From Candidatus Kryptoniota bacterium (GTDB lineage Bacteria; Bacteroidota; Ignavibacteria; Kryptoniales; JAKASW01): 48,503 nucleotides of DNA. The DNA lies in assembly GCA_024641705.1 (NCBI GenBank), contig JAHECO010000095.1:1-48503 (forward strand), given 5' to 3'. Positions 1-48,503 of this stretch are shown here, one piece after another. The first letter of the stretch is position 1. Each line of letters begins with the position of its first letter. The translations under genes were made by a program, and so were the position numbers. The notes beneath the pieces are model-generated. The model worked only from the letters and a program-made list of their open reading frames with translations, had not been told where the DNA came from and did not search any database.

Positions 1-301
1 AGACCTGCCCAGACGTGATAGTAACCGACGGTATGAAAAGTTAGAACCACTGACATCATAATGTTGACGCAATCCGCTTTATGGAGGTGCCTGTGAAGCC
101 CGCGAACTAGTCCGTAGGAATTTGCTGAGATGATTTTAACACGATGTTCGATGAATGTCAACAAGCTTATGTGGAGGTGTGAAATTGCCGGGTGCACCGG
201 ACAAGAAAGGGAAGGGGGCATTATTCGGGTTCAGAAATCCGAATAGCTATCTTTCCTCTCGCCGCCCTCTCAAAGCGGATCTTTACGCCTATTCTTAGAA
301 A

Positions 302-329
302 GTTCGAGTCATCGTTCCGATCGGGGAGC
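302..329 (+). repeat. 28-bp dispersed repeat, copy A
   Basis: The sequence GTTCGAGTCATCG..CGGGGAGC recurs exactly at 7003-7030 and 15306-15333, with two changes at 31113-31140, and as a decayed version near 23128. Each of the four good copies lies about 145-185 bp upstream of an IS3-like right end in the same orientation. The first bases look like a tRNA T-arm, but no pairing stem or acceptor end exists. Confidence 0.85.
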
Positions 330-330
330 A

Positions 331-357
331 GGCCCGCCGCAGGCGGGCCTTTTGTTG
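331..357 (+). terminator. Rho-independent terminator next to the 28-bp repeat
   Basis: A perfect 8-bp GC stem (GGCCCGCC/GGCGGGCC) with a 3-nt GCA loop is followed by TTTTGTTG. It starts directly after the 28-bp repeat, as does the hairpin at 15338-15361, although the stem sequences differ. Pairing is therefore conserved while sequence is not. Confidence 0.8.
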
Positions 358-474
358 TCCTGCCCCTCATTGTCCTCCCATTGTATTCTGCGAACCTGCA
401 CTGACGCTCCATCAGGCGCAACGGACAGAATCACCGATGGGACAGGGAGGTGCGATCCAAGTGCCTCAACTCAG

Positions 475-534
475 TTTGCCAATGCCTGACTGGACGACTG
501 ACTTAGCATTGGTACAATATCTGGGGGCACGTCA
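475..534 (+). mobile_element. Solo IS3-like right end, copy A
   Basis: This ~60-bp sequence begins TTTGCCAATGC, contains GACTTAGCATTGGTACAAT and ends GGGGGCACGTCA. It matches the end of the IS3 relic at 34644-34702 (opposite strand), where the transposase stop codon lies inside the repeat. No transposase remains beside this copy. Confidence 0.7.
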
Positions 535-713
535 TCGCGGGATCAGAAAATGAGCATAATCGGAGACCTCGTCCAGCAGCGGTCCCCTGGGAAGATCCTG
601 CAAAGCGGCACAGGGGACCGCCTTACGCCTTACGGCTCTTCCAAAAGGAATTTTCCGAGTCGATGGTGACAATCGATTCATGATCAGGCGGGCACCAACA
701 TCCGTCGGTCAAT

Positions 714-2165
714 TCAATGCGCATTCCAGTTCCTTTGCATCGGGTGTGCCTCCGTGTTGAATATTACCTTGCTGAAATCGAGCGTGCCGGGAGGAGCGAA
801 CATCAGATAGAGATACTTCAGCGTTTCGGCAAGGAAGTAACTCGGCATCCCCCGGCCTTTCTGATGTGTCGCCACGTTCTCCAGCTGAACGAAACCGCAG
901 TCCATTTTGCAGTACTTCACGAGATCGTCGAAGAAGGTCTTTCCCATCACGAGGTAATGGGGATCCCCGGTGTAACTGTACAGGTAATATGCCGACTCCA
1001 TTATCTCCGGTCTCAGATAGTAACCGGGATCCCGTATCGTCATAGTACCGTAGTCGAAATCCTCCGGCTCGATACCGTACTTTTCCCACACCTTGTACCA
1101 TGATTCCTCGAGCTCCGCCGCCCTGTGTACTTCTCCGGCGAGACAGAGCGTGCCGGGAAAAAATGCATCCAGCGACCCGAACATCGTGGCCGTCCTTTTG
1201 CCGGTGTACATGTCCGCGTGACCGTACCAGACTCCCGTCGACGTGCTGTCGTAAAGATATCTGTTTATCGCTGCAATACTTGAATCCCACATCCTCCGGC
1301 AATCTTCGTCGTGAAAGAGGATGGCGCTCTTTATCAGGTACTCGTAATACGAGTCGATCCTTCCGGACACGCTGCAGTCGGTTCCCACCCATTCTCCGGT
1401 CTCGACATTGATCTTATCGCCGACAAGTCCTATGCCCGACCGGAGACTGTAGAGTTTCAGCAACGCTCTCTTTGCGGTATTGTAGTACACGGTGTCCCCC
1501 GTCAGTTTCGTAAGCGTGCCGAATTCTACCAGCAACGTCCCAACCCCTGCCGGATTCGAGACCGCTCCTTTGACTGCGCCCGTTTTCAGGTTAACCGCGC
1601 TGTATGGCATTCCTGTCGGGGATTTGAATGCCGCCAGCTCCCTGTTGGCAAGGTCTCTCGCAAGCTCGAGAAGCTTCTTGTCTCCGGTCAGCTCATAAGA
1701 CGACAAGAGGCCCCCTAGAAAACGGATAGTGAACTCGAAAGTCGAGACAAACACATCCTGGTCGAAGTTAAGATGGGTCTCGACGAACTGCCGGTCTTCG
1801 TCGGCCTCTTTCTTCATCCCCATAAGAATCATCGTGTCCATTGCATCGACCGGCATCATATAAAATGGAACCGAGTACCAGTTGCTTCCTTTCTTCGCTA
1901 CGGGGTCGAGTTCGTCGTGCCCCCACGCGTACTTCTTGTAAAAATTCCAACAGAAAAGAAACGTCTTCTTAATCTCTTCCGCCATCTTCGCTTTGTCGAT
2001 AGTCTCCCGCTCACTCTCTGCCGATTGCCTCAATCTGGATCTCACTTCGCTGCCGATCGACGCGCTGCGGCGGGACTGACTCTGTGCGTGAGCCAGCCCG
2101 CTCATGTATAGCACGGCAAGCACCATCACGCTCAAAACTGATCTCGTGAACAAGATCCTGACCAT
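714..2165 (-). CDS. Secreted GH47-type alpha-1,2-mannosidase-like protein
   Basis: The protein looks like a class I alpha-mannosidase (glycoside hydrolase family 47), an (alpha/alpha)7-barrel enzyme that trims alpha-1,2-linked mannose. Family hallmarks appear in order: DAMDTMILMG, FEFTIRFLGGLLSSYELTGD, GSLDAFFPGTL, LRPEIMESAYYLYSYTGDP, a FLAETLKYLYLMF segment and the terminal NTEAHP. The ATG at 2165 is preferred over an upstream in-frame start because it opens a clear signal peptide (MVRILFTRSVLSVMVL..GLAHA) and has AAGGA upstream, so the enzyme is probably periplasmic or secreted. Length (about 483 aa) fits the family. It stands alone on the minus strand, divergent from the sugar ABC importer at 2848; a link in which it frees sugar for that importer is inference. 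GH47 is mainly eukaryotic, so its presence here is notable. Confidence 0.85.
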   Translation of the reverse strand: MVRILFTRSVLSVMVLAVLYMSGLAHAQSQSRRSASIGSEVRSRLRQSAESERETIDKAKMAEEIKKTFLFCWNFYKKYAWGHDELDPVAKKGSNWYSVPFYMMPVDAMDTMILMGMKKEADEDRQFVETHLNFDQDVFVSTFEFTIRFLGGLLSSYELTGDKKLLELARDLANRELAAFKSPTGMPYSAVNLKTGAVKGAVSNPAGVGTLLVEFGTLTKLTGDTVYYNTAKRALLKLYSLRSGIGLVGDKINVETGEWVGTDCSVSGRIDSYYEYLIKSAILFHDEDCRRMWDSSIAAINRYLYDSTSTGVWYGHADMYTGKRTATMFGSLDAFFPGTLCLAGEVHRAAELEESWYKVWEKYGIEPEDFDYGTMTIRDPGYYLRPEIMESAYYLYSYTGDPHYLVMGKTFFDDLVKYCKMDCGFVQLENVATHQKGRGMPSYFLAETLKYLYLMFAPPGTLDFSKVIFNTEAHPMQRNWNAH

Positions 2166-2343
2166 GGCGATTCCATTCCTTTCTTCAATCTGTTTCTGAT
2201 ATTCCGGTGCCCCGCTGCTCTTATACCAGGGCCGACAATTCAAGCGTCGAATGCAAATAATTTATGTCTTAAAGAGGTGTGCAGCAAAGCTGTAACCCTC
2301 CGCAGATCATAGGGACAGTTCCTTTGTCGGTACGTTATTGCGA

Positions 2344-2390
2344 GGCATGGCGCCAAATCTTAGATGGCGCAGCAGGCGACAGGCGCTCAC
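2344..2390 (+). repeat. 47-bp repeat, copy 1 of an inverted pair
   Basis: The 47 bp starting GGCATGGCGCCAAATC match the reverse complement of 15731-15777 with a single difference. The centre contains a GCGCC..GGCGC inverted repeat that can form a short hairpin. Both copies lie within about 200 bp of an IS3-like right end, but in different relative orientation. Confidence 0.8.
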
Positions 2391-2548
2391 CTCGTCAACG
2401 CCGCTAGAATTTCCCAAGAACACTGCTGTCATCCGTCAGACACCATACCTCTTCGTAAGAATAGTGAACGAGGATGTATCAAGCCCCTGTGTCTTTTGTG
2501 GGAAACCAGTTGTGATCGCCAGGGCGCTGAGCTGGTTGTCCGGATGAG

Positions 2549-2608
2549 TTTGCCAATACGTGGTCGGATCGCTAACTTAGCAGTGGTACACAATATGAGG
2601 GCAGGTCC
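2549..2608 (+). mobile_element. Solo IS3-like right end, copy 2
   Basis: The sequence reads TTTGCCAATACGTGG, then GGATCGCTAACTTAGCA, and ends GAGGGCAGGTCC. It aligns over about 60 bp with the ends at 475, 15483 and 31281. It lies in the gap upstream of the sugar-binding protein gene. No transposase coding remains, and no 28-bp repeat was found in this copy. Confidence 0.65.
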
Positions 2609-2847
2609 GGTGCCTCAGAAAGGACCTAGCGTCCGGACAGGCAACCCCGCTCGTACCACGATGCTATGTATGTGGTTTTCCACAAGATGTATGGCCTCCT
2701 GCAGGAGTGCAAAGAGATCCTGAAGCAATTTTAGATTTGTTGGAAAGAACATCCGAACACAAAAGGTAATCCATGTCGTTCAGTTTGATTCGTACTGGTC
2801 GGCAGATATTCAATGAGAAAAACGGTTTAAGAAAGCTGGAGTTTACA

Positions 2848-3795
2848 ATGAAAAGATCATCTTTGCAGGTCATTGCTATTGCAGTTCTGGCAATCCTGTT
2901 TTCTTCATGCGGCAAAAAGAACAATGCAGCTGCTCCGAAATACATAATCGGGTTTTCACAGTGCAACAGCGCAGAACCCTGGCGTGAAGCTATGAACAAG
3001 CAAATCGAATCTGAGGCTGCGAAACATCCCGAAATAAAGCTCCTTGTTTCGGATGCTCAACAGAGCAATGCCAGGCAGGTGTCGGATGTCGAGAATTTTA
3101 TTGTGCGAGGAGTAAATTTACTTATGATTTCGCCGAATGAGGCAAAACCATTGACCGGTGTAGTCGAGAAAGCTTACGACGCCGGCATACCGGTGATCGT
3201 CATAGATCGCAAGATACTCTCCGACAAGTATACGTGCTTCATCGGTGCGAACAACGAGCTGATAGGAAAAGAAGCCGGTGAATATGCAGCGAAACTTCTG
3301 CACGGGAAGGGCCGCGTCGTGGAGATCTGGGGTCTGAAAGGATCTACTCCTGCAATCGAAAGGCATGATGGATTTATGGAGGGGATAAAAAACTATCCCG
3401 GCATAAAGATCATTTATTCACAGGATGGTGCATGGCTGCGTGAGAAGGGGAGATCGATCATGGAGAATGCATTGCAGCGGTTTGACAAAATAGACCTGGT
3501 ATTTGGACAAAACGATCCGATGGCAATTGGAGCCTATTTGGCCGCGAAGGATGTCGGCAGGGCGAAAGACATGTACTTCATCGGGATCGATGGACTTCCG
3601 GGGCCGGGAGGCGGGATCCAGGCAGTGATTGACGGAAAACTCAATGCGACGTTTATTTATCCTACAGGCGGCAAAATAGCCGTTCAAACTGCCCTGAAAA
3701 TTCTGAAAGGCGAAAAGGTCCCTAAAGACATCACCCTCTCTTCAGTTTCAATTAACCCGCAGGATGCTAAAGAGTACCTGTCCGGGGAAAAATAA
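2848..3795 (+). CDS. Sugar ABC transporter substrate-binding lipoprotein
   Basis: This is a periplasmic sugar-binding protein of the RbsB/XylF class (peripla_BP_4 fold) that delivers a sugar to the ATPase and permease encoded next. The start at ATG 2848 has GGAG six bases upstream and opens a lipoprotein signal peptide with lipobox LFSSC, so the mature protein should be anchored by its cysteine. Family segments include GFSQCNSAEPWREAMNKQI at the N-terminus, DAQQSNARQVSDVENFI, ISPNEAKPLTGVVEKA, PVIVIDR and a C-terminal YPTGGKIAVQTAL region. The length of about 315 aa is usual. The substrate cannot be read from sequence; ribose, xylose, galactose or another aldose are all possible. Confidence 0.9.
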   Translation: MKRSSLQVIAIAVLAILFSSCGKKNNAAAPKYIIGFSQCNSAEPWREAMNKQIESEAAKHPEIKLLVSDAQQSNARQVSDVENFIVRGVNLLMISPNEAKPLTGVVEKAYDAGIPVIVIDRKILSDKYTCFIGANNELIGKEAGEYAAKLLHGKGRVVEIWGLKGSTPAIERHDGFMEGIKNYPGIKIIYSQDGAWLREKGRSIMENALQRFDKIDLVFGQNDPMAIGAYLAAKDVGRAKDMYFIGIDGLPGPGGGIQAVIDGKLNATFIYPTGGKIAVQTALKILKGEKVPKDITLSSVSINPQDAKEYLSGEK

Positions 3796-3875
3796 TCCGG
3801 ACCTGGCGCCAATTCCCGTTATGATAAATGTTCAGGCCGGCAAGATTATGATTTTGCCGTTATTGGAACGCTGAA

Positions 3876-5393
3876 ATGCTGAGGACATCGAATATCAAGA
3901 AATCCTTTTCGAGTGTAGAAGTACTGCACGGGATTTCATTCGCCGTAGAGAAAGGATGCGTCACCGCACTGGTCGGTGAAAACGGCGCCGGCAAGTCGAC
4001 ACTGATGAAGATATTGAGCGGCGTCCACACCGACTATACGGGTGAAATATCCATAGATGGGAAGCCCGTTTTCTTCAAGAACCCGAGACATGCCCAGCAG
4101 CTCGGCGTCTCGATCATTCACCAGGAGCTGAGCTGCATCCCCCATCTTACAGTGGCGGAAAATATCTTCATAGGCAAAGAGCCTGCGAGAAGGTTCGGAG
4201 TAGTGGATTTCCCAAAACTGTTTGCCGACGCCCAGTCAATTCTTGATGAGTTCGAGTTTCCCTATTCTCCCAATACGCCGGTCAGGAATCTAAGCGTCGG
4301 ATGGCAGCAGATCGTCGAAGTCGCACGCGCTTTCTCCGCCGATGCGAAAATCTTCATACTGGATGAGCCCACCTCTGCCCTTACTGAAAATGAAATTAGA
4401 ATTCTCTTCGAAAAGATCCGGGTCCTGAAGAAGAGAGGGAAGATCATCATTTTCATTTCACACAGGCTGGAGGAAATTTATGAAATTGCCGACGAAATAG
4501 CCGTATTGCGTGACGGCCAGTTCATAGGGAAATATCCCGTGAAAGAAATTTCACGCAGCGAGCTGATAAGTAAGATGGTCGGCAAGGCGATCCACGAAAC
4601 GAAACAAATAAAATCGTCCGCGAGCAGCGAGACCGTACTTGCAGCCGAGAACCTGGAAGTATACGGCAAGACCGGGACCATCCTTTCCGGAATTACATTC
4701 GATCTGAAAAGGGGCGAAACGTTGGGAGTCGCCGGTCTCCTCGGTTCGGGAAAGACCGAGCTTCTGAAATTCCTTTTTGGCGAGCTCAAGGCGCAGCACA
4801 CGGGAAGAATCACTCTTGAAGGGGCTCCATACATCCCTAAGTGTGCATCGCGCTCTCTGGAGGGGAGCATCTTCTATCTATCCAAAGACCGGAAGACGGA
4901 AGGTATATTTGCCGATCTCGACATAATTAAGAACTGCAGCATGTCGGTCCTTTCAGATTTTGCCTCTTTCGGTTTCCTGCATGAAAAAGAAGAAGCAGCG
5001 GCTGTCCGGGATCAGGTTTCCAGCTTGAATGTCAAGCTTGAGTCTTACCACCAGTCCATACGGGAATTAAGCGGCGGCAATCAACAGAAAGTACTGATCG
5101 CGCGGGGATTGCTGCACAGGCCGAAGCTGCTGCTGTTAGACGAGCCTACCCGTGGAATAGATGTTGGAGCAAAAGCGGAAATTTACGAGTTGATAGAACA
5201 ACTGAGTTCATCCGGAATTTCTTCTATTATTAGCTCGTCTGAGATACCCGAGCTGTTGAGGATTTGTGATCGGATCCTGGTGCTGCATAACGGAATGCCT
5301 GCTGCAATCCTGGCTGCAGGTGAAACGAGCGCAAGTGAAATACTGCATTATGCCTTTGGTGAAGGAAAAGCATGGACAAAACCTACAGATTAA
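3876..5393 (+). CDS. Sugar ABC transporter ATP-binding protein (RbsA/MglA type)
   Basis: This protein is a double-domain ATPase that powers uptake of a monosaccharide. The first nucleotide-binding domain has Walker A GENGAGKST near residue 35, signature-region NLSVGWQQ and Walker B IFILDEPTSAL. The second has the variant Walker A GLLGSGKTE, signature ELSGGNQQKV and LLLDEPTRGIDVGAK, the pattern expected of RbsA/MglA/XylG proteins. Length (505 aa) is typical. It lies 80 bp after the binding-protein gene and overlaps the permease start by 22 bp, so the three form one operon. The ATG at 3876 has only a weak ribosome site, which suggests dependence on upstream translation. Confidence 0.93.
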   Translation: MLRTSNIKKSFSSVEVLHGISFAVEKGCVTALVGENGAGKSTLMKILSGVHTDYTGEISIDGKPVFFKNPRHAQQLGVSIIHQELSCIPHLTVAENIFIGKEPARRFGVVDFPKLFADAQSILDEFEFPYSPNTPVRNLSVGWQQIVEVARAFSADAKIFILDEPTSALTENEIRILFEKIRVLKKRGKIIIFISHRLEEIYEIADEIAVLRDGQFIGKYPVKEISRSELISKMVGKAIHETKQIKSSASSETVLAAENLEVYGKTGTILSGITFDLKRGETLGVAGLLGSGKTELLKFLFGELKAQHTGRITLEGAPYIPKCASRSLEGSIFYLSKDRKTEGIFADLDIIKNCSMSVLSDFASFGFLHEKEEAAAVRDQVSSLNVKLESYHQSIRELSGGNQQKVLIARGLLHRPKLLLLDEPTRGIDVGAKAEIYELIEQLSSSGISSIISSSEIPELLRICDRILVLHNGMPAAILAAGETSASEILHYAFGEGKAWTKPTD

Positions 5394-6403
5394 AATTCTC
5401 CGAAAGAGAATGGATAAAGCCGGTATTCGGCGTCTTGATCATTTTCGTGATGTGCATCGTCTTCTCGCCGACTAACACAAAAGGCGATCTGGTCTTTCTC
5501 AAGTTTGAAAATCTGACAAACATACTCCGGCAGGTGTCGGAGAACGGAATAATTGCCGTGGGGATGACCTACGTGATTATTGCCGGCGGGATCGATCTTT
5601 CGGTGGGCTCTATCCTGGCTTTGAGCGCGACAATTACCGCTTTCGGTCTGATGGATTGGCAGCTGGGATTTCTCATTACTATGGCGCTTGCGTTGGCCGT
5701 GAGCAGCATTGCCGGATTTCTTAACGGGGCAATCACTTCCTGGGGAAAGATACAATCCTTTATCGTCACCCTTGCGATGATGACTGCCGCGAGGGGATTT
5801 GCGCTCTTCATCGCCAACAACAATTCACGGGACGTCGGGTTCGGACCCGGTGGTGCGCCCAGTGTCTTTGCAGTGTTCTCTACAAGCTATTGGGGGATAC
5901 CGTTCCCGGTGTTCATCTTCATTGCTACCACATTGCTCTTCTTGCTTGTGCTGAAGAAAACTAAGTTCGGCAGATATGTCTACGCGATAGGCAGCAACGA
6001 AGAAGCAGCAGTCCTTGCCGGGCTTAGAGTGAAATGGATCAGGACCTACACGTTCGTACTTGCTGGCGCGCTTTCGGGATTGGCGGGAATAATTCATGCG
6101 GGGCAGCTGATGCAGGGGAATCCGAATGACGGAGTCGGCTTCGAACTCGATGCGATTGCGGCAGTGGTCATCGGCGGTACAAGTCTTATGGGCGGAAAAG
6201 GAACGCTTGAAGGGACTTTTGCAGGTGTTCTAATCATTGGACTGTTGAGCAACATACTCGGTCTTCATGGAATTCAGAAGGATTTCCAGCTGATGCTGAA
6301 GGGTGCGATCATTGTTGCCGCAGTATTCGTTCAGGAGGGTGGGATCAAGTTGCATCCGCTGAGGTCCATGTCTCGAAACAAAGGTGAAACTAGCAGAAGA
6401 TAG
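5372..6403 (+). CDS. Sugar ABC transporter permease (RbsC type)
   Basis: This is the inner-membrane permease of the importer, a BPD_transp_2 family protein with many hydrophobic segments. Visible family signatures are AVGMTYVIIAGGIDLSVGS, ALSATITAFG, FIVTLAMMTAARG, FGRYVYAIGSNEEAAVLAGL and the cytoplasmic-loop/late-helix region AIAAVVIGGTSLMGGKGT. Length (343 aa) is normal. The ATG at 5372 has GAAGGAAA just upstream and lies inside the end of the ATPase gene, indicating translational coupling. No sugar-specific kinase or isomerase follows, so the substrate remains open. Confidence 0.93.
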   Translation: MDKTYRLKFSEREWIKPVFGVLIIFVMCIVFSPTNTKGDLVFLKFENLTNILRQVSENGIIAVGMTYVIIAGGIDLSVGSILALSATITAFGLMDWQLGFLITMALALAVSSIAGFLNGAITSWGKIQSFIVTLAMMTAARGFALFIANNNSRDVGFGPGGAPSVFAVFSTSYWGIPFPVFIFIATTLLFLLVLKKTKFGRYVYAIGSNEEAAVLAGLRVKWIRTYTFVLAGALSGLAGIIHAGQLMQGNPNDGVGFELDAIAAVVIGGTSLMGGKGTLEGTFAGVLIIGLLSNILGLHGIQKDFQLMLKGAIIVAAVFVQEGGIKLHPLRSMSRNKGETSRR

Positions 6404-6740
6404 CATTGTTGACGTCTCGGCATAACGATCTATAGTAAACCAACCTCTGGCAACAAGTAAACAATTACAGACTTTTCTGACTACTTTTGTAACCATGCGC
6501 AGAGAAACGAGGCCGAGTGAAGTACAAGGGTCTTTAAACTCCAACAAAGCGGACTTCGATGTGAAGTTTGTCTGATACGCGTTCCAACGAGTTGCTTCTC
6601 CTTAAGGTCAATCCATCTCAGCGGTGGAATATGCTGGGACGGGTGTTTTATGTTATGGATATTGGTCAGGCAATCAGATCCGGTTTTCGTTGGAAATACC
6701 TTCCAACTGCTGTACGGATGAGAAATTGTGTCATGGTCAG

Positions 6741-7215
6741 TCTGGTGCCCCCCGCAAAAACCGGTCCGATGTCATGTTAGTAAAACGAGTAACGGAAGGA
6801 TCAAAGGAGACAACATGAGAAAGAAACCGGCGCGCCCCCACAAACCGATCTACTCTGGTGTTATTAGGTTGACTCTTATCACCCTTTGCCTCTCAGGGGA
6901 AAGTGAGCTCTCGCGGCGCTGTGAGGCGTACGTCGCTGCCTCGATAACGATCTTTCCCCTTGCCAGCCTCTGAATGCAGATTGCCATTTGAAAGTCCAAA
7001 GTGTTCGAGTCATCGTTCCGATCGGGGAGCAAAGGGGGGCAATCTCTCGAACTTATCAAGTCGTGCGGTCAGCAGTTCGGCCGAAGCGGCTCGGTCGTTC
7101 TTTTCTTTGTACCCATTATATTCGATCGAGAACGAGGCCTTGAATGGACCTGATGGTCGTCAATACCTGACCTGATCATTAACCTTGCATCGGTGCGCAA
7201 TACGCGGCCAGGTTA
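6741..7215 (+). mobile_element. Decayed IS3-derived element, copy B
   Basis: A left end (TGGTGCCCCCCGC) is followed by a leader with AAGGATCAAAGGAGAC and an ATG at 6815 opening MRKKPARPHKP, which resembles the start of an IS3 orfA. The reading frame then leaves the transposase pattern. The element carries the 28-bp repeat at 7003-7030, a weak GC hairpin with a T-rich tail near 7080-7110, and a diverged right end at 7161-7215. The same order occurs at 15027-15542. The rest of the 6404-7221 gap holds only short ORFs without recognisable products. Confidence 0.6.
7003..7030 (+). repeat. 28-bp dispersed repeat, copy B
   Basis: This is an exact copy of the repeat at 302-329. It lies inside the decayed element B, about 130 bp before the diverged right end. 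The flanking sequence on the 5' side (GATAACGATCTTTCC) is also similar to the flanks of copies A and C, so the conserved block is longer than 28 bp. Confidence 0.85.
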
Positions 7216-7221
7216 GCCAGT

Positions 7222-8613
7222 TTACAAATCAAAAGTCTGGTTAAGAGTTGGCATCTCTACCTGCGTATTTCTAATGAGCGCGGCGAAGTGTTTCATCGCT
7301 TTCTCCTCACCATGTACCAGGAATGTGCGGCTGGCATGCGCTTGCTCGTGCCAGTTGAGCAGCTCGGCTTTGTCCGCGTGGGCCGAAAATCCGCCAATCG
7401 TGTGGATTTGCGCTCGCACAGGGACCTCTTCACCAAATATGTCGACTTCTTTGGCGCCGTCAATGATCAGGCGAGCCAATGTGCCGCTTGCAGCATACCC
7501 GACAAAAACTATGCTGGCTTCCTTGCGGGAGAGGTTATTCTTGAGGTGGTGACGCACTCTGCCGCCGGTACACATACCTGACCCGGCCATGATAATCGCG
7601 CCGCCGGCGATATTGTTTATCTCTTTTGATTCGGCGGTTTCGCGGGTAAATTGCAGACCCGGGACGTAGAAGGGATCACGTCCATCGCGGAAGAGCTCCG
7701 CTGTCTGGCTGTTGTAAGCCTCGGGGTGATGTTCGAATATGGTGGTAGCCGAGATAGCCATCGGCGAATCGAGAAACACCCGAAGCGAACCAGGCAGATG
7801 CTTTTGTCCAATGCCTTCCCGGAGAAAGTAGAGCAGCTCCTGAGCACGCTCAAGGGCGAACGTCGGAATAATAATGTTACCGCCGCGTTTGAGTGTGCCG
7901 TTAATCGCTTCGTAAAGCTCTTCCACAGAAGGCTGCAATGGCTTATGCATCCGGTCCGCATAGGTGGTCTCCATCACAACCAGGTCTGTCTTCGCAGGCT
8001 CGATCGGATCGCGGAGCAGAGGGCGTCCCGCGTTGCCCAGGTCTCCCGAGAACAGCAGAGTCCGGCGAATATTTTTCTGTTCCTCCAGCTCAAGGTAAAC
8101 GCTCGACGAGCCGAGAATGTGCCCCGCATCCAGGAAGGTTGCACGGACTCCCGCGGCGAGGTCCAGAGGTTGTCCGTAAGAGGCTGTCCGCCCAAAATAC
8201 TCGAATGTGTTCAGCGCATCGAGTGTCGTGTACAGAGGCTCGTTTTCGTTGACTTTGCCAGAAGACTGGTGTGAGTTGCGGGTTCGGTAACGTGTTTCCT
8301 CCTCTTGAAGATGGGCAGCATCCAAGAGAACAACCCTGGCCAGCTCCCTGGATGTGGATGTAGTGATTATCTCTCCGTGAAATCCCCTTTTAACCAGAAG
8401 GGGGAGACGGCCGCAATGATCCAGATGTGCATGAGTGAGCAGGACGTAATCGATACCGGCAGGATCGAAACCGAACGGTTCGGAATTATCCTCGTGTATT
8501 TCACGGCCCCCCTGGTACAATCCGCAATCGATGAGGATTCGCTTGCCCGCGCACTCCACCATGTGGCAGGAACCCGTGACAGTGCGATCAGCTCCGTGAA
8601 AAGATAGTTTCAT
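7222..8613 (-). CDS. MBL-fold hydrolase of the beta-CASP (RNA-processing) family
   Basis: The protein is a metallo-beta-lactamase-fold enzyme with the beta-CASP insertion, related to CPSF-73/YSH1 and bacterial YpfA/RNase J-like nucleases. The zinc motif HAHLDHCGRLP is near residue 60, DAGHILGSS and GDLGN follow, and the beta-CASP part has METTYADR, IPTFALERAQELL, GSGMCTGGR and a late SAHADK motif. The length of 463 aa fits the family. The ATG at 8613 has AGGAAGGGA upstream. It lies 43 bp downstream of the phosphoketolase gene on the same strand, so both are probably co-transcribed. RNA cleavage is the family activity; the target here is unknown. Confidence 0.88.
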   Translation of the reverse strand: MKLSFHGADRTVTGSCHMVECAGKRILIDCGLYQGGREIHEDNSEPFGFDPAGIDYVLLTHAHLDHCGRLPLLVKRGFHGEIITTSTSRELARVVLLDAAHLQEEETRYRTRNSHQSSGKVNENEPLYTTLDALNTFEYFGRTASYGQPLDLAAGVRATFLDAGHILGSSSVYLELEEQKNIRRTLLFSGDLGNAGRPLLRDPIEPAKTDLVVMETTYADRMHKPLQPSVEELYEAINGTLKRGGNIIIPTFALERAQELLYFLREGIGQKHLPGSLRVFLDSPMAISATTIFEHHPEAYNSQTAELFRDGRDPFYVPGLQFTRETAESKEINNIAGGAIIMAGSGMCTGGRVRHHLKNNLSRKEASIVFVGYAASGTLARLIIDGAKEVDIFGEEVPVRAQIHTIGGFSAHADKAELLNWHEQAHASRTFLVHGEEKAMKHFAALIRNTQVEMPTLNQTFDL

Positions 8614-8656
8614 ATCAATCCCTTCCTAATTAGGTTGTCCTTTTCATAGTCCGGGC

Positions 8657-11023
8657 CTAGCTCATATTCCATTTCCAGTTCCGGATTTCCGGCATGTCCT
8701 CGCCGTGCTTGTCGATGTATTGCTTGTGTTCGATTAGGTTGTCCTTGAGCTGCTGTTTCAGGTAAATGCCCTTGTCCCCGGTCTGCGGGAGACGGTCGAT
8801 TGCATCCATCACGAGGTGGAAGCGGTCCAGCTCGTTCATTACCGTCATGTCGAAGGGCGTGGTGATTGTGCCCTCCTCCTTGTAGCCGCGAACGTGGATG
8901 TTGTGGTGGTTGGTGCGGCGGTAAGTGAGCCGGTGGATCAGCCACGGATAAGCATGGAAGGCGAAGATGACCGGCTTGTCCTTCGTGAAGAGCTCGTCGA
9001 AATCCACGTCAGAGAGGCCGTGTGGGTGTTCGGTTTGCGGCTCCAGTTTGAACAGGTCGACGACGTTGACAACCCGGATTTTTAACTCAGGCAGGTGTTC
9101 GCGCATGATGGAGACGGCGGCGAGTGTCTCCAGCGTGGGCACATCTCCGCAACAGGCCATGACCACGTCGGCCGCAACTTCCTGGTCGTTGCTGGCCCAC
9201 TGCCAGATGCCGATCCCCTCGGCACAGTGCTTGACGGCGGCATCCATCGCCAGCCACTGCGGAGCAGGGTGTTTACCCGCGATCACGACGTTGACGTAAT
9301 GGCGGCTGCGAAGGCAATGGTCCATGACCGACAGCAGGCAGTTTGCATCCGGCGGAAGATAAACCCGAACGACCTCGGCCTTCTTGTTCACGACGTGGTC
9401 GATGAAACCGGGGTCCTGGTGCGTGAAGCCGTTGTGATCCTGGCGCCAGACATGCGAGGCCAACACGTAGTTTAACGAGGCGATCTTCCGCCGCCAGGGC
9501 AGGTGCGAAGTGACCTTGAGCCACTTGGCATGCTGGTTGAACATCGAATCGACGATGTGGATGAACGCCTCGTAGCAGTTGAAGAGTCCATGCCGCCCCG
9601 TGAGCAGGTAGCCCTCGAGCCAGCCCTCGCACTGGTGCTCGCTGAGCATCTCCATCACTTGTCCATCCGGCGCAAGAAACTCGTCGTTCGGTTGGGTTCC
9701 GCCTTCCCATTGGCGGTTGGTCACTTCAAAGACGGCTTCGAGGCGGTTGGAAAGTGTCTCGTCGGGGGCGAAGACACGGAAATTTTTTTGCTCACTGTTC
9801 AGCTTTATCACATCTCGCACGAAACGGCCAAGCACATGCGTATCGCCGGTGCCGGGCGTTCCCGGCGAGGGCACATCGACCGCGTAGTCGCGGAAATCCG
9901 GCATCCGCAGGTCGCGGAGCAGCATGCCGCCGTTTGCGTGTGGATTCGCGCCCATGCGCCGCTCACCCTTGGGAGCAAGTTCTGCCAGTTCCGGTTTCAG
10001 GCGGCCCTGCCCATCGAAGAGTTCCTCAGGCCGGTAGCTCCTCAACCAGTCTTCGAGCATCTTCAGATGTTCCGGATGCGCGGCAGGATCGGAGAGCGGC
10101 ACCTGGTGCGCACGGAACGTGCCTTCGACCTGAAGGCCATCGATAATCTTCGGTCCCGTCCAGCCCTTAGGTGAATTGAGAACGATCATCGGCCAGCGGG
10201 GACGCGTGACATTGCCGTGTACGCGCGCGTCCTCCTGGATCTTCTTAATCTCCTCCACCACCGTGTCCAGTGTCGCGGCCATGGCCTCATGCATCTTCTC
10301 AGGCTCGTGACCTTCGACGAAGTAAGGCGTCCATCCATAGCCGCGAAGAAGCTGTTCAAGTTCCTCGTGGGTGATGCGGGCCAGGACGGTCGGGTTGGAA
10401 ATCTTGTAGCCGTTCAGATGGAGGATCGGCAACACTGCGCCGTCGGTGGCCGGATTGAGAAATTTGTTGGAATGCCATGCCGTGGCAAGCGGTCCGGTTT
10501 CCGCCTCTCCGTCGCCGACGACGCAGGCGACGATCAAATCGGGATTGTCGAACGCTGCCCCGAAGGAGTGGCTAAGTGAGTACCCAAGCTCGCCGCCCTC
10601 ATGTATTGAGCCCGGAGTTTCCGGCGATGCATGACTGGGGATTCCTCCGGGAAACGAAAACTGGATGAAGAGCTTCCGGAGCCCTGCCTCATCCTGGCTG
10701 ACATCGGGATATATTTCGCTGTATGTACCTTCGAGGTAAGTATTGCCGACGACGGCCGGGCCGCCGTGGCCGGGACCGGAGACGTAAATCATGTCCAGGT
10801 CGTATTTCTTGATAACCCGGTTCAAATGCACATAGATGAAGTTCTGCCCGGGGGTGGTGCCCCAGTGTCCTAACAGCATGTGCTTCACATCCGCAAGCGT
10901 CAGCGGCCGCTTCAAAAGCGGATTGTCATAAAGATATATCTGGCCGACCGAAAGATAGTTGGCGGCGCGCCAGTAAGCATCCATCTTGCGGAGCAAGTCA
11001 GGGGATGGAGTGTTTGTTTTCAT
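8657..11023 (-). CDS. xfp: Xylulose-5-phosphate/fructose-6-phosphate phosphoketolase
   Basis: This thiamine-diphosphate enzyme cleaves xylulose-5-P (and often fructose-6-P) with phosphate to acetyl phosphate plus glyceraldehyde-3-P (or erythrose-4-P). The 788-aa length and motifs are canonical: GPGHGGPA, the loop [60 protein letters not shown] for cofactor binding, and the C-terminal [20 protein letters not shown]. The ATG at 11023 has AAGGAAG upstream. It sits between the proton ATPase gene (106 bp upstream) and the MBL hydrolase gene, all on the minus strand. No acetate kinase gene is in the window, so how acetyl phosphate is used cannot be said from here. Confidence 0.96.
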
Positions 11024-11129
11024 CGTTCAATCTTCCTTTCTTGAGCCAAGGTCGAGAATGCGGCGAACCATTGTCGTTCAGGCGCCATCGTATTTCCAGA
11101 ACATGATGGGGCGCGCACTCGCAAGATAC

Positions 11130-13643
11130 CTACAGGGCCGGGCTCACAGCAGGGGCCGCATGTTCCTTTTTGCGGATGTCCAGTCTATTGTAGACTCGCA
11201 TCTTCGCCCAGTCTTCAATGAATATCCACACCAGACAGTAAGCCCAGATGTATCCGACCCAACTCCACGGTATGGCGGTAACAAATATTCCGAATCCAAC
11301 AATCGACGCTGCCAGGGCCTGCGTGAATAGTATCGCGCCCAGCAGAATTGGTGCGGGAAACGGTTTGGAAAAGAAGGGCTTCTTGCTCCTCGCTACGAAT
11401 AGTGTCAGGTGTCCGGCGACGACAAGCTTGAGGAATATGAGAGACTGCAGCTGGGCAACTCCGACTCCGAATACGACTTTCGCCAGATAGAGAAGTCCGA
11501 AGGTCTCAAAGACTCCGATAGTACCCAACACCGTGGCAGTAGTTAGAACACGTCGCATGTCCCACCTGACGGGCTGAGTATCGAGCCACGTGTTGTCATA
11601 AGCGATCGTCAGTATAGGAAGGTCGTTCAGTATCGCCAGGAGAATAATCATGAGTGCCGTTATCGGATAGAAATTGAAAACGAGCATGGCCAATACCATG
11701 AAGAGCATGATCCTTATCGTCTCGGTAATGCGGTAGATCGCATAACTGTTCATCCTTTCAAAGATGCGGCGCGCCGACTCGACTGCCCGGACTATTACCG
11801 ACAGGCCCGGAGCTGTCAACACAAGATCGGCAGCGGCTCGGGCAGCGTCAGTTGCTCCGCTTACCGCGATGCCCACATCGGCCTGCTTAAGCGCCGGCGC
11901 ATCATTAACACCGTCACCGGTCATTCCTACTATATGACCTCTGTGCTGGATGGCCTTGACAATTTCAAACTTGTGTTCGGGAAAGACCTGTGCAAATCCC
12001 TCCGCTGCTTCGACGCCCTTCTCGGAGTCTGCCGACATGTCCCCAGAGGAGGTCTTATCCTTGAAGAAACGATCCGCAGCTTCAATGTGAGTGCCAAGGC
12101 CGAGTTGGCCCGATATTTCCCTGGCGATAGCCACATTGTCGCCTGTCACCATCTTCACCGCGATGCCGTGCTCCCGGGCTCGCTTGATAGTGTCGGCCGA
12201 ATCCTCTCTCGGTGGATCGAAAAGCGGGAGCAGTCCCAGGAAATTCCAACCGGTGCTGTCGTCCGACCGGGCGACGCCAAGCGTGCGGTAACCTTTGCGG
12301 GCCAGGTCCTCGACACGAGCTTCGACAGAAGAAACGAGATCGTTATTGCCGCTGCACATATCCAACACAACCTGGGGAGCGCCTTTTGTCACCTTGAACG
12401 ATTGTCCGTCGGGGCCTTTTACGTCAGCTTCAGTTCGCTTGTGCACAGGATCGAAAGGGGAAAAGCGCATCTGATTGTAGTTTCCGATACCCCAACTGGA
12501 TTGAATCCCGGCAAGGACTGCGAGGTCTATAGGATCGCGGTTTTCTTCTTTTGACGCCAGCGCTCCCGCGACGATGAGTTCTTCCACTGTCGTTTTGCCG
12601 AACACCACCGGCTCACCCAATTCCAATTTGTTCTGCGTCAAAGTACCTGTCTTGTCGGAGCAAAGCACATCGACACCGGCCATCTCTTCAATTGATTCGA
12701 GCCGGGAAACTATTGCCTTCATTTTAGATAGCGCGACCGCTCCGATGGCCATTGTTATCGAGAGGACGGCGGGCATTGCTACAGGGATAGAGGCCACCAT
12801 GAGGATCAAAGCAAATTCCAGTATGTGAAGGACCTGATCCCCGCGGATTACCTGCACGATGAAAAGTATGACTACGAGAGCAAGGCTTAGTCGGATAAGG
12901 TAGTTGCCGATGTTCAGGACGGCTTTCTGGAAGTGAGACGGCGTTTTCGCAGTTGAGACTAGTTTTGCCGTCTTTCCAAAATACGTGTTCGCACCGGTCT
13001 CGACGGTCAAGGCAACCATTTCACCCTGTTTCGCCACGGAACCGGAGTAAGCTGCGTCGCCGGGTTTCTTGTCGACGGGCAGGGACTCGCCGGTCAGGGC
13101 GGATTGGTCTACGGACAGGTACTCCCCCTCCAGGAGTTTCACATCTGCCGGGATTATATCGCCAAGACGGAGTCTGATTATGTCGCCAGGGACGAGCGTT
13201 GTTGCATCGACTTCCGCCCATTTGCCGTCACGTTTGACGCGCGCCCTGACAGCCAGTTGTTTCTTGAGGGCCTCTATTGCGTTGGCAGCCTGATGCTCCT
13301 GCCAGAAGCCGACTACCGCATTGAAAGCCAGTAACACCATGATGATAATGAAATCGGTCCAGTGGCTCACAACTGCCGACAGGACGGCGGCGATTTCTAT
13401 CATCCACGGGATTGGTCCCCAAAAGTACGAGAGAAACTTGAGCAATATGCTTTCCTTTTTCTCTTCTATTGCGTTGGGGCCATACTCTGTCAGGCGCTTT
13501 TCTGCTTCCGATTGACTGAGTCCCTCGGCGGAAGTCTTTAGGCTCTTCAGAAGCTCTTCGGAGGGCTTCTCAAGTAGGTCTTCCCCGGTTGATCGTGAAC
13601 TAGTTGAAACGTTCTGTTTTTTGTCATTAATTGTCTTTTTCAT
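11130..13643 (-). CDS. Plasma-membrane proton-efflux P-type ATPase (P3A)
   Basis: This is a P3A-type ATPase, expected to pump protons out of the cytoplasm. In order it shows an N-terminal cation-ATPase domain (LTEYGPNAIEEKKES), a first hydrophobic pair near residues 70-115, the actuator loop with DQSALTGESLPV, the helix motif SIPVAMPAVLS, the phosphorylation site DKTGTLT near residue 330, MVTGDNVAIA and the hinge GDGVNDAPALKQADVGIAV, then C-terminal helices. The ATG at 13643 is chosen over the GTG four codons upstream because GAGG sits seven bases before it. Length (about 837 aa) is normal. It is first in a likely operon with phosphoketolase and the MBL hydrolase, which suggests a pH or energy-stress role (inference). 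Confidence 0.93.
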   Translation of the reverse strand: MKKTINDKKQNVSTSSRSTGEDLLEKPSEELLKSLKTSAEGLSQSEAEKRLTEYGPNAIEEKKESILLKFLSYFWGPIPWMIEIAAVLSAVVSHWTDFIIIMVLLAFNAVVGFWQEHQAANAIEALKKQLAVRARVKRDGKWAEVDATTLVPGDIIRLRLGDIIPADVKLLEGEYLSVDQSALTGESLPVDKKPGDAAYSGSVAKQGEMVALTVETGANTYFGKTAKLVSTAKTPSHFQKAVLNIGNYLIRLSLALVVILFIVQVIRGDQVLHILEFALILMVASIPVAMPAVLSITMAIGAVALSKMKAIVSRLESIEEMAGVDVLCSDKTGTLTQNKLELGEPVVFGKTTVEELIVAGALASKEENRDPIDLAVLAGIQSSWGIGNYNQMRFSPFDPVHKRTEADVKGPDGQSFKVTKGAPQVVLDMCSGNNDLVSSVEARVEDLARKGYRTLGVARSDDSTGWNFLGLLPLFDPPREDSADTIKRAREHGIAVKMVTGDNVAIAREISGQLGLGTHIEAADRFFKDKTSSGDMSADSEKGVEAAEGFAQVFPEHKFEIVKAIQHRGHIVGMTGDGVNDAPALKQADVGIAVSGATDAARAAADLVLTAPGLSVIVRAVESARRIFERMNSYAIYRITETIRIMLFMVLAMLVFNFYPITALMIILLAILNDLPILTIAYDNTWLDTQPVRWDMRRVLTTATVLGTIGVFETFGLLYLAKVVFGVGVAQLQSLIFLKLVVAGHLTLFVARSKKPFFSKPFPAPILLGAILFTQALAASIVGFGIFVTAIPWSWVGYIWAYCLVWIFIEDWAKMRVYNRLDIRKKEHAAPAVSPAL

Positions 13644-14396
13644 ATTGAACCTCACTGACTAGAAACTTTGCCTGCCGGTATCGGAATGTCATGGTGAATA
13701 TCAAAACCTTTTCGTATCATCTGCAAACCAAATCGTTGTGACGCATCTTCTCACATCGGCAATTGTACTTCCAACATGGCGGCATCGATAAGATGCGGTG
13801 ATAAGTAGCCTGGACCGAAATGGCAGATCGGATAGGCCGTTCCAGTAAGCGGTCCTTTTCGTCGGCGGTAAGGCGAGTGGTTGTAGTGGAACCCGAACAT
13901 GGTCATTCACGAATCGATCATAGGTAGCATCACCCGGAGAATATTATGTTCTCCAAAATCAGGGACCTGCGGGCAAATCCATTCACCGGCAGGAAAACCG
14001 AAACGGCTCGCGAGGAGCATCATCGTTTGCGGAGCCATGAATCTATATGGAAAGGCGGGATGGAAAGCCTGTAACCCTGATGCCAGCTTCCGGTATGGCC
14101 CAATGAGAACCAAATCAGTCAAAGGCTAACGCATCATCGCTCAATGTGCATCAGGCTTTTTACACACGTTCGACTTTCAACTTCCTTGTATAAGGTAAGC
14201 AAAAATTGGGCAAAGAGAAATGGTCAGCGGCCTGGAACGAGTGTTAGCATGCACCACGCGATCAGACCTGACACCGATAAGCAGATGGCCCTGCGACGGT
14301 ATTTTCTATTTAATGAAGATTCTGGTACATTGTGTAAAGAAATCGTTAGTTGTCATGAGGCCGACAACAGAAGTACCATATACAAAAAGACCCACC
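13644..14396. other. Gene-poor region between divergent genes
   Basis: This ~750-bp gap should hold the promoters of the H+-ATPase operon (leftward) and the HEAT-repeat gene (rightward). The only ORF with a natural-looking composition is the small one at 13907-14122 on the minus strand. No IS end or 28-bp repeat was recognised, and no promoter could be assigned with confidence. Confidence 0.4.
13907..14122 (-). CDS. Small hypothetical protein, doubtful
   Basis: This 71-codon frame reads MTDLVLIGPYRKLASG, then a Phe/Pro-rich middle with PYRFMAPQTMMLLASRFGFP, and ends in VMLPMIDS. I do not recognise the family. The residue mix looks more protein-like than nearby chance frames, but no clear ribosome site was seen. 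It could be a genuine small gene, the remnant of a larger one, or a chance ORF. Confidence 0.2.
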   Translation of the reverse strand: MTDLVLIGPYRKLASGLQAFHPAFPYRFMAPQTMMLLASRFGFPAGEWICPQVPDFGEHNILRVMLPMIDS

Positions 14397-14876
14397 ATGG
14401 AAAATGTGATAGCTAGTCTTATCAAAGGTCTTCTCAGCGATGATGGTATAGAGCGCCAGAGGGCCAGGCTTGAATTAGTGAAAATCGGAAAACCGGCAAT
14501 ATCTTTGTTAATTGGATTACAGTATTCGCGCCAGCAACAGGTGAGATGGGAAGCGATAAAAACGCTGAGCCAGATTGCCGATCCGGACGCCGTTCCAATT
14601 CTTGTGAATGCTTTGGAAAACAGCAATTCGGACGTGCGATGGCTTGCGGCCGAGGGACTGGTGGAAATAGGCAAGGCGTCGGTTTCACCTGTGATGGAAG
14701 CACTCGAGGAACGAGGAGATTCAAAGATACTGAGGGAGGGGGTACATCACGTGCTGAAAGATCTCGAACGAAAAGGTGTCTTCGAGGATAGTCATGACAT
14801 AATTGGAATCCTTGAAGATCCGTCAAAGCAGGGTCTGCTTCGGCCTACCGCTGAAAAGATTCGATCCAAAAAGTGA
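14397..14876 (+). CDS. HEAT-repeat protein
   Basis: The protein (about 159 aa from ATG 14397) is made of HEAT-like helical repeats: RARLELVKIGKPAISLLI, RWEAIKTLSQIADPDAVPIL, and VRWLAAEGLVEIGKASVSPV. Such repeats act as protein-interaction scaffolds; PBS-lyase-type HEAT proteins of this size are common in bacteria, with varied roles. An earlier in-frame ATG at 14355 and a GTG at 14220 exist, but the repeat fold begins just after MENVIASLIKGL; neither start has a convincing ribosome site. It is a lone plus-strand gene next to the divergent H+-ATPase operon, and its partner is unknown. Confidence 0.75.
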   Translation: MENVIASLIKGLLSDDGIERQRARLELVKIGKPAISLLIGLQYSRQQQVRWEAIKTLSQIADPDAVPILVNALENSNSDVRWLAAEGLVEIGKASVSPVMEALEERGDSKILREGVHHVLKDLERKGVFEDSHDIIGILEDPSKQGLLRPTAEKIRSKK

Positions 14877-15305
14877 ATCGAATTGCATGTCTGTGGAACG
14901 AAGCTGACAAACTGCTTCGCTTGGGTCGCCATGTATTTGTCTCGCGGTCTTCTTTCCGGAGAGGTACCTTTCCCCGGCCCCTTAGCCTAGCGATCCCCGC
15001 AGCCTATGAGCCCATGTAGGCTTTGACGTGTCCCCCAGGTGATCCAATGTTTTGTCCGTAAGGATCAAAGGAGACGAAAGAAACGGCACTTAGTACCGCA
15101 GGCTATCTGACCTGCCCCCGATCGACCAATCCAACTCAACGTTATTAGATTGAATTTCGATTTGTTCTTCTCTCAGTGGTGAGAATTGTGGCGCTTAGAG
15201 GGTCGAGGCAGAGGCAAACGACCCATCCATAGTCAAATTGGCCAGGATAACAACCTTCCCTCTAGCTCGCCGTTGGACGTGGGTCATTCTTTGGATGCTC
15301 AGGAA

Positions 15306-15333
15306 GTTCGAGTCATCGTTCCGATCGGGGAGC
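15306..15333 (+). repeat. 28-bp dispersed repeat, copy C
   Basis: This copy is identical to those at 302-329 and 7003-7030. It lies inside the MITE-like element and is followed five bases later by a terminator hairpin. Confidence 0.85.
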
Positions 15334-15337
15334 GCAG

Positions 15338-15361
15338 AGCTGACCAAGGTCGGCTTTTTTG
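15338..15361 (+). terminator. Rho-independent terminator in element C
   Basis: AGCTGACC pairs with GGTCGGCT (one G-T pair) across a two-base AA turn and runs into TTTTTTG. It occupies the same place relative to the 28-bp repeat as the hairpin at 331-357, with an unrelated stem sequence. Confidence 0.75.
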
Positions 15362-15482
15362 TTAGTCTTCCTCTTCATGACACCTCGCTTCTGTTTCACC
15401 ATGTTGTACTCGGGCTCCCTTGAACAAGACCGGCATCATCGCGGGTCACGAATTCACGGATGATCAAAGTGTCCTGCCTCAG

Positions 15483-15542
15483 GTTGGCAATGGCCGACCG
15501 GATCACTAACTTAGAGTTGGTACAACAATCGGGGGCAGGTCA
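15483..15542 (+). repeat. IS3-like right end of element C
   Basis: The end reads GTTGGCAATGGCCGACCGG, then ATCACTAACTTAGAGTTGG, and finishes ATCGGGGGCAGGTCA. It is the best-preserved right end in the window and defines the inverted terminal repeat with 15108-15122. Confidence 0.75.
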
Positions 15543-15730
15543 ATGTAATTCATTTTGCGTCCTGCCGGGTGATTTGCGTACCCTGTGCATTCTGCCGCTT
15601 ACAGAGGGGGTGAAGAAGGGTGTAGCTCTCTTTTCATCCTTTGGAGGCATTCTCTCCCGCCACTATTATAGATATACTTCTACCATAACATTCGGGACCA
15701 GATCCGGGAATCCGGATTCGACCCCTAAGA

Positions 15731-15777
15731 GTGAGCGCCTGTCGCCTGTTGCGCCATCTAAGATTTGGCGCCATGCC
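15731..15777 (-). repeat. 47-bp repeat, copy 2 of an inverted pair
   Basis: This is the reverse complement of 2344-2390 with one difference in 47 bases (AACAGG here against AGCAGG there, read on the same strand). It lies just upstream of the small basic protein gene at 15823. Confidence 0.8.
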
Positions 15778-15822
15778 GGGCACTCGCTGGAAATAATTGA
15801 GCGGCAGAAAGGAAGACACACG

Positions 15823-16086
15823 ATGGAGAGGGGACACATCAAAAGATTCTGGAAGTGGCTTTGGAGGAAATCCCCGGACGAATTGATCTCAGGAAATGCG
15901 CCTAAGTATAAAGAGCCAACCGGAATAACCTGGTTGAATGTGCACAGGTTATTCGATTTCAGGAGATGGCGAAATCCGCGTTTCACATTATTTCTCCGGA
16001 GAAGAGGCATAACGGCGGCCGGTCGCGTGAATCTATCTACGCCCGGGCGCCGTGACCGAACAGGCGCTTCGGGTTCAGGAGTCTGA
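15823..16086 (+). CDS. Small basic protein of a duplicated pair, copy 1
   Basis: I do not recognise this 87-aa family. It has a clear paralogue in the window at 27468-27686. Shared features are an N-terminal IKRF/VKRF, a DELI/DEMI segment, the core TGI(T/S)WLNVHRLFDFR and an Arg/Trp/Phe-rich tail (RNPRF..RRR). It is strongly basic, with no signal peptide and no membrane segment. The ATG at 15823 has AAGGA nine bases upstream, and CGGCAGAAAGGAA there is also conserved before the paralogue. The C-terminal 20 residues are not shared. It is followed 118 bp later by a Dps-like gene, and the same arrangement is repeated in the second copy, so the two proteins probably act together. DNA or RNA binding is a guess from charge only. 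Confidence 0.75.
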   Translation: MERGHIKRFWKWLWRKSPDELISGNAPKYKEPTGITWLNVHRLFDFRRWRNPRFTLFLRRRGITAAGRVNLSTPGRRDRTGASGSGV

Positions 16087-16150
16087 GCAGTTTTTGCGCG
16101 TCCTTTTAGTGGGGTATGCTTCCCGGTCGTAAGACGGATTGAAACAGAAG

Positions 16151-16190
16151 CGCCGTCTGCCGGCTCGAGATAATGATTAATCTCATGAAC
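16151..16190 (+). promoter_or_regulatory. Conserved spacer motif before Dps-like gene, copy 1
   Basis: The spacer contains CGCCGTCTGCCGGCTCGAG, a short variable stretch, then GATTAATCTCATGAAC. The same block occurs at 27727-27766 in the second locus, although the rest of the spacer is not alike. It may be a hairpin, an operator or an internal promoter; the sequence alone does not decide. Confidence 0.5.
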
Positions 16191-16204
16191 ATACAGAAAG
16201 TGAA

Positions 16205-16663
16205 ATGGGACCTGGAATAGAAGTCCTCGATAAAAAATCGGCGCGAGTCGCCGAATTCCTCGGATCACTGCTGGCCGACGAGTACATGATTGCCGTGAGA
16301 ACGAGGGACGCGCGGCGGAATGTATACGGGAGAAACGTCACCGGGCTGCGTAAGTTGTTCGGGGAACACTGCACGTATCTGGACGGAGTTGTCGTTGAAA
16401 TATCACGGAGAGTCCGCGCGCTGGGACGAGTCGCTTCGGTCACCTTTGCACACTCCATGAAAGCCACGCGGCTTAACCGGCATAACGAGAAACTTACCGG
16501 CCAAAATCAAATCATCGAAGCCCTGCTTGATGATCACGAATCCGTGATCCGCTCACTGACCGGCGCGGGGAGCAGTCAGACCGAGCGTGACATCCTGGAT
16601 TTTGTGGCCGGCCTGCTGGGACGACACCTGGAAATGGTCGACTCTCTCAGGGAATGGCTGTAG
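16205..16663 (+). CDS. Dps/ferritin-like protein lacking ferroxidase ligands, copy 1
   Basis: The 152-aa protein follows the Dps family pattern: LLADEYMIAVRTRD helix, the HWNVxG-type segment as RRNVYGRNVTGLRKLF (residues 37-52), and the closing LLDDHESVIRSL..LLGRHLEMVDSLREW. Dps proteins form 12-mers that bind DNA and oxidise iron at subunit interfaces. Aligned by eye with E. coli Dps, the four iron ligands H51, H63, D78 and E82 are replaced by R37, R49, V64 and R68, so iron oxidation is unlikely. A paralogue lies at 27794-28255. Upstream is the small basic protein, and the glycosyltransferase begins 36 bp downstream. The ATG at 16205 has a weak AGAAAG site. A structural or DNA-binding role is possible but unproven. 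Confidence 0.75.
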   Translation: MGPGIEVLDKKSARVAEFLGSLLADEYMIAVRTRDARRNVYGRNVTGLRKLFGEHCTYLDGVVVEISRRVRALGRVASVTFAHSMKATRLNRHNEKLTGQNQIIEALLDDHESVIRSLTGAGSSQTERDILDFVAGLLGRHLEMVDSLREWL

Positions 16664-16699
16664 GAAGTCGATCTTGAAAAGCATGAGAAATGAATCCAA

Positions 16700-18337
16700 T
16701 TGAGCCTCTCGAACTATAAATCACTCAAGACACCCGGTCAAACCCTAATCTCTAACAGGATAAGACCAAAGCATTTGAGGGGAATAGTGACCGGGAAGGC
16801 GGGGAAGTGGTATTCGCTTGGGTTTGTTCTCGTTATCGTCATATGCACGGCAGGAATCGTCCTCTACCGGATCGACAATCGGGCGTTTCTCTATTTTGGT
16901 GACGCAGCATCGCGTCTCGTCAGGTCGCGCGAGTTCATAGATTCGCAGCACCCCGGCTTAGGCAACATCGGCACCGTCTGGCTTCCCCTCCCGCAGCTCT
17001 TGCTAATTCCTTTCGCATCGATCAACGGTCTCTTCTATTCGGGCATAGCCGGAGCGATGGTCGGCATTCCATACCTGGTGGGCACGGGCCTCCTACTCTT
17101 CGCGATTATCCGGAGAATCACGCGCTCGCGTCCGATCGCTTTTCTCGGTGCATGTCTGTTTGCACTTAACCCTAATGTCGTTTACATGGCACTCACCCCG
17201 ATGAGCGAGACAAGTCTCTTCTTCTTTGTCGCCCTCGGCGGGTATGCGCTTCTGCGATGGCTCGAGACGGACACTGCGAAGTGGCTCTATTTGTGCGCCG
17301 TTGCTGTGATGCTGGCAACTTTATGCCGCTATGAAGCCTGGATTCTCGCTCCGTTTGTCGTGCTTGTGAGCGCATCGAAGGGAATCGGTTTCTGGAAGGA
17401 ATCCCAAAGGCTGTCAACTTTTCGGATAGCTGCGACTGCAGCAATTTCTTTTGCAGGGATTGCATTCTGGCTCACCTGGAACGCGGCAGAATATGGCAAT
17501 GCGTTGGAATTTCTGCATTGGTCGGCTTTCATTTCCCTGGCCGTCCTTCACGAATCGCTGCATCATAATGCGCTGGCCAACCTTGTCACATTCGGACGGG
17601 CGGTTTCGAGCATCTTCGGCCCGGTTTTGATCCTGGTCGCCGCCGGCGCGTTCCTACACTTCCGCCGCAAGGTTGCAGCCCGGAAGCGGGTAGTACTCCT
17701 GGCATTCTTCAGCCTCCCTCCGCTCTTCATCTTCGTCGCCCTGATGACCGGCCGTATATACATGGATCCATGGTGGTGGAATTGGCGGTTCGCGCTGACG
17801 TTAGGCATGTTCCTGTCGGTGGCAGGAGCAATGGGGCTATCTGAATTATTCAACAGGGTCCGGTCAATGTCCGTACGCCTCACCGTGGTTGCGGGCCTTA
17901 TTGCCATGCCTCTAATCCAACTCGCAGTGCCGGCAGTGGGCGTTGCAACTTTCAATGATGCCGCAAAGAGTCGTCATGATATGACCCGGTACTCAACGGT
18001 TTTGGGAGAACGGCTGCACTCCGCAGATGATAAGAGCTCCATCGCCCTCCTGACGGGATACGGTGAGGCGGAGAGGATCATGATATCCAGCGGATTGCCG
18101 CTGAGGAGATTCCACATCATCGCGTATCCGGATAAGTGGGATTCTCTTGAGCCGCTGCTGAGCTCCGACCGCTATTTAGTGGTCGAGGACGATTTGACGC
18201 CGAGATCAGAGGAGTTGATCGATAATTGGCTCTCCCGCGCGGCGCCGCAACTTGGCAATTTCAGGATTTCTCACGAAAACGGCCCGTATATGCTCATGGA
18301 AAGCGAGGAAGCATTTGCCTTGAAGGGAATCAAATGA
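16700..18337 (+). CDS. GT39-like membrane glycosyltransferase
   Basis: This ~545-aa protein has about 10 or more hydrophobic helices and resembles the dolichyl/undecaprenyl-phosphate-mannose family (GT39/PMT/ArnT-like, GT-C fold). The first periplasmic loop carries the acidic FGDAASRLVRSREF motif followed by the amphipathic stretch GTVWLPLPQLLLIPF, typical for the class. A soluble C-terminal part (about residues 430-545) follows the helices. The TTG at 16700 is the only start giving the full frame; GTG 16788, just before the first helix, is an alternative. It lies 36 bp after the Dps-like gene and 27 bp before the GT4 gene, so it is likely in the same operon. The sugar and acceptor cannot be read, though mannose would suit its neighbours. 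Confidence 0.75.
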   Translation: MSLSNYKSLKTPGQTLISNRIRPKHLRGIVTGKAGKWYSLGFVLVIVICTAGIVLYRIDNRAFLYFGDAASRLVRSREFIDSQHPGLGNIGTVWLPLPQLLLIPFASINGLFYSGIAGAMVGIPYLVGTGLLLFAIIRRITRSRPIAFLGACLFALNPNVVYMALTPMSETSLFFFVALGGYALLRWLETDTAKWLYLCAVAVMLATLCRYEAWILAPFVVLVSASKGIGFWKESQRLSTFRIAATAAISFAGIAFWLTWNAAEYGNALEFLHWSAFISLAVLHESLHHNALANLVTFGRAVSSIFGPVLILVAAGAFLHFRRKVAARKRVVLLAFFSLPPLFIFVALMTGRIYMDPWWWNWRFALTLGMFLSVAGAMGLSELFNRVRSMSVRLTVVAGLIAMPLIQLAVPAVGVATFNDAAKSRHDMTRYSTVLGERLHSADDKSSIALLTGYGEAERIMISSGLPLRRFHIIAYPDKWDSLEPLLSSDRYLVVEDDLTPRSEELIDNWLSRAAPQLGNFRISHENGPYMLMESEEAFALKGIK

Positions 18338-18364
18338 CGTCGCCGCCATCATGTTGCGATTTGA

Positions 18365-20695
18365 ATGTCATTCTCGCCGAGAAGCGAGGGAAATAACGAG
18401 GACAAAACGGAACACGTGTCGACTACTTCCACGATTGATCGCATCGCCTTCATCGGCAACTACCTGCCGCGCCAATGCGGCATCGCTACTTTTACGACAG
18501 ACTTGTGCGAGGCCATGGCCTCCGAATACGGTGATAAGGCTTTCATATCCCTGCCCGTAAACGATAACGAGGCGGGCTACGATTATCCCGAGCGCGTCAG
18601 GTTTGAGCTGACCGAGAAAGATCTCGATTCATACCGGCGCGCCGCCGACTTTCTTAACATCAATAACGTGGATCTTGCCTGCCTCCAATTCGAGTACGGT
18701 ATATTCGGCGGACGGGCGGGAAGCCACATCCTGGCGCTCATCCGCGAATTGCGGATGCCGATCGTGACAACTCTGCACACCATTCTCCGCAACCCCGACT
18801 CCGATCAGCGGCGCGTGCTGGAAGAGGTTGCCGCTGTATCCGACCGGCTGGTCGTCATGAGTGATCGGGGTGCCGAGTTTCTCCAGGAAGTCTATCACGT
18901 GACTCCCGAGAAAATAGACAGAATTCCGCACGGCATTCCCGATGTGCCGTTTGCCGATCCAAGCTTCAACAAGGACATGTTCGGTGTCGAGGGTAAGATA
19001 GTCCTGCTGAGTTTCGGGTTGCTTTCGCCGAACAAGGGGATCGAGACTGTCGTCGGCGCCCTTCCCGATATTGTGGCACGTTATCCGAATACAGTGTACA
19101 TGATAGTCGGTGCGACCCATCCTCACGTGATACAGCATGATGGCGAAGCGTACCGCTTGTCCCTGCAATGGCTGGCGCAGGAAAAGGGAGTCGAGAGTAA
19201 TGTGATCTTCTACAATCGCTTTGTCAGCTTGGAGGAGCTTCTAGAGTTCATCAGTGCCGCGGACATTTATATCACGCCGTATCTCAACGCGGCACAGATC
19301 GTTTCCGGCACGCTCGCTTACACGCTGGGCGCGGGCAAAGCGGTCATCTCGACGCCTTATTGGTATGCCGAAGAAGTGCTTGCGGAAGGGCGGGGCGCAC
19401 TCGTCCCTTTCAACGACCCTGCGGCGATGGCCGGCCAGGTGATTAACCTGCTGGGCAACGAGTCGGAGCGACAAGCCATGCGTAAAAAGGCGTATCTGTT
19501 TGCGCGGGCGATGATCTGGCCGCAGGTCGCGCGGCGTTATATGGAGAGTTTCGATCGCGCCCGGGCCGAGCGGCGGCATTTCAGCTCGCCGGGCTTCACG
19601 GTCAAAGCGCTTGATAAACGTCCGGGCGAATTACCTCCTCTCAAGCTGGATCACTTGCACCGCATGACGGACGAGACCGGTATGCTGCAGCACGCACTTT
19701 TCACTGTGCCCAATTACCGGGAGGGGTACACCACGGATGACAACGCGCGCGCGTTAATGGTGAGTGCCCTGCTGGAAGAACTCGGCAACGGCGAAGCGCT
19801 GGAATTAGCGTCCCGCTATCTTGCCTTCGTCTGGTACGCCTTCAACGCTGAATCCGGCCGGTTTCGCAACTTCATGGATTACCAGCGCCACTGGCGGGAA
19901 GAAAAAGGGTCGGATGACAGTCACGGCCGCGCTTTGTGGGCGCTGGGCACATTGCTCGGCCGTTCAAATACGCCGACACTGCAGAGCATGGCGGGGAAAC
20001 TGTTCGAACAGACTATCCACCCTATCTTGGAGATGACAAGTCCGCGGGCCTGGGCTTTTGCTCTCATAGGCATCCATGAATACGTGCAGAGGTTTGCGGG
20101 TGATCGCCTGGCCGGTCAGGTGCGCGAAGAATTATCCGGCAGGCTTCTGACACTTTACCAAAGACATGGGGTCGATGAATGGCGGTGGTACGAAGATGTG
20201 CTGACATACTGCAATGCCGCTCTGCCGCACGCGTTGCTGTTGAGCGGCAAGTCGCTTGCCGACAAGGAAATGATTGACGCCGGTTTGGAGTCGCTGATCT
20301 GGTTGATGAACCTACAGCGTACCGATGCCGAAGGAGGTCACTTCGTCCCGATAGGATCGAACGGTTTCTATGAACGCAGCGGCAAGCGAGCGCGATTCGA
20401 CCAACAGCCGGTGGAGGCCCAGGCTACTGTGTCCGCATGCCTGGTCGCGTACAGGATTACCGGAGACAAAAGCTGGCGCAGGGAAGCCCGGCGCGCGTTC
20501 GAGTGGTTCCTGGGACGAAACGACCTGAACCTTCCCATATATGACCCGACAACCGGAGGCTGCCGTGACGGGCTGCACCCCGATCGCCCGAATGAAAACC
20601 AGGGGGCAGAATCGACGCTCGCTTTCCTTCAATCTTTGCTGGAGCTGCGACTGGATGAAAGTACTTTTCAATCAATGGAGACAAAAGTCCAATGA
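18365..20695 (+). CDS. GT4 glycosyltransferase fused to an (alpha/alpha)-barrel-like domain
   Basis: The N-terminal ~400 residues are a GT-B glycosyltransferase of family GT4: FIGNYLPRQCGIATFTTDL at the start, LQFEYGIFGG, VTTLHTIL, IPHGIPD, LLSFGLLSPNKGIE and the donor-site ITPYLNAAQIVSGTLAYTLGAGKAV. The remaining ~370 residues contain helical repeats (NYREGYTTDDNARALMVSAL, GSDDSHGRALWALGTLL, RWYEDVLTYCNAALPHALL), recalling N-acylglucosamine epimerase or glycosidase-type barrels. The start could be ATG 18365 or GTG 18416; the latter has GAGGA 13 bases upstream. Its stop overlaps the GH130 start (ATGA), so both are translated together. It probably builds a mannose-containing glycan or glycoside, by analogy with GT4-GH130 pairs. 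Confidence 0.85.
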   Translation: MSFSPRSEGNNEDKTEHVSTTSTIDRIAFIGNYLPRQCGIATFTTDLCEAMASEYGDKAFISLPVNDNEAGYDYPERVRFELTEKDLDSYRRAADFLNINNVDLACLQFEYGIFGGRAGSHILALIRELRMPIVTTLHTILRNPDSDQRRVLEEVAAVSDRLVVMSDRGAEFLQEVYHVTPEKIDRIPHGIPDVPFADPSFNKDMFGVEGKIVLLSFGLLSPNKGIETVVGALPDIVARYPNTVYMIVGATHPHVIQHDGEAYRLSLQWLAQEKGVESNVIFYNRFVSLEELLEFISAADIYITPYLNAAQIVSGTLAYTLGAGKAVISTPYWYAEEVLAEGRGALVPFNDPAAMAGQVINLLGNESERQAMRKKAYLFARAMIWPQVARRYMESFDRARAERRHFSSPGFTVKALDKRPGELPPLKLDHLHRMTDETGMLQHALFTVPNYREGYTTDDNARALMVSALLEELGNGEALELASRYLAFVWYAFNAESGRFRNFMDYQRHWREEKGSDDSHGRALWALGTLLGRSNTPTLQSMAGKLFEQTIHPILEMTSPRAWAFALIGIHEYVQRFAGDRLAGQVREELSGRLLTLYQRHGVDEWRWYEDVLTYCNAALPHALLLSGKSLADKEMIDAGLESLIWLMNLQRTDAEGGHFVPIGSNGFYERSGKRARFDQQPVEAQATVSACLVAYRITGDKSWRREARRAFEWFLGRNDLNLPIYDPTTGGCRDGLHPDRPNENQGAESTLAFLQSLLELRLDESTFQSMETKVQ

Positions 20696-21657
20696 ACCAC
20701 CACTTTCCCGAGCTGTTTCTCCGCAATAAATCGAATCCTATTCTTACTGCAGCCGACTGGCCCTACCCGGTCAACACTGTCTTGAATCCGGGGGCGACTC
20801 TGCTGCCCGATGGGTCCACGCTGCTTCTATGCCGGGTGGAGGACCGGCGGGGATTATCCCATCTGTGTGCCGCGCGTTCTGCAAATGGCGTGGACAACTG
20901 GCAGATCGACAGCCGCCCCACCCTCCCGGCTGACCCGGAACACTTTCCCGAAGAGCTGTGGGGAATAGAAGACCCGCGCATCACCTTCGTTCCCGAATTA
21001 GGAAAATACGTGGTCGTGTACACGGCTTACAGTCACGACGGACCCGGCGTAGCTCTCGCGCTCACGGAGGATTTCGTCTCCTTCGAAAGATTAGGACTTA
21101 TAATGCAGCCGGAGGACAAGGACGCGGCACTCCTCCCGCGCCGTTTTGACGGTCACTGGGCGTTGATCCATCGTCCCGTAAATGCACCCGGTGCGCACAT
21201 GTGGATCTCGTACTCGGCAAACCTGAAGCATTGGGGCGGTCACAAGATGATGCTGGAAGCAAGGCTCGGAGGCTGGTGGGACGCAAACAAGATCGGGCTA
21301 TCCGCCCCGCCTATCGAGACCCCGCGGGGATGGCTCGCGATCTACCACGGAGTACGACAGACTGCCGCCGGCTCCATCTACCGGCTAGGTCTGGCATTGT
21401 TCGATCTGCAAGCGCCCGATCGCTGTTTGCTGCGTGGTGATGAATGGATGTTCGGTCCGGAAGAAGATTACGAGCGCCACGGCGACGTCGACGACGTGGT
21501 CTTTCCATGCGGATACACTGTTGATCTTGATGGAGATACGATTCGAGTGTATTACGGCGCGGCAGATTCATGCATCGCACTGGCTACCGGCAGCATACGC
21601 ACGATGCTCGAGTGGCTCGACCGGCACAAATGTAAAACACCCGAGGCGGATCACTGA
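20692..21657 (+). CDS. GH130 beta-mannoside phosphorylase-like protein
   Basis: The protein belongs to glycoside hydrolase family 130, five-bladed propeller enzymes that phosphorolyse or hydrolyse beta-mannosides such as mannosylglucose or mannobiose. Signatures are NPGATLLPDGSTLLLCRVEDRRG split across blades 1-2, ELWGIEDPRITF around the general-acid region, KDAALLPRRFDGHWALIHRP with phosphate-site basic residues, WDANKIGLSAPPIETPRGWL and IRVYYGAADSCIALA near the end. The length of 321 aa fits. Its ATG overlaps the stop of the GT4 gene, suggesting coupled synthesis and turnover of one mannoside. The retained HRP motif makes phosphorylase more likely than hydrolase, but the substrate is unknown. 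Confidence 0.88.
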   Translation: MNHHFPELFLRNKSNPILTAADWPYPVNTVLNPGATLLPDGSTLLLCRVEDRRGLSHLCAARSANGVDNWQIDSRPTLPADPEHFPEELWGIEDPRITFVPELGKYVVVYTAYSHDGPGVALALTEDFVSFERLGLIMQPEDKDAALLPRRFDGHWALIHRPVNAPGAHMWISYSANLKHWGGHKMMLEARLGGWWDANKIGLSAPPIETPRGWLAIYHGVRQTAAGSIYRLGLALFDLQAPDRCLLRGDEWMFGPEEDYERHGDVDDVVFPCGYTVDLDGDTIRVYYGAADSCIALATGSIRTMLEWLDRHKCKTPEADH

Positions 21658-21961
21658 TGTTCCCCGGGAGTGCAACTTGTACGTAACATAGGAGTGAAAG
21701 GGCTTGAATATTCGAATCACACCACGTCCGGACGCAGAAGGACTCCTGTTACACAGTCGCCTGAGACAGTAAAGGATATCCGCGAGGAGGGATATTTCAC
21801 ATTCAAAAAGAGCTAGCTACTTTTTCATCCTTTCGGTCCATTCTCTTTCACACGTATCATTCATATAATGTACTTCTTCAGGGTACAAGAGGTCCAATCC
21901 GATTTGCTGTTGAATTGAGACCGCGCTACACTCGCCTATTGTATCTGAAAAGAGGTGTCAT
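21658..21961. other. Gap after the glycan operon
   Basis: About 300 bp without a supported gene. An AT-rich inverted repeat near 21810-21830 (AAAAAG..CTTTTT) could be a weak terminator for the upstream operon. No IS end was recognised. Confidence 0.35.
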
Positions 21962-22387
21962 ATGTTTGAAAGCAGACAGACTTCTCCCGTTGAATCTGCA
22001 ATCAATATCCGGATCGTCGGCCTCAACACCGACAAAACCCGCAGAATGATTGCATCGGAGACTTTATACCAGGTCTATTTTGAACTTTCCGGAATTCCCC
22101 CGCAGGGGTGGAGAACTGTATTTGAGCAGGAGTGGAAAGCCTTGAATGTGGGGCAACCGCTGGCGTTGCAGGAAACGACCATAGAGAGAGCGTTTCTTAT
22201 GATGCAGTGCCCGCTGCGGGAAGTTGCCAACCACCTGCCGGTTCTGAAACAGGCGGTTGCTGCAGCAAATATTGCTTACGAGCAGTATGCCCGAAAACAA
22301 GCGTCGGAACAAAAAGACCGCGAGGATGCCTGGAAGGATGAGCGGAAGACCGTCGAAGATGCTGCAAAGTCATTGCACTTCGATTGA
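21962..22387 (+). CDS. Hypothetical protein
   Basis: I do not recognise this 141-aa protein. It starts at ATG 21962 with GAGGTG five bases upstream. The N-terminal half reads as alternating strands and helices (INIRIVGLNTDKTRRM, LYQVYFELSGIPPQGW), and the C-terminal third is a charged helix (YEQYARKQASEQKDREDAW). It has no signal peptide or membrane segment. It is the first of three small plus-strand genes between the glycan operon and the STAS-like gene. The good ribosome site and balanced composition support a real gene. Confidence 0.65.
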   Translation: MFESRQTSPVESAINIRIVGLNTDKTRRMIASETLYQVYFELSGIPPQGWRTVFEQEWKALNVGQPLALQETTIERAFLMMQCPLREVANHLPVLKQAVAAANIAYEQYARKQASEQKDREDAWKDERKTVEDAAKSLHFD

Positions 22388-22473
22388 CACTCGCTCATCT
22401 GCCATGTTCCTGGTTAGGAAGGATTGAACTCTGCGGGTGCAGAACCTGAGCGGAAGCACAAGGAGAAGAGAAG

Positions 22474-22674
22474 ATGGAGAAGAATGTTATATCGAATGTC
22501 CATGATTGTTTTATTGAAATCATCCATCGCAATTCTGAACCTGCTGTATGGGTCGTCCGGCGCTGGAAGAAATTTTTGTGGCTCAAGAAAAGGGTTTCAT
22601 CGGACTGGTTCAGTGATGAGAGGCAAGCGGTTGCCTTTGCAAACGAGATCAAGTTCAAGCATCATGAGCACTAG
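22474..22674 (+). CDS. Small hypothetical protein
   Basis: This 66-aa basic protein starts at ATG 22474 with AAGGAG eight bases upstream, one of the better ribosome sites in the region. The sequence contains VWVVRRWKKFLWLKKRVSSDWF followed by a helix DERQAVAFANEIK and a His-rich end (KHHEH). The Arg/Lys/Trp-rich middle suggests contact with membrane or nucleic acid, but no family is recognised. It lies 86 bp after the preceding hypothetical gene and 35 bp before the next, so the three may be co-transcribed. Confidence 0.6.
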   Translation: MEKNVISNVHDCFIEIIHRNSEPAVWVVRRWKKFLWLKKRVSSDWFSDERQAVAFANEIKFKHHEH

Positions 22675-22709
22675 GCCTTTTGTTTTAAATATGAAAGAGA
22701 TACTTCATT

Positions 22710-22982
22710 ATGCAGGACATAAATCATCGGGCGAATAACCCAAGGGGGAGTTCTCCTCCGTTTCAGGAATCGGAAAGATGGATCGAAGACGGAGCAAACG
22801 GTGCCCATTGGGTAAGGAGGCTCCCGGAAAGGGCACAACCAATTGAAGATTGTCCGGTGGAGTCTGTCAAGGGGGAACCCGGTGCGTCATTGCAGGGGGG
22901 TGACGAAGAGCGTTGGGAAGACGATGGGGGAAATGGTGTGCGGCTCACGCCAAAAAGTGAAAGGACCCTCAGTTGGATCTAA
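22710..22982 (+). CDS. Hypothetical protein with an internal repeat
   Basis: This 90-aa acidic frame holds two related segments, ERWIEDGANGAHWV and ERWEDDGGNGVRLT, about 50 residues apart, which suggests an internal duplication. No family is recognised. The ribosome site is weak (AGAG), and the protein is rich in Gly, Pro and Glu. The repeated segment in a single frame argues that it is translated, but a chance ORF over duplicated DNA remains possible. Confidence 0.4.
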   Translation: MQDINHRANNPRGSSPPFQESERWIEDGANGAHWVRRLPERAQPIEDCPVESVKGEPGASLQGGDEERWEDDGGNGVRLTPKSERTLSWI

Positions 22983-23127
22983 CGCAATTTTAGGGCGTGA
23001 CAGACTTCGTCATCGGTTGAGTGTCGACGTTCACAGCCTATCTTACTGGAGTCAGGAGTAAGGGCATCTTGCGGGAGAATTTGCAAACCGGTTTTCGCAT
23101 GCCTGTCTCTGTTTAGAAACTCAGAGT

Positions 23128-23145
23128 GTTCAAGTCATTGTTCCC
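23128..23145 (+). repeat. Decayed copy of the 28-bp repeat
   Basis: GTTCAAGTCATTGTTCCC matches the first 18 bases of the 28-bp repeat with about three changes; the GGGGAGC tail is lost. No terminator or IS end follows. Confidence 0.4.
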
Positions 23146-23270
23146 AGTTCGTACTAGGAAACACAGATTCCGGCAACCATGCCCCCACTTCTCAAAATCT
23201 TCGTTTTGCGACCCGACTTTTTGTGCGGTGTCTGCCTGAGTCGGTGCTATAATGTTACTGAAGGAGGCAC

Positions 23271-23651
23271 GTGAGAGAAAAACCTGACGACAAGTTTACG
23301 GTTCGAGTTACCGATACGCTTCAGAAGAGACTACATTCCCGTGATTCAGCCGAAAGGCTGGTAAGGGTTGTCATAGGTTTGTGGAGGGACAGCGTTGAAC
23401 GGCCGGGGAAGCAGGCAGCGACTCTGGTACTCGATTTCCATGGAATCCAGCAACTTTCGGAGAGGGCGGCTGGCGTCATTGTCGAGTTCCGCCGCCAATT
23501 CTCGGAGGATAAAGACCCTGAAATAATATTCTCTAATATGTCGCGTTCTGTCAGGGAAACCCTTGAAGCCGCGGAAAGATCGCTTCGAGAATCGGACAAG
23601 AAGACCGGGAATCCGAAGAAGAAGCGGACCCCGTTCACGATTAAGATATGA
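23271..23651 (+). CDS. STAS-like domain protein
   Basis: The 126-aa protein has a central segment ATLVLDFHGIQQLSERAAGVIVEF followed by FSNMSRSVRETLEAAE, resembling the strand-helix pattern of STAS or DUF4325-type domains, as in anti-sigma-factor antagonists. The tail is Lys-rich (KKTGNPKKKRTPF). In STAS regulators a Ser or Thr after the central strand is phosphorylated; S58 in LSERAAG is a possible equivalent, but this is uncertain. The start is GTG 23271, with a strong AAGGAGG only three bases upstream. It stands alone on the plus strand, and no partner kinase lies next to it. Confidence 0.6.
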   Translation: MREKPDDKFTVRVTDTLQKRLHSRDSAERLVRVVIGLWRDSVERPGKQAATLVLDFHGIQQLSERAAGVIVEFRRQFSEDKDPEIIFSNMSRSVRETLEAAERSLRESDKKTGNPKKKRTPFTIKI

Positions 23652-24021
23652 TCCGTCAGGACCTCCGCCCGCCCCCTCCACGTGTCTGTTATCCGGGATC
23701 GGCAATGTCGTGAACACGAAATCGATCGGTCCGCGGTTCCCGATGCCCGCCGTCCCCCCATCTTCGCCCGGAGACGCACGCTCCAAAGGATTAGTCCCTT
23801 CGACCGATTTTATGATAAAATCAATTGCAGTATTATATCCCCGACGAAAAGCGACGAGCTACGTTGAAGGTAAATACCCCCGCGCGAGCAAACCCCTGCC
23901 CTTCGACGAGGACTAATAAGTTCTAACAGAAACAACAGGGCTTCAGATAAAACGTAAGCTGCACATAGGGATAATCGACCTCGTTACAAAAGGGCCAACA
24001 CGGGCGCTCTGGGCGCGCGTT

Positions 24022-25581
24022 ATGAACGCCAATTTCGCCAGCATCATGCCCCAGGTACTCGGGGTGTGGTGCGAGGAACTCGGACACCAGGTCACATCGG
24101 TATGTTACACCGGTTTCGAGAACCTGGTAGACGAACTCCCGCAGGACGTCGACATTGTTTTCATCGGCGCCTTCAGCGAGGCCGGGCAGACGGCCTACGC
24201 GCTGAGCAATCTCTTCAGGTCGCGCGGTGCTATCACGGTACTTGGCGGCCCGCATGCCCGTTGCTATCCTCAGGACGCGCAAAAGTATTTCGATTATGTC
24301 GTGGGCCTTACGGACAAGCAGGTCATTCACGATGTGCTTGACGATTGCTCGCGCCACAGACCGGTCGGCTTGTACTTCACGGCTAAACAGCAGCCCGCGT
24401 CCATACCCGGGGTACAGGAACGATGGAAGTTTATCGAGTCGACGCTCAGGAAAGCTCCGCTGATAAAACTTGTTCCTATGATAGGGAGTCTCGGCTGTCC
24501 GTACGCGTGCAGCTTCTGCATCGACTCGGTCATACCTTACCAGCCGCTCGACTTCAGACTCCTGAAGGAGGATCTTTCTTTTCTTCTCAGGAAATTCAGA
24601 CGTCCCATCGTCGGCTGGCATGATCCCAACTTCGGGATAAGGTTCGACGATTACATGGACGCGATTGAGGATGCCGTGGTGCCCAACAGCATAGACTTCA
24701 TCGCGGAGAGCAGTCTCTCTCTATTATCCGAGCCCCATCTCAAGCGGCTCAAGCGCAACGGATTCAAAGCGATTCTTCCGGGAGTAGAGTCATGGTTCGA
24801 ACTGGGCGGCAAATCGAAGACGAACGGCATCTCAGGTTTGAACAAGGTCAGGCAGGTCTCGGAACACGTCAACATGATACTCCGCTACATCCCGTACGTT
24901 CAGACCAACTTTGTCCTCGGACTTGACAGCGATGAGGGAACCGAGCCGTTCGAACTCACAAAGAGATTCCTGGCCATGACGCCGGGAACGTTTCCCGGAT
25001 ACTCTCTCCTTTCCGCATTCGGACAGGCGGCGCCCGTCAACCTGGAATACCAGCGGGCCAATCATGTCCTGCCGTTCCCGTTCCATTTCCTGGACAATAA
25101 TCACGCTATGAACGTGAAACCGAAAAATTATTCATGGCCTGAGTTTTATCAGAATGTTATCGACCTGACGAAGTACACATTCACCTGGGGTGCTATCCTC
25201 AGAAGATTCAAGGCGACGGGAGCCGTGAAACCGCGGTTGATGAACGTGCTGCGGGCGGTGTCGTCGGAAGGGTTCGGGAGAATTAAATACTTCACTGAAG
25301 TGCGGCGGCTGCTGGGAAGCGACGTGCGATTCAGGCGCTACTTCAACCAGGAGACAACCGATCTTCCTCAGTTTTACATGGACATTATAAAAAAGGATTT
25401 GGGATCACTTTGGGACTGGCTTCCTCCCGGTGCGCTGTACCACGACCCTAACGCTTACTTGAAAGCCGAAAAAGAACGGATCGGCGGGGTGACGGCCGAA
25501 CGTTTAGCTTCAGTGCCACAGCCAGTCAGGGAAGAGAAGCCTCAGACAGCCTCTCGACTTGATCTTCGAGCTCAGGCGTAA
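24022..25581 (+). CDS. B12-binding-type radical SAM protein
   Basis: The protein combines an N-terminal cobalamin-binding-like fold (VWCEELGHQVTSVCYTGFEN, DIVFIGAFSEAGQTAYALS, ITVLGGPHARCYP) with a radical SAM core. The cluster motif is CPYACSFC (residues 159-166, CxxxCxxC). Such enzymes perform methylations or C-C bond reactions on unknown substrates. The first ATG is at 24022, but the same frame upstream reads KLHIGIIDLVTKGPTRALWA, which looks like the true first strand. Back to the stop codons before 23917 there is no ATG, GTG or TTG, only ATA at 23947 or CTG at 23959. The gene may use a rare start or carry an ATG-to-ATA change. It is a single gene without operon partners. Confidence 0.8.
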   Translation: MNANFASIMPQVLGVWCEELGHQVTSVCYTGFENLVDELPQDVDIVFIGAFSEAGQTAYALSNLFRSRGAITVLGGPHARCYPQDAQKYFDYVVGLTDKQVIHDVLDDCSRHRPVGLYFTAKQQPASIPGVQERWKFIESTLRKAPLIKLVPMIGSLGCPYACSFCIDSVIPYQPLDFRLLKEDLSFLLRKFRRPIVGWHDPNFGIRFDDYMDAIEDAVVPNSIDFIAESSLSLLSEPHLKRLKRNGFKAILPGVESWFELGGKSKTNGISGLNKVRQVSEHVNMILRYIPYVQTNFVLGLDSDEGTEPFELTKRFLAMTPGTFPGYSLLSAFGQAAPVNLEYQRANHVLPFPFHFLDNNHAMNVKPKNYSWPEFYQNVIDLTKYTFTWGAILRRFKATGAVKPRLMNVLRAVSSEGFGRIKYFTEVRRLLGSDVRFRRYFNQETTDLPQFYMDIIKKDLGSLWDWLPPGALYHDPNAYLKAEKERIGGVTAERLASVPQPVREEKPQTASRLDLRAQA

Positions 25582-25743
25582 CCGGGCTTTAGGCGGCGGT
25601 ATGTCGGATGGTGCATCACGCGGCTATCACCGGATTGCACGAGTCCTTCGGGTTGGGTAACTTCTGTTGAGTTCTATGTGTCAGGACCCGTCCGAATATT
25701 ACTAGGGCATCGTGCAAGACAGGCACCCCAAACCGGAGAACGC

Positions 25744-26439
25744 GTGGCTGAGAAGATTAGACTGCTGATCATCGAAGACAATCCGCTGCTCCGTGAGGGT
25801 ATTTCGGCAATAGTCAGGAGAAACTCGGATATCAGGGTGGTCTCCGAGCCGGGGAGCCGCAAGAAATCCCTCCAGAAAGTTCGAGATCTCAAGCCGAACG
25901 TACTCCTTCTCGACCTCGGGCTGAGAGGCCAGAGCAGCCTGGAAATAGTCCGGTCGGTCAAGTCGAATTTTCCTCATGTGAAGGTCATAGTCATGGACCT
26001 TGCTCCGACAGAGACAGACATCCTGCTCTTCGTGCGCGCTGGGGTGTCCGGTTTCGTCCTGAAGGGTGCCACGACGGAAGATTTTCTGAGGACCATCCGC
26101 GCAGTGGCCCGCGGAAAGAAGGTCCTGCCGCAGCTGATGACCGAATCGCTCTTCTCCCAGATCGTGGAGCAGGCCGTCAGCGGGAAAATTACCTCGAGAG
26201 TCATCGAAGCCGTTCGGATGACCAAGCGCGAACGCCAGGTTATATCGCTGATAGCAGAGGGACTCTCGAACAAAGAGATCGCCGATAATCTTCATCTCTC
26301 CACTTACACCGTGAAGAGCCACGTCCATAATATCCTCGAGAAACTTCTCCTTCGTTCCCGTGTCCAGATCGCGAAATACGCGCTGACAAATTCGGAGCTG
26401 ATGAAAGCGGAGGAAAGCATTACTCTCATCGAGGAGTAA
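25744..26439 (+). CDS. LuxR-type response regulator with an atypical receiver, 1
   Basis: This is a two-domain NarL/FixJ-type response regulator. The receiver has acidic residues E11/D12, the likely phospho-acceptor D57 (LLLDLGLRGQ) and K107 (FVLKG). The usual switch Thr/Ser is replaced by D85 (VIVMDLAP). A LuxR helix-turn-helix follows (MTKRERQVISLIAEGLSNK, YTVKSHVHNIL). The GTG at 25744 is preferred: GGAGA lies five bases upstream and the receiver begins at once. A paralogue follows at 26620, with the small basic protein and Dps-like pair behind it. No histidine kinase gene is present nearby. Control of the neighbouring pair is inferred from position only. Confidence 0.85.
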   Translation: MAEKIRLLIIEDNPLLREGISAIVRRNSDIRVVSEPGSRKKSLQKVRDLKPNVLLLDLGLRGQSSLEIVRSVKSNFPHVKVIVMDLAPTETDILLFVRAGVSGFVLKGATTEDFLRTIRAVARGKKVLPQLMTESLFSQIVEQAVSGKITSRVIEAVRMTKRERQVISLIAEGLSNKEIADNLHLSTYTVKSHVHNILEKLLLRSRVQIAKYALTNSELMKAEESITLIEE

Positions 26440-26619
26440 CTCCCCTCCTGAAAAGGGCTAATCCCGTTTTCATCCTCTTGGACGATTGAATCCGCGTACA
26501 TCTGAGCCTAGCTTGATGTCGTGATGAATTCATGGAGTCGCCTTTCCCCGATTGACACGAGCCGCCGGAACACGAGCGATTACCGGGTGAATTCGGTAGT
26601 TAAACGTCAGGAGCATCGA

Positions 26620-27309
26620 ATGAAGAAGACCAGGCTTTTACTCATCGAAAAAAATCGCATGCTGAGGGAGGGACTCGCGGCGATTCTCAAGAAACGAGAC
26701 GACATTACAATAGTCGCGGCGTCCGGCGACAGCGAGAACACGATTCTCAAACTCCATAAATTGAGACCCAACGTGATTCTCCTGGATCTCAACCTACGCA
26801 GCCAGAATAGTCTGCACGTAGTCAGCCTCGTGAAGAAGGAGTTTCCCGAAGCGAAAGTAGTCGTAATGGATCTGGCTCCCGTTCACGGAGACGTTGTTCA
26901 ATATGTCAAGGCCGGGGCCTCCGGTTTCATACTGAAAGACGCGACGATGGACGACTTCATCGTTACGATACAGACCGTTTCTAAAGGCGGACAGGTTCTC
27001 CCGCCCACGCTTGCCGATTCCCTTTTTTCGCAAATTGTGGAACAGGCAATCAAGGGAAAGAAAGTCAAGGTAACGGAACCTGTCAGGATGACGAAGACCG
27101 AGAAAGAGATATTCGGACTCCTCGGCAACGGCCTCAGCGACAAGCAAATCGGGGAGAAGATTCACGCGCCCACCCAGACCGTCCGGACGCAGCTTAAGGC
27201 GATCATGAGGAAGCTGACATTGCATACCCGTCTGGAGATTCGGGATTATAAATACACTGATGGGACTCTCGAGACGATTGTCGGAAGCATATCCGTGGTC
27301 GGCAACTGA
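26620..27309 (+). CDS. LuxR-type response regulator with a degenerate receiver, 2
   Basis: This paralogue of the preceding gene has the same layout. The acidic pair is altered to E10-K11 (LLLIEKNRML), D56 remains, the switch residue is again Asp (D84 in VVVMDLAP), and K106 is present. The C-terminal LuxR domain is diverged (TKTEKEIFGLLGNGLSD, TQTVRTQLKAIMRKL). The lysine in the acidic pocket suggests that Mg-dependent phosphorylation is lost or altered. The ATG at 26620 has CAGGAG seven bases upstream; an earlier in-frame ATG lacks this. It ends 158 bp before the small basic protein copy 2. Confidence 0.82.
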   Translation: MKKTRLLLIEKNRMLREGLAAILKKRDDITIVAASGDSENTILKLHKLRPNVILLDLNLRSQNSLHVVSLVKKEFPEAKVVVMDLAPVHGDVVQYVKAGASGFILKDATMDDFIVTIQTVSKGGQVLPPTLADSLFSQIVEQAIKGKKVKVTEPVRMTKTEKEIFGLLGNGLSDKQIGEKIHAPTQTVRTQLKAIMRKLTLHTRLEIRDYKYTDGTLETIVGSISVVGN

Positions 27310-27467
27310 GCGAAGAGAAGAGTCCGATAGCCCCGAAGGCGTACGAGTGGAAACGGCGACGCACATGACCTATCCCTTCTCAAGGGGTTTGCAGGTGGAT
27401 GTGATTTTTCAGCCGGCCCCTGCGACAGGCGGGCAAAAAATTTAAACGGCAGAAAGGAAACTGCGAA

Positions 27468-27686
27468 GTGGAAGGGGAACGAGTGAAAAGATTCTTGAGC
27501 AGATTTCGGATGGAATCTCTGGACGAAATGATCTACGGGAATGGGCCCAAGCATAAACAAGCGACCGGGATCTCATGGTTGAACGTTCACAGGCTTTTCG
27601 ATTTTCGTTGGTGGCGGCGACTTCGTTTCAGGTTGTACCCTTGGCGGAAAAAGAGAGCGCTGTCCGGGCGCCCACGAATTGGCTAG
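27468..27686 (+). CDS. Small basic protein of a duplicated pair, copy 2
   Basis: This 72-aa protein is the paralogue of 15823-16086. It shares VKRF, SLDEMIYGN, PKHKQATGISWLNVHRLFDF and a basic Trp/Arg/Phe tail. The GTG at 27468 aligns with the ATG of copy 1, and AAGGAAA stands nine bases upstream within a conserved CGGCAGAAAGGAA block. The family is unknown to me. It is followed 107 bp later by the second Dps-like gene, and the shared spacer motif lies at 27727-27766. Conservation of the protein core with divergent ends shows selection on the central 45 or so residues. Confidence 0.75.
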   Translation: MEGERVKRFLSRFRMESLDEMIYGNGPKHKQATGISWLNVHRLFDFRWWRRLRFRLYPWRKKRALSGRPRIG

Positions 27687-27726
27687 GTAGGTCATGAATC
27701 TCGGCCGTCAGAGGGAATGAGCAAAA

Positions 27727-27766
27727 CGCCGTCTGGCGGCACGAGGTGCGGGATTAATTTCATTAA
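27727..27766 (+). promoter_or_regulatory. Conserved spacer motif before Dps-like gene, copy 2
   Basis: CGCCGTCTGGCGGCACGAG is followed by GATTAATTTCATTAAC. The first part can form a CGCC/GGCG hairpin with a four-base loop. It matches 16151-16190 in the first locus at about four out of five positions. Confidence 0.5.
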
Positions 27767-27793
27767 CGTGAAGAATGAAAAAGGGGAAATAAA

Positions 27794-28255
27794 TTGGAAC
27801 CTGCAGCGGGCAGGGGGAAAAATGAAGCGTCGGTACTCGATAAATTGTTGGCTGACGAATACGTGCTTTACATGAGAACGCGCGACGGAAGTAGGAACAT
27901 ACCCGAAAGCAGTCCTTTCGAAGTGCATGAATTGTTCCGGGGCCAGTGCGAGTCGATGAGTTCGATAGTTGCCGGCGTGAGCAGGATGGTGCGCGTGTTC
28001 GGGCCCATGCCGTCTTTCGTGCATGAGAAGTTCATGGCGATCACCAGGTTGAACGCGCACGGCGGGCCATTCGCTAAGCAGAATGAAGTCATCGAAGCCC
28101 TGCTCGATGATCACGAATCCATCATACATATATTGAGAAACGACAAAGCCCGTCATGAGGACCTTCGTACGGTTATCAGCACCGCAGAATTTATGGCGGG
28201 CTTGTTGAAACAACATGAGGAGATGGCGGGAGCCCTCAAAGGATGGCTGCAATGA
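27794..28255 (+). CDS. Dps/ferritin-like protein lacking ferroxidase ligands, copy 2
   Basis: This is the paralogue of 16205-16663, 153 aa. It shows KLLADEYVLYMRTRDGSRNI, then FEVHELF, a central helix with VSRMVRVFG and the C-terminal ALLDDHESIIHIL..LLKQHEEMAGALKGW. Against E. coli Dps the ligand positions are S33 (for H51), H45 (H63 kept), A60 (D78) and R64 (E82), so at most one of four iron ligands survives. TTG at 27794 is the likely start, with AAGGGGAAAT upstream. A 415-bp gap with no gene follows, so unlike copy 1 it does not run into glycan genes. A role as a Dps-shaped DNA-binding or shell protein without iron chemistry is inferred. Confidence 0.75.
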   Translation: MEPAAGRGKNEASVLDKLLADEYVLYMRTRDGSRNIPESSPFEVHELFRGQCESMSSIVAGVSRMVRVFGPMPSFVHEKFMAITRLNAHGGPFAKQNEVIEALLDDHESIIHILRNDKARHEDLRTVISTAEFMAGLLKQHEEMAGALKGWLQ

Positions 28256-28671
28256 ACTCATTTTCAAGGCTTATGGGGAATTCAGAGGCGGCTCATGGAA
28301 TCCGCGCGAGGTCCTGACCGAAGAGCGTTGGTTCGTCTTTGACGGTCGAGATACTACCGGTACATGATCCCCTGTGAACCGGATCAAGACCGGCGCCGGG
28401 TGCCGGAGTTGGGAAGGACCACTTTGGAAGATAAGGCAGCTCTGAATAAATCATGGCACTTGGAGATTCATCATGACTTCGTTCATATCGTTATATTCTT
28501 GTAGTGCACCCCTTACCTGGGCATCAATTTGCAAATTCAAACGAAACAAAGTAACGTAGATAAGCGTCTCGTACGGTTTGATCGAGACAGAAGGGCTTGG
28601 CGACCGTAGCTATATTTCATGTTGACTTATCTTGCCTCAGATAAATTCAAATTGAATACAGGAGAACGTGC
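28256..28671. other. Gap between Dps-like copy 2 and the DUF4434-like gene
   Basis: About 415 bp without a supported gene. The last bases before 28672 (CAGGAGAACGTGC) are a good ribosome site. No IS end, 28-bp repeat or reliable promoter was recognised. Confidence 0.4.
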
Positions 28672-30906
28672 ATGGTCCGACACGGCAAAGAACGTCGAGA
28701 AAGAATAAACCCGTCACGCGATTTTTTCGCCAGCCTTTGTACTTTTCCGATGGCTGCACTATTGTCCGTTATCATGTTATCCGCCTCGTGCGCCTCGGCA
28801 CAGGCTATCACCGTTTCGGTAGCCCCCGACAGGGTGAATGCCGGGGACACTGTAAGCATAAAGGTCGAGACCGGAAGTGTGGAAGAACCGACGGCGGTAA
28901 TCCTCGTGCCGGATCAAGGTGTCCTTCCCTTGAATCTGACGCCTGGTGGCCCGGGCGTTTATCTCTCACGATTCATCGTCAGGAGCGGTGCCCCGCAGGG
29001 CCTTTATGCAGTTCAGGCGTCAGTCAGCGGAAAGACGGGGCAGCCCGCAATAGGCAAGGCAACCTTCCTGTACAAGAAGATTGTGGGGGACTTCTGCATC
29101 ACAGGAGTGTTTGACCCCAAAAACCCTGAAGAGGATATGAACAAATACCTTCAGCAGATAAAGGGCTTCGGGGGTAACTTCTTGATTGTTCACCCGGTCA
29201 TCACGTCGAAAAAGGTCTACTACAAATCGAGAATATGTAATACTGACAGCTCCTCTGAAGTCGACGAGAGTTACCTCGGATTGCTTTTGACCTGCGCGGA
29301 CAAGAACGGAATTCCGGTCATGATTTCTGCGAGCTGGGATATGACACGAGACGTCTATCCTCCGGAGAGGATGAAAAGCACGAAACAAATAATGGAAGAG
29401 CTCTACTCGCTTTACGGCAGTCATCCGAGCGTTGTGGGATTTTACATGTATCAGGAGGGGAGTGGAATATACTATGCTCCATTCGTGAGAGGGTTTTGCG
29501 GTTATGCGAAGAGCATCAATCCGGGACTACTCACCGCATGTGCACCATACGTGGATAATCCTTTGCTTGCCGGTTATCTGAGCGCCATAAAGAATCTTGA
29601 TATCATAATCTACCAGGGCATGGTGATGGCGAGTTACAGGCCCGACAGCCGCCTGAAATTTCCATTCAGGAGGGTAAAGGATTTTGGCTCACTCGGATCC
29701 GGGGCATCGGAACTTCAAAACAAGATTCTCCTGACTCATGTCGAAACATTCGGATATAGAGAGAACGCCTTAGAAAATCTCTACATAACGGGATACAACA
29801 ACATATATCAGCAGATCCTGAGCGCTGCAACGGTTCCGGGCAATGACGGAATTGTCATGTTCACCTACAGCGCCGTGAACTACAATATCACCAGACAACA
29901 TCCTGAATTCGACTCTGAGTTTGCACGCAGCCGCGATGCCGTTTATGACGGGATGAAGGCATTCAAATTGATCGGCAAGGCGTCGAAAGACCGGAACCAG
30001 CTTGCAGTTTACCTACCGTGGACGGATTTCCATGTATTCAGGTGGGAGAGCTACTACTACAAAGCCTTCGATGCGTTCAGGGTCATGGGAATACCCGTCG
30101 ATGTTCTCCCTTATGCTCCAACCGATGCAGAATCGTATCCGCCGTATTATCCATCTCATGAAAGCCCTCAGGCTTTGGAACGACTGCTGAGGGAAAAAGA
30201 AGTTCTTGTGCTGCCAAGCATATCGGGGGTCAACAGGCCTGACAGTGATCTGTTGAAACATTTTGTCGAGGACGGTGGAATAGTCATTGCCTTCGGACCG
30301 AAGATTCCGGGTGGGACTACTTATAAACGCTCCGAACTTTTCGGGATAGACAAAGTCGGTACGTGCGGGGCACACAAGGATCTGGTCATGCAGGAAACTC
30401 CCGGCGGGAGTGTTCACAACGGCGAGAAATGGAATCTTGGTACGGTAACCCTTCCCGTTTGGAAAGCGAAGGGAGGAAAAGTGATAGCGAAGTTTGATGA
30501 CGGCTCACCGGCAATAGTCGTGAACTCCTACGGGCAGGGGAAAGCGGTCTCCATACTGACTGATGCGGCGACTGCAGCCGAGCGATTCCCCGGTTTGGTC
30601 CGTGAGCTTCTGGACGACTTGGGTGTGCGGCGTTACGTCGATATTCTAGGGACAAATAAGAACTGCGATGTTGCGGTGTCAAAAACTGAAACTGGCTTCA
30701 CAGCGGCTGTCGTAAATCACGGCGACACTAAGCTTGAGATTAAGCTAAGACCTCTTGCAGGGTCGCTGCATGGTGGATCACGGGAATGGATTGATTTGGT
30801 ATCGACTAAAGAGATAGCGAAGTTGAAGGGACAGAACCCTTTGAAGATCACAGTTTTGCCTGGAAGTTACAGATTGATCCAAATGCGTGAAGAGACCGGG
30901 AACTAA
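28672..30906 (+). CDS. Secreted DUF4434-like glycosidase candidate
   Basis: This is a 744-aa exported protein. A long N-region with a hydrophobic core (LCTFPMAALLSVIMLSASC) is the signal peptide, possibly of a lipoprotein. A beta-rich domain follows (residues about 45-130, ITVSVAPDRVNAGDTVSIKV), then a TIM-barrel-like region resembling DUF4434 (DMNKYLQQIKGFGGNFLIVHP, ASWDMTRDVYP, VVGFYMYQEGSG), a Rossmann-like segment similar to beta-galactosidase trimerisation or GATase1-like domains (VLVLPSISGVNRPD, GQGKAVSILTD), and a C-terminal beta domain. This layout is common in family-orphan glycosidases. It precedes RhaT, a UroD-like protein and RhaM, so a rhamnose-containing glycan is a reasonable target (inference). 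AGGAG lies eight bases before ATG 28672. Confidence 0.7.
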   Translation: MVRHGKERRERINPSRDFFASLCTFPMAALLSVIMLSASCASAQAITVSVAPDRVNAGDTVSIKVETGSVEEPTAVILVPDQGVLPLNLTPGGPGVYLSRFIVRSGAPQGLYAVQASVSGKTGQPAIGKATFLYKKIVGDFCITGVFDPKNPEEDMNKYLQQIKGFGGNFLIVHPVITSKKVYYKSRICNTDSSSEVDESYLGLLLTCADKNGIPVMISASWDMTRDVYPPERMKSTKQIMEELYSLYGSHPSVVGFYMYQEGSGIYYAPFVRGFCGYAKSINPGLLTACAPYVDNPLLAGYLSAIKNLDIIIYQGMVMASYRPDSRLKFPFRRVKDFGSLGSGASELQNKILLTHVETFGYRENALENLYITGYNNIYQQILSAATVPGNDGIVMFTYSAVNYNITRQHPEFDSEFARSRDAVYDGMKAFKLIGKASKDRNQLAVYLPWTDFHVFRWESYYYKAFDAFRVMGIPVDVLPYAPTDAESYPPYYPSHESPQALERLLREKEVLVLPSISGVNRPDSDLLKHFVEDGGIVIAFGPKIPGGTTYKRSELFGIDKVGTCGAHKDLVMQETPGGSVHNGEKWNLGTVTLPVWKAKGGKVIAKFDDGSPAIVVNSYGQGKAVSILTDAATAAERFPGLVRELLDDLGVRRYVDILGTNKNCDVAVSKTETGFTAAVVNHGDTKLEIKLRPLAGSLHGGSREWIDLVSTKEIAKLKGQNPLKITVLPGSYRLIQMREETGN

Positions 30907-31112
30907 TAGTTTTTTGCAGCTCCTCAGTTCGCGACTGATCATAGAGCAGAGTCTTCTCGTCAATTTCGGCGTTTCTCCAACGAGCCCCGGTTAGTAAGTA
31001 GCTGGAGGCGAAGGCACTGCTCAGAGAATTCCTGTTCGGGCTGGAAAAGACGGATGGCGACCCTCCCACGTGCCGGTCTATAGACATGAATTGGGAATTT
31101 GACCATGAAAAA

Positions 31113-31140
31113 GTCCGGGTCATCGTTCCGATCGGGGAGC
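31113..31140 (+). repeat. 28-bp dispersed repeat, copy D
   Basis: GTCCGGGTCATCG..CGGGGAGC differs from the other copies at two positions. The hairpin that follows in copies A and C is not clear here. Confidence 0.75.
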
Positions 31141-31280
31141 CAAGACGGCTAGCCCTCCTAATTTCCCACTTTGAAATGTTGAGCGCCCCGTGATCCTAGT
31201 GGTTATTCGATTTCTTCCGCCCACTGTAAAACGGTTCCCGTCTTTTGATTGCGGCATGATCGCGTGCGGAAGAGATCGGC

Positions 31281-31340
31281 TTTGCCAATGCTTGACCAGA
31301 ATACTAACTTAACACTGGTACGCAGTAGGGGGACAGGTTA
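31281..31340 (+). mobile_element. Solo IS3-like right end, copy D
   Basis: It begins TTTGCCAATGCTTGACC, continues ATACTAACTTAACACTGG and ends GGGGGACAGGTTA. The GCTTGA includes the stop codon seen at the end of the transposase frame in the relic at 34.7 kb. Confidence 0.65.
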
Positions 31341-31514
31341 GTTTGGCGAGTATCGCTATCTATGAAGAGATGCATTTAAAATGAAACTGAATGGCGGATG
31401 CAGAGAAGAATACCTCTTGAAGAAGTGTCTCGTATGAACTAAGCGTAACCAAACCGATCTTCATCGTTTTCAAACAGCTTAACACAGCAAACAAAAACCA
31501 GAAGGAGTCAGCGG

Positions 31515-32696
31515 GTGGGCGCAAATCCGATTCTCGGCGTTCTGTTCCATTGGCTTGGAGGCTTTGCCTCCGGCAGTTTCTATGTACCTTTCAAAGCCGT
31601 CAGGAAGTGGTCGTGGGAAGTCTATTGGCTCCTAGGTGGGGTTTTCAGTTGGCTAATCGCTCCATGGGTGCTCGGCTTCATACTGGTACCGCATCTGACG
31701 CAGGTTTTGGGGCAGCAGCCTTTCGGAGTTCTCGCATGGACGTTCTTCTGGGGCATGATGTGGGGCTTTGGAGGTCTGACATATGGCCTCACGATGCGAT
31801 ATCTTGGAATGTCTTTGGGGACTGGTATCATTTTGGGACTCACAGCTCTATTCGGCACTTACGTGCCTCCAATATTCGACGGCACAATCGGGACTAAACT
31901 GCACACAATCCCCGGACAGGTTATTCTTATTGGTTCGGTGTTCGCATTACTGGGCATAGCGATCACTGCCGCGGCCGGCTTGTCGAAAGAAAGAGAAATG
32001 GACGAAGAGCAGAAGCGCAAAGCAATCCAGGAATTTAATCTCCGAAAAGGGATACTTGTTGCGATATTTTCCGGCGTAATGAGTTCATGCTTTGCCTTCG
32101 GACTGGATTCGGCAGTCCCGATCTCTGCTACCGCCTTGCACTTCGGCACTGATCCGATATGGACCGGTTTGCCGAAAATCATAGTGATTACTGCCGGAGG
32201 TTTTGTTACAAATTTGGTCTGGTGTTCATATCTCTTAATGAAGAACCGGACATTCGGTGAATACTTCGGTCGCGCGCAGGCGGCAGAGGAGAATGGTGGC
32301 TCTAAATGGGCTGGGAGTGCGGTTGCCGCACTTGACCCCGGTGATCCACCCGTCGGAGATATTGCTGCCGAAGGCGGGCTTAACTCCCGCAGGACGCGCG
32401 TTCCGCTGTTCTGGAACTATCTCTTCAGCGCCGTCGCAGGAACAACATGGTATTTTCAGTTCTTCTTCTATACCATGGGCGAGACGCAAATGGGAAAGTA
32501 CAGGTTCTCAAGCTGGACCCTGCATATGGCGAGCATAATTATTTTCGGCTCTTTATGGGGGATCTTTCTAAAGGAATGGAAAAACACGAGCGCGCTTTCA
32601 AAGTTCCTGCTTGGAGTTGCCCTGTTGACTCTCGTTGTATCAACGATAATAATCGGCTACGGCAACTTATTGGGATTACAACTCGGAGGACATTAG
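31515..32696 (+). CDS. rhaT: L-rhamnose/proton symporter (RhaT family)
   Basis: The 393-aa protein is a multi-helix transporter of the RhaT family, which imports L-rhamnose with protons. Recognisable stretches are the N-terminal GVLFHWLGGFASGSFYVPFK, KWSWEVYWLLGGVFSWLI, FFWGMMWGFGGLTYGLTMRY, LGMSLGTGIILGL, SGVMSSCFAFGLDSA and the late WYFQFFFYTMGETQMG. About ten hydrophobic helices are visible. GTG 31515 is the start, with AAGGAG seven bases upstream. It lies between a candidate secreted glycosidase and genes for a UroD-like protein and RhaM, forming a rhamnose-use locus, although no kinase, isomerase or aldolase gene is in the window. Confidence 0.9.
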   Translation: MGANPILGVLFHWLGGFASGSFYVPFKAVRKWSWEVYWLLGGVFSWLIAPWVLGFILVPHLTQVLGQQPFGVLAWTFFWGMMWGFGGLTYGLTMRYLGMSLGTGIILGLTALFGTYVPPIFDGTIGTKLHTIPGQVILIGSVFALLGIAITAAAGLSKEREMDEEQKRKAIQEFNLRKGILVAIFSGVMSSCFAFGLDSAVPISATALHFGTDPIWTGLPKIIVITAGGFVTNLVWCSYLLMKNRTFGEYFGRAQAAEENGGSKWAGSAVAALDPGDPPVGDIAAEGGLNSRRTRVPLFWNYLFSAVAGTTWYFQFFFYTMGETQMGKYRFSSWTLHMASIIIFGSLWGIFLKEWKNTSALSKFLLGVALLTLVVSTIIIGYGNLLGLQLGGH

Positions 32697-33064
32697 CAGG
32701 AGATGAAAAACAGAACAATAGAGAATACAAAATCTGCCCCCTGCTATCCTGCGAATATGAGTCGGTAGGGCGACCTTTGACTAGTTCGGTTGCTCGTTCA
32801 TATCGGGGAACAAGTCGTCGCGTTTTTTCCCGCTTGAAGCTTTAGGATTATTCCGGGAAGTTTCCCACGCGACTATTTATTCTAACAAAGAAATCTGGTG
32901 TCCTTGGTTCTGTCCTTGCGTCCGTAGCCGGACCGGCAATTTGCCAATGCTTGAGGGTATCGCTAACTTTGTTTCAGTGCTTACAATGGGAAAGGTCGTT
33001 TGCATCATCTCATTAAGTCGGTTCAAGAACTTAACATGCAAAAACTGAAGGAAGGGATTTTGGG
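32697..33064. other. Gap with a possible small IS-derived element
   Basis: About 370 bp without a gene. TCTGCCCCCTGCT at 32732 resembles the outer tip of the IS family, and a diverged right end lies at 32940-32998, so a ~270-bp element may occupy most of the gap. The 28-bp repeat was not found in it. Confidence 0.4.
32940..32998 (+). mobile_element. Solo IS3-like right end, diverged copy
   Basis: TTTGCCAATGCTTGAGGGT is followed by ATCGCTAACTTTG and ends ATGGGAAAGGTCG. The first 40 bases match the family well and the outer tip is decayed. Confidence 0.5.
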
Positions 33065-34168
33065 ATGAACTCAAAAGAGCGAGTATTAAGGGCCTTCAAA
33101 AAGAGACAGGGGTTTCCGGACAGGGTACCGATACAATTCGACTTATGCAGACAGCTGACAGAACAGTTTGGCCGGGAATTGGGGATAGAGCCTGACTTTT
33201 CCCTTTCGTACTATGAGGATCTGACGTACAGAATCTCCGCAAACGAGCTCCGTACCAAAATGGGGAGCGACGTCGTGGTTGTCGGCGGTACAGTTGCGAA
33301 AGATTTCCTGCCTCAGGTTGTCGAAGACGACATTACGACAAACGAGTTCGGCATGCACATGAAACCCAGTCCCCTTTATGTCGAAGTTGCCAAATGTCCG
33401 CTTGACGATGTAGAGACGGTCAGTCAAATAGACGAATACCTATTCCCGGATCCTTATGCACCCGGGAGATTTGACAAGGCCAAAAGGGACATAGAAAAAT
33501 ACGGCAAGGATTATTTTGTCATTGGAGACGTGGAGATAACCCTCTTCGAAATGGCATGGCATCTTGCCGGATTGGAGAAATACCTCCTGGCGATGATCGG
33601 GCCGCAGCCCTGGGTGGACAGATTGAATGACCGCGTTGAGGAATGGAGCACGGCTCTTGCATTACAACTTGTACGGGCCGGAGTGGATGCCATTTGGCTG
33701 GGTGAGGACCTGGGCAGTCAAACTTCAACACTTATCTCGCCGAAGATGTGGAGAGACATGTTCAAGTGGCGCCACAAGAGGCTGATAGATAAGTTGAAGC
33801 AGGTGAATCCTGACTTAATTGTTATAATGCATTCCGACGGGGCGGTAGCTCCACTTATCGACGACTTCATAGAGATCGGAGTCGACGTATTTAATCCCGT
33901 CCAGCCTAATGTTCCGGGCTCCGATCCCCAGGAGCTCAAAGACAAGTTCGGCGACAGGATCTGCTTCTTCGGAGGAATTGATCAGCAGGAATTACTCCCG
34001 GGCGGCAATATCAAAGAAATACGTGAAGAAATGAAGAAAAGATTGAAGATTTTCGGCAATGACAGAGGATATCTATTGGCTCCCGCCCACATCCTTCAGA
34101 CGGATGTTTCCACAGAGACGGTAAAAGAAATGATTAAAGCGGCAATAGAGTTCGGAAGCTATTCGTAA
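33065..34168 (+). CDS. Uroporphyrinogen decarboxylase-like (URO-D family) protein
   Basis: The 367-aa protein belongs to the URO-D superfamily, whose members include HemE and corrinoid methyltransferases such as MtaA/CmuA. It starts NSKERVLRAFKKRQGFPDRVPIQF, which is typical of the non-HemE branch, and shows AIWLGEDLGSQTSTLISPKMW, IVIMHSDGAV, DVFNPVQPN, FFGGIDQQELLPGG and LLAPAHILQTD. These resemble URO-D-like proteins found beside sugar-catabolism genes rather than haem genes. The ATG at 33065 has AAGGAAGGGA upstream. Between RhaT and RhaM it is probably part of rhamnose or rhamnoside use, but the reaction is not known. Confidence 0.85.
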   Translation: MNSKERVLRAFKKRQGFPDRVPIQFDLCRQLTEQFGRELGIEPDFSLSYYEDLTYRISANELRTKMGSDVVVVGGTVAKDFLPQVVEDDITTNEFGMHMKPSPLYVEVAKCPLDDVETVSQIDEYLFPDPYAPGRFDKAKRDIEKYGKDYFVIGDVEITLFEMAWHLAGLEKYLLAMIGPQPWVDRLNDRVEEWSTALALQLVRAGVDAIWLGEDLGSQTSTLISPKMWRDMFKWRHKRLIDKLKQVNPDLIVIMHSDGAVAPLIDDFIEIGVDVFNPVQPNVPGSDPQELKDKFGDRICFFGGIDQQELLPGGNIKEIREEMKKRLKIFGNDRGYLLAPAHILQTDVSTETVKEMIKAAIEFGSYS

Positions 34169-34226
34169 TCATGATTCCCGGGATGAGTCTCCGTCAAGAC
34201 CCTGCAATGTGTGCCCGCCGATTTTC

Positions 34227-34541
34227 TTAATCCATGTGAAACGTTTCTTCCAACGGGATCGAGACAGGTGACGAGTCGGGGTTGGTTTCCATTATGTCGG
34301 ACATGTATTTCCACCACCTTTGAACTACCGGATTATCGCCCAGGTCCTGAGCGGACTTATCCGATTCCAGCTTCTGAACGGCAAACAGAGTATCGCTTTC
34401 GCCGTCCAAGAAGATGGTGTAGTCTCTGACTCCTTCTGATGTCAGCAGAGCCTTCAACTCGGGCCAGATAGCATTGTGCCTGCGGATGTATTCTTCCTTG
34501 GATCCCGGTTTCAATTTCATCTTAAAAGCGAATCTCTTCAT
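34227..34541 (-). CDS. rhaM: L-rhamnose mutarotase
   Basis: This is RhaM, which interconverts the alpha and beta anomers of L-rhamnose. The 104-aa length and the signature MKRFAFKMKLKPGSKEEYI, RHNAIWPELKALL, YTIFLDGESDTLFAVQKLE and the terminal WWKYMSDIMETNPDSSP with a final EETFHMD are characteristic, including the conserved His in RHNAIWPE. GGAGG lies nine bases before the ATG at 34541. It runs towards the UroD-like gene (convergent, 58 bp apart), so it has its own promoter. Together with RhaT it is firm evidence that the locus handles L-rhamnose. Confidence 0.93.
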   Translation of the reverse strand: MKRFAFKMKLKPGSKEEYIRRHNAIWPELKALLTSEGVRDYTIFLDGESDTLFAVQKLESDKSAQDLGDNPVVQRWWKYMSDIMETNPDSSPVSIPLEETFHMD

Positions 34542-34643
34542 GCTTAAGTAACCTCCGTTAAATGAAAAGTATCTCAGGTAATCTTATCGGGTAGCGGGCA
34601 ACAGCCGGAGTCGCCGACGTTATTTGTTCGCGATCAGATGTAC

Positions 34644-35090
34644 TGATCTGCCCCCGGTTTATGTACCAATGTGAAGTTAGTGATCCTGTCAAGCATTGGC
34701 AACCTGACAGGGATAAAAGACTTCTGGAGCTGGAGGCCTGTACCCGAGTGAACTATGGGGCCTCACGGTGTTGTACTCTATCCTCCAGTCTTCTGTGACT
34801 ACTCTTGCTTCCATGACTGTATCGAATATCTCACGATTGAGCAATTCATCTCTGAATTTCCCGTTGAACGACTCGATGTAACCATTCTCCCATGGACTGC
34901 CGGGCTCGATGAATGCGGTTATGACTCCAAGGTTGTGCAGCCATGTCCTGAGGAGTTCTGCAACGAACCCCATGCCGCAAAGCGGCACTTGGCCGGGCTC
35001 AGTAGTTTCCCCGGGCGGCTTCCTTCAGTATAGAATTATCTATCGTCAGATCGGCTATTACCTTCCGTAGCCGCTGGTTCTCGTGTTCGA
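34644..35090 (-). mobile_element. IS3-family relic 1 (orfA end joined to orfB end)
   Basis: On the minus strand a piece of orfA (ELEHENQRLRKVIADLT then IDNSILKEAA, about 35010-35090) is followed almost directly by the C-terminal part of the DDE integrase (34689-34988) and the right end at 34644-34702. The first part of orfB, with the first catalytic Asp, is deleted. The right end reads TTGCCAATGCTTGACAGG..CCGGGGGCAGATCA on the minus strand and anchors the identity of all solo ends in the window. Confidence 0.8.
34689..34988 (-). pseudogene. IS3-family transposase (orfB) fragment
   Basis: The frame contains GVITAFIEPGSPWENGYIES, FNGKFRDELLNREIF and RPHSSLGYRPPAPEVF, the end of the rve integrase core including the third catalytic Glu (YIESFNGK). 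The first two Asp residues and the N-terminal half are missing, so it is inactive. Its stop codon overlaps the IS right end. Confidence 0.85.
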
Positions 35091-35200
35091 GCTCCTGCCG
35101 GTCCAGATGGCGTCGTTCACAGCAGAAAACACGGGGAGCGAAGTCGAGCTTCAGTGGAGTACTGCAAGCGAAGTGGATCTGGCTGGATTTGAAGTAGGAA
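35089..35200 (+). pseudogene. Fragment of a secreted FnIII-like/T9SS-type protein
   Basis: The plus-strand frame reads LPVQMASFTAENTGSEVELQ, then WSTASEVDLAGFEVGK. It closely follows the LPVELxSFTAxxxGxxVxLxWxTASExNxxGFEVE pattern found near the C-terminus of many secreted proteins of Bacteroidetes, Ignavibacteria and relatives. It starts exactly where the IS3 relic ends and loses similarity after about 37 residues, so it is a scrap of a gene broken by the insertion and later deletion. It supports an FCB-group origin for the genome. Confidence 0.6.
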
Positions 35201-35293
35201 AACTCCCCAATTGTCGACTTCGCAAATTCGGAATTACGTCATATCTCGGGTGTCGGTTGCTTCCTAGTCTGCAGGAACAATTTGGAGAGAACC

Positions 35294-35495
35294 GTGGATC
35301 TACTTGAGGAACACAACCGGCAAAACTACAAAATGGAGACTCGTGATTACTCGTCGTTCGATGAATTGTATGCTTCCATTACGAAACAAGGTTCCCTCGG
35401 ACTCCTGGCGCTCGGCGCGCGGACTACTGATGTGGAGAAAGAAGCGCGCCGAAATGGAGGCGGCCGAAAACAAGATGAAAACCGGCCGTGAATAG
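35294..35495 (+). pseudogene. Small gene with a probable frameshift upstream of the phosphodiesterase
   Basis: A GTG at 35294 with GGAGA six bases upstream opens VDLLEEHNRQNYKMETRDYS, then FDELYASITKQGSLGLLALG. At about 35415-35425, in a GCGCGCGG run, the sensible protein moves to another frame and ends GLLMWRKKRAEMEAAENKMK. Two missing bases (one GC unit) would restore one frame of about 67 residues. Without a shift the first frame ends at 35491. Both ends overlap the GTG start of the phosphodiesterase at 35488, so the gene is coupled to it. The family is not known to me. The shift may be real, programmed or a sequencing error. Confidence 0.55.
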
Positions 35496-37536
35496 GAAAA
35501 AGCGGAAACTCCTTCTGATCGGCTGGGACGCGGCAGATTGGAAGGTCATCAATCCTCTCATGGACAATGGGATGATGCCTGCGCTGGAGAGTCTTGTTAA
35601 CAACGGGGTGATGGGAAATCTCGCCACGCTCGACCCGCCGCTTTCCCCTATGCTGTGGACTTCGATATCGACCGGCAAGCATGCGGATAAGCACGGTATT
35701 CTCGGCTTCACCGAACCCGCGCCGGAGGGCAAAGGCGTGAGACCCGTGATGATCACGTCGAGGAAAGTGAAGGCAATCTGGAATATTCTGACCCAATGCG
35801 GGTACAGGACGAACGTCGTGGGATGGTGGCCGAGTCATCCGGCCGAGCCGATAAACGGAATATCGGTTTCAAATTTCTACCAGAAGGCGGCCGTAGAGTA
35901 CGGGAAGCCATGGCCGATGGCGCCTGGGGCAGTTCACCCGAGAAGCATGGAGGATGTCTTCAAACCGCTCAGGGTTCACCCGGGCGAATTAACCGAGGCG
36001 CACATTCTCCCATTTGTCCCGAAAGCGGCCGACGTTGACCAGCAGAAGGACCAACGACTGTGGTCCATCGCGAAGATCATCTCCGAAATCTCATCGATCC
36101 ATGCCGCCGGGACCTGGGTTCTCGAAAATACCGAGTGGGATTTCACGGGGATCTACTACGATGGCATCGACCATTTCTGTCACGGGTTCATGCGGTTCCA
36201 TCCGCCTCAGATGAAAGGCGTCCCCGCCGAGACGTTCGAACTGTATAAGGGGGTCGTTCAGGGCGGCTACATTTATCATGACATGATGTTGGGCAGGCTC
36301 CTCGAGCTAGCGGGTGAGGATACCACAGTGATGCTCCTGTCGGATCACGGCTTTCATTCCGACCATCTGAGACCTCGCGGAATTCCGGACGAGCCGGCAG
36401 GCCCCGCATGGGAACACAGACCTTACGGTGTCTTTTGTCTGAAAGGTCCGGGCGTAAGGAAAGACGAGCGGGTTTACGGGGCGAACCTGCTTGACATAAC
36501 ACCGACTATCCTGACATTGCTTGGCCTCCCGGTGGGACGAGACATGCCGGGTAAGCCGCTTCTGCAGGCGTTCGAAGAGCCGCCGGAAGTAGAGTACGTC
36601 GACAGCTGGGAAGAAATTGAAGGTGAATGCGGCATGCATCCCCCCGACATCCAGCGCGACCCGATCGCCGAACAGGCGGCCATGCAGCAGTTGATCGAAC
36701 TTGGCTATATCGAAAAGCCGGATGAAAAGGTCGAAAAGAATATCGAGCGAACGGTTACCGAGTCACGGTTCTATCTTGCTCGTGTCTACATGAACAGGAA
36801 CAATTTCGATGAGGCGCTTCCGATTCTCGAGGTTCTGTACAAGAAGCAGCCCGACCAGGTCAGGTTCGCCTTCAATTACGCTAAGTGTCTCGATAATCTC
36901 GGCAAGCTGGGCGAGGCCCACGAGGTTGTCCGCAGGATAATCGAGAACGAGAAGAAAGAGTATCCCCAGTTATTTCTGCTCCAGGGAACTCTCGAATATG
37001 AAAAGGGAAATTACGAGAAATCACTTGAGTACCTCAGGAAGGCCGAGGAAGCTGATTCGAAGCTTCCGCAGCTTTACCGGCAAATCGGGTTTGTCTATTT
37101 GCAGATGAGAAGATCTAAAGATGCCGAGTTGGCGTTCTACAAGGCACTGGATAACGATCCGGAGGATGCGCACACACATTACGGCCTGTCCCTTGTCATG
37201 GCGCGACTGAGGAGGTACGAGGAAAGTGCTGAGTGCGCCCTGAACGCTATCGGCCTCCTCTATAATTATCCGCTGGCACATTTCAGGCTCGGCGTGGCAC
37301 TGGTGAGGCTGGGGAAGTATGATCGCTCGATAGAGGCATTTGAGGTGTCACTCAGAATGGCCCCCGGCTTGATGGAGGCACACAGATTTCTGAAGTTCAT
37401 ATATCTCTACAAAATGAATAACCGGGCAAAGGCCGAGATGCATGCTGAGGCAATCAGGAAAGCTCAGCAAAACAAAAGAGATCAGGAACGTCAAACGGAA
37501 TCCCGAGCAGGCCATGCAGGGCTGCACAAAGAATAG
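35488..37536 (+). CDS. Type I phosphodiesterase/alkaline-phosphatase-fold protein with TPRs
   Basis: The first ~400 residues are an alkaline-phosphatase-superfamily domain (type I phosphodiesterase/nucleotide pyrophosphatase): LLLIGWDAADWKVINPLMDN with the metal-site Asp, LSPMLWTSISTGKHADKHGI with the nucleophile Thr/Ser region, GIYYDGIDHFCHGFM, LLSDHGFHSDHLRPRG and YGANLLDITPTILTLLGLPV. From about residue 425 tetratricopeptide repeats follow (FYLARVYMNRNNFDEALPIL, LFLLQGTLEYEKGNYEKSLE, YRQIGFVYLQMRRSKDAELA). There is no signal peptide, so it should act in the cytoplasm. GTG 35488 overlaps the preceding small gene. Downstream are a sulfotransferase and a PAPS synthase; phosphate or sulfate ester hydrolysis is possible. 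Confidence 0.88.
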   Translation: MNRKKRKLLLIGWDAADWKVINPLMDNGMMPALESLVNNGVMGNLATLDPPLSPMLWTSISTGKHADKHGILGFTEPAPEGKGVRPVMITSRKVKAIWNILTQCGYRTNVVGWWPSHPAEPINGISVSNFYQKAAVEYGKPWPMAPGAVHPRSMEDVFKPLRVHPGELTEAHILPFVPKAADVDQQKDQRLWSIAKIISEISSIHAAGTWVLENTEWDFTGIYYDGIDHFCHGFMRFHPPQMKGVPAETFELYKGVVQGGYIYHDMMLGRLLELAGEDTTVMLLSDHGFHSDHLRPRGIPDEPAGPAWEHRPYGVFCLKGPGVRKDERVYGANLLDITPTILTLLGLPVGRDMPGKPLLQAFEEPPEVEYVDSWEEIEGECGMHPPDIQRDPIAEQAAMQQLIELGYIEKPDEKVEKNIERTVTESRFYLARVYMNRNNFDEALPILEVLYKKQPDQVRFAFNYAKCLDNLGKLGEAHEVVRRIIENEKKEYPQLFLLQGTLEYEKGNYEKSLEYLRKAEEADSKLPQLYRQIGFVYLQMRRSKDAELAFYKALDNDPEDAHTHYGLSLVMARLRRYEESAECALNAIGLLYNYPLAHFRLGVALVRLGKYDRSIEAFEVSLRMAPGLMEAHRFLKFIYLYKMNNRAKAEMHAEAIRKAQQNKRDQERQTESRAGHAGLHKE

Positions 37537-37611
37537 ATCTTTTCTCCGTGGTACGTCCGTGGAATTCGTTGCTGTATCCTTGCATAACCTCTCCCGGCGG
37601 GACTTCCACGC

Positions 37612-38174
37612 ATGATTACCGTAGTCACCGGACTTCCGCGGGCCGGCACTTCATTGATGATGCAGATGCTCAGGGCGGGCGGGATGGAAGTCTTGTCAGA
37701 CAACTCCCGTCTTCCCGATACGAGCAACCCAAAGGGCTATTTTGAATACGCAAAGACGAAGTTGCTCCTGGAAGATAATTCCTGGCTGGCCGAAGCTGAA
37801 AAAAGGCCATAAAGGTAATTGCGCAACTAGTGAGATTCCTGCCGCTCGATTTCGAGTATAGATGCATCATGATGGAACGCAACATCGATGAGATCCTTTT
37901 GTCACAGGCAAAAATGATCGAGAATGTGGGGGGCGCAAGAAGCGCCGTCGCCAACGACGTTTTGAAAAAGGTCTTCGGCGAACAATTGGATAAGGCGAAA
38001 GGATACATATCGTCAAATCGGAACTTCACCGTGTTCAATGTGGATTACAATAATCTAGTGACCGGCAACACCGAAATAATAACGGAGCTCGACAGAGTCT
38101 TGGATCTCGGTCTAGATGTCGGCAAAGCTTGTTCTGTTATCGACAATTCTCTCTATAGAAACAGGTGTATATGA
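37612..38174 (+). pseudogene. Sulfotransferase-family protein with a one-base frameshift
   Basis: The frame from ATG 37612 holds the PAPS-binding P-loop [20 protein letters not shown] and [20 protein letters not shown], then stops at 37812. The continuation lies one frame over: [50 protein letters not shown] and the usual end VIDNSLYRNR. The break is at a run of six A (37799-37804); a seventh A would give one complete ~188-aa protein. It transfers sulfate from PAPS to an unknown acceptor if functional. Its neighbours are the TPR phosphodiesterase (75 bp upstream) and, beyond an IS3 relic, the PAPS synthase. Confidence 0.75.
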
Positions 38175-38189
38175 ATGCTGCGGGGCACC

Positions 38190-38710
38190 TGTTGACACGT
38201 CGTGGAAACACATGAGGGGATCGCTGGGGACAAAATGGATGCCCAACATCATCGGCGAGTACATGAGCGAATGTCGACCTATTCAAGTAAAGCGAACTAT
38301 CAAAGCCAATGACGTTATCGGCACCTCGTGCGCTCTCTTCATCACCCGCAGTATACCACAATTCATTCGCTCGGACGATGACCCTGAGTCCGCTGCAGAG
38401 ATCCCCAAAACACGGCGGCACAATCCTGGCGTCATAACAGCATTCGTCGACCGTGGCAGTCCCCGGGGGAACGGTCGCATCGAATCTTTCGACGGAGAGT
38501 TGAGGAATGAGTTGCTCTGTCAGGAGATATCAGATACAGTCATAGAAGCGAATGAGGTCAGCCAAATGTGGGGGATACGATACAGTAGCCAACGACCTCA
38601 CAATTCTATTGGCTGCCGACCTCGGCCATCAGAAGGGTTCTATCCGGTTTGATGTGGCGGTGCCGGGACTGGTCACTAACTTAGCATAGGTCAGAAAACT
38701 GGGACAAGTA
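38190..38710 (+). mobile_element. IS3-family relic 2
   Basis: The region carries a decayed DDE integrase core and an IS right end at 38660-38710 (GGTCACTAACTTAGCATAGG, ending GGGACAAGT). It lies between the sulfotransferase and PAPS synthase genes. The left boundary is not clear; the outer part and orfA are missing. Confidence 0.75.
38200..38652 (+). pseudogene. IS3-family transposase fragment 2
   Basis: The frame shows FITRSIPQFIRSDDDPESAA (second catalytic Asp region, with canonical SDNGPEF altered), PGVITAFVDRGSPRGNGRIE, SFDGELRNELL and RPHNSIGCRPRPSEGFYPV. It parallels the fragment at 34689-34988 and is about 50% identical there by eye. The first catalytic Asp region is not found. It is an inactive relic. 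Confidence 0.8.
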
Positions 38711-38730
38711 ACCAAAGTGGAAGGGGGTAC

Positions 38731-40548
38731 ATGCGTGTAAGAGGCTTCACCGTCTGGTTAACTGGGCTTTCAGGTGCGGGAAAATCAACAATTTCCGGCA
38801 AGCTCGCGGAGAAGCTGAGGGAAAAAGGCCTGGCTAAGATCGAGGTGCTTGATGGGGATTTCGTTCGCACGAATCTGAGCAAAGGACTGGGTTTCAGCAA
38901 GGAAGACAGGGATACAAACATATTGCGTATTGGGTTTGTATGCGAATTGTTGACGAACAACGATGCCGTTGCTATCGCCGCGGCGATTTCTCCTTACCGC
39001 GAAATAAGGGACGCGATCAGAGCGAGGATCGGGAATTTCGTCGAAGTATATGTTAAGGCTCCAATAGAAACGCTGGTGGAACGTGATGTCAAAGGACTCT
39101 ACAAGAAAGCCCTTTCCGGAGAAATCAAGAATTTCACAGGCATTTCCGATCCTTACGAACCGCCCCTGAACCCTGAGGTCGTTTTGGAGACCGACCATGA
39201 GGATGTAGGAACCAGCGTAAACAAACTGCTTCGCGCGCTTGAATTACTCGGCTGCATCGGTGCTGCCGGTGTTCCGCTCAGCAAGGACGAAGAGGAGAAA
39301 GTGATCGGGCAACTCAGGAGCTCCGGTCGCATGTCTGCGGTCTCAAGGACGACACTCGTTTCGGCAGCGAAATTGGAGTCTGTTCCGATCCTCCCACACG
39401 GAGGCGTGCTCGTGAACAGACTTCTTTCGGGCCCGGAGCTCGCAGAGAATCTGGGCTGCATTCAGAGTTGCCCGTCCCTTTTTATCTCGCCGAAACAGTG
39501 GTCAGATATCGAACTCATCGCGACGGGGGCGTATTCTCCAGTGACCGGATTTGTCGGGGAGCGCGACTACAGAAGCATAATCTTGAACGGGCGGTTAGGC
39601 AACGGCCTTGCCTGGACGGTCCCAATCCAGCTTCTCGTAAGTCAAGACGAAGCGGAACGGTTGAAAGGATCGGAACGAATAGCGCTCCGCGACAAGGAGG
39701 GATTGAAGCTGGCTATTCTCAACCTGAGCGAAACTTACCGCGTCGACAAGAAAGAACTCGCGCAAGCGGTTTGGCAGACCACGGACACCAGTCACCCCGG
39801 AGTGAAGAACCTGTTTTATGAGGGGAATGTTGCCCTTGCAGGCGATATAGACGTGCTGCGGTTCGTCAGCGACGAGGGATTTGCCGAATTCAGGCTCACA
39901 CCGGCTGAGACGCGCAAGTATTTCAGAGAAAAGGGGTGGAACAGCGTGGCCGGTTTCCAGACGCACAATCCCATTCACCGCGCGCACGAGTATCTTCAGA
40001 AGATCGCGCTTGAAAGCGTTGACGGTCTCCTGCTTCACACGCTCGTCGGCGAAAGCGGGAACGACCACATTCCGGCTTCGGTGAGAATGGATTGCTATAG
40101 CGCTATCCTCGAGAATTATTACCCTGCAGACCGCGTGCTCCTATCCGTGATGCCTGCGGGCATGCTCTACGCCGGTCCGAAAGACGCGATTCACCATGCG
40201 ATCATTAGGCAAAACTATGGTTGCACCCACTTCATAGTCGGACGAGATGACGCCGGCGTGGGGAAGTACTACGGCACGTACGACGCGCAGAAAATATTCG
40301 ACCTTTACTCGAAAGAGGAGCTGGCAATAACGCCGCTTAAGTTCGAGAACACTTTTTACTGCAAGCGCTGCGACGGGATGGCTTCCGACAGGACGTGCCC
40401 GCACGGCGCAGAAGATCATGTCCTTCTCAGCGGGACTCAGGTTCGTGAGTATCTAAAGAATGGTTTAGAGTTGCCGAGGGAATTCTCTCGGCCGGAAGTG
40501 GCTGCAGTACTTCGTCGCTATTTCGATTCAATCTGCAAGTCACACTGA
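38731..40548 (+). CDS. Bifunctional APS kinase-ATP sulfurylase (PAPS synthase)
   Basis: The fusion makes the activated sulfate donor PAPS from sulfate and ATP. Residues 1-175 are APS kinase (Walker A GLSGAGKST at 12-20, DGDFVRTNL, ISPYREIRDAIRARIG, NFTGISDPYEPP). Residues 215-605 are ATP sulfurylase (LIATGAYSPVTGFVG, GFQTHNPIHRAHEY at 409-422, VGESGNDHIPASVRM, FIVGRDDAGVGKYYGTYDAQ) with a zinc-type CKRC..CPH motif and a final LSGTQVREYL. Kinase first is the order of animal PAPS synthases. The sulfurylase HxxH motif is intact, but the usual Arg of QTRNP is His412. GGAAGGGGG precedes ATG 38731. With the sulfotransferase upstream it suggests a sulfation locus. Confidence 0.93.
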   Translation: MRVRGFTVWLTGLSGAGKSTISGKLAEKLREKGLAKIEVLDGDFVRTNLSKGLGFSKEDRDTNILRIGFVCELLTNNDAVAIAAAISPYREIRDAIRARIGNFVEVYVKAPIETLVERDVKGLYKKALSGEIKNFTGISDPYEPPLNPEVVLETDHEDVGTSVNKLLRALELLGCIGAAGVPLSKDEEEKVIGQLRSSGRMSAVSRTTLVSAAKLESVPILPHGGVLVNRLLSGPELAENLGCIQSCPSLFISPKQWSDIELIATGAYSPVTGFVGERDYRSIILNGRLGNGLAWTVPIQLLVSQDEAERLKGSERIALRDKEGLKLAILNLSETYRVDKKELAQAVWQTTDTSHPGVKNLFYEGNVALAGDIDVLRFVSDEGFAEFRLTPAETRKYFREKGWNSVAGFQTHNPIHRAHEYLQKIALESVDGLLLHTLVGESGNDHIPASVRMDCYSAILENYYPADRVLLSVMPAGMLYAGPKDAIHHAIIRQNYGCTHFIVGRDDAGVGKYYGTYDAQKIFDLYSKEELAITPLKFENTFYCKRCDGMASDRTCPHGAEDHVLLSGTQVREYLKNGLELPREFSRPEVAAVLRRYFDSICKSH

Positions 40549-40920
40549 GAATCAGATTCAGGACATTCGCATCTGTTACGACCCGCGCAGTTCAAGGGGT
40601 TTATTTATTATTGCCATGGGCGTGTTATTCGCACGGTTAGCCGCATTTGATAGGACGGCACTTGAAAGACCGACTCAGTTGTCGGAGCTAACACACTCAC
40701 GAGCTTATGTGAGTTATACGGTGCCGATCCAGGTCGTGCGAAAAGCGGGGATGGGGCGGCGCGGAGACTGTTTGGAAATCATTTACCACAATAGCGTAGA
40801 GGGAGTGAACACTTATCGGAATGCTATACACCATGCACAGACATTACCTGAGACATGGGGGAGCCTCAGTCAGGTCAAAGACTTCTTATATCCAATGCAC
40901 CTGGATGAAAGGCCGTCAAG
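40549..40920. other. Gap after the PAPS synthase
   Basis: About 370 bp. A plus-strand ORF (40616-40924) covers most of it but has no recognisable ribosome site or family features, so it is not called. No repeats of the IS family were seen. Confidence 0.35.
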
Positions 40921-41184
40921 CTAACGTGTAGCACAATACCCACAGTATCCCGGATTTACTTCGTATAGGTAATGCACGCCGCTGGATACCAGCAAATTCC
41001 TTACGTCTTCCAAAGTGTCGACATCCCATTCCGGGCAAGCGGTAATTAGATGAATCTGATAGTCGATTGTCATCATCGATCGCCCACAGGATTCACAATT
41101 GTCAAAGAATCCTTCCCCGCGCTCGAGCGTATTTGGAATCGGTGTCACGCTAACAGCTTCTGTGGTTTTCATATCAGTCACCAT
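40921..41184 (-). CDS. Small putative zinc-ribbon protein
   Basis: This 87-aa protein has two CxxC pairs, NCESCGRSM (about residue 30) and the terminal YCGYCATR, with a single Cys (TACPEWDVDTL) between. The spacing suggests a small metal-binding domain. The middle DVDTLEDVRNLLVSSGVHYL reads as a helix and strand. I do not recognise the family. The ATG at 41184 has a distant GGAG; no operon partner is present. Pairs of cysteines in the right spacing favour a real gene. Confidence 0.5.
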   Translation of the reverse strand: MVTDMKTTEAVSVTPIPNTLERGEGFFDNCESCGRSMMTIDYQIHLITACPEWDVDTLEDVRNLLVSSGVHYLYEVNPGYCGYCATR

Positions 41185-42078
41185 TTCATATTTTGGACGC
41201 TCTCCTAACGATATGTGACAAGAGTCGTGCCCAACTCTGGCCTTGGTTTGCGTGGAAATTTGTTCAAATCAGCCAAGTGTGTACGGTGAAAGTGTGCGCT
41301 TTTGTTCGATTGCGATACACGGGCCGTGCGGTTCCGATATGTAGCGTGCTGTGGATTCTGGAGATGATTTGAATTTCGTCGCCGGCTACGGGGCAGAGGC
41401 CTCCACTTCACGGTTGACGTATCCCGAGACGGGTCCAGTGGTGAAGTCGAGATGACCTGCAGGGAACCAACCAAGTCCGATGGTACGGGCAGATCGCGGA
41501 TTGTTCTTCGGCGTATCCTGGGGAGTTGCCGATGACTGAGTTGACCCGATTCGTAGTTCCAACGGATATTGCCAGAGCCACTCCAGAGACTGCGAGAGGA
41601 CCGCGGAATTGACCGGTGGCGCACGCGAGCCGGTGATAAATTATCGCATCACTGAAGCTGTGGATCGGTCCACAGGCGAATCCGCAGACACACTCGACGC
41701 CCGCTATGGCCGAATGTCGATCGGTACCAAGGCAGCGTGTGGTCAGCCTCTTTGTCGGTTCATGCACTCGTATACCACGCTTGGCGCCTCCCTCCGGAAG
41801 CTGGCCGCTCTCCAACCTTGTCGGTGAGCCTTTCGGCGCGTCGATTCCAACCGTTGTTCAGATATTCGCCGCCGACAAACCAGGTGGTTGGGTATCGTAA
41901 TGGATGACGAACTAGCACGCCATGCCGGACACCGTGTATCGGAACCGAACAGGTTCGGTATCAAAACCGCACATTTGGATCGCATTCCCCATACTTTTGA
42001 AGCTCACGTGCGCAAATATGAGCGGCACGGTCGTTGAGTATAATTGATATGAATTCGAGCTTAACCGGAGGATTTGCA
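41185..42078. other. Gene-poor region
   Basis: About 890 bp. Overlapping ORFs on both strands (for example 41408-41815 minus) have unusual residue mixes and no family signal; this may be decayed coding DNA. A TATAAT at 42039 with no good -35 box lies just upstream of the receiver gene, and GGAGG at 42067 is its ribosome site. Confidence 0.35.
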
Positions 42079-42552
42079 ATGACACAGATGAACGGCGCCA
42101 GATTAGCTTTCATGACAGATGAGGTACAGGGAATGCCCAAAGACAGGAATGAATTCGAGCCGAACAAAGGTAAGGGTGAGTTGATTCTTGCGATCGAAGA
42201 CGAAGAAATGTTGAGAGATTTCCTGCGGATGACACTCGAAGATAACGGCTACAAGGTGATCTTGGCAGCGGACGGTACGGAAGGACTTCAGACTTACAAG
42301 GAACACATGAACGAAATCGATCTAGTGCTGTTGGATATGGGTCTTCCCAAAATGAGCGGGGAAGAGGTGCTCTCGAGACTCGTCCTGTCAAATTTGAAAG
42401 TCAAAGTAATCTCAGTAAGCGGTTCTATAGATCCGCAGGTGGAAGCGGATGCCTTCCAAAATGGAGCGGTGGATTACCTGCCGAAACCGTATTTGATGGG
42501 GGAGCTGTTGACGAAGGTTCATTGTACGCTGCACGGAGGAGTTGCGAGGTAA
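42079..42552 (+). CDS. Receiver-only response regulator
   Basis: This is a single-domain response regulator. After an N-terminal extension of about 35 residues the receiver begins GELILAIEDEEMLRDFLRMT with the acidic pair ED, the phospho-acceptor lies in LVLLDMGLPKMSGEEV, the switch Ser in VKVISVSGS and the conserved Lys in DYLPKPY. No output domain follows. Receivers with EDEE..LR..L..NGY resemble those attached to hybrid histidine kinases. ATG 42079 has GGAGG seven bases upstream; the longer frame from TTG 42034 is less likely. No kinase gene is adjacent, so its partner is unknown. Confidence 0.85.
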   Translation: MTQMNGARLAFMTDEVQGMPKDRNEFEPNKGKGELILAIEDEEMLRDFLRMTLEDNGYKVILAADGTEGLQTYKEHMNEIDLVLLDMGLPKMSGEEVLSRLVLSNLKVKVISVSGSIDPQVEADAFQNGAVDYLPKPYLMGELLTKVHCTLHGGVAR

Positions 42553-42868
42553 CGGGATAATCTGCAGCGACAGGCGAGCGGGTAGCTTGTAACGACTGAC
42601 GTTCCTCTCTCCCTAACAACGAGCGGCAAATCTCGGTTGCGAGTTCCCACTAGGCAGCCCGGTACCATCTCGTAAACCAAGTAACGGCCGGTTTTGACAT
42701 CCGATCACATGAAACAAACGGGGCGTGGTCTGATTGGTTGTTGACTCCCCAGGTCCGGAAGCATTCTATCCGTTTCGGAATAATACCCTGGTACAAGCAC
42801 GCAAATCTCGGGGGGAGAATTCCCGAGAACTGCCGTGTTGTCCTGCGTGGGTGTTGTCTTCCGGGATG
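42553..42868. other. Gap between convergent genes
   Basis: About 315 bp between two convergent genes. Nothing recognisable was seen: no clear terminator, IS end or small ORF with a ribosome site. Confidence 0.35.
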
Positions 42869-43321
42869 TCACTTTGAAGCAGATGAGTCTGTCCCATTGG
42901 CAGAATATCTGACGTCGCCACTCACCTCACGCATAACAAATGCCCTCCCGCCGGCGGTCAAGATAGTAGGTTCCTGACCGATCTTGTATGTGCCTTGACG
43001 GAGCGCCTCGTAGTGATTGATCTTATCGGCCATGTTGACGAGAAGGGGCAACGGACAGCGGAAGATAGTGTCACGGACCGCACCATATTTGTCATTGAAA
43101 GCCACCTTCGCGAAGAATGTGTTGTTGTCCGACTCAAAGATCACCGCGCTCACAAAACCCTCGAAGTTTCTGAAGATTTGGAATCTGTTGCGTGCGGGAG
43201 CCGTGATTACTTCCCCTACGCGCGGACTGAGAGTGACCACCGTGAACTTCTCCTGGCAAGATGCTCCATGTGAAATAGAGACAGTACATGCGACAAGTGT
43301 TATGAATAGTCTCATTCTCAT
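42869..43321 (-). CDS. Secreted hypothetical protein
   Basis: The 150-aa protein has an N-terminal signal sequence (MRMRLFITLVACTVSISHGASC), either type I or a lipoprotein cysteine. The mature part is beta-strand rich, for example FTVVTLSPRVGEVITAPARN, FVSAVIFESDNNTFFAKVAF and GRAFVMREVSGDVRY. I do not recognise the family. The ATG at 43321 is preferred over the upstream ATGs because GGGAG sits eight bases before it and the signal peptide begins at once. It probably lies in the periplasm or envelope. It is divergent from nagB. Confidence 0.65.
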   Translation of the reverse strand: MRMRLFITLVACTVSISHGASCQEKFTVVTLSPRVGEVITAPARNRFQIFRNFEGFVSAVIFESDNNTFFAKVAFNDKYGAVRDTIFRCPLPLLVNMADKINHYEALRQGTYKIGQEPTILTAGGRAFVMREVSGDVRYSANGTDSSASK

Positions 43322-43582
43322 GACATTTACTCCCGTGTGTCTGAGTTGCATCAAGCGGGCCGATCTCTTACATTCTGCTATCTGACGGGATCGGTCAACC
43401 CCTCAAGTTGCCCCGATTCACTTATCGTCAGGCTTCTTCTGAACTGCAGCCGGTTGTCTCAGGCGATGGACCATAACGATGAAGACCGTGAATCATAGAA
43501 TCTCTCACACCAGGTTATGTGATTTGCCAAGAAGCGCGAACAAGCGCTGCTTTCCCACCAGACCAAAATGGAGGTTAAGAAC

Positions 43583-44365
43583 ATGCTGGTAGTTGTGCAC
43601 GAAGATTACGATGCCTTGAGCAAAAAAGGGGCTGAAATTATCGCTTCGAGAATGCGGCAGAAACCGAACCTCGTCCTCGGGTTGGCGACCGGGAGTACGC
43701 CCCTCGGTTTGTACCGGGAACTGATAAGGTTGTATAAGAATGACGGGCTCGATTTCTCAAAAATAGTCACCTTCAACCTGGATGAATACATCGGCGTCCC
43801 GCCTGAACACGACCAGAGCTACCATTACTTCATGCGCCACAATCTGTTCGATCATATCAACGTCAATCCCTCTCACGTTTACATTCCGCAAGGAATGTAC
43901 GGAGACATAAAGATCTCCTCCTTTGAGACGAATCCGAAGATAGAACAATTCTGTACATGGTATGAAGATGAGATCAAGCGACATGGCGGCGTCGATATCC
44001 AGATCCTGGGAATCGGCGGGAACGGTCACATAGCATTCAACGAACCTGGCTCTTCACTGGGGTCTCGAACCAGAATTAAAACGCTTACTCAAAAGACGGT
44101 CAAGGACAATTCCAGATTTTTCAAAAGCGCCGAAGAAGTCCCACGGTATGCGATAACTATGGGGGTCGGGACAATCATGGAGGCAAAGGAATTACTTCTT
44201 CTTGCAACCGGAGACGGGAAGGCGGACGCGGTGAAATCGGCCGTCGAGGGTCCGATCACCGCAATGTGTCCTGCCTCGGCTTTGCAGCTCCACAGAAGAG
44301 CGATCGTCATGACCGATAAGGCGGCCGCGGCCAAGCTGTCCGCGGAGTTCATCACCTACGGTTAA
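43583..44365 (+). CDS. nagB: Glucosamine-6-phosphate deaminase
   Basis: NagB converts glucosamine-6-phosphate to fructose-6-phosphate and ammonia. Family motifs are present: VLGLATGSTPLGLY (phosphate loop), FNLDEYIGVPPEHDQSYHYF with the catalytic Asp, and ILGIGGNGHIAFNEPGSS with the ring-opening His, followed by AITMGVGTIMEAKELLLLATG. Length (260 aa) is normal. ATG 43583 is preferred over ATG 43568, because the GGAGG between them fits the second start with eight bases. An alternative GlmU follows 131 bp later, so the pair may balance amino-sugar breakdown and UDP-GlcNAc synthesis. Confidence 0.95.
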   Translation: MLVVVHEDYDALSKKGAEIIASRMRQKPNLVLGLATGSTPLGLYRELIRLYKNDGLDFSKIVTFNLDEYIGVPPEHDQSYHYFMRHNLFDHINVNPSHVYIPQGMYGDIKISSFETNPKIEQFCTWYEDEIKRHGGVDIQILGIGGNGHIAFNEPGSSLGSRTRIKTLTQKTVKDNSRFFKSAEEVPRYAITMGVGTIMEAKELLLLATGDGKADAVKSAVEGPITAMCPASALQLHRRAIVMTDKAAAAKLSAEFITYG

Positions 44366-44496
44366 GTGCCCGGAATGCGTCGGTGTTCACCCGACACGGC
44401 TGTCCGCGACCCTGTCGTCGCACTCGTGGCCGAATCCCGGTGATTTAGGAAAGTGTATTTCCCGGAGCTCTTAACACAAACTGCTGAGGACATATC

Positions 44497-45780
44497 ATGC
44501 ACGTCTGCATATTTGAAGATGGATACTACAGAAAATTGCTTCCTCTCGTCCACTTTCGTCCCGTTTATGATTTGAAGTGCGGAGCCGCGACATTACTCGA
44601 AAAGATAATACGGTCATACCCCGGGGCAAAGACGACATTGCATGTCAGGAATTACCTGGCGGAAGTCGTCAGGGAAAAAAATCCCAACATCCCCGTGAAT
44701 GAAATTCCGGCAGGAACGACTCAGGCTTTGCTGATAAACGGGCGCTTGTTGATGCCGGCGAAAGGGGGAGAGATATTCGGCCGGGAGTATCCCGGCACCG
44801 ATGTGGTTTACCTGAAAGACGGAGTTGTGGCAGCTGCCTGGATCTCCGGTCAGAGCCTGGAACAACTGAGAGCGATCATCAAAGAGCACAATATCGATGC
44901 AGGCTTCTTCGGGAAGATCGAGAAGAGGGAATTTCCTGATGCGCGGTTCATCACTTTCCCATGGGAACTCGTCCAGCAGAACGGTTCACAGCTCGTCTCC
45001 GACTTCGCCGTCCTTACGGGGGGACAGCCTCAGATTAAAGGCAAAGTCTATGAAGGCGTGCATCTTCTTAATCCTTCTCAAGTTCACGTTTCTGAAGGTG
45101 CGACCGTCAAACCGGGCGCGGTCCTCGATGCAGAAGAGGGGCCGATCTACATCTCCAGGAACGTGAAGGTCATGCCGAACGCGGTCATAGAGGGTCCCGT
45201 ATTCATAGGCGAGCACAGCATTATCAAGATCGGTGCGAAGATTTACGAGAATACGACGATCGGCGAAACGTGCAAGGTCGGCGGAGAGGTGGAGGAGTCC
45301 ATTATCCACGCCTACTCGAACAAACAGCACGAAGGCTTTCTAGGCCACGCTTACCTGGGTGAATGGGTGAACATCGGCGCCGATTCCAACAACAGCGACC
45401 TCAAGAACGACTACGGCAGCGTCAAAGTCTATAACGACGGCTCGCTCATCGACACGGGCTCGCAGTTTGTCGGACTGACGATGGGGGACCATTCGAAGTG
45501 CGGGATCAACTCGATGTTCAACACGGGAGCGGTAGTCAGCGTCTGCTGCAACATTTTCGGGGCGGGGATCCCGCCGAAGTACGTGCCGGCTTTCTCGTGG
45601 GGAGGCGCCTCGGACGGCTTCGTGACTTATAAGATAGAGAAGGTCGTCGACGTGGCGAGGAAAGTCATGGCTCGGAGGAAGATCTCATTGAGCAGCACTG
45701 CCGAGCAGCTTTTCAGGACGGTCTTTGCTGAGACGTCGGAGGAAAGAGTTCGCGCGGGTGTACGGGACGGTGGCGCCTGA
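44497..45780 (+). CDS. Alternative GlmU-type sugar nucleotidyltransferase/acetyltransferase
   Basis: This 427-aa protein resembles the alternative bacterial GlmU group (TIGR03991-type) of Bacteroidetes-like genomes. The N-terminal part begins HVCIFEDGYYRKLLPLVHFR, with PVYDLKCGAATLLEKI, and differs from the ordinary GlmU LAAGxGxRM loop. From about residue 190 a left-handed beta-helix of hexapeptide repeats follows (GATVKPGAVLDAEEGPIYIS, MPNAVIEGPVFIGEHSII, GAKIYENTTIGETCKVGGEV). It ends with the conserved NNSDLKNDYGSVKVY and FGAGIPPKYVPAFSWGG. It likely makes UDP-GlcNAc or a related nucleotide sugar. GAGG lies seven bases before ATG 44497, and nagB is upstream. Confidence 0.88.
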   Translation: MHVCIFEDGYYRKLLPLVHFRPVYDLKCGAATLLEKIIRSYPGAKTTLHVRNYLAEVVREKNPNIPVNEIPAGTTQALLINGRLLMPAKGGEIFGREYPGTDVVYLKDGVVAAAWISGQSLEQLRAIIKEHNIDAGFFGKIEKREFPDARFITFPWELVQQNGSQLVSDFAVLTGGQPQIKGKVYEGVHLLNPSQVHVSEGATVKPGAVLDAEEGPIYISRNVKVMPNAVIEGPVFIGEHSIIKIGAKIYENTTIGETCKVGGEVEESIIHAYSNKQHEGFLGHAYLGEWVNIGADSNNSDLKNDYGSVKVYNDGSLIDTGSQFVGLTMGDHSKCGINSMFNTGAVVSVCCNIFGAGIPPKYVPAFSWGGASDGFVTYKIEKVVDVARKVMARRKISLSSTAEQLFRTVFAETSEERVRAGVRDGGA

Positions 45781-45872
45781 CAGGCGTCGCTCCGCTGGCG
45801 TCTCCAAAAAATACAACGGTGTTAGAGTTCACTCCGCTCCGCTGTCGGTCCTTCGTCGCTTCCTGAACCGAC

Positions 45873-46622
45873 CTAATGCTGCAAGAGTTTGAATGTGAAT
45901 GGAATCACCACCCAGACGGCTACCGGTCCCTTGTTCATGATAGCAGGCGTGAAGCGGTATTCCATCGCGGCATTGATCGCCGGCTGATTGAAGATCTCCG
46001 CGTCGCTTTTCAAAACTATTGCCTTGTGCGGTCTCCCGTCCTTGTCGACCCAGATCTTCACGAGGACCCTTCCTTCGATTCCTGCCCTCTGGGCGAGCTC
46101 TGGGTAGACCGGCTTAACTTGTTTGATGACCTGTGGCTCCTTCTCGACCGGCACGAAGTCCGGCGGAGGCGCATCCTCCGATGGAATCTTGAAATTGCCC
46201 ATGGAGACCCCGATGGAGTCACCCCCGCCTGTTCCCTGTGTCACAGGTCCGGCAATTTTGCGAAGCTCTTCTTGTGAAGCGATGGTCTGCTCCGGGGAAA
46301 CCTCGGCATCAGGCACCGGCACAGGTACGCCGACGTTGGGTTTTGCCATTGGAGTGGAAACCGCCACCTGCGGAATTGCCTGTTGATTTGTGATCGACGG
46401 TGGTGGGCCGAGTTCGCTGTACTTCAACATTATGACGGGAGCGGAGTTTTCCTCCCCGCGGCTAATGTACTCTGATGCCCAATACGCACCGACCCCGACC
46501 AGGTGAAGAGCAATGGCAATTGCCAGACCAATGCCCGTGTACTTTCGTGCAAGAGATTTAAGAACCGCCCCACCGTACTGGATGTTTCCTTTGAAACTCT
46601 GGCCAGCTTCGTTCTTACCCAT
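45873..46622 (-). CDS. TonB-family energy transducer
   Basis: TonB proteins carry proton-motive energy from the inner membrane to outer-membrane receptors. This 249-aa protein has a short cytoplasmic N-terminus, one membrane anchor (GIGLAIAIALHLVGVGAYW, about residues 30-50), a Pro/Val-rich spacer (VSTPMAKPNVGVPVPVPDAE) and a C-terminal TonB domain (KPVYPELAQRAGIEGRVLVK, WVDKDGRP, AAMEYRFTPAIMNKGPVAVW). ATG 46622 is chosen over the frame start seven codons upstream because GGGGAGG precedes it by ten bases. No ExbB/ExbD genes are adjacent. It confirms a two-membrane envelope. Confidence 0.92.
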   Translation of the reverse strand: MGKNEAGQSFKGNIQYGGAVLKSLARKYTGIGLAIAIALHLVGVGAYWASEYISRGEENSAPVIMLKYSELGPPPSITNQQAIPQVAVSTPMAKPNVGVPVPVPDAEVSPEQTIASQEELRKIAGPVTQGTGGGDSIGVSMGNFKIPSEDAPPPDFVPVEKEPQVIKQVKPVYPELAQRAGIEGRVLVKIWVDKDGRPHKAIVLKSDAEIFNQPAINAAMEYRFTPAIMNKGPVAVWVVIPFTFKLLQH

Positions 46623-46903
46623 TTCAAGCCAACCTCCCCTCAATTATGCATCGAAATCCATAATGGTAATAAGGTCCAACATCACTCACTGTTTTAGACG
46701 GTTCGATCTCCTTATTGGTTGCAAGCCTGCTTAGATAAAGTTACGGCTTCAAACCGCACATGTGGACCGAAAAAGCCGCTGTGACTGTGTGCCGAATTCA
46801 TGCTTTTTTGCATACGTGACGAGAACGAGAGTTGCGGAGGGCATTCTGTGGCGGCTTCTCGGCAAATCTACGGCCATGTATCTCCGAAACATTCGCTGTG
46901 ACA

Positions 46904-47485
46904 TCAGCGGATTTTTCCTAACAATAGACCAAAAGTGACGCACCAGTACGATCTGCTCGGACCAGGGCCAGGCGTGATGTTTGCACAGAGCTTGAGCGTG
47001 ATTCCGACCCATTTCAATTGCCTGGCATACAAAGCGGCTTCAAGCGGGAATCCCAGCCGCGAGGTTTTCTCCGTGCTCCAACCCAACCCCGCGGAAATAG
47101 TTGCGTAACTTTCGTTTGACGTGAGGGTCCTTCCGTACATGAAGCCGTATTCGCGCATGTCGCTGGGTCCCGCGATAGGGAAGCCTCTGGGAATTCCGGA
47201 AACATGGTTGAACCGGATCGTGTAAAGGCTGTGGTTGTCCTGAAGGCAGAAACTGACGTTGCTTGCCAGGGCGAAGTTTGTTCTGAAACTGCCCATTCCG
47301 ACACCTAAATCAATCCACCAATGATTGCCCGTGTCTGTCCGCAGGCTGTCTGCTGCGAGACACTTATTGCAAGTGATGCCGACAATCGACGCGGCAATGA
47401 TGAGTACGGTTGTGACAAATCTCCTGCTTCGTGCGACGACGGCGTATGGATATAAACCGCCAACTCTTTGATCTAAGTTTGACAT
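46904..47485 (-). CDS. Putative outer-membrane beta-barrel protein
   Basis: The 193-aa protein has a hydrophobic segment at residues 23-45 (RFVTTVLIIAASIVGITC) that can serve as a signal peptide, though the preceding 22 residues are long for one. The mature part alternates short amphipathic strands (HWWIDLGVGMGSFRTNFALA, YATISAGLGWSTEKTS) and ends in VTFGLLLGKIR, like small barrel proteins of the FCB group. GGAG lies eight bases before ATG 47485. No specific family is recognised. It is upstream of tonB on the same strand, with a 281-bp gap between. Confidence 0.55.
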   Translation of the reverse strand: MSNLDQRVGGLYPYAVVARSRRFVTTVLIIAASIVGITCNKCLAADSLRTDTGNHWWIDLGVGMGSFRTNFALASNVSFCLQDNHSLYTIRFNHVSGIPRGFPIAGPSDMREYGFMYGRTLTSNESYATISAGLGWSTEKTSRLGFPLEAALYARQLKWVGITLKLCANITPGPGPSRSYWCVTFGLLLGKIR

Positions 47486-47901
47486 TCCCGTGCTCCAGTG
47501 ATTTGTTCAACGACAAGGTTATCTTCGGTTCTTCCTGGGATATGCTACGTCGAGCGAGAACAGGGAATGTCATGGAAAGGTACAACTTACATAATATATT
47601 TGTCATCCTCGGGTGGGATTCACTGGCTTGGGGATAATCGACAGTCAACCCAATCTGCGGAGTAATGTGCCCACACGGCGGCTGATTGCAGCAGATTTTC
47701 TTGGGCCGAACATTTACAGTCTTGTGACTGCTGGATGTCCCGCTTGGTATACTATGAAGACAAGAGGAGTCGCAGCCAAGAAGGTTTTCCTTATTCTTCT
47801 GATTATTCCAATTGCGCGTGAACTTGTCAATGCTTCAGCGGACCCTTAATTTTACAGCGACCCGAAGACGGCTACCACTTTACCGGTGAGGCAAAAGCAG
47901 G
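47486..47901. other. Gap before the sugar kinase
   Basis: About 415 bp, holding the divergent promoters of the barrel protein and the kinase. A plus-strand 78-codon frame (47613-47849) has no ribosome site or family match and is not called. No IS-family repeat was seen. Confidence 0.35.
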
Positions 47902-48503
47902 ATGAACAACCATGAGATAATTTGTGTCGGAGAGATTCTGTGGGATTCCTTGCCCGCAGGACTATTTCCTGGGGGAGCCCCCTTCAATGTCGCCCATGAT
48001 CTCCACAGAATGGGAACGCGGGCCGGAATCATCAGCAGGGTGGGAAGCGACGTCCTCGGAAAGGAGATACTGAGGTGGCTCGAGATGGAAGGCATGTCGA
48101 ACGATCTCATCCAGATCGACGAGAAACTTCCTACGGGGCTAGTCGAGGTTTCGGTCGACGCCAAAGGCAACCCTAGCTACCTCATTAAGGAGCCTGTCGC
48201 CTGGGATTCGATGGAGCCGGAGGAGAAGTCGCTGAAGGCTGTGTCGGACGCAGAGGTGCTCGTATTCGGAACACTTGCGTCCCGCAATAAGAGGAGCCGC
48301 GAGACAATTCAACGGCTTCTGGAATCTGATGCCGTGAAAGTGCTTGATGTCAACCTGAGAGCTGGGGCCGAGTCCCGCGAAATTGTCGAAGCGCTGTTGA
48401 AGTCGACGAACATAGTGAAGGCCAACGCTTCGGAATTCGATGCACTCAGAAATTGGTTCGGACTCTCCGCGAATGACAGAAGTGCCGCAGAGGAGCTGGC
48501 AGG
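47902..48503 (+). CDS. PfkB-family sugar kinase, probably fructokinase (partial)
   Basis: The gene starts at ATG 47902 and runs off the window end with about 200 codons seen. The protein opens HEIICVGEILWDSLPAGLFP, then GGAPFNVAHDLHRMGTRAGI and SRVGSDVLGKEIL, the N-terminal substrate site of PfkB/ribokinase-family enzymes. Later it shows TGLVEVSVDAKGNPSYLI, VLVFGTLASRNKRSRETI and VLDVNLRAGAESREIVEALL. The GEILWD start and GGAPFNVA are typical of fructokinase-type members, which phosphorylate fructose to fructose-6-phosphate. The nucleotide-binding C-terminal part lies beyond the window, so activity cannot be checked. Confidence 0.88.
   Translation, partial: MNNHEIICVGEILWDSLPAGLFPGGAPFNVAHDLHRMGTRAGIISRVGSDVLGKEILRWLEMEGMSNDLIQIDEKLPTGLVEVSVDAKGNPSYLIKEPVAWDSMEPEEKSLKAVSDAEVLVFGTLASRNKRSRETIQRLLESDAVKVLDVNLRAGAESREIVEALLKSTNIVKANASEFDALRNWFGLSANDRSAAEELA

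Follow-up and report, generated by a model that had tools for sequence, protein, structure and literature searches.

The ferritin L-chain is a ferritin subunit that has no catalytic centre and has nonetheless been kept in evolution, in a 24-mer family where it forms hetero-oligomers with the H-chain. Among Dps proteins, the Lactococcus lactis paralogues DpsA and DpsB are not known to carry iron at the ferroxidase site. Both bind DNA by an N-terminal helix (PMC13319912, PMC5553809). H. pylori NAP (HP-NAP) is a tail-less Dps, reported to bind DNA through a positive surface (cited in PMC5553809), and it retains a di-nuclear ferroxidase centre (PMC4192664). Furthermore, DPSL (thioferritin) and NpDps5-type Dps are dodecameric family members without the Dps ferroxidase site, whose internal ExxH site resembles that of bacterioferritin and is accompanied by a Cys pair (PMC12532284). 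Such centres are often taken to be universal in Dps, and a 2026 paper states that every member of the family possesses one (PMC13319912). We sought a direct description of a ferroxidase-less Dps in the open literature and found none; that not all Dps show ferroxidase activity has been noted in general terms (PMC3613396), and the interest of the case described here is the single origin of such a form, its duplication, and the genomes in which the dead form alone was found.

The gene under study, copy A, lies together with a paralogue, copy B, in a stretch of 48,503 nucleotides from a Candidatus Kryptoniota bacterium (contig JAHECO010000095.1), hereafter the window (Table 1). Copy A shares with E. 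coli Dps and P. aeruginosa PA0962 (PDB 8ff9) a predicted four-helix bundle with a BC helix, the length, and helices A-B that align without gaps, but unlike canonical Dps it lacks the five inter-subunit ligands, W52, the acidic helix-B positions and the Lys-rich N-terminal tail. It is tail-less like HP-NAP, though without the di-nuclear centre. A and B form a Dps paralogue pair as DpsA and DpsB do, a likeness drawn by description only, and copy A has no N-terminal extension of their kind. The absence of the Dps ferroxidase site is common to copy A and the DPSL/NpDps5 type, whose ExxH site and Cys pair are both missing from copy A. The resemblance to the ferritin L-chain, finally, extends to the loss of the centre, whereas any partner of copy A is hypothetical.

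Table 1. Positions of the features considered in the window, and of broken Dps-like copies in sister species.
Feature	Position	Strand	Remarks
Iron-dead Dps-like protein A (copy A)	16205..16663	+	152 aa, ATG start; sequence homology, predicted fold and ligand alignment
Iron-dead Dps-like protein B (copy B), paralogue of A	27794..28255	+	153 aa, TTG start; S33/H45/R49/A60/R64
Small ORF, 87 aa, very basic (pI ~12)	15823..16086	+	conserved 5' of many copies
Intercistronic hairpin element, 81 nt	16109..16189	+	just upstream of copy A; 17-bp stem, ~15-nt loop
PMT-type membrane glycosyltransferase	16700..18337	+	directly 3' of copy A
GT4 glycosyltransferase, 776 aa	18365..20695	+	syntenic with Dps-like gene in relatives, with canonical Dps in G054
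GH130 family protein	20692..21657	+	syntenic with GT4
NarL-type response regulator RR1	25678..26439	+	always 5' of copy B or single-copy locus
NarL-type response regulator RR2	26521..27309	+	family match
Small ORF upstream of copy B, 72 aa, GTG start	27468..27686	+	conservation
Second hairpin element	27687..27766	+	upstream of copy B
Broken/remnant Dps-like copies in sister species	L037:14247-14696; L048:9112-9234; L082:1874-1954		in-frame stop, truncation

The reading frame of copy A is present just as the original prediction had described it, and the Dps fold claimed for it proved right at the level of prediction. Copy A matches the NCBIfam Dps model PRK09448 (E 1.6e-7), its 31.5 bits being far under the equivalog cut-off of 114, and Pfam Ferritin with 22.8 bits, slightly under the cut-off of 24.5. 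Its best PDB match in a single-sequence search is Dps 8ff9 (E 8e-8), which the profile of the whole clade reaches with E 2e-15. The AlphaFold2 model of the monomer, built from eight sequences (pLDDT 85.8, pTM 0.82), places helices at 10-39, 45-72, 81-87, 100-124 and 128-150, i.e., a four-helix bundle plus a short BC helix, and Dps crystal structures occupy the top rows when this model is compared by Foldseek and VIA-align (TM 0.85, Z ~21). Since these family, PDB and fold matches are independent of the ligand positions, sequence and model together indicate that copy A is a true Dps homologue with a Dps fold. An assembly artefact or chimera is ruled out by orthologues with conserved synteny in many independent MAGs. 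A scan of IMG/VR with copy A gave no relatives, the canonical-Dps profile recovered there five distant canonical-type Dps, which entered only the fold alignment, and a plasmid collection held just three ordinary Dps of ~30% identity.

The loss of the iron site is fuller than first claimed. R37, R49, V64 and R68 had been proposed to stand for H51, H63, D78 and E82, and the MAFFT alignment with E. coli Dps (sequence identical to PDB 1f30), which is ungapped over the key ligand segment, gives the same four residues; the count was nevertheless too low, as a fifth ligand, D67, is replaced by G53 and the Trp neighbouring H51 by R38 (W52->R38). Moreover, the helix-B acidic positions common to canonical relatives (47, 57, 58, 61) are neutral or basic in copy A, and a search for other His, Asp or Glu residues at the interface left by alignment D60 as the sole acid of the region, which is ancestral and not new. 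R37, R38 and R49 are invariant in the seven A orthologues despite 62-68% overall identity to copy A, and D78 and E82 are absent from all 14 members of the clade, which argues that these changes go beyond chance. From its sequence, copy A would thus be devoid of ferroxidase activity, and it is in this sense that we call the form iron-dead.

It is extremely improbable that ferroxidase activity has been kept through an unrecognised site. Noncanonical sites do exist in Dps, either of the cyanobacterial His type (PMC6675082) or bacterioferritin-like, as in DPSL (PMC12532284), but a search for [DE]xxH found no such motif in copies A and B, so that an internal ExxH centre of helices B and D is excluded by motif and alignment, and the acidic positions of helix B are lost as well. 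The His-type centre is likewise ruled out: it keeps His (PMC6675082) where copy A has Arg and Val, E. coli position 78 being V64 and both conserved His being Arg.

Copy B, whose TTG start comes after AAAGGGGAAATAAA, keeps one ligand His, H45. The host genome also encodes on contig 37 a canonical Dps with H-H-E-D-E ligands, as well as two other ferritin-domain proteins. Within the genus, intact iron-dead copies occur in nine of 13 genomes (G labels are ours): group A in G000, G001, G003, G008, G011 and G010, the two copies of the latter possibly coming from mixed strains (4% contamination); intact group B in G000, G010, G011 and G012; G006 and G009 have one copy each. In a survey covering 294 genomes of the class, members of the clade were found in this genus alone, scores dropping directly from 199 to 157 bits, and every Dps inspected outside the genus is canonical (H-H-E-D-E in 13/13 of one set, H-H-Q/E-D-E in others). 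In the maximum-likelihood tree the 14 iron-dead sequences form one clade (support 100/100) that joins the canonical Dps of G008 (G008b) and G054 at 96/99, indicating a single origin of the iron-dead form in the genus. Ligand positions differ among A, B, G006 and G009, and H51 or H63 persists in G009 and some B copies. Because some members keep one of these His while all 14 lack D78 and E82, loss of the carboxylates probably preceded that of the histidines.

Copy A is invariably found 5' of either GT4-GH130 or the PMT-type glycosyltransferase, and copy B invariably 3' of two NarL-type response regulators, while the one copy of G006 is flanked by both groups, response regulators on one side and glycosyltransferase genes on the other. 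In G054, which belongs to another family, a canonical HHEDE Dps fills the slot between a response regulator and GT4-GH130. The ancestor was probably a canonical Dps located between a NarL-type response regulator and the GT4-GH130 pair and later duplicated into A and B; in the simplest history, the Dps at this slot lost its centre before a duplication placed copies at both ends of the island.

Other features of the region deserve mention in their own right. The GT4-GH130 pair (18365-21657) is 84-93% identical across the genus, and its GT4 protein has a long C-terminal region past the glycosyltransferase match. A conserved 141-aa ORF without a Pfam family lies 3' of GH130 (21962-22387; 73-79% identity in relatives). 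At 8657-13655, a phosphoketolase adjoins a cation/proton-type P-type ATPase and a beta-CASP metallo-hydrolase, near the two response regulators, a grouping that may mark a stress or dormancy island.

Pairwise Nei-Gojobori estimates with bootstrap 95% intervals give omega values of 0.18-0.42 for pairs of A copies and 0.16-0.29 for pairs of B copies, the upper limits of iron-dead copies being at most 0.56. The value is 0.05 for canonical Dps and, in the usable pairs (G000, G001, G003 and G006 only), 0.03-0.07 for the neighbouring GT4; G010 and G011 were left out of the GT4 comparison because their codons were misaligned or out of frame. Iron-dead Dps is under purifying selection, roughly five times weaker than that on canonical Dps and on GT4, and within A the constraint is stronger in the central segments (25-110) than towards the ends. 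The main rival explanation, the decay of a redundant copy, starts from here: a second Dps would have lost its catalytic site and be drifting to a pseudogene, with fold stability weakly selected. Indeed, omega is 0.2-0.4 against 0.05 in canonical Dps, ligand positions vary between the lineages, an in-frame stop interrupts the B copy of G001, truncated remnants are left in G002 and G005, and G003 has kept the small ORF of its B locus while the Dps-like gene behind it is absent. Nevertheless, the reading frame is kept in all intact copies with bounded omega, three arginines are invariant among the A orthologues, as is Cys56 in all twelve proteins of groups A and B, and redundancy with canonical Dps fails in the five genomes that carry the iron-dead form and where no canonical Dps was found. 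Altogether, we consider decay somewhat unlikely. Conservation of the altered sequence by purifying selection makes the switch to another function, suggested by the original prediction, plausible, but the weakness of that selection and the pseudogenes of sister species leave decay as a serious rival; for the signalling role also suggested, we found nothing specific in its favour.

Surface properties separate the two paralogues. Canonical relatives have a mean net charge of -7.4 per monomer and group B one of -6.6, against +1.1 for group A, a shift of about +8.5 from canonical Dps to A; the pI of A members is mostly 8.5-9, two of them having 6.1-6.4. A Lys/Arg-rich terminal tail is absent from copy A, whose N-terminus is MGPGIEVLDKKSAR, with the helix from residue 10, and whose C-terminus ends in helix D. 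Judging from its composition, group A may possibly use its surface to bind DNA or other polyanions, and the charge shift lends indirect support to the DNA compaction that the original prediction had suggested. Such DNA binding would not extend to both paralogues, given the mostly acidic character of group B.

All canonical relatives have Tyr at position 56, aligned with E. coli R70, where the 12 proteins of groups A and B without exception have Cys. As E. coli positions 63 and 78 meet across the two-fold axis in an antiparallel pairing of helix B, position 70 should adjoin this axis, which would set Cys56 beside the dimer dyad. It could then be imagined that R37, R38, R49 and R68 constitute with Cys56 a new ligand site, the interface serving for anion binding or for disulfide/redox chemistry. 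The Y56->C change throughout A and B, the three ligand positions occupied by Arg and the placement of residue 56 next to the dyad would suit this idea, but the R68 position varies within A (R, G, S) and Cys56 is missing in G006 and G009, which makes it improbable.

The charge difference between basic A and mostly acidic B bears also on a further alternative, namely that the dead chain is an accessory subunit, assembling together with a catalytic Dps or in an A-B mixture, as the ferritin L-chain does with the H-chain. A canonical Dps coexists with an iron-dead copy in G000, G001, G008 and G009, in tandem in G008; however, such a partnership would not be obligatory, since the five genomes mentioned above have no detected canonical Dps and A or B is often found alone. 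We regard this possibility as quite unlikely.

Both copies have their own leader. The hairpin also precedes most iron-dead copies of relatives, including the G002 remnant, and was searched for at canonical Dps loci, where it was not found. In nine related sequences, six pairs changed on both sides, a number reached by 2 of 500 shuffles, and slid controls were far lower, which gives moderate evidence for covariation in the stem. A genome-wide regulon motif is ruled out, as the element occurs in two places only in the host genome, and Rfam over 13.6-28.7 kb yielded two sub-threshold matches to eukaryotic RNAs, judged to be chance. The small ORFs, with a strong AAAGGAA ribosome-binding site, match nothing in Pfam and NCBIfam and belong to a genus-only family of 68-94 aa and pI ~12, with the core SLDELISGN..KY...GISWLNVHRLFDFRRWR and a structure prediction of pLDDT 59.5 and pTM 0.22, too poor to inform on the fold. 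No such ORF precedes copy A in G001, G003, G011 and G010:C60, and in a few places the ORF occurs without a Dps-like gene.

Weighing these data, our preferred explanation, which we hold to be about evenly poised between right and wrong, is that copy A is a Dps-fold subunit without ferroxidase chemistry, retained for a role of the Dps shell other than iron oxidation. The erased ligands in a kept fold, the omega limits below 0.57, the invariance of R37, R38 and R49 and the genomes where the iron-dead form alone was found support such a re-purposed cage, and it is weakened by an omega about five times the canonical value and by the broken or missing copies of G001 (B), G002, G003 (B) and G005. According to the model, copy A would still assemble as a dodecamer, and it would neither oxidise nor store iron any longer. 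The basic, tail-less group A might bind DNA or another polyanion via its surface or the Arg-lined dimer interface, acting as a passive protective shell that could be controlled by the neighbouring NarL-type regulators. A more elaborate scheme, very unlikely as a whole, would see a genus-specific iron-dead system of basic A and acidic B, with its own hairpin leaders and an often co-encoded basic small protein, as a regulated polyanion-binding shell in which an Arg-lined, Cys56-stabilised dimer interface has replaced iron chemistry.

The clade constitutes a dated set of natural variants in which the cage function of Dps is set apart from iron chemistry, and in a relative the same slot holds the canonical form. 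Furthermore, the five genomes where the iron-dead form alone was found make the role of an iron-less Dps cage directly testable.
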